From contig SVSK01000018.1 of the NCBI GenBank assembly GCA_015064345.1, positions 1-41,205 on the forward strand: a DNA stretch of 41,205 bases, read 5' to 3'. The position numbers and the translations under genes are program-made. The notes under the pieces were generated by a model. The model saw only the letters and a list, made by a program, of their open reading frames with translations. It had not been told where the DNA came from and did not search any database. Source of the DNA: Oscillospiraceae bacterium. GTDB taxonomy: Bacteria > Bacillota > Clostridia > Oscillospirales > CAG-272. Shown here piece by piece: positions 1-41,205 of this stretch (position 1 is its first letter; each line of letters begins with the position of its first letter).

Positions 1-2
1 CA

Positions 3-917
3 ACATCCTCTCTCGCAGGCTTCGGTCTCTTCAACTCCATGCACTACTATGACGTTGAAAACGGTGGCGTATTCCGTAACTCCGACGAAGCTAAGAAGGT
101 TCTCTGCGACATCTACGCAGTAGACTACACTAAGTACGAAACACTTGACGACGCTGTTGACGCTATCACAGGTTACAACCTCACAGAAGCAAGAGCTCTC
201 CTCACAAAGGCTTACAACGAAGCTCTTGAAGCTGGCGACATCAAGGAAACAGATAAGGTTCTCCTCACATTCGGTTCCGGTGCTATCAACGAAACAGTTC
301 AGAGACGTTGCGACTTCATCGCAGCTGCTTGGGCAGAGCTCGCAGTTGGCACACCTCTCGAAGGCAGAATCGAAGTTGAACTTAAGGACTTCGCTACAGC
401 TTGGGCTAACGACTTCCGTGCAGGCGCATATGACGTATGTATGGGTGGTTGGACAGGCGCAGCTTGGGACCCCGGCTACTTCCTCCTCGCTTACCTCAGC
501 CCCGACTACATGTACTCCAAGGCTTGGGATACAGGTTCTCAGACAATGACATTCACAATGGTTGGCGTTGCTGAAGACGGCGGTGACATCACAGAAACAA
601 TGACACTCCTCGAATGGTATGACTGCCTCAACGGTGCTGCAGGCGCTAAGTATGACTGGTCCGCTACAGCTCTCGAACAGAGCCAGAGACTCCAGCTCAT
701 CGCAGCTCTCGAAAAGGAAGTTCTCGCAGTATACTATACTGTTCCTCTCTACAACAACTTCGGTGCTTCCCTCCTCTCCTACCAGGTTGACTACGTAACA
801 TACGAATACAACACATTCATGAGTTACGGCGGAGTTAAGTACATGACATACAACTTCGACGATGCTGAATGGGCTGCAGAAGTAGCTGCTCAGAACGGCG
901 AACTCAACTACAAATAA
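3..917 (+). CDS. oppA: Oligopeptide ABC transporter substrate-binding protein, C-terminal part
   Basis: This is the 3' part of a family 5 extracellular solute-binding protein; the reading frame is open at the window edge, so the signal peptide and N-terminal lobe lie outside. These proteins capture peptides outside the membrane and deliver them to the OppBC channel. The visible ~304 residues are rich in Tyr, Trp and Asp and include a segment (AGAYDVCMGGWTGAAWDPG) typical of the second lobe of OppA/DppA proteins. The assignment is reinforced by the oppB, oppC, oppD and oppF genes that follow on the same strand. A stable stem-loop lies between it and oppB. The exact ligand cannot be read from the sequence. 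Confidence 0.85.
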   Translation, partial: TSSLAGFGLFNSMHYYDVENGGVFRNSDEAKKVLCDIYAVDYTKYETLDDAVDAITGYNLTEARALLTKAYNEALEAGDIKETDKVLLTFGSGAINETVQRRCDFIAAAWAELAVGTPLEGRIEVELKDFATAWANDFRAGAYDVCMGGWTGAAWDPGYFLLAYLSPDYMYSKAWDTGSQTMTFTMVGVAEDGGDITETMTLLEWYDCLNGAAGAKYDWSATALEQSQRLQLIAALEKEVLAVYYTVPLYNNFGASLLSYQVDYVTYEYNTFMSYGGVKYMTYNFDDAEWAAEVAAQNGELNYK

Positions 918-943
918 TATATCGTCATAAATGTTAACGATCT

Positions 944-971
944 TGAGGGATAGTTTCACCGCTATCCCTCA
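944..971 (+). promoter_or_regulatory. Intercistronic stem-loop between oppA and oppB
   Basis: TGAGGGATAG and CTATCCCTCA pair perfectly around an 8-nt loop, 27 bases after the oppA stop. No T-run follows, so it is not a normal intrinsic terminator. Such hairpins often protect the upstream mRNA and let the binding protein be made in excess over the membrane subunits; that role is inferred. Confidence 0.6.
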
Positions 972-1004
972 TCTTCGATTAACTGAGAAAGGAGTTATCC
1001 GAAA

Positions 1005-2030
1005 ATGTATATGTTCAAATATATCTGTAAAAGAATAGGCCTCATGCTTATGACTTTTACAATTATATTTATTATATGCTTTGTACTCGTCAAACTTCTT
1101 CCGATAGATTATTCCGTTGGATTTGGTGAGGATACAGAAAAGATCACAGCACAGCTTAAGGCCCGCGGATATGACAAGCCTATTATGGAGCAGCTTGCTC
1201 AGTATATCAGACGAATCGTCAAGGATGGCGACTTCGGTATAGGCTTCAGAATGCCCGAATATCGCGGTAGGGCAGTTTGGGACGTTTTCATTGAAAAGCT
1301 TCCCCCCACAATTCTTATTAATATTTATTCTACTTTAATTGCGGTACCGATCGGAATTGCCCTCGGTATTTTTGCCGCGCTTAAGAAGAACAAGTGGCAG
1401 GACCATCTCATCAGTACTACTGTAATGGTCTTTATTTCCGTACCGTCCTTCGTGTACGCGACACTTCTTCTCTATATCATCTGCTTCAAGGCGAGTCTTT
1501 TGCCCTTGAGTATTGCGTCATTCGCTGACGTTATTAAGGCTTACCCCGATAAGGGTCTCGTATATACGCCCGGTACTATGAACTGGCATATGTACTTTAA
1601 TAAGGAAATGTTCTTGTCAATGCTTCCCGCTGTATTCAGTATGTCGTTCGGCTCCATTGCCGGTTATGCACGTTTCACTCGCGCCGAGCTTACTGAAGTA
1701 TTGACAAGTGAATTTATGCTTCTCGCAAGAACCAAGGGTCTTACCAAGGCTCAGGCTACCACACGTCACGCACTCCGTAACTCCATGGTGCCTATCTTCC
1801 CCTCTATCGTAGGTGAATTTGTAAGCGTACTCTCCGGTTCTCTCGTAATCGAGAAGATCTTCTCTATCCCCGGCGTTGGCGGTCTCTATCTTGCAGCCAT
1901 CAACAGCCAGGACTACGACTTCTTTATGATGCTCTCGGCGTTCTACCTCCTCGTCGGACTTGCTGCCGGTCTCGTTATCGATCTGTCCTACGGTGTAATC
2001 GACCCGAGAATTAGAATGGGGGCGAAATAA
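1005..2030 (+). CDS. oppB: Oligopeptide ABC transporter permease OppB-like
   Basis: A 341-residue membrane protein of the DppB/OppB permease family, one half of the transmembrane channel for peptides. Residues ~8-30 form the first membrane helix, followed by an extracytoplasmic loop and a block of five further helices. The cytoplasmic EAA-type coupling loop that contacts the ATPases is at ~236-263 (SEFMLLARTKGLTKAQATTR). GAGAAAGGAG about 10 bases upstream supports the ATG at 1005; a second ATG at 1011 is possible. Its stop codon is followed at once by the ATG of oppC, so the two permeases are translationally coupled. Length is normal for the family. Confidence 0.92.
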   Translation: MYMFKYICKRIGLMLMTFTIIFIICFVLVKLLPIDYSVGFGEDTEKITAQLKARGYDKPIMEQLAQYIRRIVKDGDFGIGFRMPEYRGRAVWDVFIEKLPPTILINIYSTLIAVPIGIALGIFAALKKNKWQDHLISTTVMVFISVPSFVYATLLLYIICFKASLLPLSIASFADVIKAYPDKGLVYTPGTMNWHMYFNKEMFLSMLPAVFSMSFGSIAGYARFTRAELTEVLTSEFMLLARTKGLTKAQATTRHALRNSMVPIFPSIVGEFVSVLSGSLVIEKIFSIPGVGGLYLAAINSQDYDFFMMLSAFYLLVGLAAGLVIDLSYGVIDPRIRMGAK

Positions 2031-3572
2031 ATGAAAGCAAGTGAATACAAGATCTCCGCTGAAAAATTCGTTTTCCATTCCTCAGGTGATAACCTCCACG
2101 ACAAGAAGCTGGAAACAAAGCCCGTAACTTACTTCAGAGACGCGCTTAACCGTTTCACAAAGAACAAGGCTTCTATCGTAGCGTTCTTTATCATCGCGTT
2201 CCTCTTCCTCTTCGCTATCCTCGGTCCCATCATCTCCCCCTATCAGGTTAAGGATGAAGACATCAACTACGCTTATGCTCAGCCCAAGAACAAGCTGTTC
2301 TACAATCTGGGTATCAAGTTCTGGGACGGCGGTCAGAATAAGGAAGTTAACAAGGCTACCTACGACCTCTACAGAGGTATTCAGGAAGAAACAGGCAGAA
2401 CCGTTATTATGTCCGAGGTAACCACCCGTGAACAGACTTACATGGGTAAGACCTCTGTGCTCTACAACTTCAGACTTGACACTTACAATGCCGCAGGCGT
2501 TAAGTACGTGCTTCTGAACGAACAGCAGTACGCAGATCTTCAGGCATTCCAGGACGCAAATAACGTTCAGATCATTCTGCCTATCACCGATCCCAAGCTC
2601 CGTCCTCAGGCTGAGCAGGATAAGGAAAACGCCAACATCTGGTACAGAACCAAGCTTGGCGCAGGTCGTAAGACTGAGATCATCTACGACAAGGAAGGCA
2701 ACTTCATTCCGATCTACAAGGCTAACGACGGCAAGGATAACTACACCTCCACAATGTACTGGGAAGGCGACGAAAAGCTTTACAACTATGCTGAAGCAAA
2801 AGACGGCGGCATGTGGAAGATCCGCGTAGACTACAAGGAATACTACGCATATATCAACCGCGACAAGGGTATCTCCGAGCCTCTCTTCATCTTCGGTGCA
2901 AACAACGCAGGTAAGGACATCTTCACCTGTCTTGCATCCGGTGCTCGCTTCTCCTTTATCCTTGCGCTCATCGTTGCATCCGTTAACCTTTGCGTTGGTG
3001 CCATCTACGGTGCTATCGAAGGTTACTACGGCGGTAAGATCGACCTTATCATGGAGAGAATCGTTGACCTTCTTGCGTCCATCCCCTTCATGATCGTTAT
3101 CACACTTCTTAAATACCACTTTGATGCATCTCATATCGTTATCCTGTTCATCTCATTCTTCCTTACAGGTTGGACGGGTATGGCAGGTCGTACAAGAATG
3201 CAGTTCTACCGCTTCAAGAATCAGGAATACGTGCTTGTTGCAAGAACACTGGGCGCTCGCGACCGCAGAATTATGTTCAAGCACATCTTCCCCAACGCTA
3301 TCGGTACTCTTATCACAAGCTCCGTGCTTGTAATCCCGAGCGTTATCTTCTCCGAAACGAGCCTTAGCTATCTGGGAATCATCAACCTGAGCACAGGTAA
3401 TATGACATCCGTGGGTACTCTCCTTGCAACAGGTCAGAACTACCTGTTCACTTACCCCCACATGATCCTCTTCCCCTCACTGTTTATCAGCTTGCTGATG
3501 CTCTGCTTCAACCTCTTCGGTAACGGTCTCCGTGACGCGTTTAACCCCTCTCTCAGAGGTACGGAAGATTAA
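2031..3572 (+). CDS. oppC: Oligopeptide ABC transporter permease OppC-like with large extracytoplasmic insertion
   Basis: The second permease subunit, 513 residues against ~300 for usual OppC. Membrane helix 1 is at ~48-71 (FFIIAFLFLFAILGPII). The canonical region starting with GKDIF at ~294 continues through five helices, with the EAA loop at ~399-425 (YVLVARTLGARDRR). The extra length is a hydrophilic, Tyr/Lys/Asp-rich stretch at ~72-290 which, from the topology, lies outside the cell between helices 1 and 2. It could help dock the binding protein or form its own domain; I recognise no domain in it. The gene directly abuts oppB and is followed by an 88-base gap before oppD. Confidence 0.9.
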   Translation: MKASEYKISAEKFVFHSSGDNLHDKKLETKPVTYFRDALNRFTKNKASIVAFFIIAFLFLFAILGPIISPYQVKDEDINYAYAQPKNKLFYNLGIKFWDGGQNKEVNKATYDLYRGIQEETGRTVIMSEVTTREQTYMGKTSVLYNFRLDTYNAAGVKYVLLNEQQYADLQAFQDANNVQIILPITDPKLRPQAEQDKENANIWYRTKLGAGRKTEIIYDKEGNFIPIYKANDGKDNYTSTMYWEGDEKLYNYAEAKDGGMWKIRVDYKEYYAYINRDKGISEPLFIFGANNAGKDIFTCLASGARFSFILALIVASVNLCVGAIYGAIEGYYGGKIDLIMERIVDLLASIPFMIVITLLKYHFDASHIVILFISFFLTGWTGMAGRTRMQFYRFKNQEYVLVARTLGARDRRIMFKHIFPNAIGTLITSSVLVIPSVIFSETSLSYLGIINLSTGNMTSVGTLLATGQNYLFTYPHMILFPSLFISLLMLCFNLFGNGLRDAFNPSLRGTED

Positions 3573-3605
3573 GGAAACTATTTCTATTAATATTGAAGAT
3601 TGAAT

Positions 3606-3640
3606 GCCGCGTTTTCCGTAAATATCGGGAAATGGGCGGC
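3606..3640 (+). promoter_or_regulatory. Intercistronic stem-loop between oppC and oppD
   Basis: GCCGCGTTTTCCG can pair with CGGGAAATGGGCGGC around the loop TAAATAT, with small mismatches. It ends a few bases before the oppD ribosome-binding site (GGAAAGGAAC) and lacks a T-run. It may tune oppD translation or mRNA processing; no function is shown by the sequence. Confidence 0.4.
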
Positions 3641-3660
3641 GGAAAGGAACGGTCATATCT

Positions 3661-5820
3661 ATGGATAAGAAATTAGAAGTAAAAAATCTCCAGATATCCT
3701 TCCGTACGCAAGGTGGAATTCTTAAAGCCGTAAGAAATATCTCCTTTGACTTAAACAAGGGTGAGACCTTGGCGATCGTTGGTGAGTCCGGCTCAGGTAA
3801 ATCCGTAACAAGTAAAGCTATTATGGGTATCCTTGCCGGTAACTCCATCGTTGAGGGCGGCGAAATCTTATACGACGGACAGGATCTACTCAAGATCACT
3901 GAAGAAGATTATCACAAGATCCGCGGTGACAAAATTGCGATGATCTTCCAGGACCCCATGTCCAGCCTTAACCCTATCATGAGGGTTGGTCAGCAGCTTA
4001 CTGAGGCTATGATACTCAAGGCTAAGACCGGTAAGAGAAACGCAAAGCACGCGTTCAACTCTATGCTGGGCACACTGGGTAAAAATATCAAATCCGCATA
4101 CACCGAGGCAGGTGAAAATAAGTCTGCTGAGGTTGATGCTAAGCTTAAGAAGTTCGACAGCTTCTGTATCAACGCTACAAAGCTTGAAAGAGAGTTCAAC
4201 GAAAAGTACACAAGTGCTATGACTCTCGAGGTTGAGGCGCAGAACGTTGTTCTCATGCTTGAAAAGAACAAGAAGTTCGACGTCTCCGCTGAGCTGAAGA
4301 GCCTTGCAAAGCTTCTTGTTGCATCATACGACGTTGACGTTATCGTAAAGAACGATAATAGCACCGCTGTTCAGGCAGAGCTTAAGGAAGTGGCTGCTCA
4401 GGGCAAGAATGCCGACGTAGCACGCGCACTTGACGCTGCAAGAAAGGTTTACGCTCTTGCAAATGAGGCTGTAAACAAGCAGAAGCCCAACTTCTTCACT
4501 CTCGGCTACTACAAGATGATGCACCCCGGCGTTGACCTTAACAAGATGGACGTTGACGAGATGAACGCTATGACTCGTGAGTTCCTCGATAACGATTTCA
4601 TGCTGGACTTCATCGCTACCGCTGAAAAGGGTGTTAAGTACTCCCACGACAACTCCATCACACTGAAGAAGGAGTGCGTTAAGGATCTTACTGCGGCTCT
4701 TGAATACTTCAAGGCAGGCAAGCTTGATCAGGGGGAGTGTGCGAAGTACGAAAAGAAGCTCTCCGCTCTCGTTGAGGCTGCTATCGACAGACTCTCCGTT
4801 AAGAAGGAAAGTATCGAGTACGTATTCCGCTCCGCTCTCTCTGCCGCTATCAAGGATTACTTTGTTGGCGTAAAGAGAAACCCTGTTGAAGAGAGAAAGT
4901 ATCTCCGCAACAAGGCTAAGTACGATAGAGAATGCAGAAAGGGTCAGACTCCCGACTGGACTCTCGCTCCTCAGGTTGTAATTGACCTTGATCTCAAGCT
5001 TTCCAATATCGTAAAGATCATCGAAAACCTCATCGCTCACTACAATGAGAATATCGAAAACCACGAAAATCAGAAGTTCAACGTAAACGCTCGCGTTATC
5101 GAGATCATCGACTACCTCAAGGACCAGGCTTCCAAGTTCGTTGTTAAGATGAACAAGAGAATCGCCAAGGCTAAGGCTATCAAGCTCCTTGACGAGGTTG
5201 GTATTCCCGAGCCCGCAACTCGTTTCCGTCAGTTCCCCTTCGAGCTGTCCGGTGGTATGAGACAGAGAATCGTTATCGCGATCGCACTGTCCGCTAACCC
5301 TGACATCCTTATCTGCGACGAGCCTACAACAGCTCTCGACGTTACAATTCAGGCGCAGATCCTTGAGCTTATCAACCAGATCAAGGCTCAGAGAAACCTC
5401 TCCGTTATCTTCATCACTCACAACATGGGTGTTGTTGCTAACATGGCTGACAGAATTGCCGTTATGTACGCAGGTAAGATCATCGAGCACGGTACTGCAA
5501 ACGAGATCTTCTACGAGCCCGCTCATCCTTATACTTGGGCGCTACTCAGCTCCATGCCGGACCTTCAGACCACTGAAAAGCTGGAATCCATCCCCGGTAC
5601 ACCTCCGAACATGATCTATCCTCCCAAGGGTGACGCGTTCGCAGCAAGAAACAAGTACGCTCTCGACATCGACTTCGAGGTTGAACCTCCGCTGTTCGAG
5701 ATCACAGATACACACTACGCCGCTACATGGCTGCTCCACCCCAATGCACCCGCTGTTGAAATGCCTCAGCTTATCAAGGCCCGCATTGAAAGAATGAAGA
5801 AGGAGAGAGAAAATGGCTGA
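3661..5820 (+). CDS. oppD: Oligopeptide ABC transporter ATPase OppD-like with ~380-residue insertion
   Basis: An ATP-binding subunit energising peptide import. The Walker A motif GESGSGKS is at 41-48, the Q-loop IFQDPMSSLNP at ~95-105, the ABC signature LSGGMRQR at 529-536, and Walker B ILICDEPTTALD follows; the usual C-terminal oligopeptide-transporter extension (HPYTWALLSSMP, then IPGTPPNM) is present. The protein has 719 residues against ~330 normally. The excess is one block at ~124-505, between the Q-loop and the signature motif, mostly Lys/Glu/Ala-rich and probably helical. All catalytic motifs are intact, so the protein is probably functional. Its last codons overlap the start of oppF by 8 bases. 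The insertion was not recognisable as a known domain. Confidence 0.9.
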   Translation: MDKKLEVKNLQISFRTQGGILKAVRNISFDLNKGETLAIVGESGSGKSVTSKAIMGILAGNSIVEGGEILYDGQDLLKITEEDYHKIRGDKIAMIFQDPMSSLNPIMRVGQQLTEAMILKAKTGKRNAKHAFNSMLGTLGKNIKSAYTEAGENKSAEVDAKLKKFDSFCINATKLEREFNEKYTSAMTLEVEAQNVVLMLEKNKKFDVSAELKSLAKLLVASYDVDVIVKNDNSTAVQAELKEVAAQGKNADVARALDAARKVYALANEAVNKQKPNFFTLGYYKMMHPGVDLNKMDVDEMNAMTREFLDNDFMLDFIATAEKGVKYSHDNSITLKKECVKDLTAALEYFKAGKLDQGECAKYEKKLSALVEAAIDRLSVKKESIEYVFRSALSAAIKDYFVGVKRNPVEERKYLRNKAKYDRECRKGQTPDWTLAPQVVIDLDLKLSNIVKIIENLIAHYNENIENHENQKFNVNARVIEIIDYLKDQASKFVVKMNKRIAKAKAIKLLDEVGIPEPATRFRQFPFELSGGMRQRIVIAIALSANPDILICDEPTTALDVTIQAQILELINQIKAQRNLSVIFITHNMGVVANMADRIAVMYAGKIIEHGTANEIFYEPAHPYTWALLSSMPDLQTTEKLESIPGTPPNMIYPPKGDAFAARNKYALDIDFEVEPPLFEITDTHYAATWLLHPNAPAVEMPQLIKARIERMKKERENG

Positions 5821-6901
5821 AAATAAAGAAGTTTTATTAAGTGTCAAGAATCTCCAGCAGTACTTCAAGATGGGCAGACGTGAGCTCAAGGCAGTTGACA
5901 ACGTAAGCTTTGACATCTACAAGGGCGAGGTTTTCGGTCTTGTTGGTGAGTCCGGCTGCGGTAAGACTACTACCGGTCGTTCGATCATCAGACTGTACGA
6001 CATCACCGGCGGCTCCGTTTACTACAAGGGCGAGCGTATCTGCGCAGGTACACGTTCCTACAAGGATGCTATCAAGGCAGCCCGCAAGGACTATGCTGAA
6101 AAGAAGATAACTAAGGAAGAGCTTGAAAAGATCGTAACTGAAAATCGCGCTGAGATCAAGAAGGCACAGGCTGATCACCAGAAGTGGTCCCGCTCTGCCG
6201 GCAAGAACCAGCTTACAAACGAGATCCAGATGATCTTCCAGGACCCCATCGCTTCTCTTGACCCCCGTATGACAGTCCGCGACATCATTGCCGAAGGTCT
6301 TATCATCCGCGGCATCAAGGACAAGGATTACATTGACAAGCAGGTTTACAAGATCCTTGAAACTGTTGGTCTCGTTCAGGAACACGCATCCCGTTATCCT
6401 CACGAGTTCTCCGGCGGTCAGCGTCAGCGTATAGGTATTGCCCGCGCTGTTATCATGAACCCCGAGCTTATTATCGCCGACGAGCCTATCTCCGCGCTTG
6501 ACGTTTCCATTCAGGCACAGGTTATCAACCTTCTGAATGACCTGAGCGAAAAGATGGGTCTGACCATCATGTTCATCGCCCACGACCTGGCGGTTGTTAA
6601 GTACTTCTCCAACAGAATCGCAGTAATGTACTACGGTAAGATCGTTGAGCTTGGAACAAGTGATGAGCTCTTTGCACATCCTTTCCATCCTTACACACGT
6701 TCACTTCTCTCCGCTATTCCTCTCCCTGACCCGATCACTGAGAAGAACAGAAAGAGAATCGTGTACAACCCCATGCTCGACCACGATTATTCCAAGGAAC
6801 AGCCCGTACTTCAGGAAGTTTACCCCGGTCACTTCGTACTCTGCAACACTGAAGAGCTCGAAAAGTACCGCGCTGAACTTGCAGAAACAAAAGCAGAATG
6901 A
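5813..6901 (+). CDS. oppF: Oligopeptide ABC transporter ATPase OppF-like
   Basis: The second ATPase of the transporter, 362 residues. Walker A GESGCGKT is at ~45-52, the Q-loop [12 protein letters not shown] at ~140, the signature FSGGQRQR at ~199-206 and Walker [13 protein letters not shown] at ~220. A charged helical insertion of ~45 residues (about 82-130) sits before the Q-loop, where most OppF proteins go straight from the first beta-sheet region to the Q-loop. OppD and OppF form the heterodimeric motor under OppBC. The start overlaps the oppD stop, with GGAGAG just upstream. The stop overlaps the next gene by an ATGA, so all these genes form one transcript. Confidence 0.92.
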
Positions 6902-7290
6902 AGTCACTCAGAAAATATCTGATAACCATCGCGGCAGGACTTCTCGGAGCATTTGGAATCGCGTATTCCAAGGATATCTTCTCCGTAACAGACCCTGCCA
7001 CCCTGTACCACATCCTCTGTGACAGCTTCTTTGTCATGGGCGTTGTGCTCACAGGCTTCGGACTTCTCATCTTTTCCACAAATGAAGGCACTTTTGACAT
7101 GCTGGTTTACGGCGTCAGCTCATTTGTAGACATCTTCAGACGCACAAGCCGCAAAAAGTACGAGACCTTCTACGACTATCGCGCGGCACACCAGGAGAAA
7201 AAGATAAAGTTCGGCTTCATGCTCATCTGCGGCCTTGGATTTCTCGCAGTCGCTGCGGTTATGTATTTGTTGTACAACAAAAATATATAA
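6898..7290 (+). CDS. Small membrane protein, DUF3899-like
   Basis: A 130-residue protein with three hydrophobic segments (about 5-25, 38-60 and 101-123) and a charged cytoplasmic-type stretch between the second and third. The central motif NEGTFDMLVYGVSSFVDIFR resembles DUF3899 membrane proteins of Clostridia; this is from memory and not confirmed. It is translationally coupled to oppF through an overlapping ATGA, which makes it the last gene of the transporter operon. It could be an accessory or stability factor of the transporter, but its function is unknown. A strong terminator starts a few bases after its stop codon. Confidence 0.75.
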   Translation: MKSLRKYLITIAAGLLGAFGIAYSKDIFSVTDPATLYHILCDSFFVMGVVLTGFGLLIFSTNEGTFDMLVYGVSSFVDIFRRTSRKKYETFYDYRAAHQEKKIKFGFMLICGLGFLAVAAVMYLLYNKNI

Positions 7291-7297
7291 AAAAATT

Positions 7298-7330
7298 ATC
7301 CCTTCAAGAAAAACTTGGAGGGATTTTTTG
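7298..7330 (+). terminator. Intrinsic terminator of the opp operon
   Basis: ATCCCTTCAAG pairs with CTTGGAGGGAT (one G-U pair), followed by TTTTTTG. It lies 8 bases after the last gene of the operon. Confidence 0.9.
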
Positions 7331-7405
7331 TTGTGTAAAATATTGATGTTTTAGTGGGAAAATTTGCTAAAACGAAAATTTTGTTGCAAAATATTAACAT
7401 GACAT

Positions 7406-7490
7406 TGTCATCCTGAGTGGAGCGAAGCGTAATCGAAGGATCTCTATTAGATTCTTCGACTTCGTACTGCGTACTTCGCTCAGAATGACA
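7406..7490. repeat. Family B palindromic repeat, copy 1
   Basis: An ~85-base imperfect palindrome with ends TGTCATCCTGAG and CTCAGAATGACA. Inside are GGAGCGAAGCGTAATCGAAG and a matching CTTCGACTTCG arm. It lies between the opp terminator and the end of mnmE, so it separates convergent genes. There is no open reading frame; it looks like a non-autonomous mobile or REP-like element. Confidence 0.8.
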
Positions 7491-7559
7491 TAGTTGTTCG
7501 TTTTGTCGTTTCCCCGCCGAGTGAAGCATTAATCTCATCGACGGGTAAAAGGCAATTTA

Positions 7560-8954
7560 TCATTTTCCTACACAAAACCGTGCGAAGATTTCGGCAACGA
7601 TGTGCTGCTCAATTCCGCGGCCGTCGGTTTCGTTCAGCGCGCACATTGCTTCTTCTGCCAGGGTGCAAACGCAGTCAATGGGGTCACCGCATTCTATCGC
7701 CATTACGGCTTTTTCCAGTGAAATTCGCGCATGCTCAAGCTGCTCACGCTGTCTCACGTCCCAAATAACCGCTTCGTGGCGCAGATCAATCTTGTCACTG
7801 CCGAAAAGCTGGCTGATGGCTGATTCAAGCTGGCTTCCGTCTGTGATCTCGCCTGCAGATGTGCGAATTACCACCGTGCATACTGCGGAAATCGCAGAAA
7901 TCTCATCCTCCGTGATAACGCATCCCATGTCAGCCTTGTTGATAACTCCGATTTTAGGCGCTGTGACTGTGGAAAGCTTCGAAATGAGTGACTTGTCCTC
8001 GTCGGTCAGAGGCTCGCTGCCGTCGAAAACTGCGATTACAAGCTCGCTTTTCTCAATTTCGCTCTCCGCACGGTCGATACCCATCTTTTCCACAGTATCG
8101 TCGGACTCGTGAATACCTGCCGTGTCGGAAAGTCGCAGGGTCACGCCACCGAAAGACACAGTTTCACGGAGAATGTCGCGGGTCGTGCCGGCAATTTGGG
8201 TTACAATGGCGGATTCTTCACCGGTCATCAGGTTGAAAAGTGAGCTTTTTCCAACGTTGGGACGTCCGCAAATAACGCATTTCACACCCTCGGAGATGGC
8301 TTTTCCCACCTTGTACGTGCCGAGAAGTGAATTTACCTTGTCAAGAGATCTCTGAAGCGTGCCGCCGATCTCACGTTCACCCTCGTCGCCAACGTCCTCT
8401 TCGGGATAGTCGATGGCGGCGTAAAGGGCAGTCATCGTGTCAAGAAGCCCCTCGGATATCTCGCTGATCGCACGGGTTACGTTACCTCGAACTGCGCCGC
8501 CCGAGAGCTGCATGCGCTCCTTTGTGTCCGCATCGATGAGCAATCCAACCGCCTCAGCCTCGGTGAGAGACATTTTTCCGTTGATGAACGCGCGACGCGT
8601 GAACTCACCGGGACCTGCCGCTGTGGCACCGTGAGCAAGGGCGGAAAGGTACACTTCCTGTGTCACCGCAACACCGCCGTGGCACGCGATCTCAACGGAG
8701 TCTTCCCCTGTAAATGATGCGGGAGAGAGGAATACAGTCACCATTCCCTCGTCGCATACTTCACCCGTGGAGTCGAGAATTGATCCGAAAACTGCCTTGC
8801 GAGGTGAGATTTCGGAGAGCTTTTTACCGCTTTTCGGGATGAACATTCCCTCGGCTACCCGAACTGCATCGGGACCCGATATTCTGATTACAGCGATGCC
8901 GCCCCGACCTCTCGGAGTTGACACCGCCGCTATTGTTGTTCCTATTCTGTTCAT
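7560..8954 (-). CDS. mnmE: tRNA uridine-5-carboxymethylaminomethyl(34) synthesis GTPase MnmE
   Basis: A 464-residue protein that acts with MnmG to modify the wobble uridine of certain tRNAs. The N-terminal tetrahydrofolate-binding domain starts with RIGTTIAAVSTPRGRGGIAV. The GTPase domain has G1 GRPNVGKSS (~228), the G2-region TTRDI, G3 DTAG and G4 NKAD. The C-terminus ends in CVGK with the catalytic Cys. The start at 8954 is chosen because AAAGGAAAA lies just upstream and the family N-terminus begins there; a longer in-frame extension to 9074 runs through repeat DNA and is not credible. Unlike in many Firmicutes it is separated from jag, and mnmG is not in the window. Confidence 0.97.
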   Translation of the reverse strand: MNRIGTTIAAVSTPRGRGGIAVIRISGPDAVRVAEGMFIPKSGKKLSEISPRKAVFGSILDSTGEVCDEGMVTVFLSPASFTGEDSVEIACHGGVAVTQEVYLSALAHGATAAGPGEFTRRAFINGKMSLTEAEAVGLLIDADTKERMQLSGGAVRGNVTRAISEISEGLLDTMTALYAAIDYPEEDVGDEGEREIGGTLQRSLDKVNSLLGTYKVGKAISEGVKCVICGRPNVGKSSLFNLMTGEESAIVTQIAGTTRDILRETVSFGGVTLRLSDTAGIHESDDTVEKMGIDRAESEIEKSELVIAVFDGSEPLTDEDKSLISKLSTVTAPKIGVINKADMGCVITEDEISAISAVCTVVIRTSAGEITDGSQLESAISQLFGSDKIDLRHEAVIWDVRQREQLEHARISLEKAVMAIECGDPIDCVCTLAEEAMCALNETDGRGIEQHIVAEIFARFCVGK

Positions 8955-8976
8955 GTGATTTTCCTTTGGAAAACAA

Positions 8977-9011
8977 AATAATAAAGAATAAATAATAAAT
9001 AATAGATAAAA
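8977..9011. repeat. 7-nt degenerate array (AATAAAN type) upstream of mnmE
   Basis: Tandem 7-base units such as AATAAAG, AATAAAT, AATAAAT and AATAGAT, beginning ~22 bases before the mnmE start. The same type recurs upstream of gyrA and the PfkB gene and near the GH95 gene. Confidence 0.7.
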
Positions 9012-9068
9012 AAGATGAAAACTTTTATAATTTAGTGAGGTTTTTGTGTGAAATATTAACCTGCACGT

Positions 9069-9135
9069 TGTCATTCTGACCTCGAAGAATCTGATAGAGA
9101 TCCTTCGATTACGCTTCGCTCCACTCAGGATGACA
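9069..9135. repeat. Family B palindromic repeat, copy 2
   Basis: TGTCATTCTGACC to ACTCAGGATGACA, 67 bases, with the shared GAAGAATCTGATAGAGATCC core. It lies in the gap upstream of mnmE. Confidence 0.8.
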
Positions 9136-9148
9136 AACAGGCAACCAC

Positions 9149-9206
9149 TGTCATTCTGAGCGAAGTACGCAGTACGAAGTCGAAGAATCTATCGGAGATC
9201 CTTTAA
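9149..9206. repeat. Family B repeat, copy 3, truncated
   Basis: It begins with TGTCATTCTGAGCGAAG and shows the core GAAGAATCTATCGGAGATCC. It then runs into AT-rich DNA without the closing GGATGACA end, so it is a partial copy. Confidence 0.7.
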
Positions 9207-9256
9207 TTTACGTGTAACCATTCTAATACAATTACTTTTTGAACACAGTGAAAAAA

Positions 9257-9299
9257 GTTTCCACACCTATTCACTTTTACCTCTTACCTATTACCTTAT
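9257..9299. repeat. GTTTCCACA box beside a 7-nt array (AGGTAAN type)
   Basis: GTTTCCACA, identical to one box of the oriC pair, is followed by a 7-base array. On the minus strand the array reads AGGTAAT AGGTAAG AGGTAAA AGTGAAT. On that strand it begins directly at the stop codon of the lipoprotein gene. A similar arrangement occurs near 17200-17320. Confidence 0.6.
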
Positions 9300-9300
9300 C

Positions 9301-9945
9301 TTAGTACGTCGGCGAATCCAGTCTCCAGCCGTTTTCCGTCTTAACGAGGCGCACCTCAACGTAGAGATCCAGCCCGCCGTTGTAGTAAGTGGGCATCTCA
9401 ACCACCACGGTGCCGTTTTTCTGACTCTTCACCGTCATCTCATCCACCGCGTACTCTCTGCCAAGGGGAATCGCCTCGTCACCGAGATTCAGTCGCACGG
9501 TGAGCACGCCGTTCATCTCGATATACATAGCGTACATGGCGTTGTGGGTCACAGTCTCACCCTCGATATTCTGAAGCTGACCCGAAATTCCCGCAAATGC
9601 CCGCTGGAAAAGGTACTCGGAATAATCTTCGGTGAACACAGCCAAGGTAGCCGCACGAAGATCCGCCTCCGTCTGATAAGGGGAATCTGCAGACACGGGA
9701 TGGTAGTTTATTTGCTCAATATCGCTCTCGAAGGAGTTGTAGAACTCCTCAATAACCTCGCGGTCGTCGGATATGGGCAGTCCCTCACCAAAGTAGATGA
9801 CGTTGAGCTCATATGATTTTGGAAGCAGCTCCTCAAGTGCCGCCTTGATCTCCGCTTCGTCGTATTTCACTTCCTCTTTGCAGGAAACGAGGAAAACGGA
9901 GCAGATCAGCGTAAGAACCAGTGCTAAAATTAGGATTTTTTTCAT
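9301..9945 (-). CDS. Putative lipoprotein, unknown function
   Basis: A 214-residue secreted lipoprotein. The N-terminus is a lipoprotein signal peptide with lipobox LVSC (Cys22). The mature part is acidic and continues to a short C-terminal beta-rich segment (LDLYVEVRLVKTENGWRLDSPTY) typical of small NTF2-like or assay-type domains, but I cannot assign a family. AAAGGAAAA lies 8 bases before the ATG. It stands alone between mnmE and gyrA on the same strand, with repeat DNA on both sides, so co-transcription with either is unlikely. It is probably anchored to the outer face of the membrane. Confidence 0.8.
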   Translation of the reverse strand: MKKILILALVLTLICSVFLVSCKEEVKYDEAEIKAALEELLPKSYELNVIYFGEGLPISDDREVIEEFYNSFESDIEQINYHPVSADSPYQTEADLRAATLAVFTEDYSEYLFQRAFAGISGQLQNIEGETVTHNAMYAMYIEMNGVLTVRLNLGDEAIPLGREYAVDEMTVKSQKNGTVVVEMPTYYNGGLDLYVEVRLVKTENGWRLDSPTY

Positions 9946-10043
9946 TGTTTTTCCTTTATGTTGGTTTATAAAAACGGATATTTAACATCTACCACGACGT
10001 TCAGTTTGAATTTCTTCATTTAGAAAGTCAAAACCTCAAAGTC

Positions 10044-10190
10044 TGTCATTCTGAGCCTGTCGAAGAATCTAATGAGATCCTTCGGCACGGGTAGGGTATA
10101 TAGAAATCAACACACACAACCGAAGTTGACCCTACCCACCGAGAACTTCGTTCTCGTTTTGTTCACCCTAAATCCCTACTCAGGATGACA
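10044..10190. repeat. Family B repeat, copy 4, carrying an inner inverted repeat
   Basis: The ends TGTCATTCTGAGC and ACTCAGGATGACA enclose an inner element bounded by GGGTAGGGT and ACCCTACCC. A small hairpin GAGAACTTCGTTCTC follows it. The inner element is placed as in copies 9 and 10, after the arm ending GATCCTTCG. Confidence 0.75.
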
Positions 10191-10245
10191 ATGTAAAGTC
10201 GTTGAGGTTGGGATTTCTATAGCGGGAGGGGAGCGCTTCGCTAAA

Positions 10246-10392
10246 AGAATAAATAATAAATAATAGAGAATAAATAATAAATATTTGGGGTAGCGAAACC
10301 GTCATTTCATCCGCTGACGGGAAGATACAATATCTCTTTGTCGTAGGGACAGGTTACGATACTTTGTATCGTTGCCCGACTGTCCGTCGTTC
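10246..10392. repeat. Family C repeat, copy 1, with preceding 7-nt array
   Basis: An AATAAAT/AATAGAG array (10246-10285) runs into the Family C body. The body holds GTCATTTCATCCGCTGACGG, then GTAGGGACAG, a hairpin TACGATAC-TTT-GTATCGT, and CTGTCC closing a stem with GGACAG. The gap 9946-10571 holds only this and Family B copies; I see no gene in it. Confidence 0.7.
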
Positions 10393-10434
10393 AGGTTTGA
10401 ATTTCTCCACCCCGGAACGTAAAACCCCAAAGTC

Positions 10435-10507
10435 TGTCATTCTGAGCCTGTCGAAGAATCTAATGAGATCCTTCGACTTCACACTCCGTGTTCCGCTCAG
10501 GATGACA
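10435..10507. repeat. Family B palindromic repeat, copy 5
   Basis: TGTCATTCTGAGCCTGTCGA to CTCAGGATGACA, 73 bases. It is preceded by a shared leader (TTTCTCCACCCCGGAACGT) also found before copies at 13296, 13423 and 36404. Confidence 0.8.
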
Positions 10508-10571
10508 ATGTAAAGTCGTTTAAGTTTGAATTTCACCGCGGAAGTGGAAACCCATCCCCAACGTTATATTC

Positions 10572-13085
10572 TTATTCTTCTGTTTCTTCCGCTTCTTCCT
10601 CTGCAGCGGATTCAACGAGGGCGAAGTTCACGATCTTCTTGTCTCCGCTGAGGCGCATTACGATAACACCTGCTGCCGCTCTGCCGTATGTGGGAATGTC
10701 GGCGGCGGGTGTGCGGATCATTGTACCGTCGTTTGTGATCATGAGGATATCCTCGTTATCACGTACAACTGCGATTCCGCAAACGTCTCCTGTTTTCTGA
10801 TTGAGCTTCTGAAGGATCATACCCTGGATGCCGCGACCCTTTGCTTCGAATTCATTCGGGCTCATCTTCTTACCAAAACCGCCTTCGCTGATGGTAACAA
10901 GTGAGTTTTCAGCCGCCCATTCTTCACCGCGCTCGATGATGCACGCACCTGCAACTTCGTCACCTTCACGGAGGGAGATTCCGCGAACGCCACGGGCACT
11001 TCTTCCCATAATGGAAACCTTGCCCTCTTCAAATCTTGCTGCAAGACCCTTACGTGTAGCAATCATGATATCAGATTCACCATGAGTGAGGCCAACGAAG
11101 ATGAGTCTGTCGCCTTCGTCAAGACTCAATGCGATCTTACCGCCCTTACGCTTGATTGCAAATTCAGAAAGGCGTGTACGCTTAACTACACCGCGCTGTG
11201 TAACCATTACGAGATAGTTCTTGTCGTCGAATTCTTCATCCTCGGCAATATTGCTGTAATCGGGCACGCTGATCATTGCGGTGATCTTTTCATCCGGAGT
11301 CACGTCAATGATGTTTACGATGTTGGATCCCTTTGCTGTACGTCCTGCCTCGGGAACACGGTACGCCTTGATCTGGTGTACTCTGCCCGTGTCGGTAAAC
11401 AGCATGAGGAAGGAGTGAGAATCCACAACGGCAACCCGCTCGATGAAGTCCTCTTCCTTGGTAGCCATGCCGATAATACCCTTACCGCCGCGCTTCTGTG
11501 CAGAATATACGTCGGAGGGCTGGCGTTTGATGTAGCCTGTATGTGTGAGAGTGATAACTGCGTTATGTCTCTCGATAAGGTCTTCAAGAACGATCTCGTT
11601 TTCCGCTTCTTCGATTGTGGTGCGGCGAGCGTCACCGAATCTCTGCTTGATCTCCATCATTTCGTTCTTGATGATCTCTTTGATCTTGTTGTCATCCGCG
11701 AGAATTGCACGGTACTCGTCAATAGCCTTGTACAGCTCTGCAAGTCTTGTTTCAACCTTCTGGCGTTCCATACCGGAAAGTCTGCCCAGAGTCATCTGAA
11801 CGATTGCCTGCGCCTGCTCTTCGGAAAGGGAGAAGCGGATCTTCAGGTTTTCTCTCGCTGTGGGAGTGTCGGGAGAGTTGCGGATTATTGTGATAACCTC
11901 GTCGATGTTGTCAATGGCGATCTTGTAACCCTCGTTGATGTGAGCTTCTCTGAGCGCCTTGTCAAGATCAAACTTAACACGGTTACGGATAACGGATTCC
12001 TGGTGGGAAATGTAAACGCCAAGCACCTGACGGAGGTTCAATATCTTCGGCTCGTTGTTAACCAGCGCAAGCATGATAACGGAGCAGGTGGATTCAAGCT
12101 CTGTGTACTTGTAGAACTGGTTGAGAACGATCTGGAGGTTTGCATCTCGGCGGCACTCGATAACGATTCTCATACCGTTTCGGTCGGACTCGTTGCGGAT
12201 GTCAGTAACACCCTCGATGCGCTTGTCCTTGACCTGCTGTGCCATATTCTCGATCAGCGGGTCCTTCTGCACCATGTAGGGGATCTCTGTGATGATGATG
12301 CGGTGATTTTCTTCTTCAATTTCCGCCTTTGCACGAACCATGATACGTCCGCGGCCTGTGGAATATGCTTCGTAGATACCTGCAGTACCGTGGATCCCCG
12401 CACCGGTCGGGAAGTCGGGACCCTTGATGAACTGCATCAGCTCCGGCACACCTGCGTCCGGATGCTCCATGTAGTAGATGGCGCCGTCAATTACCTCGGA
12501 AAGGTTGTGAGGCGGGATATTTGTCGCCATACCGACAGCGATACCGATTGCGCCGTTTACAAGGAGATTGGGGAAGCGGGAAGGCAGAACTGTGGGCTCC
12601 TTGCGAGTGTTATCGAAGTTCATTGTCCACGGGATAACGTCCTTGTCGATGTCCTTCATCATCTCGCCGGAAATGCGCGACAAACGAGCCTCGGTGTAAC
12701 GGTAAGCCGCGGGGCCGTCACCGTCGATTGAACCGAAGTTACCCTTGCCGTCAACCAGCATATATCTGTATGAGAAGTCCTGCGCCATACGAACCATCGT
12801 TCCGTAAACGGAAGAGTCGCCGTGTGGGTGATATCTACCGAGCACGTTACCTACTGTGGTAGCGGACTTGCGGAACTGCTGATCGTGTGTGAGGTTGTCC
12901 TCGTACATTGCGTACAGAACACGACGCTGACCGGGCTTCATTCCGTCTCGTGCGTCGGGCAGTGCTCGGGACACGATAACGGACATGGAATATTCAATAA
13001 ATGATTTCTGAACTTCCTTTTCCATGTTGATCGGAACTATCTTCTGATCGGGAAATTCAATATTGTAGTCAAGCTTCTTTGCCAT
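10572..13085 (-). CDS. gyrA: DNA gyrase subunit A
   Basis: The 837-residue breakage-reunion subunit that with GyrB introduces negative supercoils. The catalytic Tyr is residue 130 in [10 protein letters not shown]. The winged-helix helix-4 region reads [10 protein letters not shown] at 86-95. A GyrA box (AQKRGGKG) in the C-terminal beta-pinwheel marks it as gyrase rather than topoisomerase IV. The tail is acidic, as is common for gyrases. The start at 13085 has AAAGGAGC seven bases upstream; the in-frame extension to 13190 is hydrophobic junk from repeat DNA. The residue matching E. coli Asp87 is Gly95, at a site linked to quinolone sensitivity. It is separated from gyrB by the PfkB gene and repeats. 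Confidence 0.98.
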
Positions 13086-13110
13086 ATGAGCTCCTTTTGG
13101 GAAAATTAAA

Positions 13111-13252
13111 GAAGAAAGAATAAATAATTGATAAAAAAGAATAAATAATAGAGAATAAAGAATAAATATTTGTGGTAGCGAAACCGTCATTTCATCCGCT
13201 GACGGGAAATTACCTGCTAACTGTAGGGGCGATCATCGATCGTCCACCATCG
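13111..13252. repeat. Family C repeat, copy 2, with preceding 7-nt array
   Basis: Heptamers (AATAAAT, AATAGAG, AATAAAG) at 13111-13171 lead into the Family C body with CATCCGCTGACGGG, then GTAGGGGCGATC, loop ATC, GATCGTCC. The hairpin sequence differs from copy 1 but pairing is kept. The array starts ~25 bases before gyrA. Confidence 0.7.
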
Positions 13253-13295
13253 AGGTCTGAATTTCTCCACCCCGGAACGTCAAAACCCCAAAGTC

Positions 13296-13365
13296 TGTCA
13301 TTCTGAGCCTGTCGAAGAATCTAATGGAGATCCTTCGATTACGCTCCGCTTCACTCAGGATGACA
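13296..13365. repeat. Family B palindromic repeat, copy 6
   Basis: TGTCATTCTGAGCC to CTCAGGATGACA, 70 bases. With its leader it is almost identical to copy 7, about 127 bases away, which points to a recent tandem duplication. Confidence 0.85.
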
Positions 13366-13422
13366 TCGTAAAGTCGTTCGGGTTTGAATTTCTCCACCCC
13401 GGAACGTCAAAACCCCAAAGTC

Positions 13423-13492
13423 TGTCATTCTGAGCCTGTCGAAGAATCTAATGGAGATCCTTCGATTACGCTCCGCTTCACTCAGGATGACA
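13423..13492. repeat. Family B palindromic repeat, copy 7
   Basis: 70 bases, near-identical to copy 6 including the upstream leader from ~13383. A degraded tail with a CACAGGATGACAG end follows at 13527-13540. Confidence 0.85.
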
Positions 13493-13555
13493 AGATAAAC
13501 CGCACGCTCGCACAAGATGGGTTTCATCACAGGATGACAGCCAAACCCTAACCAT

Positions 13556-13701
13556 TGTCATTCTGAGCCTGTCGAAGAATCTAATGGAGATCCTTCGATT
13601 GGGTAGGGTATTATGAGTACAAAACCCATACATTACACTGACCCTACCCGTGAGAACTTCGTTCTCTTTATGTTTTGCTGTTATTTTCACTTAGGATGAC
13701 A
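13556..13701. repeat. Family B repeat, copy 8, carrying an inner inverted repeat
   Basis: Outer ends TGTCATTCTGAGCC and TTAGGATGACA; inner GGGTAGGGT and ACCCTACCC with GAGAACTTCGTTCTC next to it. The ~30 bases between the inner arms differ from copies 4 and 9 while the arms match, so the loop is variable. Confidence 0.75.
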
Positions 13702-13747
13702 GGTTAATAAAATTAACGTTTATAGGAATATTTTGTGTAAAATATTA

Positions 13748-13780
13748 ACTTATAACCTATAGTTAATAACTCATAACTCC
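13748..13780. repeat. 7-nt degenerate array (GAGTTAT type) abutting the PfkB stop codon
   Basis: On the minus strand, units GAGTTAT, GAGTTAT, TAACTAT, AGGTTAT follow directly after the stop codon of the PfkB gene. Nothing else is seen in the remaining bases of the gap 13086-13780. Confidence 0.65.
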
Positions 13781-14689
13781 TTACTCTCCAGCAACGTAGT
13801 CTCCTGCGACACTTGCGGCATAAGCCATGGAGTCGGGGATGCTCATCTTAACGCCGTAACGGGCGTAAACGAATGCGCCGAGGAATGTGTCTCCGGCACC
13901 TTTGAGACGAACGACCTTGCGCTTTTCCGTGGGGAAAAATTCGCTCTTTCTCTCGCCGTCCACTGTCTCGGTAAAGAACGCGCCGTCTCCCGCCATTGTG
14001 GTAATAACGGAAATTCCCTCGTTCAGAGACTCAGCCGCTGAAACAACCTCATCCTCTGTGAGAAGCTCACGTTCAACCAGAGCGGACAGCTCATCACGGT
14101 TAGGCTTTATAAGATCCGGGGGTATTTCACCGCTTACAGCGATTTTTAGCGCTTCTCCGTCTGCATCAATGATGACGATACCACCGAGAGCCTTAACTTT
14201 CCCGCAAAGCTCGGCAGGATAGGACTTTTTTACATCCTTCGGACAGCTGCCTGCAATGATAAGCACGTCTCCTGCTTCAACGGAGTCGAGGATGAGCTTT
14301 TCAACATCCTTTATCGCTTCTCCCACAGGTGTTCCGGGGGCATTTACCTCAACGGACTCACCTACGTCGGGGATAACGGAGACGTTCACTCTCGTGTTTT
14401 CTTTAATCGGCACGGCGTACGTCTCCATTCCCTCGCTGAGAAGAATATCGGAGAGCAGTTTTCCCGTCGCACCGCCAAGAGGAGCCACATTCATGAGTGA
14501 TATTTTGTTGTTTTCTTCAGTAAAATGTGAATTTTTTATACAATTCATTATTGCGCGGCACACGTTGATTCCTTTACCGCCTGCGTTCACCTTGTGAGAA
14601 GCCGCACGGGAAGTAACGCCGATCTGCACGTCTTTTACGGAATATTCAATGTCCACCGCGGGAGAAAGAGTGAGTGTAATGATTTTCAT
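13781..14689 (-). CDS. PfkB-family sugar kinase, 1-phosphofructokinase type
   Basis: A 302-residue PfkB-family kinase that transfers phosphate from ATP to a sugar phosphate. The N-terminal signature AGGKGINVCRA is at 36-46. The C-terminal signature with the catalytic Asp is KGAGDTF at ~263-269. The start MKIITLTLSPAVDIEY matches 1-phosphofructokinase/tagatose-6-phosphate kinase proteins (FruK/LacC). The substrate is probably fructose 1-phosphate, but no fruA or fruR gene is nearby to support this. No Shine-Dalgarno sequence is visible: a 7-nt repeat array runs right up to the ATG, which is odd for this genome. It sits alone between gyrA and gyrB, an unusual place for a sugar kinase. Confidence 0.88.
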   Translation of the reverse strand: MKIITLTLSPAVDIEYSVKDVQIGVTSRAASHKVNAGGKGINVCRAIMNCIKNSHFTEENNKISLMNVAPLGGATGKLLSDILLSEGMETYAVPIKENTRVNVSVIPDVGESVEVNAPGTPVGEAIKDVEKLILDSVEAGDVLIIAGSCPKDVKKSYPAELCGKVKALGGIVIIDADGEALKIAVSGEIPPDLIKPNRDELSALVERELLTEDEVVSAAESLNEGISVITTMAGDGAFFTETVDGERKSEFFPTEKRKVVRLKGAGDTFLGAFVYARYGVKMSIPDSMAYAASVAGDYVAGE

Positions 14690-14728
14690 AAATAATAAAT
14701 AATAGAGAATAAATAATAAATAATAGAT
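14690..14728. repeat. 7-nt degenerate array directly against the PfkB start codon
   Basis: AATAAAT, AATAGAG, AATAAAT, AATAAAT, AATAGAT from the start codon outward. It occupies the place where the ribosome-binding site should be. Confidence 0.7.
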
Positions 14729-14788
14729 ATTTTTTGGCGAAAATTTAATGATATTGCGTTTGTTTTGTGTAAAATGTTAACTAAATCT

Positions 14789-14934
14789 TGTCATTCTGAG
14801 CCTGTCGAAGAATCTATCATAGATCCTTCGATACGGGTAGGGTATATAGAAATCAACACACAACTGAAGTTGACCCTACCCACCGAGAACTTCGTTCTCG
14901 TTTAGCTCACCTTAAATCTACACTCAGGATGACA
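14789..14934. repeat. Family B repeat, copy 9, carrying an inner inverted repeat
   Basis: Same nested layout as copy 4 and nearly the same inner sequence (GGGTAGGGTATATAGAAATC to GACCCTACCC). It is followed by a remnant with CACAGGATGACAG, as after copy 7. Confidence 0.75.
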
Positions 14935-14998
14935 AGATAAATCGCACGCTCGTGCAAGATGGGATTACCTCACAGGATGACAGCAAAACCCCAACCAC

Positions 14999-15078
14999 TG
15001 TCATTCTGAGCGAAACACGAAGTGTGTAGTCGAAGAATCTCGAATAGATCCTTCTATTTCTCTACGCTCAGAATGACA
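14999..15078. repeat. Family B palindromic repeat, copy 10
   Basis: TGTCATTCTGAGCG to CGCTCAGAATGACA, 80 bases, ending 16 bases after the gyrB stop codon. As a hairpin it could end gyrB transcription. The gap 14690-15094 holds only repeats. Confidence 0.8.
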
Positions 15079-15094
15079 GATTAAACCATATACC

Positions 15095-17232
<2,138 letters not shown>

Positions 17233-17238
<6 letters not shown>

Positions 17239-17309
17239 TAGCCTTCGGCAGTGATGTATCGCTTTGCGAAATGATGTTGCCTTCGGCAGTGATGTATGCC
17301 TTCGGCAAG
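17233..17309. repeat. Tandem array of mini-hairpin units
   Basis: Four units of ~19 bases, each GTGATGTA-like followed by a 3-nt-loop hairpin: GCC-TTC-GGC, TCGC-TTT-GCGA, GCC-TTC-GGC, TGCC-TTC-GGCA. Stem sequence changes while pairing is kept. TGTGGAAAC, a DnaA-box-like 9-mer, follows at 17311. Confidence 0.65.
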
Positions 17310-17336
17310 TTGTGGAAACTTTTTTCGTCATGAATG

Positions 17337-17590
17337 ACTCAAAAAGTAGATTTTATTAAATAGGTGCGGGTGAATTAAAGTTAAAGCTGCACGGAAAACA
17401 AGATGGGGATTCTTAAGGGGAAGAATCGGAGATGTTGCAGTTGAATTTTCAAATCTATAACAATTGGCGGGATTCATGCGTGTGGAAGTATAAGCAATAA
17501 TAAATATCCCGTCCTCCTTCCCCTTAAGTGGACGGTGATTCACAAGAGGTGTGGACATGGAACACCTCTTGTGCGCCCCACGCGTAGTGC
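17337..17590 (+). repeat. Structured element, Family A, copy 1
   Basis: A ~250-base element with several possible helices. Helix 1 pairs CTTAAGGGGAAG (17412-17423) with CTTCCCCTTAAG (17517-17528); the 5' arm can instead fold on itself as GATTCTT/AAGAATC. Helix 2 pairs CGGGAT (17468) with ATCCCG (17506), and CGTCC/GGACG closes around the helix-1 3' arm. Helix 3 is CACAAGAGGTGT (17541) with ACACCTCTTGTG (17562). Helix 4 is CAC-GCGTA-GTG (~17579). There is no credible reading frame. Families D and E follow it. Type (RNA, or DNA hairpins of a mobile element) is unknown. Confidence 0.65.
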
Positions 17591-17651
17591 CAAAAATAGG
17601 TTGAAAGAGCAAGCGCGGTTGAATAGTAAAGCGGAATGAATATAGAATAGT

Positions 17652-17714
17652 GCAGACTTTGGTCTCCTCCTCCGTCATACTTCGTATGCCACCTCCCCCC
17701 ACAGGGGAAGGCTT
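17652..17714 (+). repeat. Family D repeat, copy 1
   Basis: GCAGACTTTGGTCTCC, then the hairpin ATAC-TTC-GTAT, then ACCTCCCCCCACAGGGGAAG. It follows Family A copy 1 just as copy 2 follows Family A copy 5, so A and D may form one composite unit. Confidence 0.65.
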
Positions 17715-17749
17715 ATAAAGACATGGAGTGCAGTTTGATACTGTTAGAC

Positions 17750-17835
17750 GGAGAGGATGATTTATCAAACGCAGTTTGATGGCTCCCCTACGGGTGTTGC
17801 GGTGATTCACGGGGTTTCAAAGGGCACTCCCTTTT
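17750..17835 (+). repeat. Family E repeat, copy 1, next to the remB stop codon
   Basis: Hairpin ATCAAAC-GCA-GTTTGAT inside GGAG/CTCC-type arms, then CTACGGG, GGTGATTCACGGGG and a terminal hairpin AAAGGG-CACT-CCCTTT. It ends 8 bases from the remB stop. The gap 17180-17842 holds only repeats. Confidence 0.6.
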
Positions 17836-17842
17836 TCTTCAA

Positions 17843-18088
17843 TTACAGCTGCAAGCCCTCTACCCTTGATAAAATCGCACTTGTGGAAATGTGGGTGAAA
17901 ATTATCTTCTCGTCTGTAAGGACGAAGGTGCGAGGCAGATCAGTGCCTGCCATGTCCGTCTTGCCATCCTTTTCCGCATTTTTTAGAAATTCCTTCGTGA
18001 GTGCGGAATCCCACTTGCCGTCCATGTCAAAGCAACCGATAACCTCACGGTCTCTGACATTGTAGCCGGCGCCTATGTGAATATACAT
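17843..18088 (-). CDS. remB: RemB-like regulator (DUF370 family)
   Basis: An 81-residue protein beginning MYIHIGAGYNVRDREVIGCF, with TKEFLKNAEKDGK and the C-terminal LSRVEG region. This matches the DUF370/RemB (YaaB) family, small DNA-binding or matrix-gene regulators in Firmicutes. In Bacillus subtilis remB lies just before gyrB, as here. Its start is 14 bases after the dnaN stop, so it is probably co-transcribed with dnaN. Ribosome-binding sequence AAAGGG is rather weak. The usual neighbours yaaA and recF are missing from between dnaN and gyrB. Confidence 0.85.
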   Translation of the reverse strand: MYIHIGAGYNVRDREVIGCFDMDGKWDSALTKEFLKNAEKDGKTDMAGTDLPRTFVLTDEKIIFTHISTSAILSRVEGLQL

Positions 18089-18102
18089 AAATTTTCTACC
18101 CT

Positions 18103-19368
18103 TTATTTGTTCATTCTGATGGGCATTACGAAGTACATGAACATGTTAGTCTTGCTGTCAAGATCGCAGGATGTGCTGTTTTCCGCAACGTCAAGGGCAC
18201 GATCACCGAAAATTGACGCGTCCGGTCGGGCATTAATGAATGTGGGACCCTCAGCAGGCTCGATAACTACTCCCATGAGAGGAGAATTAAGTCTGATTCT
18301 GATCCTGTCGCAGTCTGACGGACAAGCCTTGAGAGATTCAAGGAGATAACGGCAGTTGAAACCGATAGTTACATCCGCGCCGTCCTTTGCGATCATTACC
18401 TTTTCGAAAACAGATCCGCCGGATGAAACAGATGACATCGTAATAGCATTACCGGAGAAATCCAGCTTAACGTAGCTTCTTCCACTTCCGCCGAGCTTGT
18501 CTTCGGTTACGATGGACGCACGTTCAACAGCACCGAGCAGCTCAGCTCTTGAAAGATATGCCTGTGTCATGTAAGTTGTGGGCAGAAGCTTTTCATAGTT
18601 GATGTACTCGGTCTCAAGCATTCTTGTGAAGAAGTAGATACCGTCAATGTTGAAAATTATGTGCTTTCTGCCGATCATCATGGTAAGCTCATCCTCGGTG
18701 TCACGAAGGAGCTTCATCAGCTCGCCGAGGAACTTGCCGGGGATGACCATTTCAGCATCCGCAGGGCTGTCGTTTGTGTCGGCAATAGAGCATTTTGCAG
18801 CCGCAAGTCTGTTACCGTCGCATCCAACAACTGTAAGCTCGCCATCCTTGATCTTGAAAAGTGCGCCGTTGAACGCAGCTCTCTGATCGTTCTGTGCAAC
18901 AGCAAAAATTGTCTCGGAAATAAGGCTTCTTACCTTGTACTGAGGAATCTTGTAAACATTTTCACCGATGAACATGGGCATTGTGGGAAAGTCGTCGCCG
19001 GGAGTAGCCGCGATCTCGAACTTGGAGTAACCGCCGCTGATCTGCACCTTGCCTGTGTTATCAATTTCAAGAGTGATGTCTCCGTCAGGCAGAGCGCGGA
19101 CTATCTGAAGGATCTTCTGTGTGTTGATAACGAAAAGTCCTTCCTCATAAACGTTACATTCAATGGTGGAGCGGAGTCCCTTTTCAAGGTCGAATGCGGA
19201 AATTCTGCAAAGATTGGGATTGTCAAGATCATAATCGCCATATCTCTTGTTCGGCGGGCATTCGAAAAGCAGTCCGTCTACTGAAACGAGAGTATTTTTT
19301 GTCTGCGAGATGCCCGCAGCAGGACCGAGAGCGCCCATAAGCTTTGATTTTTCAAATGTAACTTTCAT
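18103..19368 (-). CDS. dnaN: DNA polymerase III sliding clamp (beta subunit)
   Basis: The ring-shaped processivity clamp of the replicative polymerase. The N-terminus MKVTFEKSKLMGAL and the C-terminal FMYFVMPIRM are typical of DnaN. Internal motifs include KFEIAATPGDDFPTMP in the first part and YLLESLKA before the end. It is 421 residues against ~370 in most bacteria; part of the extra length is a ~35-residue insertion near the C-terminus between VIEP and the final YFVMP strand. The start has GAGGA upstream. It is the first gene left of the putative origin, transcribed away from it with the leading strand. Confidence 0.97.
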   Translation of the reverse strand: MKVTFEKSKLMGALGPAAGISQTKNTLVSVDGLLFECPPNKRYGDYDLDNPNLCRISAFDLEKGLRSTIECNVYEEGLFVINTQKILQIVRALPDGDITLEIDNTGKVQISGGYSKFEIAATPGDDFPTMPMFIGENVYKIPQYKVRSLISETIFAVAQNDQRAAFNGALFKIKDGELTVVGCDGNRLAAAKCSIADTNDSPADAEMVIPGKFLGELMKLLRDTEDELTMMIGRKHIIFNIDGIYFFTRMLETEYINYEKLLPTTYMTQAYLSRAELLGAVERASIVTEDKLGGSGRSYVKLDFSGNAITMSSVSSGGSVFEKVMIAKDGADVTIGFNCRYLLESLKACPSDCDRIRIRLNSPLMGVVIEPAEGPTFINARPDASIFGDRALDVAENSTSCDLDSKTNMFMYFVMPIRMNK

Positions 19369-20079
19369 TAGCGTAATCCTCGTTTATCTGAATTTTATTA
19401 TTTTCATTTTAATTTCTCGCGCACGCGATATAAAGATAGAGATAAGATAGTATAGTTAAAATTAGTAGCAGCAGTAGCAGAGGCTGTGGAAACTGTGGAA
19501 AACTTTTTGCCCTGCTCCGACGTGTTATTTTTTAGTATTTCGCCTATTTTTTGCTACATTATATTATATATTATATGCCTCTGAAACGGGTGAATATTCG
19601 ATAAAAAACAGTCTCAGAAAAGTCTTCGGATATTCCCGCGATTTTCCTTGGGAAAAGTTGGGGCGAAACGTGAAGTTATCAAATGCCCGCTATTTTGAAA
19701 AAATAAGAGTGTAGAATTTTTCGGTGAAAATCCGGTGGAAAAAAGTTTTCAACAGGCAAAGTTATCAAAAGCTCTGTGGAAAAGTCATTTAGATAAATTA
19801 TTTCTGTCGCTCAATGATCATTTTTTGTTGTGGAAAACTTTTCAATAATTTTTTTGGTTTGAAGTGCAGATCAGTTATCAACATAGTTTTCAACAGGTTG
19901 TTCAAAACTTACTTTTGTCAATAAATGAGCAAAAAACGCACATGGAAAAACAAAAATCACGGTTCATATCGGAATTTAAGTTTATTTTTTGCAATATGCA
20001 ATTTTGTCTGTTGAAAACAATGATTTTTCAACATAGGTTTTCAACACCCTGTGGAAAAGGATGTGGGCAAGGATGAATT
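19369..20079. other. oriC: Putative replication origin oriC (dnaA-dnaN intergenic)
   Basis: An AT-rich gap between dnaN and dnaA. TGTGGAAAA-type boxes (complement TTTTCCACA) lie at 19494, 19775, 19829 and 20050. TTTTCAACA forms lie at 19746, 19887, 20009 (inverted), 20025 and 20038. One TTATCAACA is at 19875 and one TGTGGAAAC at 19485. The canonical TTATCCACA is not seen. Location next to dnaN, box cluster and flanking gene order all match a Firmicutes origin. Replication would fire between dnaN and dnaA, both forks leaving into leading-strand housekeeping genes. Confidence 0.85.
19441..19502 (+). promoter_or_regulatory. Putative DnaA-trio unwinding element with two tandem DnaA boxes
   Basis: AT-rich DNA with spaced TAG triplets leads into TAG TAG CAG CAG TAG CAG (19463-19480), a short GC-rich AGGC, then TGTGGAAAC (19485) and TGTGGAAAA (19494) in direct tandem. 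This order is that of the basal unwinding system known from Bacillus subtilis (DnaA-trios, GC cluster, DnaA boxes). A GC-rich palindrome TCGCGCACGCGA lies at 19417, on the dnaN side. Confidence 0.65.
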
Positions 20080-20113
20080 GGGTTATAAGTTGTAAGTTAT
20101 GAGTTATGAGTTG
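20080..20113. repeat. 7-nt degenerate array (AGTTATG type)
   Basis: GGTTATA, AGTTGTA, AGTTATG, AGTTATG at the edge of the DnaA-box cluster, separating it from Family A copy 2. Confidence 0.65.
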
Positions 20114-20139
20114 ATTTAATAAATCTGTTTGATTTCTCG

Positions 20140-20306
20140 AAAATATAAAGTAAAGTTAAAACAAGAGGGGATTCCAAAGGGGAGAACAGCGCAGAATAGA
20201 TATCACAAAGTGATAGATATTCAAGCTCTTCTTCCCTTGGTGCCGGGTGATTCTTAAGAGGTGCCGGCATGGGTACCTCTTAAGTTCTCCACGAAAGTGG
20301 AGACAA
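20140..20306 (+). repeat. Structured element, Family A, copy 2 (divergent)
   Basis: Same layout as copy 1 with changed sequence. GATTCCAAAGGGGAG pairs with CTTCCCTTGG, and an internal hairpin uses ATCAC-AAA-GTGAT. GGTGATTC recurs. Helix 3 becomes TTAAGAGGT with ACCTCTTAA, and helix 4 becomes CTCCAC-GAAA-GTGGAG with a GNRA tetraloop. Pairings are kept by compensating changes. Confidence 0.6.
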
Positions 20307-20349
20307 GGATGAAAGTGTAAGTTTGGTTGAAGAGTGAAGCGGTCAATAT

Positions 20350-20434
20350 TGTCATCCTGAGTGGAGCGTAGCGTAATCGAAGGATCTATTTGAGATTCTT
20401 CGACTGCACACTTCGTGTTACGCTCAGAATGACA
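20350..20434. repeat. Family B palindromic repeat, copy 11
   Basis: TGTCATCCTGAGTGGAGCG to CGCTCAGAATGACA, 85 bases, inserted after Family A copy 2, where Family D stands in copies 1 and 5. Confidence 0.8.
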
Positions 20435-20481
20435 AAACCCGAAGTGCAGTTAACAATGGTGGAGCGCAGCCTGACCCTGTA

Positions 20482-20562
20482 TGACGGGAGGAGTAAGCCA
20501 CCTCCCCTACCGAGAAAGGGGTAAATGGGTGGTATTCGGGGATCATAAGGGTACCCCCTTAT
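20482..20562 (+). repeat. Family E repeat, copy 3, abutting the dnaA stop codon
   Basis: GGGAGGAGTAAGCCACCTCCCC, then CTACCGAG, GGTGGTATTCGGGG and terminal hairpin TAAGGGTACCCCCTTA (20546-20561). The last bases touch the dnaA stop codon. Compared with copy 1 the terminal stem changes from AAAGGG/CCCTTT to TAAGGG/CCCTTA. Confidence 0.6.
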
Positions 20563-20563
20563 A

Positions 20564-22093
20564 TCAACCGCCGTGCTTTATCTCCTTCACTATCTCATTA
20601 ATAGACGCCTCAAGAACGGGATCACGCATGATCTCTTCCTCAACAACACTGATGTTGGAGTGAACAGTGGAGTGATCTCGATTGAATATCGCACCGATCT
20701 GAGGCAGCGACATTCCTGTAATATAACGAACAACGTACATTGCTACGTTACGGGCATTTTTGATATCCTTCTTGCGGACGGTACCCATAATGTCTTCAAC
20801 TGAAACACCGTTGTGTCGTGCAACACAAGCAATTATTCTGTCGACAGTATCTGAAACAGGCTCTGTGTCGCGAAGATATTCGGGAACGCTGTTCAGAACC
20901 ATCTCCATATTGATCGGCAGACCTGTGAGCAGGTGAGTCATGCCCAGTTTTTTGATAACGCCTTCAAGCTGACGAATATTTTCCTGAAGATTCTTCGCAA
21001 GAAAATCTGTAACGTCGATGGGAATATCAATTTTACTCTGAATGCTCTTATTGCGAAGGATCGCAAGACGGAGCTCGTAGTCCGGGGGCTGAATATCCGC
21101 AAGGAGACCTGCTTCAAAACGGCTTCTGATGCGCTCTTCCAGAGATGTAAGCTCCTTGGGCGGTCTGTCGGATGTGATAATGATCTGCTTCTTATCCTCA
21201 TACAGCGCCTCGAACGTGTGGAAAAACTCCATCTGAGTGGCTTCTTTGCCGGCGATAAACTGAATATCGTCGATGAGAAGCATGTCCGCGTTGCGATACT
21301 TCTGACGGAAAGATCTGTTCTGATTGCGCTGAATAGCCTCGATCATCTGGTTCATGAACTCTTCACCTTTGACATAGATGACCTTCATGTCAGGCTTACG
21401 CTGAAGTGCGCGGTTGGCAATAGCGTACATCAGGTGAGTTTTACCAAGACCTGACGAACCCCAAATGAAGAGGGGATTGATCTTCATACCCACGTTGTCA
21501 GCTACGTTCAGTGCGGCAGCGTGAGCAAATCTGTTTGAGTTACCTACGATAAAGTTTTCAAAGGTGTAGTCATCGTTATATGACAGGCGGCGCTCACCGC
21601 TGTCGATACTGTCGATGCTGTCGCCGATTTCTTCATCCTCTTCCTCGTCGTCGGTGAAATCATCTTCGTATTCATCTTCGTCATAATCGAAATCATCGTC
21701 ATCGTCTAAATAGAGATCACGCTCCCGCGCTTTCTGTTCTTCAAGCTGGTGCTTTCTCTTGTTTTCATTGACAATGTTCATCGGATAATAGCTGCTTCCG
21801 TCATTGGGCACGATGGGAGCAAGAGAGGTATCAACGTCAATAGTGATATCGGGAAAATAGCCGATGACTTCTTCAAGCGCTTCGCCGATAAATTCGATGT
21901 ATTTAGTTGAAATAATCTGTCTTTTTGTCTCGTTTTCGCAGACAAACAGTGCCCGTTCAGCATCGAGATATCTGAACTCCATTCTGCCAAACCAAAGCTG
22001 AAATGCATGTGACGGACCTTGATATTTTCCGCGCATTATTTCCAGGACAAGTCCCCAGATCTGGGACAGCTGCATATCATTTCGAGATTCCAT
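20564..22093 (-). CDS. dnaA: Chromosomal replication initiator protein DnaA
   Basis: 509 residues. Domain I starts MESRNDMQLSQIWGLVLEIM. Domain II is a very acidic linker at ~127-156 (DLYLDDDDDFDYDEDEYEDD). The AAA+ domain has Walker A GSSGLGKT at 212-219 and Walker B LLIDDIQF at ~272-279. Domain IV carries the box-binding helix-turn-helix with TGMSLPQIGAIFNRDHSTVH. It melts oriC and recruits the helicase. The start at 22093 has GGAGGC seven bases upstream; the longer frame to 22264 is spurious. It is transcribed toward the putative origin from the promoter at 22140-22168. Confidence 0.98.
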   Translation of the reverse strand: MESRNDMQLSQIWGLVLEIMRGKYQGPSHAFQLWFGRMEFRYLDAERALFVCENETKRQIISTKYIEFIGEALEEVIGYFPDITIDVDTSLAPIVPNDGSSYYPMNIVNENKRKHQLEEQKARERDLYLDDDDDFDYDEDEYEDDFTDDEEEDEEIGDSIDSIDSGERRLSYNDDYTFENFIVGNSNRFAHAAALNVADNVGMKINPLFIWGSSGLGKTHLMYAIANRALQRKPDMKVIYVKGEEFMNQMIEAIQRNQNRSFRQKYRNADMLLIDDIQFIAGKEATQMEFFHTFEALYEDKKQIIITSDRPPKELTSLEERIRSRFEAGLLADIQPPDYELRLAILRNKSIQSKIDIPIDVTDFLAKNLQENIRQLEGVIKKLGMTHLLTGLPINMEMVLNSVPEYLRDTEPVSDTVDRIIACVARHNGVSVEDIMGTVRKKDIKNARNVAMYVVRYITGMSLPQIGAIFNRDHSTVHSNISVVEEEIMRDPVLEASINEIVKEIKHGG

Positions 22094-22139
22094 TTTGCCT
22101 CCGGAAAAATATTTTTTACATATAATTATATACACTACA

Positions 22140-22168
22140 ATTATACCACAAACGGCAGGCAATGTCAA
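22140..22168 (-). promoter_or_regulatory. Promoter of dnaA
   Basis: On the minus strand TTGACA (22163-22168), a 17-base spacer and TATAAT (22140-22145). This is a consensus sigma-A promoter ~46 bases before the dnaA start. Confidence 0.85.
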
Positions 22169-22270
22169 CTCGATATTGTCCGATATTTTTCCCACGAGGG
22201 AGTTTTTGTTCTGTGATTTTTTGATATCTTTCTCTTGTATATTTAGATTTATTTTTTTGTTCAACCTTGT

Positions 22271-22412
22271 CTACGCTATGCGCTAGGCACCAGAGAGATA
22301 TCACCGGCGATATCTCTCTGGACTCTCAGCCGCTTAAGGAAGGGCAAGAGCTCATTTCGATTAATGAATTAATCTCACTCGCTGTTTCCCTTCCTTAAGA
22401 ATCCATCCCTTT
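22271..22412 (-). repeat. Structured element, Family A, copy 3 (variant core)
   Basis: Read on the minus strand: GATTCTTAAGGAAGGG pairs with CCCTTCCTTAAG, the internal hairpin is GATTAAT-TC-ATTAATC, then GAGAGTC. Helix 3 is CAGAGAGATATC with GATATCTCTCTG, and helix 4 is CTA-GCGCA-TAG. The layout matches copy 1 but with different paired bases throughout. It lies inverted between dnaA and copy 4. Confidence 0.6.
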
Positions 22413-22559
22413 GTCTCTGCTGCAGCCAAAACATAAAGCGACTCACGCCAATGGAGAAATCAGTGTTTGCGGCTGACACGCCTGTATGTTTGAACTTGCT
22501 TGTGAAGTTCGATTGACACAGTCAATAAATCGGCTCGTTTGCTTACAGGTTTTAGCGAA

Positions 22560-22812
22560 ACGAAAAATCCAAGAAGGGGATTCACCGAGATTCGACGTAG
22601 TCGAACTCGTCGAGTTGCCCTTGGCAACCTCGGTTAAGTTGGAAGAATTGGAGAAGTTGCAGTAAAGATTACAGATTGCACATAATTGGCGGGATTCGTG
22701 CGAGTACAATTATCAACAAAAGTAAATATCCCGTCCTCCTTCCCCTTAAGTGGACGGTGATTCACAAGAGGTGTGGACATGGAACACCTCTTGTGCGCCC
22801 CACGCGTAGTGC
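22560..22812 (+). repeat. Structured element, Family A, copy 4 (with inserted branched hairpin)
   Basis: The 3' half (22700-22812) is nearly identical to copies 1 and 5. In the 5' arm, directly after GATTC, a 51-base block (22584-22634) is inserted. ACCGAG/CTCGGT encloses three small hairpins: CGAC-GTA-GTCG, AACTC-GT-GAGTT-like, and TTGCC-CTT-GGCAA. The gap 22094-23054 otherwise holds the dnaA and rpmH promoters. Confidence 0.6.
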
Positions 22813-22948
22813 AAAAAAATTAGGTTAAACAAACAATTTCAGTTGAAGAGCAAAGCTGTAAGAATAATCTCCCAAAACCCCAATATATTTCGCATATATT
22901 AATAAAGATAAAACAAAATAAAAATCTCAAAAAAATGCAAAAAATCCC

Positions 22949-22978
22949 TTGACAAACAATATACCAATGATATATAAT
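22949..22978 (+). promoter_or_regulatory. Promoter of the rpmH operon
   Basis: TTGACA (22949-22954), an 18-base spacer, TATAAT (22973-22978), in AT-rich DNA ~75 bases upstream of rpmH. Confidence 0.85.
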
Positions 22979-23054
22979 TAGTTGTCTATCTGCGCGGATT
23001 ATGTCTGCGTAGCCGTAAGGTATTCATATTGATAAAAATTAAGGAGGTGTGATC

Positions 23055-23189
23055 ATGCTTAGAACATATCAGCCCAAGAAGAGACAGAGAAGCAAGGAGC
23101 ATGGCTTCAGAAAGAGAATGGCTACCGCTAACGGTAGAAAGGTTCTCGCAAGAAGACGCGCTAAGGGTCGCGCAAGACTCACCCACTAA
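23055..23189 (+). CDS. rpmH: 50S ribosomal protein L34
   Basis: A 44-residue basic protein that translates as [20 protein letters not shown] followed by [20 protein letters not shown] and ending RLTH. This is the L34 family from end to end ([24 protein letters not shown]), one of the best-conserved markers beside bacterial origins. The start is preceded by a strong AAGGAGGTG site. It is the first gene right of the origin, directly downstream of a consensus promoter, and is followed by an inverted repeat before rnpA. Confidence 0.97.
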
Positions 23190-23191
23190 TG

Positions 23192-23238
23192 AAAGTATGA
23201 ATAGCCTCCGCTAACATAATGCCGGAGGTTATACTTTT
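23192..23238 (+). promoter_or_regulatory. Stem-loop between rpmH and rnpA
   Basis: AAAGTAT...GCCTCCG pairs imperfectly with CGGAGGT.ATACTTTT around ~12 loop bases, ending in TTTTG. It may act as a partial terminator that keeps rnpA expression below rpmH, or as a processing site. It is not strong enough to call a full terminator. Confidence 0.5.
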
Positions 23239-23271
23239 GTCAGGGAAAAACGAAAAAGGAGGAATGATGTC

Positions 23272-23691
23272 GTGAAGTTCTACGCAATACGGGAAAACCA
23301 CCTGTATCACAAGGCATTTCGTGGCGGCGGCAGAAAAAGCAGTCGAACACTGACCGTCTATGTACTGAGAGACAAAGCGGCCTCACTCCTGAAAAAGCAA
23401 AACCCACTGAAGGAAAAGATCAACCGAATCGGTATCCAAGCCTCAAAGAAAGTCGGAGGCGCCGTACAGAGAAACCGAGCAAAGAGACTCATCAGAGAAG
23501 CATATCGCCAAATAGACAAAACCTACGGTGTAAAGCGAGGTTATCTCATAGTCATCTGCCCGAAAAGTGAATGTACGGTCGTAAAAACCGCTCAAGTTTA
23601 CCGTGATCTTATGTATTGCCTCAGCTCGCTCAACATGCTGTGCGGCGAAAATGAGGACGGACACGGAAAAGTCGATTCAGCGGACAAGTAA
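23272..23691 (+). CDS. rnpA: Ribonuclease P protein component
   Basis: A 139-residue basic protein that assists the RNase P RNA in cutting 5' leaders from pre-tRNAs. The family signature (VGGAVQRNRAKRLIREAYR) is at ~61-79, with the RNR motif at 67-69, and GYLIVICPK follows in the central beta strand. The start is taken as GTG at 23272, preceded by AAAGGAGG; the ATG codons at 23264 and 23267 are out of frame. The Cys-containing C-terminal tail past ~115 is less typical. It stands in the standard rpmH-rnpA-yidD-yidC order. Confidence 0.95.
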   Translation: MKFYAIRENHLYHKAFRGGGRKSSRTLTVYVLRDKAASLLKKQNPLKEKINRIGIQASKKVGGAVQRNRAKRLIREAYRQIDKTYGVKRGYLIVICPKSECTVVKTAQVYRDLMYCLSSLNMLCGENEDGHGKVDSADK

Positions 23692-23697
23692 TACCGA

Positions 23698-24066
23698 ATG
23701 AAAAAGCTCCTTCACACAATTTTTGCGGCAATAAAGAAAGCGCACGGGTGGTTGTCCGAAATATTTCTGTTTCCCGTAAAGATTTACAGAAAATATTTCT
23801 CCTCACTAAAACAGAATCCCACCTGCCGCTTTGACCCTACCTGCTCCGAATATGCGCTGATTGCAGTGCGTGAGTGGGGTATTATAATCGGCTTTGTCCT
23901 TGCCGTAATACGCATCATCCGATGCAACCCTTTTTCCCGCGGCGGATATGACCCCGTGCCGACGAAAAAGGAATTTATCAGTAAGGTGAAACGCCTTATA
24001 CGTCATCCAAAGGATGATACAACGCACAGCGAAATATCAAATTCAAACGGAGAAAACAATGTTTGA
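23698..24066 (+). CDS. yidD: Membrane protein insertion efficiency factor YidD
   Basis: A 122-residue protein with the family core [13 protein letters not shown] at 41-53 and [13 protein letters not shown] at ~76-88, both hallmarks of YidD. It aids membrane-protein insertion by YidC at the inner face of the membrane. The start is six bases after the rnpA stop. The stop overlaps the yidC start by 8 bases, so translation is coupled. The C-terminal ~20 residues after VKRLIRHP are hydrophilic and not conserved. Confidence 0.95.
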
Positions 24067-25219
24067 TTTCATCACAGTCCCTTTTGGATACGTTATCAGA
24101 TTCTTCTATAACTTGACTGATAACTACCTGTTTGCGATCCTTCTGTTTGCACTTGTAATGGAGATACTTCTTACTCCTCTTGCAATCAAGCAGCAGAAGA
24201 ACCAGATCAAGCAGGCAAAGCTGCAGCCTAAGGTAATGGCTATCCGCAAGAAGTACGCGGGCAGAACCGACCAGGCAACACAGCAGAAGATGCAGCAGGA
24301 AACAATGGAGATGTACCAGAGAGAAAACTTCAACCCTGCAAGCGGTTGCGGTACTCTCATCATCCAGCTTCCTATCATCATGATCCTTTACAACGTCATC
24401 ACAAAGCCGCTCTCTTACATCAGCAATATTCCCAAGGCGCAGATCACTGCTCTTAAGGATTTCATCACCGGTGCTACCGAATCCGGCGGTCTTGGCGTTG
24501 CTCTCGATGTAAAAAATGCAGAGATCGAGATCATTAACTACGTAAGAAATAATGTATCCCTTATGGATCAGTTTGTGGAAAAGGCTCCCGCTCTTGAGGG
24601 CGCTGTTCTTCCTAACTTCACTGTCATGGGTCTTGACCTTTCAATGACTCCCATGCCCAGTCTCAACCCCTTCAACTGGCTTGTGATCATCCCGATCATC
24701 ACTTTCATCGTTATGATCGCTTCCCAGAAGCTTATGCAGAGATATTCCTTCCAGTCTCCCGAAACACAGCAGGCTCAGCAGGGCTGCTCTATGAAGGTTA
24801 TGCAGTGGTCTATGCCCCTCCTTTCCGTGTTCATTGAGTTCGGTCTCGCTTCCGCTATCGGTGTGTACTGGATCTTCCGTAACATCATCACTGTTATCCA
24901 GAAGATTATCATCTCCAAGCTTATGCCCCTTCCCAAGTTCACTGAAGAGGACTACAAGGAAGCCGAAAGACAGGCTAACATGTCAAACAAGCAGAGAAAG
25001 CGCGAGAGCAGCGGCAAGTTTGTTCGCAGTCTCCACCACATCGACGACGAGGAATACATCGAACGTCATAAGGAAGACCTTGCAGCTCTTGAAGAGGCAA
25101 GCCAGCCTGCAGTAAAGAAGGAAGTTAAGAATACTCCCGATACTGAGGGCAAAACTGACTCCAAGGATGCACCCGCACCTATCAAAAATGACGAAAAAGG
25201 CTCTTATAAGAAGAAGTAA
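24059..25219 (+). CDS. yidC: Membrane protein insertase YidC/Oxa1
   Basis: 386 residues. The N-terminal [20 protein letters not shown] and the next helix [20 protein letters not shown] fit the Oxa1/YidC2 group. The cytoplasmic hairpin rich in Lys/Gln follows ([20 protein letters not shown]), then [19 protein letters not shown] and further helices. The tail is charged and Lys-rich, as in forms that contact ribosomes. The start at 24059 is preferred over 24014 because GGAGA precedes it and the family begins there. A ~70-residue extracytoplasmic segment lies between the second and third core helices. It precedes jag, as is standard. Confidence 0.96.
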
Positions 25220-25254
25220 GCCAAATTTTTGCAGTAAAGAAAGATAATAGTATT

Positions 25255-26946
25255 ATGAGTGAAACTTATATCGTAAACGCCAAGACAGTGGAGGAAGCAG
25301 TCTCCATTGCCAACAGCAAATACGCTGACGAGAATCATGAAGTGTCCTACGAGATTCTTGAGATGCCTAAAAAGGGATTTCTCGGTATCGGCGCAAAGGA
25401 CGCAAGCATCAAGGTTACCGTAACCGAAACAAAGTCTGTTGAGCTTGGCTCTCTCGTTCGTGATATCCGTTCCATGAAGAGTCTTACCGACCGCGGCAAT
25501 GACAATCGTGCAAACGAGGAAAAGCCCCAGAAGCAGAACAAGCAGGAAGGTAAGCAGAACAAGGATAACAAGGGCCAGCAGAACAATCAGAAGCAGAATA
25601 AGTCTTCCGATAACAAGCAGAACAACAATAACAACAATAACAAGCAGAACAATAACCAGAAGAAAAACAACAATCAGAAGAACGAGGGTAAGCAGAACCA
25701 GCAGACAAAGGCTGAAAAGCTCGCATCCCCCGCTACTCCCGCCGCTGAAGTTAAGGCAAGCGAACCCGAGAAGAAGAACACAACAAGACTGAATAATCAG
25801 GCACTTCCCGGAAAGAGAAGCAAGCAGAGAAAGCCCGCTGTAACAGACTCCGACATCAGCGCAAGTGCCGTTACAGTAAACACTCCCGCAAATCTCTCCG
25901 AGTTCGTTTCCGAAAAGCCCGCTCAGAACACATTTGGATCCTCTGAGAGAGCAGCAGGCGGCAGAATGAGCAATGATATCCGTCGTGGCAAAAAGCCTCT
26001 GCAGGGCAAGCCTGTAAGCACAGAGACACGGGACCGTCAGATGCTTAACTCCAAGTACGACGTTGCTGAGTCCGATGACGACTACAAGAACATCGAAAAG
26101 CTTGAAAAAGAAAACGAAAATCTTCTCGAAAAGAAGGCACAGACAGCACTCGGTTTCGGTGAGACAGAAGCTCCCGCTGAGCCTGAAGTACGCACCCGTG
26201 AGGCTGTAACAGAAGCTGAAATGCAGTTCGCTCTTGAATTTGCAAACACACTTCTGAAGAACATGCAGATCGGTGCTGAGGCTGTCAGAATGGAATGTCC
26301 CGAGGACGAAGAGCTTATCGTTACAGAGACAGCTACAGTTTACCCGAAAATCAACATCGTTGGGGATGACAGCGGTATTCTCATCGGTCACCACGGCGAA
26401 ACTCTCGACTCCATCCAGTATCTCGTAAACCTCTGCGCACTCCGCAAGACAAAGTCCAAGGACGGCGACTATGTGAAGATCGTAGTTGATATCGAGAACT
26501 ACAGAAACAAGAGAGAAGACACACTGCGTGCTCTGGCGCGTCGTATGGCTGCTAAAGCGGTTAAATACAAGAGGAACGTATTCCTGGAGCCTATGAACGC
26601 TTATGAGCGCAGAATCATCCACAGCGAGCTCCAGAAGTATCAGGGCGTGTCCACTCATTCCGTAGGAAGTGACAGAGATCGCAAGATCATCATCACATAC
26701 GAGGGTGAGGACAAGGCTCCCGAAAACAAGAACAGACGCCGTCGCGGCAAGGGTAAGGGCAAGGGTCAGAACAAGCCCGCAGAGCAGAAGGTGGCAGAAG
26801 CAAAGCCTGCAGAATCTGCTGAAAAGGTTACTGAAAAGAAGCCCCACCACCGTCCGAGAAAGCCTCAGAAGCTGTCCATCGATCAGCTTGACGACCTTCT
26901 TTCCGGCAACGAGACAGTAAAGCTCGAACCCGCAGACGAAGAATAA
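25255..26946 (+). CDS. khpB: RNA-binding protein KhpB/Jag (Jag-N, KH, R3H)
   Basis: A 563-residue protein, about twice the usual length. The Jag-N domain is at 1-60 (ETYIVNAKTVEEAVSIA, KKGFLGIGAKDA). A long low-complexity linker follows, with Asn/Gln/Lys tracts at ~95-145. The KH domain is near 355-430 with the loop IGHHGE. The R3H domain at ~440-505 carries RRIIHSELQKYQGVSTHSVG. The Lys/Glu-rich tail ends EPADEE. KhpB binds many RNAs together with KhpA and affects cell-wall synthesis and division. It follows yidC by 35 bases and ends at a strong terminator. Confidence 0.96.
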   Translation: MSETYIVNAKTVEEAVSIANSKYADENHEVSYEILEMPKKGFLGIGAKDASIKVTVTETKSVELGSLVRDIRSMKSLTDRGNDNRANEEKPQKQNKQEGKQNKDNKGQQNNQKQNKSSDNKQNNNNNNNKQNNNQKKNNNQKNEGKQNQQTKAEKLASPATPAAEVKASEPEKKNTTRLNNQALPGKRSKQRKPAVTDSDISASAVTVNTPANLSEFVSEKPAQNTFGSSERAAGGRMSNDIRRGKKPLQGKPVSTETRDRQMLNSKYDVAESDDDYKNIEKLEKENENLLEKKAQTALGFGETEAPAEPEVRTREAVTEAEMQFALEFANTLLKNMQIGAEAVRMECPEDEELIVTETATVYPKINIVGDDSGILIGHHGETLDSIQYLVNLCALRKTKSKDGDYVKIVVDIENYRNKREDTLRALARRMAAKAVKYKRNVFLEPMNAYERRIIHSELQKYQGVSTHSVGSDRDRKIIITYEGEDKAPENKNRRRRGKGKGKGQNKPAEQKVAEAKPAESAEKVTEKKPHHRPRKPQKLSIDQLDDLLSGNETVKLEPADEE

Positions 26947-26956
26947 GAAAAGATAA

Positions 26957-27007
26957 AAAAGACTCCATTTAAAGAGAACCTTCGGTTCACTTTGGGGTCT
27001 TTTTTTA
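26957..27007 (+). terminator. Intrinsic terminator after jag
   Basis: AAAGAGAACC-TTCG-GGTTCACTTT is nested in a longer stem GACTCC/GGGGTC, followed by a T-run (27000-27007). It closes the rpmH-jag transcript. Confidence 0.9.
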
Positions 27008-27010
27008 TAT

Positions 27011-27046
27011 GGGTGATGGGTTATAAGTTATGGGTTATAGGTTTAG
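27011..27046. repeat. 7-nt degenerate array (GGTTATA type)
   Basis: GGGTGAT, GGGTTAT, AAGTTAT, GGGTTAT, AGGTTTA just after the jag terminator. It is followed by GAGGAAACTTTTA, a degraded form of the TGTGGAAACTTTTTT found near 17311. Confidence 0.6.
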
Positions 27047-27080
27047 GAAAGAAGTGAGGAAACTTTTATGCTCTGTCGGT

Positions 27081-27331
27081 CAAAAAGTATTTTTTTATTA
27101 AATAGGAGCAATGCGTAAAGATAAAGTTACACGAAAAGCCAAGATGGGGATTCTTAAGGGGAAGAATCAAAGAAGTTGCAGTTAAGTTTTCAGATCAATA
27201 ACAATTGGCGGGATTCGAGCGGATGGAAGTATTGACAATATTATATATCCCGTCCTCCTTCCCCTTAAGTGGACGGTGATTCACAAGAGGTGTGGACATG
27301 GAACACCTCTTGTGCGCCCCACGCGTAGTGC
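27081..27331 (+). repeat. Structured element, Family A, copy 5
   Basis: Almost identical to copy 1: helix-1 arms at 27153-27164 and 27258-27269, helix 3 at 27282-27293 and 27303-27314, helix 4 in ACGCGTAGTG. Homology with copy 1 starts in TCAAAAAGTA and runs on through Family D. Confidence 0.65.
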
Positions 27332-27392
27332 AAAAAATAGGTTAAATAAGCAAGTTCGGTTGAAGAGTAAAGCGGAATGAATATAGAATAAT

Positions 27393-27455
27393 GCAGACTT
27401 TGGTCTCCTCCTCCGTCATACTTCGTATGCCACCTCCCCCCACAGGGGAAGGCTT
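27393..27455 (+). repeat. Family D repeat, copy 2
   Basis: Same as copy 1 base for base over most of its length, at the same distance from Family A copy 5. Confidence 0.65.
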
Positions 27456-27556
27456 GGGAAGGCTGAAGAAGGCATGGAAGACTTGATGTATTCTTGAACC
27501 TTGCACGACGGACGATAAAGCGGTATGAATATAATAAGCAATATTTTCACTAAACT

Positions 27557-27600
27557 GGAGGATGATTTATCAAACGCAGTTTGATGGCTCCCCTACGGGT
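27557..27600 (+). repeat. Family E repeat, copy 2
   Basis: GGAGGATGATTTATCAAACG with the hairpin ATCAAAC-GCA-GTTTGAT, then GGCTCCCCTACGGG. It lacks the terminal hairpin of copy 1. Downstream 27601-27764 is AT-rich and I see nothing more there. Confidence 0.6.
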
Positions 27601-27764
27601 TAGCTGAAATTTAGAGTCAAGCGGCATAAATATAGTAAAGTGTAATCTTGCCGGGCGGGATGTACGAGTTTGTCGGATGATTGGGGTGAAGCAGAACAGG
27701 ATGTTAATATTTCACAATTCAAATATATAAACACCGCAAAATTTTCCCCATTTTTGTTTATATT

Positions 27765-28301
27765 TTATCTTGCATCATTTCTTCCCAAAAAGCCGATATT
27801 ATCTATTATAACCGCGGCTTCTCCGTACTTTTGCAAAAAATAATTTTCCATTGTACGGCGCATCTGATCCTCTGCAGAGTCGTTGAACAATAGATCCCCA
27901 TGCCATTTTTCGCTGCCTACTGACTCAAAATACAGCGCGCCGCCTGTGGGATCAGCTCCGCTTATTGCCGCCTCCACTGCATCACTTGACAGCCGCACAG
28001 TCTTGCTGTCAATTTTTCCTGCGACCTCATAAACGGCTGAAAATTCCCCCTCCGATACAAGGCTCATGACCGCGCCGCATGCAGAATCGGGGAAACCGAC
28101 AGTCTCCATCCTGTTCAGCACCACTGCCGCGATCGCCACCCTTCCGCCATAGCTTATCTTCGGGTACGACACTGCAATGGCACGGGAGAGGTAGTTTATT
28201 TCCGCCTCGCTGATCCGCACCATTTCACCGCCTGCCGACACCACCGCTGCGCACGACATAAATATCATTATAAACGCAATAAAAACCGCAATTTTTCGCA
28301 T
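27765..28301 (-). CDS. Secreted SleB/CwlJ-like protein, possibly catalytically inactive
   Basis: A 178-residue protein with a signal peptide (1-23) and one hydrolase-2 (SleB/CwlJ) domain. GGRVAIAAVVLNRMETVGFP, GEFSAV and DPTGGALYF are family hallmarks of spore-cortex lytic enzymes that cleave peptidoglycan. In active members a conserved AEA with the catalytic Glu stands ~10 residues before the (V)AVAAVVLNR motif. Here that stretch reads AIAVSYPKISYGG, with no Glu at the place. It may be an inactive relative or use another residue. The start has CGGAG upstream. It is monocistronic, head-on to replication. Confidence 0.8.
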   Translation of the reverse strand: MRKIAVFIAFIMIFMSCAAVVSAGGEMVRISEAEINYLSRAIAVSYPKISYGGRVAIAAVVLNRMETVGFPDSACGAVMSLVSEGEFSAVYEVAGKIDSKTVRLSSDAVEAAISGADPTGGALYFESVGSEKWHGDLLFNDSAEDQMRRTMENYFLQKYGEAAVIIDNIGFLGRNDAR

Positions 28302-28356
28302 AATAATCTCCGAGATTTTTTGTTTTTATTATGTCCCGTGCGGCTTCTGAAAAACG

Positions 28357-28396
28357 CAAAAAAAGCTGCCCGATCTTGCTTGACCGAGCAGCCTTT
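28357..28396 (-). terminator. Intrinsic terminator of the SLH protein gene
   Basis: On the minus strand GGCTGCTCGGTC-AAGCAA-GATCGGGCAGC, then a run of seven T. It is 25 bases after the stop codon. Confidence 0.9.
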
Positions 28397-28420
28397 TACT
28401 CTTGTGAGCTTATTTGTTAA

Positions 28421-31300
28421 TTATTTTTCGTCAATTTCGCCTTCCCAACCGAGAACGTTGATGCAGAACTTCTGAATGAGCATTGCAAGCTCGGAACGCT
28501 TAGCGTTGGTTGTGGGAGAGATCTTGTTGTTGCTTGTTTCAACGATGAAGTCCATCTTCTGAGCGTACTTAACAGCACTTGTTGCCCAGTCAGCGATGCT
28601 TGCCTTATCTGTGAATGTGAGCACCTGTGTGCCAGCTGCTGTGTTCAGATCCTCGATCTTTTCAGCGTATCTCTGCATGATAACGTACATCTGCTGGTGA
28701 GTGATGGGATTTTCGGGACCGAACTTGCCGTTACCGTAGCCCTCGATAAGTCCTTCCTGTGTTGCCCAGTTGATGTAAGGAACAGCATAGGAGTAGTAGG
28801 AATATCTGGAGTCACCCTTCTTAACGTCGGAGAACTGAGATGTTGTGGTTGAGTAAAGCTGTGATGCGAGATCAGCATCAATACCGCAGAGACGTCCGAG
28901 AACTGTTACGAACATAGCGCGGGTCATTGTGCTGGAGGGAGAGAACTTGGTATCGGATGTACCGTTGAAGAGTCCGTTTACGTTTACGAATGCAACTGCA
29001 TTGTAGTAATCCTGAGACTTGCTAATGTCAGAGAAGGGGTTTTCCCAGTTAGCAATAGGATCGTTTTCGGTGAATGTGATCTTGAGAGTCTTGCCGTTTA
29101 CGTCGCTTGTAGCCTTGATCTTAACTGTAACAACGCCGTCCTTTTCGGAGTAACCGGATGTGGAGGATGTGATCTTCTTTGTGCCGAGGGCGATTTCTTC
29201 AACAATGTAGCCACTCTTGGGAGTGATAGCGATTGTCATCTCGCTGCCGTGACCGATGATGATCTCGTCGTCGCCGTTAACATCGGGCTTAGTCTCAACA
29301 TTGCCGTTCTTGCCAACATCAAGTGTTACGGCATAAACACCGGGAAGGAGATCTTCTTCATCGTAATCCTCTTCGAATGTAATGGATTCGTTCTTTGCGA
29401 GAATGATGTCGATCTTCTTGTCAGCGTATGTGAATGTAGCTGCTGTGGAAGAAGAGTTTGTGATCGTGAGATAGTAGTCTGTGTCGGGATCAACTGTATC
29501 GCTGTTCATGGAAAGCTTCTTACCGTTGAGGTTGATCTCAATGCGGCGGTCAACGTCAAGAGTAAAGCTGGAAGATACCTTTTCGTCGTTTGTAAGCTTG
29601 ATCGTTACAACCTTACCTGTGATCGGAGGATATTCTGTAACGCTGAGGTTTTCCACAGCCTCGAGAGCCTCGTCGATATTTGAATATTTGTTGAGAAGAG
29701 TACCGTTATAGTAAACTTCAACGTCGGGATTTGTTACGGGGATCGTGGAGTCAATGTACTTATCATCAATATAGAATCTTACATTAACGTAGTCCTTGCC
29801 ATCCTTCTGGAATACGTCGGCAGACTCGATTGTAGTGGCCTTGGTGGACTTAAGCTTGCCTGCAGAGGTAAGAACCTGGAGAGACATTGTATTTGAATAG
29901 CTTTCGAGGTCGTCACCGCTGATAACCTTGGATGTGCTTGCTGTGGGGGAGATAATGATATAGTTTACGTCGGAAATCTTGAGAACCTGGCTGATTGAGT
30001 ATGTTTTGTCGTCAAATACAACTGCATCAATATCATTAACAGTAAGCTTGCCGAGGCTGTCCTTAACTGTAAGACCGGTTACTGCGATGAGGTAAGTATT
30101 TCCGTCTGTGTGCTTGTAGGAGATAACAAGGTTTGTCTTGCCGTCGCCCTTGATGTCGTCCTTTGTGAATACTCTTGCGAAGGGGCTGTCTGTTACGTTG
30201 GAGTAAGCAACAAGAAGCTCGCTGGAGAGTGTTGCAACTGTTGTATCACCGTAGTAGAGAGTGATCTTGGAGCCTGTCCAGTCGATCTTCTCGCCTACGC
30301 TGTAGGACTTCTTGGAGAGCGCGGGAGAAAGAACACCGATGTAGTCGGATGTATCACCTGTGTCACCGTCGTCATCATCATCACCGGTGTCGCCGGAAAC
30401 AGCAGTTACATAAATGCGAATAGACTTGGAGTCTACGCCATTGTATGAAACTCTAATGTATTTATCGGTTGTTTTGAGAAGTCTGGAGGTGGATACGGTT
30501 TCCCATGTTTTGTTGTCTTCGGAAAGCTGAATATCGCAGCTGTTTGCGGAGAGCTGTGTCTTGTTGCCGTCTTCGTATTCAGCAGTAATGTTAAGACCGG
30601 GGAGAACATCACCCTCATCAAAGTTGGTGCTGCCGCCTGTGAGTGCGAGTGTAAGGCTCTTAACCCAGTTTGTCTTTACCTTAACGCCGTACTTAGCTTC
30701 AATTGCGGGGTTGTTTACGGACTTTACTGTAACTTCGATGCTGTCACCGGGAGTTGTAAGTCTGCCGCCGTTGCCATCATAGGAGATGGTGTATTCGTCT
30801 GTAGCAGCCTTGATGTCCTCATCCCCGTTGTTGAAATCGAGGTAAACATTGATGTGATCGTTTTCGATCTTGTCACCAACGTAGTACTCTGTGTACTTGG
30901 AGATCTTTTCAACTCTGAGAGCGACAACAGTCTTCTTGATTACGTGAAGCTGGAAGTCGCCGAGCTTGTTACCTTCAGCGTCCCATACTCTGATCTTAAC
31001 GTCACCTGTCTTAACAGGAGTAACAACGCCGTCTTTGTCAACGGTAGCTATCTTGTCGTCAAGAGTCTGGAATGTTGCAGCATTTGTAATTACTTTCTTA
31101 AGGTTTGCGCCTGCCTCGGTGTAGGTAGTTACACTGTCGACGGTTGCGGATGTGAACAGATCTGTCTTTGTCTTACCGTCAAGGAACAGATAATATTCTG
31201 CGGTGGGGGTTTCTTCTCCACCGTCGCCGGCATAAACAGCTACAGACATTACTGAGAGCATTGTCGCGAGCGCGAGGAGGAGTGCAAGGAACTTCTTCAT
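28421..31300 (-). CDS. SLH-domain surface protein with Ig-like repeats
   Basis: A 959-residue exported protein. Signal peptide 1-24 (MKKFLALLLALATMLSVMSVAVYA). Residues ~100-310 hold bacterial Ig-like modules (VKSLTLALTGGSTNFDEGDV is typical), followed by an Asp-rich linker (DDDDDGDTGDT) and further beta-rich domains to ~745. Three SLH modules occupy ~750-950 (NPFSDISKSQDYYNAVAFVN; FSDVKKG; FTDKASIADWATSAVKYAQK), which anchor proteins to wall-linked polysaccharide. It is probably part of an S-layer or another abundant surface structure. AAAGGAAAA precedes the start, and a strong terminator follows. It is transcribed against the direction of replication. Confidence 0.92.
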   Translation of the reverse strand: MKKFLALLLALATMLSVMSVAVYAGDGGEETPTAEYYLFLDGKTKTDLFTSATVDSVTTYTEAGANLKKVITNAATFQTLDDKIATVDKDGVVTPVKTGDVKIRVWDAEGNKLGDFQLHVIKKTVVALRVEKISKYTEYYVGDKIENDHINVYLDFNNGDEDIKAATDEYTISYDGNGGRLTTPGDSIEVTVKSVNNPAIEAKYGVKVKTNWVKSLTLALTGGSTNFDEGDVLPGLNITAEYEDGNKTQLSANSCDIQLSEDNKTWETVSTSRLLKTTDKYIRVSYNGVDSKSIRIYVTAVSGDTGDDDDDGDTGDTSDYIGVLSPALSKKSYSVGEKIDWTGSKITLYYGDTTVATLSSELLVAYSNVTDSPFARVFTKDDIKGDGKTNLVISYKHTDGNTYLIAVTGLTVKDSLGKLTVNDIDAVVFDDKTYSISQVLKISDVNYIIISPTASTSKVISGDDLESYSNTMSLQVLTSAGKLKSTKATTIESADVFQKDGKDYVNVRFYIDDKYIDSTIPVTNPDVEVYYNGTLLNKYSNIDEALEAVENLSVTEYPPITGKVVTIKLTNDEKVSSSFTLDVDRRIEINLNGKKLSMNSDTVDPDTDYYLTITNSSSTAATFTYADKKIDIILAKNESITFEEDYDEEDLLPGVYAVTLDVGKNGNVETKPDVNGDDEIIIGHGSEMTIAITPKSGYIVEEIALGTKKITSSTSGYSEKDGVVTVKIKATSDVNGKTLKITFTENDPIANWENPFSDISKSQDYYNAVAFVNVNGLFNGTSDTKFSPSSTMTRAMFVTVLGRLCGIDADLASQLYSTTTSQFSDVKKGDSRYSYYSYAVPYINWATQEGLIEGYGNGKFGPENPITHQQMYVIMQRYAEKIEDLNTAAGTQVLTFTDKASIADWATSAVKYAQKMDFIVETSNNKISPTTNAKRSELAMLIQKFCINVLGWEGEIDEK

Positions 31301-31593
31301 AATTGGTTTTCCTTTCTTGGTTTAATTTGCTTTTTTCCGGCTGCCGATATACGAAAACTCGGAAAAGATTATGATACATAGTAATAATATCACAATATTG
31401 GGCGGATGTACATAGATTTGTGCAAAGTTTACAGTGAGTTAACGCTTTTTTAGAAAAATTTACATGGTTTGCAAGTATTTAGACGTTCGAGAAGCGGAAA
31501 AGTTCCGCTGTTTTGGGAATTTGAGGATTTTTATTGCTTCTATCGTTTGTTTTGGGTTTGGTGTTTTGTATTCATGCCGCTTTGTCTCACCCA

Positions 31594-31642
31594 CCCTCTT
31601 TTCTCGGTAGGGGAGGTGGCTTGCCCCTCCCGTCGAACAATT
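31594..31642 (-). repeat. Family E repeat, copy 5
   Basis: On the minus strand GGGAGGGGCAAGCCACCTCC then CCTACCGAG, the same subtype as the copy beside dnaA (20482). Confidence 0.55.
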
Positions 31643-31682
31643 TCGGATTCACTCTACTCATCCAGCTTTTCATCCGACACAA

Positions 31683-31719
31683 CACACCCGTAGGGGAGGA
31701 TATCATCCTCCCGTCGAGT
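31683..31719 (-). repeat. Family E repeat, copy 4
   Basis: On the minus strand GGGAGGATGATATCCTCCCC then TACGGGTG, a shortened version of copies 1 and 2. The region 31301-31590 upstream of the SLH gene is AT-rich leader DNA; I could not identify a convincing promoter in it. Confidence 0.55.
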
Positions 31720-31785
31720 AATTACGATTTCACTCAATATACACCGCGCTACTCTTCATATGAAATTGTTCTTTAACTTCATTTT

Positions 31786-31970
31786 TTGCACTACGCGTGG
31801 GGCGCACAAGAGGAATGGACGCTGTGCGCTAGGCACCAAAGAGGTATCTCCGGCGATACCTCTCTGGACTCTCAGCCGCTTAAGGAAAGGGAAGAGCTCA
31901 TTTCGATTGACTAGTCAATCTCATTCACTGTTCCCTCTCCTTAAGAATCCTCTCCTTTGTATTTCGTGTA
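31786..31970 (-). repeat. Structured element, Family A, copy 6 (chimeric)
   Basis: On the minus strand the core is like copy 3: GATTCTTAAGGAGAGGG/CCCTTTCCTTAAG, internal hairpin GATTGACTAGTCAATC, helix 3 AGAGGTATC/GATACCTCT. It then continues into a tail like copy 1 (CCTCTTGTGCGCCCCACGCG and TAGTGCAAAAAA). So it joins parts of both subtypes. Confidence 0.6.
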
Positions 31971-31989
31971 ACTTAAACTCTCGCATTTC

Positions 31990-32037
31990 TCCTATTTATT
32001 CTATTTTATTTATTCTTTATTCTTTATTCTTTATTCT
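31990..32037. repeat. 7-nt degenerate array running into the GH95 stop codon
   Basis: On the minus strand, GAGAATAAAGAATAAAGAAT and onward; the stop codon of the GH95 gene is itself part of the first unit. Confidence 0.65.
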
Positions 32038-34661
32038 CCAAGATACTCCTCTGCCTGTGCGCGGTATTCGCATACCATGTTCAGCTGGCGGATCCATGCG
32101 CGGTAGCGGTCTCTCTCAAGGGCAGTGGAGTGATTCAGCGTCACCCATGCGCCGCCGGAGGACGCGTCAAATGTATCAGAGCGAGTGATCTTGTAGGTGA
32201 CCGTCTCAACCTTTGAGAAGTCCAGACTGCGGTCAATATACTCGCCGCCGTGGATGTTTATTCCGATGAGGTCATATGTGGGGGAAGAATCCGTTGCGCG
32301 CCATACGTTGACCGGGGCATCGTAATCCCATGTGATCTTCAGCTCCCGTGTCGCCTTGACGGATGTGGGATATTCGCTCTTTTCCCATGCGGGGATAGCG
32401 GTGATAAGGTAGTCCTCTCCTGCCGCGGTGTCAAACTCGATTCGGTTTTCGTCTATCTTTTTGTAGGGGAAGCCGATATTTGCCCCTGCAATGCCGTGAT
32501 ACTTCAGCTTGCAAACGCCGCCGTTTCCTGAGTGGATCTTCATTTCCGTAGCACAGCCGCCTGACCACTTAACGTCGAACACAAATCCGCCGCGGGCGCA
32601 AAGTCCACTGTAGCTGCCCTCATCCCAATCGTCGGGTATACAGGGCAGAGGAGAAATGTACTTTTCATGGCTCTGGAGCAGCATTTCAGCCACACCGGAG
32701 CTTCCGCCAAGGTTGCCGTCGATTTGGAACGGGGGATGTGTGTCCCACAAGTTGGGCAGGGTGCGGAGTCCGAGAAGATTGGTATAAAGCTTGTACGCAC
32801 GGTTGCCGTCGCCTGTTCTCGCCCAAGCGTTCAGTCGGTGAGCCAGCGCCCATCCTGTAGACTCATCGGAGCGGTAATCAAGGGAGATCTTTGCCGCGTC
32901 AAGCCATGCGGGAGTGTCGCTGGAAATGCTCGTACCGGGGTAGAGACCCACAAGCTGGGAAATGTGGCGGTGTCTGTACTCGCCAATCTCGCCGTAGAAC
33001 TTTTCCTCGCGGTATTCCTTGATCTGACCGCTCCAGCCCACCTGTACGGGATCGTACTTGTCAAGCTGTGCTCGAACGTCCGCGATCGCACGTCTATCTT
33101 TTTCGGGAAGTGTGTCCTCGCCGAGGATGTCAACGCATTTTAAGAGATCGTTTGCGTTTTCCCAGATCATCTGCTGGTCGAATGCGCAACCTACTGTGTG
33201 GTGATACTGCACCTTGCCGGGAACCCAGTCGTTGTCGCTGTTTGAGATGATCTGCTCGGGGGATGCGGAGAAAGCGGAGAGATAAAGTCCGTCGTAGTTT
33301 CTCACGCAGCGCATCAGGTGCTTTGCCATGGAGAGCAGGGTGGGGTAAACGTACTCACGGAGAACGGTTTTGTCCCCTGTGAAGTCGTAATATTCCCAAA
33401 ACAGCTTGGATGTGAGCCCACCTGTGCCGGGACCTGAATGACCGCCGGGGGCTGTGGTGAGGTAAGCATAGCTTGCGGTACCGATAGTCCAGCCGCATTC
33501 ACCGGGCTCGTCTGTGTAGTTCTCGGGGATGTATTCCTTTATATATTCTGCCGCGTACTTTTCAGCCACAGGGCGGAACGCAAGGTTGAAATCACGGTAT
33601 GCGGGGAAGGTTTCGGCAAGGTTTCCGATAAATGCGGGCCAGTAGTTCATCTGAACGTTGATGTTGTGCCAGTAGCCGCTTCCCCAGGGAGATTCATCGT
33701 GGCAGTTCCACACGCCCTGGAGTGTAGCAGGGAGACATCCCTCGCGGGAAGAGGAGAGAAGCAGGTATCTGCCGTACTGGAAGTAGAGAACTTCAAGATA
33801 TCGGCTGTGTTTTCCCTCAGAATATTCCTTCAGTAGCTCGTCCGTCATGAGAGAGGGAACTTCAGTCTCTCCAAGCTCCAGCTCCACTCTGCCGAATATC
33901 TCGGAAAAATCCGCAAGGTGACGACTCTTCAGCTCGTCATATGTATATGCACAAGCTTTTTCCATAATACCGCACACGATGGGATGGGGATCGAAGTCGC
34001 GGAGCTTCTTTTTGTCGTCCTCAATGAGGAAAACCTCAGGTCGCAGCTCGTAGTTGGTCGCCCCTGTGAAGATGAAGTAAGTATCCGTTGCACCGTCAAT
34101 AGCAAGTCTGCCGCATTTTTCCGTTACCGTACCGTCGGAGAAGACGCGGAGCTGACCCTCGAAGTTGATATTCCAGAACTTCATATTTCCGCGCATTGTG
34201 ATGAGGTTTCCGTCTATGATGATCTCGCCTGTCTTTGCTCTTTCGGGGTGGTCATTGACAAAGGGAACTTCAAGCTCTGCTTCATAGCTGATTTTACCTG
34301 TGGAGGTGATTCTACCAACAAGTGCGCGGTCGGGGTAGGTCATGAAGTAGGTTCTCTCAACATCAACACCGCCGATGTTGTACTTAACGTAAGCCATTCC
34401 GTCGCCGAGAGTGAGTCCGCGCTCGTAGCCGCCGACCTCATCAAAGGTGTGAGGGAAATGGAGATATATTTCTGCGAAATTGTTAAGTCCCCCGAAGTGC
34501 CAAGGGTTCTCAAGAGAGTTTTCTGTTATCTGGATTCGTTCCTTTTCCACGCCGCCGAACACGTTGCCGCCGAAGTGTGAGCAGCCGATGGGCATGGAGT
34601 AGTTTTCCCAACCCTCAGCAGAGTCGGGTGCAGGAGATGAGTAGCGAAGATTAAGCTTCAT
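32031..34661 (-). CDS. Glycoside hydrolase family 95 protein (alpha-L-fucosidase-like)
   Basis: An 876-residue GH95-type enzyme. The N-terminal domain begins MKLNLRYSSPAPDSAEGWENY. The (alpha/alpha)6 domain holds the residues used for catalysis in the family: NIN in HNINVQMNYWPA (~331), SPE at ~467, and Asp in HPPFQIDGNLGG (~647). No signal peptide is seen, so it probably acts in the cytoplasm on imported oligosaccharides. GH95 includes fucosidases and galactosidases, so the sugar is not fixed. The start at 34661 has TTTTGGAGG upstream; the frame upstream of it is repeat DNA. It has its own promoter. Confidence 0.9.
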   Translation of the reverse strand: MKLNLRYSSPAPDSAEGWENYSMPIGCSHFGGNVFGGVEKERIQITENSLENPWHFGGLNNFAEIYLHFPHTFDEVGGYERGLTLGDGMAYVKYNIGGVDVERTYFMTYPDRALVGRITSTGKISYEAELEVPFVNDHPERAKTGEIIIDGNLITMRGNMKFWNINFEGQLRVFSDGTVTEKCGRLAIDGATDTYFIFTGATNYELRPEVFLIEDDKKKLRDFDPHPIVCGIMEKACAYTYDELKSRHLADFSEIFGRVELELGETEVPSLMTDELLKEYSEGKHSRYLEVLYFQYGRYLLLSSSREGCLPATLQGVWNCHDESPWGSGYWHNINVQMNYWPAFIGNLAETFPAYRDFNLAFRPVAEKYAAEYIKEYIPENYTDEPGECGWTIGTASYAYLTTAPGGHSGPGTGGLTSKLFWEYYDFTGDKTVLREYVYPTLLSMAKHLMRCVRNYDGLYLSAFSASPEQIISNSDNDWVPGKVQYHHTVGCAFDQQMIWENANDLLKCVDILGEDTLPEKDRRAIADVRAQLDKYDPVQVGWSGQIKEYREEKFYGEIGEYRHRHISQLVGLYPGTSISSDTPAWLDAAKISLDYRSDESTGWALAHRLNAWARTGDGNRAYKLYTNLLGLRTLPNLWDTHPPFQIDGNLGGSSGVAEMLLQSHEKYISPLPCIPDDWDEGSYSGLCARGGFVFDVKWSGGCATEMKIHSGNGGVCKLKYHGIAGANIGFPYKKIDENRIEFDTAAGEDYLITAIPAWEKSEYPTSVKATRELKITWDYDAPVNVWRATDSSPTYDLIGINIHGGEYIDRSLDFSKVETVTYKITRSDTFDASSGGAWVTLNHSTALERDRYRAWIRQLNMVCEYRAQAEEYLGE

Positions 34662-34673
34662 TTTGGCCTCCAA

Positions 34674-34722
34674 AAGATAATATGTAGAGAATAAATAATA
34701 GATAATAAAGAATAAAGAAGAA
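34674..34722. repeat. 7-nt degenerate array upstream of the GH95 gene
   Basis: GAATAAA/AATAGAT units between the ribosome-binding site and the promoter, so inside the 5' leader of the mRNA. Confidence 0.6.
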
Positions 34723-34831
34723 ATATTATGTTCAGCGGGGGGATGATGTGTGGCGACCAACACGCAATACACGCTACAATGCAGTGCAAATCGTTTTTTC
34801 TGCGCGAGAGGATTTCTTCTTTCTCCTCTAA

Positions 34832-34860
34832 ATTATACCACAGGGGCGAGAGGGTGTCAA
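34832..34860 (-). promoter_or_regulatory. Promoter of the GH95 gene
   Basis: On the minus strand TTGACA (34855-34860), a 17-base spacer, TATAAT (34832-34837), ~170 bases upstream of the start. Confidence 0.85.
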
Positions 34861-34905
34861 TCGGAGTTGCAAGTGCTGCGCTAAAAGAAAACGAGCGCTT
34901 CGCTA

Positions 34906-35035
34906 AAAGAATAAAGAATAGAGAAGAAAGAATAAAGAATAAATATTTGGCGCACCGAAAACCGCCATTTCATCCGCTGACGGGAAAATTTCGACTAACC
35001 CGTAGGGACAGACGTCCTCGGCTGTCCGTCGAACA
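34906..35035. repeat. Family C repeat, copy 3, with preceding 7-nt array
   Basis: Heptamers (34906-34946), then GGCGCACCGAAAACCGCCAT, CATCCGCTGACGGG, ACTAACCCGTAGGG, a stem GGACAG/CTGTCC with an inner hairpin. Confidence 0.7.
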
Positions 35036-35056
35036 TGCTGGGTTTTCTTCATTCGT

Positions 35057-35134
35057 GCAGGCTTTGGTCTACTCATCCACTGCACTTACAAGTAAGTGCC
35101 GCGGTCCCCCTTCTCCCGCATTTATTCTAAATGC
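35057..35134 (+). repeat. Family D repeat, copy 3 (divergent)
   Basis: GCAGGCTTTGGTCTAC, then hairpin GCACTTAC-AA-GTAAGTGC (35082-35099) and a second one GCATTTA-TTC-TAAATGC (35118-35134). The first hairpin replaces ATAC-TTC-GTAT of copies 1 and 2 at the same place. A fragment of Family C (CATCCGCTGAC) lies at 35161. Confidence 0.55.
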
Positions 35135-35213
35135 AGCGAAGGCTTGTATAATTTGAACTTCATCCGCTGACATATAATTCCCGCTACCCCCTGCCTGTGT
35201 CGCGTTTTGTTGC

Positions 35214-35242
35214 TTGAAAAATCCATGCGGGCGTGGTATAAT
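35214..35242 (+). promoter_or_regulatory. Promoter of the DUF6440 operon
   Basis: TTGAAA (35214-35219), a 17-base spacer, TATAAT (35237-35242), ~40 bases upstream of the first gene. Confidence 0.85.
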
Positions 35243-35281
35243 AAATGTAGACAATCGCGAAAAAATCAAAAGGAGCTTACT

Positions 35282-35473
35282 ATGGCGAAAGATAAAAGAT
35301 TCGTTAAAACTTATTCTCAAGACTTGGGTGGAACAGAAATTTGGGTGGACAAAGAAACCGGTGTTAATTATCTGTTCCATGCAAGTGGTTACGCCGGCGG
35401 ACTCACCGTGCTTATCGATAGTGAAGGAAACCCCGTGATCACCCCAAAGAGTCAGTTACCGGTAAAGGAATAA
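35282..35473 (+). CDS. DUF6440-family small protein
   Basis: A 63-residue protein. Motifs IWVDKETGVNYLFHASGYAGG and LIDSEGNPVITP fit what I recall of the DUF6440 family, small soluble proteins of unknown function in Firmicutes. The ATG at 35282 is chosen because AAAGGAGC precedes it and a consensus promoter lies just upstream; an upstream in-frame ATG at 35207 lies ahead of the -10 box and cannot be used by that transcript. It is the first gene of a three-gene operon with a small membrane protein and a lipoprotein. Confidence 0.85.
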   Translation: MAKDKRFVKTYSQDLGGTEIWVDKETGVNYLFHASGYAGGLTVLIDSEGNPVITPKSQLPVKE

Positions 35474-35495
35474 AGTAAAAACAGGAGAAAAACAT

Positions 35496-35717
35496 ATGAA
35501 AGACAAGAAGACACCCGATAACGCTACCCACTACCTGCCTATTTTTATGAGCATAGGTTTGTCTGTCGGACTGGCAATCGGTGCGGGCATGGATAATATC
35601 CCCATCGGAATGTGCATCGGCATGGGTATCGGTGTAGCACTTGGCTCCGCACTTGACTCGCTCAACCGCAAGGATGAAGAACAGAAAAACGAAGAGGATA
35701 AGGACACGGAAGAGTAA
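35496..35717 (+). CDS. Small Gly-rich membrane protein
   Basis: A 73-residue protein. A short polar N-terminus precedes one or two hydrophobic helices at ~14-53 with many small residues and GxxxG-like spacings (SIGLSVGLAIGAGM; GMCIGMGIGVALG), a pattern that favours helix packing. The tail is strongly charged (KDEEQKNEEDKDTEE). CAGGAGAAA precedes the ATG. It lies 22 bases after the DUF6440 gene and 27 before the lipoprotein gene, on one transcript. Function is unknown; no bacteriocin leader or immunity motif is recognised. Confidence 0.8.
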   Translation: MKDKKTPDNATHYLPIFMSIGLSVGLAIGAGMDNIPIGMCIGMGIGVALGSALDSLNRKDEEQKNEEDKDTEE

Positions 35718-35744
35718 TATTCCGTGCGCTATAGGAGAAAACAT

Positions 35745-36212
35745 ATGAAAAAGTTTATTGCATTAATTTTAGCGCTTATATTCACACTCTCACTGACAAG
35801 CTGCGGCGCAAAATCGAATGACGAGAACGGGGCGGATGAAGTAAAGCCCAACAAATGGGGCGTTACGTTGACAGCAGAGAACGTAACAAGCAAAGGTTTG
35901 ACCTTGGTTGTTAAGCAGTCAGGCGGTGAGGACGTAGCGGAGCTTACCACAGGCAGCCCTTACGTTATAGAAAAGCTCGATGGCGAGGATTGGGTAAAAG
36001 TTCCCTACGCACCGCAGGAGTATGATGTTGTGTGGGACATGATGGCATATTTGATTCAAATGGAAAACACAACCACATGGGAAGTTAACCTCGAATGGCT
36101 CTACGGAGAGCTGCCCGCAGGTGAATATCGCATCGGAAAAGAGATAACCAATTTCAGAGGCCCCGGCGACCACGAAGCAGAGATGCTTTACGCAAGATTT
36201 TCAGTAAAATAA
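35745..36212 (+). CDS. Lipoprotein with Big_14-like Ig domain
   Basis: A 155-residue exported lipoprotein. Signal peptide with lipobox LTSC (Cys19). The mature part resembles the bacterial Ig-like Big_14 type: GVTLTAENVTSKGLTLVVKQ, SPYVIEKLDGEDWVKVP, then WEVNLEWLYGELPAGEYRIG. A related domain is in the BlaR-like sensor at 38909, which suggests a common extracytoplasmic role. The start at 35745 has ATAGGAGAAA upstream; the extension to 35724 is not needed. It is the last gene of the operon and ends at a terminator. Ligand unknown. Confidence 0.82.
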   Translation: MKKFIALILALIFTLSLTSCGAKSNDENGADEVKPNKWGVTLTAENVTSKGLTLVVKQSGGEDVAELTTGSPYVIEKLDGEDWVKVPYAPQEYDVVWDMMAYLIQMENTTTWEVNLEWLYGELPAGEYRIGKEITNFRGPGDHEAEMLYARFSVK

Positions 36213-36214
36213 GA

Positions 36215-36238
36215 AAAGAACCTTCGGGTTCTTTTTTG
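36215..36238 (+). terminator. Intrinsic terminator of the DUF6440 operon
   Basis: AAAAGAACC-TTCG-GGTTCTTTTTT, starting 2 bases after the lipoprotein stop codon. Confidence 0.9.
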
Positions 36239-36240
36239 TT

Positions 36241-36356
36241 TTAGAGAATAAAGAAGAAATAATAAATAATAAATATTTGGCGCACCGAAAACCGCCATTT
36301 CATCCGCTGACGTAAAATTGCAACTAACCCGTAGGGGAGACGTTTCGTCGTCCGCT
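36241..36356. repeat. Family C repeat, copy 4, with preceding 7-nt array
   Basis: Heptamers (36241-36276), then GGCGCACCGAAAACCGCCAT, CATCCGCTGACG, ACTAACCCGTAGGG, and hairpin GACG-TTT-CGTC. Confidence 0.7.
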
Positions 36357-36403
36357 CGTGCAGGTTGGGATTTCTCCACCCCAGAGCGTCAATCCCCAGA
36401 GTT

Positions 36404-36479
36404 TGTCATCCTGAGCCTGTCGAAGGATCTCAAAAACAGATTCTTCGACTGCACACTCCGTGTTCCGCTCAGAATGACA
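36404..36479. repeat. Family B palindromic repeat, copy 12
   Basis: TGTCATCCTGAGCC to CTCAGAATGACA, 76 bases, with the same leader (TTTCTCCACCCC) as the copies near gyrA. The gap 36213-36575 is otherwise repeats and a terminator. Confidence 0.8.
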
Positions 36480-36531
36480 AGGCAAAGCGATCCTCCCGTC
36501 GTTCAGGTTGGGATTTCTTCACCACAACAAC

Positions 36532-36566
36532 AAAAGACGGCATCCACTGCGGAAACCGTCTTTTTT
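36532..36566 (-). terminator. Terminator downstream of the DUF6809-like gene
   Basis: AAAAGACGG and CCGTCTTTT pair around ATCCACTGCGGAAA-type loop bases; symmetric, so it can work on both strands. An almost identical copy lies at 37201-37235. Confidence 0.75.
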
Positions 36567-36575
36567 CTGTCCGCG

Positions 36576-36839
36576 TCATGTTTCAAACAGCGACTCAATA
36601 AGAACCCTTGTCGCAAGGGAATATCCACGGCAAAACGCACTTTTTTCATACACCGCACCCACTCTTACCATGTCCTCCATCAACTTGTCAAACATTGATT
36701 TTTGCTCATCCGAGAGACTTTCACGAAGCTTTTCCTCATCACTGTCTTTTATATCAATAGAAAGATACTCTTCCTCACTCCACTCCGGATATCTCTCGTT
36801 TAACCCGGACTCCCACAATTCCTCTACCGCTTTTTTCAT
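36576..36839 (-). CDS. Small acidic protein, DUF6809-like
   Basis: An 87-residue acidic helical protein. The C-terminal half (DEQKSMFDKLMEDMVRVGAV, then FCRGYSLATRVLIESL) resembles DUF6809 proteins, which are common beside XRE regulators in Clostridia mobile regions; family from memory. AGGAGG precedes the ATG. A consensus promoter and two identical palindromes recognised probably by the divergent XRE protein control it. It and the XRE gene are flanked by near-identical terminators, so the pair looks like a compact module. Confidence 0.7.
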   Translation of the reverse strand: MKKAVEELWESGLNERYPEWSEEEYLSIDIKDSDEEKLRESLSDEQKSMFDKLMEDMVRVGAVYEKSAFCRGYSLATRVLIESLFET

Positions 36840-36864
36840 ATTTTACCTCCTGAACAATATTTTT

Positions 36865-36918
36865 ACACCTTTTAGGGTGTATATTTTATATTATATCACC
36901 TTTTAAGGTGTACGTCAA
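36865..36918 (-). promoter_or_regulatory. Promoter of the DUF6809-like gene with two operators
   Basis: On the minus strand TTGACG (36913-36918), a 17-base spacer, TATAAT (36890-36895). Palindrome CACCTTTTAAGGTG (36897-36910) fills the spacer. A second, ACACCTTTTAGGGTGT (36865-36880), lies just past the start of transcription. Centres are 31 bases apart, about three helical turns. The expected effect is repression by the XRE protein. Confidence 0.85.
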
Positions 36919-36968
36919 GCATTTTTGTAAATTGCATGATATAATTATAAAAAAACGGAGGTTTGCAA

Positions 36969-37187
36969 ATGGAGTATTATAAGCGGCTCAAGGATATCAG
37001 AGAAGACCATGATCTCACTCAAGAGGATATAGCAAATCTCCTTGGAACAACGAAGCAGCAGGTCAGCAAATGGGAGACAGGCGTGCAAAAAATGGGCGTT
37101 GATAAGTACATCAAGCTTGCGATGTATTATAATATTTCAACAGATTATCTCCTTGGTCTGACAGATATGCCGAGAAAATTGAAATAG
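36969..37187 (+). CDS. XRE-family helix-turn-helix regulator
   Basis: A 72-residue single-domain repressor-type protein. The helix-turn-helix is at ~8-60 (LKDIREDHDLTQEDIANLLG, TTKQQVSKWETG), ending YYNISTDYLLGLTD, typical of Cro/CI-like regulators. The ATG at 36969 is chosen because ACGGAGG precedes it; a TTG at 36963 is too close to that site. A -10 element TATAAT is at 36940-36945, with no good -35. The divergent DUF6809-like gene shares the palindromes, so this protein probably represses it and perhaps itself. Confidence 0.9.
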   Translation: MEYYKRLKDIREDHDLTQEDIANLLGTTKQQVSKWETGVQKMGVDKYIKLAMYYNISTDYLLGLTDMPRKLK

Positions 37188-37200
37188 TCCACACCAAAAC

Positions 37201-37235
37201 AAAAGACGGCGTCCACTGCGGAAACCGTCTTTTTT
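37201..37235. terminator. Bidirectional terminator between the XRE and rubrerythrin genes
   Basis: AAAAGACGG and CCGTCTTTT with a GCGTCCACTGCGGAAA-type loop. It serves the convergent XRE and rubrerythrin genes. It is a near-copy of the terminator at 36532. Confidence 0.85.
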
Positions 37236-37287
37236 ATTTATCACTTTAGGAGGGATGGGATTCGTTATATGTTGTACTTGCGCTGTA

Positions 37288-37872
37288 TTAGAAATATCTC
37301 TTGAGGAGACCTTCGAGACCGCGGCCGTGTCTTGCTTCGTCGCGAGCCATTTCGTGAACTGTGTCGTGGATAGCGTCGAGGCCGTTCTTCTTAGCGCAAG
37401 CTGCGAGGTCGAACTTACCTGCTGTTGCACCGTATTCGCAGTCAACTCTCCACTTGAGGTTGTCCTTTGTTGTAGCCTTCATGTTGGGCTCAAGATCTTC
37501 ACCGAGGAGCTCAGCAAACTTTGCAGCGTGCTCTGCTTCTTCGAATGCTGCCTTTTCCCAGTAGAGACCGATTTCGGGGAAGCCTTCGCGGTGTGCGATT
37601 CTTGCCATGCAGAGGTACATACCAACCTCAGCGCACTCGCCGTTGAAGTTAGCCATGAGCTGCTCGAATATGTACTTCTTATCTTCTTCGCTGATGTCGG
37701 GGTTGTTCTTTACAGTCTTTGCGTATACGCCGTATTCGTGCTCAGCAGCAAGCTTAGCGCCGTCTTCCATAACCTTGAACTTTTCGCCGGGAACCTTGCA
37801 GATGGGGCACTTTTCGGGTGCGCTATCGCCTTCGTGAACATAACCGCAAACAGGACATACAAACTTTTTCAT
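37288..37872 (-). CDS. Reverse rubrerythrin
   Basis: A 194-residue peroxide-reducing protein. The rubredoxin domain comes first, with iron ligands Cys6, Cys9, Cys22 and Cys25 (CPVCG, CPICK). The ferritin-like di-iron domain follows ([40 protein letters not shown]). This N-terminal rubredoxin order defines reverse rubrerythrins, which in clostridia use NADH-derived electrons to reduce peroxide. AAGGAGAA precedes the start. It is 60 bases downstream of a Fur/PerR-type gene on the same strand, so the two are probably one transcript and under peroxide control. Confidence 0.93.
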
Positions 37873-37932
37873 AATAATTTCTCCTTAAATATGTTAGATA
37901 TAATTTTTTTATTTGTTATTTGCCGGAATTAT

Positions 37933-38349
37933 TTAAGCTCCGGCATTTTTTACTTTTTCGCCGCATGCCTTACAGAGTCCCACAAACTCAATGCGCTCGC
38001 TTTCAATAGTAAAACCTGAGGCGCTTGTTATGTGATCGTCAATACACATGCCTTCATCCAACCACACGTCATCCACCGCTCCGCAAATTCTGCAGACTGC
38101 ATGGTTGTGCGGGAATTCGGTAACATCGAATCTGTCTTCTCCGTCCGATACCGGGATCCTGAGCAGCACACCGTCCTCAGCCATGGAGCGCAGCACACGA
38201 AACACTGTTGCGCGTCCGACCTCGGGGTGAGTCTTCTGAAGCTCCTGATATACAGCGGTGGCCGATTTGTGGCTTCCGAGAGATTTCAGCGTATCAAGAA
38301 TGACTTGCTTCTGGGCGGTGTTGCGGCGAATGGTGGTTTTTTGCTCCAT
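37933..38349 (-). CDS. Fur/PerR-family metal-dependent regulator
   Basis: A 138-residue repressor. The winged helix holds HKSATAVYQELQKTHPEVGR and ATVFRVLRSMAEDG. The metal-binding part has HNHAVCRICG and the second pair CKACGEK for structural zinc. Pairing with a rubrerythrin gene suggests PerR-type peroxide sensing, but subtype cannot be read with certainty. The start at 38349 is family-like and has AAAGGCGGT upstream; the longer frame to 38484 is unlikely as it crosses the promoter. A palindrome just before the gene suggests autoregulation. Confidence 0.9.
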   Translation of the reverse strand: MEQKTTIRRNTAQKQVILDTLKSLGSHKSATAVYQELQKTHPEVGRATVFRVLRSMAEDGVLLRIPVSDGEDRFDVTEFPHNHAVCRICGAVDDVWLDEGMCIDDHITSASGFTIESERIEFVGLCKACGEKVKNAGA

Positions 38350-38369
38350 TGCTGTACCGCCTTTCTTAA

Positions 38370-38384
38370 TGAGATTCAGTCTCA
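38370..38384. promoter_or_regulatory. Fur/Per-type operator
   Basis: TGAGATT-C-AGTCTCA, a 7-1-7 inverted repeat with one mismatch, lying just downstream of the Fur promoter start site. The likely role is autorepression. Confidence 0.65.
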
Positions 38385-38397
38385 TTACTGTGACTAT

Positions 38398-38426
38398 AGT
38401 ATAACAGACGCAAAAGCGTTTGTCAA
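38398..38426 (-). promoter_or_regulatory. Promoter of the Fur-family gene
   Basis: On the minus strand TTGACA (38421-38426), a 17-base spacer, TATACT (38398-38403). Confidence 0.85.
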
Positions 38427-38477
38427 TAGGTTTTTCAAAATTTTTTTGAGATTTTTTTGGTTTTTTCGCAAATGCTA

Positions 38478-38529
38478 TTGACAAGCTGGTCTACATTGTG
38501 TAGAATAAAGATGGTCTACAACTTGTAGA
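38478..38529 (+). promoter_or_regulatory. Promoter and BlaI-type operators of the blaI-blaR pair
   Basis: TTGACA (38478-38483), a 17-base spacer, TAGAAT (38501-38506). Two palindromes, TCTACATTGTGTAGA (38490-38504) over the -10 and TCTACAACTTGTAGA (38515-38529), share the TACA-N-TGTA core used by BlaI/MecI repressors. Centres are 25 bases apart. Confidence 0.85.
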
Positions 38530-38543
38530 ACGGAGGTTTTTGT

Positions 38544-38906
38544 ATGAACGACTATCAAATGGGCGTGATCGAGTCAAGATTTGCCGATATTATCTGGGAA
38601 AACGAGCCCATATCGTCCACAGTCCTCGCCCACCGAAGCGAAGAGCTGCTCAAATGGAAGAAGTCCACCACCTACACCGTGCTCAAGCGGCTGTGTGACA
38701 AAGGTATATTCCAAAACAACGGCGGCGTGGTCACATCACTTATTTCAAAGGAAGAATTCTATTCAATGAAGAGCAAGCAATTCGTGAAGGAGACCTTTGA
38801 CGGATCCCTTCCCGCGTTTCTTGCGGCATTTACATCGAAAAATGACCTGACAGCGGAGGAAGTTGCACATCTGAGGGAGATCATCAAAAAATACGAGGAG
38901 GAATGA
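38544..38906 (+). CDS. blaI: BlaI/MecI/CopY-family repressor
   Basis: A 120-residue winged-helix repressor. Motifs VIESRFADIIWENEPISSTV, KKSTTYTVLKRLCDKGIF and the C-terminal dimerisation helices (FLAAFTSKNDLTAEEVAHLR) fit the BlaI/MecI family. In the known systems, a membrane metalloprotease partner triggers cleavage of this repressor and frees the promoter. The gene is 14 bases downstream of two matching operators and overlaps its partner gene at the stop codon, so it is autoregulated. No beta-lactamase gene is present in the window. Confidence 0.93.
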   Translation: MNDYQMGVIESRFADIIWENEPISSTVLAHRSEELLKWKKSTTYTVLKRLCDKGIFQNNGGVVTSLISKEEFYSMKSKQFVKETFDGSLPAFLAAFTSKNDLTAEEVAHLREIIKKYEEE

Positions 38907-38908
38907 TC

Positions 38909-41008
38909 ATGGGTGAGCTTTTTATTAAACTTGTAAACATGAGCATCTCGGCAGGTTGGCTTGCGCTGGCTGTTATTGTCGCGAGACTGCTGCTTCGCCG
39001 TGCCCCTCGCTGGATCACTGTTGCAATGTGGGCACTTGTGGGTGTGCGCCTCGTCTGCCCCATCTCCCTCGAAAGCTCTGTCAGCCTTGTTCCAAGCGCC
39101 GAGACCGTGCCGCCACAGATAATATATTCCCCTGCCCCCACGGTTCATACCGGCTTTGAGGCAGTCAACTCCGCCATAAACCCGGTGATATCTGAATCTT
39201 TTGCTCCCACACCCGGTGCCAGCGTCAATCCGATGCAGGTGCTGCTTGAGATTTTGGGCATCCTTTGGGTAGTGGGCATGGCGGTAATGATCATCTACAC
39301 CGCATTCAGCTACGTCCTCGTTCGCAGAAAGGTAAGAGAAGCAACACCAATGTGCGGCAACGTTTGGCTGTGCGACCATGTGCGCTCTCCCTTTATTCTC
39401 GGACTGATAAAGCCGCGGATATATCTCCCCTCCGACATAGCAGAAGCAGATATCGAGTACGTCCTCGCCCACGAAAGATCCCACCTGAAGCGCCGCGACC
39501 ACTGGTGGAAGCCCCTGGGATTTCTTATTCTGACCGTGTACTGGTTCAATCCCCTTATGTGGATCGCGTACATTCTCCTGTGCCGTGATATTGAGATCGC
39601 CTGCGACGAGCGAGTGCTCCGTGCTATGGGAGAGAGCGCAAAGGCTCCCTATTCCGAGGCACTGATAAACTGCAGCGTACCCCGTCGGGTGATTGCCGCC
39701 TGTCCTCTTGCATTTGGTGAGGTTGGGGTAAAGTCCCGCATCAGATCGGTGCTGAACTACAAAAAGCCCGCCTTCTGGGTAATAGCCGCCGCACTTGTGC
39801 TGTGCATAGTCCTTGGGGTATGCTTCCTGACAAACCCGAAAGCAAAGGTCAAAAATGAGGAATTCCCGCCCCTTCCCATATGCGACAGCGGACTTGAAGG
39901 AGTCGCAATTGAGCTGATCGCCGCAGATATAAGCTCCGACTACCCGTATCTTAAAGTAAAGTGGTACAACTCCCGAGAGGATACGGTGCTGTTCGGCAAC
40001 CGATTTGATGTGTACCGCTTCGAGGACGGCAAGTGGGTGGATGTCCGTGACACAGGCGAATTTGCAGTGTACTTCACCCTTGAGGGATACCTCTGTATGC
40101 CCGACGGTACTGCGGAGAAGTCATACCCCCTCTCATATGTCGACATGACCAAAGCGGGCAAGTATAAATTTGTCACATACTGCAGCATAGACGGCGGCGA
40201 TCCTGAAAACTATGAGATCTCTCTTGAGATAGATGTGACTGAGCCGACTGCGGGAGAATTCGATCTTACGCTTTCGTCAGGTGCGGTGCTGAAAGCCACG
40301 GCAACAAGCTATCTCGACTCGCTAAGGCGGATATATCCCGAGTTCTTCGTGTACGATACATCGAATGGTCTTACAGTCTACTGGTATCAGATGGCGCAGA
40401 ACAGCTACAACTGGAAGCTTGTTCCAACGAAGAAGGGCGGGTACACATGGTTTGAGATGGCTGATCTTCCCTTTACTACCACGCAGGAGATGCGCGCGAT
40501 CGTGTATTCCTACGGACTTGACGAAAGCGAAATATCAATCCTGCAGACGTGGGCGCCTCACTCCAGCTACGTTTACATGGGAGATCCGGTGGAACACGCC
40601 AAGTATGTTGAGGAAATGTTTTGGAATACCTCACCCATACCCGAGGAGGTAACAGCCTACAAGGGATATGAAGTGACGGGACTTCCCATATACGACGAGC
40701 TTATCTTCGATATTGACGGCGACGGGCTGCTCGAGGTATGTCAGCTTGGCATGGGACCCACATCGGGGCTGTTCACCTTTACTCTCACCGCTATAGAAAA
40801 CGGCGAAGAGGAGTACTCGAGTATATTCTACTCACGTTGGGGAGACCTGAGCTTTGAGGAGTCGGAAAACGGCATTGTTCGGGTATGCATTGAGTCATAC
40901 GAAGAAGAAAAAGAAAAGTATTATTACGACATCGCCGTAGTTGACGAACGCATAGTTCTCATAGACGAAGACGGCAATCCGGAGGATATGCTACTGTACG
41001 GTGAGTGA
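38909..41008 (+). CDS. BlaR1/MecR1-like membrane metalloprotease with Ig-like sensor part
   Basis: A 699-residue protein. Four to five membrane helices are in 1-310. The M56 zinc-peptidase motif HERSH is at 188-192, followed by the downstream region RDIEIACDERVLRA. After the helix at ~285-310 (FWVIAAALVLCIVLGVCFL) comes an exported part with a Big_14-like module (YLKVKWYNSREDTVLFGNRF) and a second beta domain with DIDGDGLLEV. A penicillin-binding domain is absent. The start at 38909 is chosen because GAGGAGG fits it; an ATG at 38903 overlaps the blaI stop. It probably senses an unknown signal outside the cell and inactivates BlaI. Confidence 0.88.
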   Translation: MGELFIKLVNMSISAGWLALAVIVARLLLRRAPRWITVAMWALVGVRLVCPISLESSVSLVPSAETVPPQIIYSPAPTVHTGFEAVNSAINPVISESFAPTPGASVNPMQVLLEILGILWVVGMAVMIIYTAFSYVLVRRKVREATPMCGNVWLCDHVRSPFILGLIKPRIYLPSDIAEADIEYVLAHERSHLKRRDHWWKPLGFLILTVYWFNPLMWIAYILLCRDIEIACDERVLRAMGESAKAPYSEALINCSVPRRVIAACPLAFGEVGVKSRIRSVLNYKKPAFWVIAAALVLCIVLGVCFLTNPKAKVKNEEFPPLPICDSGLEGVAIELIAADISSDYPYLKVKWYNSREDTVLFGNRFDVYRFEDGKWVDVRDTGEFAVYFTLEGYLCMPDGTAEKSYPLSYVDMTKAGKYKFVTYCSIDGGDPENYEISLEIDVTEPTAGEFDLTLSSGAVLKATATSYLDSLRRIYPEFFVYDTSNGLTVYWYQMAQNSYNWKLVPTKKGGYTWFEMADLPFTTTQEMRAIVYSYGLDESEISILQTWAPHSSYVYMGDPVEHAKYVEEMFWNTSPIPEEVTAYKGYEVTGLPIYDELIFDIDGDGLLEVCQLGMGPTSGLFTFTLTAIENGEEEYSSIFYSRWGDLSFEESENGIVRVCIESYEEEKEKYYYDIAVVDERIVLIDEDGNPEDMLLYGE

Positions 41009-41075
41009 TGTATTCACTTTGCCTGACGTCACACACCATCTCACACCGGCTAAATAAAAAAAGGCCCTATTTGGC

Positions 41076-41097
41076 GTACCTGCGATAAAGCAGGTAC
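41076..41097. repeat. Inverted repeat after the blaR-like gene
   Basis: GTACCTGC-GATAAA-GCAGGTAC. It is the first of a series of hairpins that runs to the window end. Confidence 0.6.
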
Positions 41098-41102
41098 AAA
41101 TC

Positions 41103-41139
41103 AAAAGACATAGCTTATTATTAGGCTATGTCTTTTTTG
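41103..41139 (+). terminator. Intrinsic terminator downstream of the blaR-like gene
   Basis: AAAAGACATAGC pairs with GCTATGTCTTTT, then TTT. It is ~95 bases after the stop codon, symmetric enough to work on both strands. Confidence 0.8.
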
Positions 41140-41145
41140 ATGAGT

Positions 41146-41168
41146 AAATCCAAGGATTGCTTGGATTT
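41146..41168. repeat. Inverted repeat at the window end
   Basis: AAATCCAAG-GATTG-CTTGGATTT, followed by a weaker AACGAATT/AATTGTT pair. It may belong to an element that continues outside the window. Confidence 0.5.
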
Positions 41169-41205
41169 GAAACAACGAATTGATAATTGTTTTTTCACAA
41201 ATATA

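Follow-up and report, generated by a model that had tools for sequence, protein, structure and literature searches.

Structured interspersed repeats are a known kind of bacterial sequence. REP, BIME and REPIN elements are units of 20-100 bp with a RAYT (TnpA-REP) transposase. The BOX elements of Streptococcus consist of boxA, boxB and boxC in a one-direction A-Bn-C array (PMC3049150), and MRSC-65-2 forms one long stem that contains UYCCGG repeats (PMC11109978). The repeats analysed here, referred to as family A, belong to this kind and are absent from Rfam. No part of the window matched any of 4227 Rfam families at gathering score, and two copies tested at E<=10 yielded weak sub-threshold matches to unrelated families and nothing else; there being no credible match, the family is as unrecognised as the initial annotation had it. 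No description of it was found in the literature searched (supplementary files left out). The family is large and apparently undescribed.

The window, the whole stretch of DNA that was analysed (41,205 nucleotides), comes from a 2.0-Mb, 79% complete genome in 84 contigs of a member of the Oscillospirales, which are major gut and rumen bacteria. Six copies had been described in it, starting at 17337, 20140, 22271, 22560, 27081 and 31786 (copies 1 to 6, respectively), and they sit in or beside the gyrB-dnaN-dnaA-rpmH region, as judged from Pfam. All six were found in the window by two covariance models, R1 (each at E<=6.9e-14) and R2 (E<=1e-19). R1 was built from 15 copies of the source genome, three of the six among them, and the R2 alignment includes every one of the six; the matches are thus in part built in.

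Copy 1 (type A; 17397..17601, plus strand) lies in the gyrB-dnaN intergenic region. Its long-range helix P1 pairs 17412-17423 with 17517-17528, the strong hairpin P3 pairs 17541-17552 with 17562-17573, and the small terminal hairpin P4 pairs 17579-17581 with 17587-17589; it is without the linker-loop pseudoknot described below, and repeat similarity spans ca. 17340-17640. Copy 2 (type B; 20160..20311, plus strand), in the dnaN-dnaA intergenic region, has a pseudoknot of TGCCGG (20241-20246) with CCGGCA (20264-20269), P3 at 20253-20284 and a P4 of CTCCAC-GAAA-GTGGAG at 20287-20302. Copies 3 and 4 form a divergent pair. The left arm, copy 3 (type C, with GAGAGTC; 22262..22416, minus strand), lies upstream of dnaA and has a pseudoknot of CGGC with GCCG; the right arm, copy 4 (type A; 22565..22823, R1 match 22669-22823, plus strand), lies upstream of rpmH, is without a pseudoknot and has a tail to ca. 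22858. The two facing heads are separated by a spacer (22417..22564) of the form ACTCACGCCAATGG ... GGCTCGTTTGCTTACAGG ... GAAACG, and a similar spacer is present at L005, L006 and L014. Copy 5 (type A; 27128..27342, R1 match 27200-27342, plus strand), flanked by the genes for Jag and a cell-wall hydrolase, shares 87% identity with copy 1 over 300 bp. Copy 6 (31777..31975 as a whole, minus strand) has a type C core at 31808-31962 with the pseudoknot CGGC/GCCG, and a second, type-A helix-4 half with its tail (31777-31813) is fused at the 3' side of this core.

The helix-3 pairs quoted in the initial annotation were correct, while the layout it ascribed to all six copies needs two corrections. 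Helix 1 is broken in copy 4, where another hairpin (ACCGAG...CTCGGT) is nested inside its 5' strand; the same insert occurs in L009. In copy 6, whose sequence continues into the second helix-4 half, helix 4 is imperfect (CTA versus CAG).

Other repeats were seen in the window. A second interspersed hairpin family, TGTCATTCTGAG ... GAAGAATCT ... AGATCCTTCGA ... CTCAGGATGACA, has several copies in both orientations, at 7404-7490, 9082-9208, 10004-10084, 10395-10475, 13254-13632, 14999-15069, 20348-20434 and 36364-36487. An inverted repeat, GACGGGAGG...CCTCCCCTACCG, links 20478-20517 with 31600-31639 (90% complementary). The regions downstream of copies 1 and 5 (17640-17800 and 27380-27600) have in common the sequence GGTCTCCTCCTCCGTCATACTTCGTATGCCACCTCCCCC...GGGGAAGGCTT, with a 43-bp identical stretch at 17753/27558, and this looks like yet another repeat family. 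Tracts of short GAATAAA/AATAAA-like repeats are located at 8961-9020, 10222-10295, 13093-13168, 14668-14767, 31974-32048 and 34657-34990; in several family A copies of the source genome, such tracts immediately adjoin the head side.

Covariation was assessed on an alignment (A4) of 125 rows, 118 of them distinct, with 30 base pairs. Changes on both sides of a pair amounted to 619 cells, versus 206 +/- 16 after shuffling and 49-112 after sliding, and the covariation score was 0.396, versus 0.138 and 0.035-0.071, respectively, with all these counts biased towards the structure to which the alignment was fitted. The weakest measure was the number of further pair types (72 versus 66.6), a value attained in 11 of 500 shuffles. 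Among the 118 distinct copies, 98.6% of P3 cells, 86.8% of P1 cells and 69.9% of P4 cells were paired, and the two outer helix-4 pairs were mostly unpaired. Double-sided changes were seen in 27 of the 30 pairs, and so the earlier observation that paired bases differ between subtypes while pairing stays extends to the larger set. The strong covariation over 118 distinct copies supports selection on structure in a multi-helix intergenic element, as had been proposed.

Every difference between subtypes was at first taken for a point compensation; inspection by eye suggests that, in part, whole helices were swapped as modules. The same P2, the variable hairpin inside P1, was found within different P1 helices, and a given P3 was likewise combined with various P1 or P4 helices; a GATTC/GAGTC-like motif stands ahead of both P1 and P3 (also by eye). 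Whole extra hairpin modules lie inside P1 or P3 in L009, L011, L014, L016 and L029. In the last four of these loci, all from the source genome, a different structured module is present inside family A copies, comprising a short hairpin, e.g., GAGAACGAAGTTCTC, and, after it, a long one, GGGCAGGG...CCCTGCCC or GGGTGGAAT...ATTCCACCC. Similar-looking sequence occurs in the window at 10112-10197 and 14856-14941.

The initial annotation, right in describing a structured element, missed a pseudoknot. The linker that precedes P3 has a complement in the loop of P3, and this match takes many different forms, which include, besides those of the window, TGGAG/CTCCA (L015), GTGTTG/CAACAC (L027), GGAGC/GCTCC (L035) and GCGCG/CGCGC (L058). 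An uninterrupted Watson-Crick run of at least five linker-loop pairs was found in 43 of the 78 distinct copies that were parsed, versus a mean of 5.6 and a maximum of 13 in 300 shuffles; with G.U allowed, a run of at least four was found in 68 of 78 (shuffle mean 43). The P3 parser failed on 4 of the 125 rows and mis-parsed some others: the 10 copies without a run of four, even with G.U, comprise five mis-parsed ones and five type-A loops, one of them in a window copy. The type-A loops (GGACATGGA) fail to pair with the linker of the same copy; three window copies out of six have such loops, and it is thus the commonest subtype of the window that is without the pseudoknot.

Mismatches within stems indicate which strand is selected. 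In stems located by Watson-Crick score alone, P3 of 78 copies contained 31 G.U and 1 A.C mismatches, and P1 of 44 distinct copies contained 15 G.U, 1 A.C and 15 others. The sum, 46 G.U versus 2 A.C, corresponds to a binomial p of ~1e-11, a value that is overstated since related copies are not independent. Because a G.U on one strand is an A.C on the other, the preponderance of G.U indicates that one defined strand is under selection, namely the outward strand of each arm, in single-stranded form (RNA or ssDNA).

The earlier reading was incomplete rather than wrong in taking single copies as the unit, whereas close neighbours form divergent pairs. With duplicated loci removed, distinct neighbours less than 600 bp apart were arranged as '-+' in 29 cases, as '+-' in three and on the same strand in none; all three '+-' neighbours belong to one congener (G006), where they lie within rows of alternating arms. 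The genes flanking the 29 pairs were oriented '-+' in six cases, '+-' in six, '--' in six and '++' in five, with six undetermined. In 24 of 27 listed pairs, the first nine bases of the two P3 stems were not the same (in two of these pairs, only the ninth differed), and, by eye, units of G012, G246 and G294 combine one arm from each of two kinds. G265 has a single unit, whose arms are 83% identical inverted repeats. Taken together, the units have the inverted arms, apparently non-coding content, multiple copies and intergenic location by which MITEs are recognised; a mechanical ORF call of at least 120 aa overlaps 10 of the 29 distinct pairs. No target-site duplication was seen by eye at five pairs of the source genome, whose unit ends are approximate.

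The family proved far larger than six copies once a covariance model was built and the source genome and its relatives were searched. BLASTN with copy 5 as query gave 40 matches in the source genome. With at most 77 candidates scored per genome, R1 (E<=0.01) gave 62 matches there and 19-75 matches in each of 10 of 24 congeners; no copies were detected in the other 14 by this model, which is tuned to the source species. In 15 genomes from other families, R1 produced a single match, in one genome (G029, E=0.009, L042), and this match is doubtful. R2, whose 125 rows come from many species, was run on 297 genomes of the order with 12 candidates scored per genome; it matched 37 of them at E<=0.001 and 21 at E<=1e-5, the source genome being counted in both. 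Inspected by eye, such matches had the full layout or a clear pair in L215, L217 and L231, and merely one or two hairpins in L216, L220, L221, L229, L230 and L232. In a class-wide sample of 393 genomes (nine candidates scored per genome), one genome besides the source matched at E<=1e-5; at least 20 of the unmatched genomes are from the same order, and the family is therefore patchy within the order too. Among the matches listed, the named genomes with one exact P3 pattern were rumen and gut Oscillospiraceae/Clostridia MAGs and cultured Agathobaculum; this single pattern matched no viral contigs. Two loci of a genome from another family of the same class (L276 and L278, G364) carry two-hairpin elements with a GGATTC-CTTAAGG layout, their cores near-identical at the two places, and these are possibly a distant relative of family A.

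The nearest relative of a copy was in its own genome for 109 of 118 copies (13% expected by chance), and this was also so at the dnaA-rpmH interval, which was occupied in all five species with a readable site (the source species, G008, G012, G015 and G022). When G006 was included, the gyrB-dnaN interval was occupied in four of six species and dnaN-dnaA in two of six; a counterpart of copy 2 was not found at dnaN-dnaA of G006. A copy in G246 (R2 E=1.7e-11) stands beside a gene that we take to be dtd, and none was found at this site in the eight congeners examined. Such absences at orthologous sites, together with same-genome similarity, show that copies are gained or lost, and that they are homogenised or multiplied within genomes. 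The family has multiplied independently in several gut bacteria.

We consider it likely, with a probability of about 0.6, that family A is made up of MITE-like repeat elements that are non-autonomous and have two strand-specifically folding ends, since a mobile two-armed element accounts for the copy number, the orientation-blind placement, the within-genome similarity and the presence or absence at sites. A complete unit would be ca. 400-700 bp long, with two arms that face each other head to head and are related but in most cases not identical. In each arm, the strand that reads outward is predicted to fold into P1, which follows a GATTC-like motif and encloses P2, then, beyond a short linker and a second GATTC-like motif, into P3, whose loop would pair with the linker, P4 and a tail. 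Single copies would be half units, or units with one arm decayed. The strand-specific folding of the ends suggests recognition as single strand: a trans-acting enzyme probably binds the folded ends as its substrate and thereby probably brings about transposition of the unit, or of a copy of it, into intergenic DNA.

Neither an autonomous partner nor a transposase was found, and no ORF-carrying version occurred among the loci read. In the 11 carriers within the genus, whose genomes are 70-91% complete, Y1_Tnp (PF01797) was missing from seven and RVT_1 (PF00078) from eight, in both cases including the source genome, and TnpB (PF07282) was found in none; TnpB exceeded the cut-off in one of 25 genomes of the genus (G021), in which no copies were detected. 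IS200/RAYT, reverse transcriptase and TnpB are thus unsupported as partners by co-occurrence with carriers. Two copies 1.9 kb apart on contig C15 of G006 were considered as an autonomous element and rejected, the intervening ORF (3351-4628) being, to judge from its sequence, a cation/proton antiporter gene rather than one for a transposase. We put forward, as a tentative and rather doubtful extension, that family A is a bacterial mobile element of a new kind: an enzyme with no relation to the HUH/IS200, TnpB or reverse-transcriptase systems would act on a conserved pseudoknotted fold, formed either at the 3' terminus of each DNA strand or by an RNA read outward, and the element would have persisted across much of the order.

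Occupancy of dnaA-rpmH in five of five species exceeds what random insertion would suggest, and G012 and G022 have terminator-like hairpins close to the arms, a feature that RNA genes could show; both observations count against mobility. They fit the main rival, in which the arms are divergent pairs of small-RNA genes, each transcribed outward into a pseudoknotted functional RNA, cellular or selfish, with gene conversion homogenising the copies. The bias for G.U over A.C on the outward strand agrees with this, as do the GAAA/GAATA-type P4 loops of some copies and the A-rich stretch that follows P4. Of the 36 GGAAG-terminators at the loci of G012 and G022, 26 are no more than 150 bp from a P3 and 8 of the remaining 10 are 267-320 bp away; by eye they tend to face the 3' ends of genes. 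This terminator evidence is weak, however, since the loci were picked for carrying elements, which makes the control a weak one, and of the 308 generic A-stem-T patterns at the same loci, 152 were also near a P3 (92/155 and 60/153). Moreover, the stretch 22200-22900, in which the window pair lies, contains two promoters versus 1.5 expected, which is not above chance, and no terminator-like site; gene orientation is not stable; and 19-75 copies per genome, with presence and absence at sites, are not what such genes would lead one to expect. We therefore regard transcription into small RNAs as unlikely.

The repeated occupancy of dnaA-rpmH (5/5) and gyrB-dnaN (4/6), and the terminator-like hairpins by the arms in two species, would also fit non-mobile sites with a role at the level of the chromosome (organisation, replication, termination or insulation), homogenised by gene conversion. 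Such a role is improbable given that sites are gained or lost, that pairs sit among genes of every orientation, and that R1, tuned as it is to the source species, finds none in 14 of 24 congeners. Even the covariation could in principle be a by-product of hairpin-templated repair (quasi-palindrome correction) rather than of selection, P3 being a near-perfect palindrome and hairpins seeming to be exchanged as modules. That process, however, is expected to be strand-symmetric, which the G.U and A.C mismatch counts are not, and the linker-loop pseudoknot and long-range P1 would be hard to template by a simple hairpin; we consider this explanation very improbable.

The interest of family A, MITE-like by our preferred reading, lies in its pseudoknot, its asymmetric paired arms and its missing enzyme. 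It provides a clean covariation data set along with an unusual two-armed architecture, and some Oscillospirales genomes hold dozens of units. Should the ends act as folded single strands, the known routes by which small elements spread would be widened; should the arms be transcribed, they would make up a sizeable new family of small RNAs.

Comparison with described systems reveals both likenesses and differences. Like family A, REP, BIME and REPIN elements are intergenic hairpins with a short 5' motif that occur as inverted pairs in species-specific populations, but family A has units of 400-700 bp and multi-helix pseudoknotted arms, and 7 of its 11 carriers are without a Y1 transposase. BOX elements are likewise composite and modular, with many copies, a predicted RNA fold and variable internal modules, and are thought to be moved in trans; the modular helices of family A resemble them, whereas its facing arms and covarying pseudoknot set it apart, by description, from the BOX array (PMC3049150). 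MRSC-65-2 resembles family A in being a structured motif that covaries, occurs in many copies and has no consistent orientation to genes, and family A differs from it in having a multi-helix pseudoknotted arm; this comparison covers MRSC-65-2 alone of a study that counts 249 other such motifs (PMC11109978). Prokaryotic MITEs are, like family A, short, non-coding and intergenic, with inverted arms and stable stem-loops; family A differs in that no parental IS or target duplication was seen at the loci inspected and in that its arms are usually non-identical and strand-specifically folded (PMC10969869).
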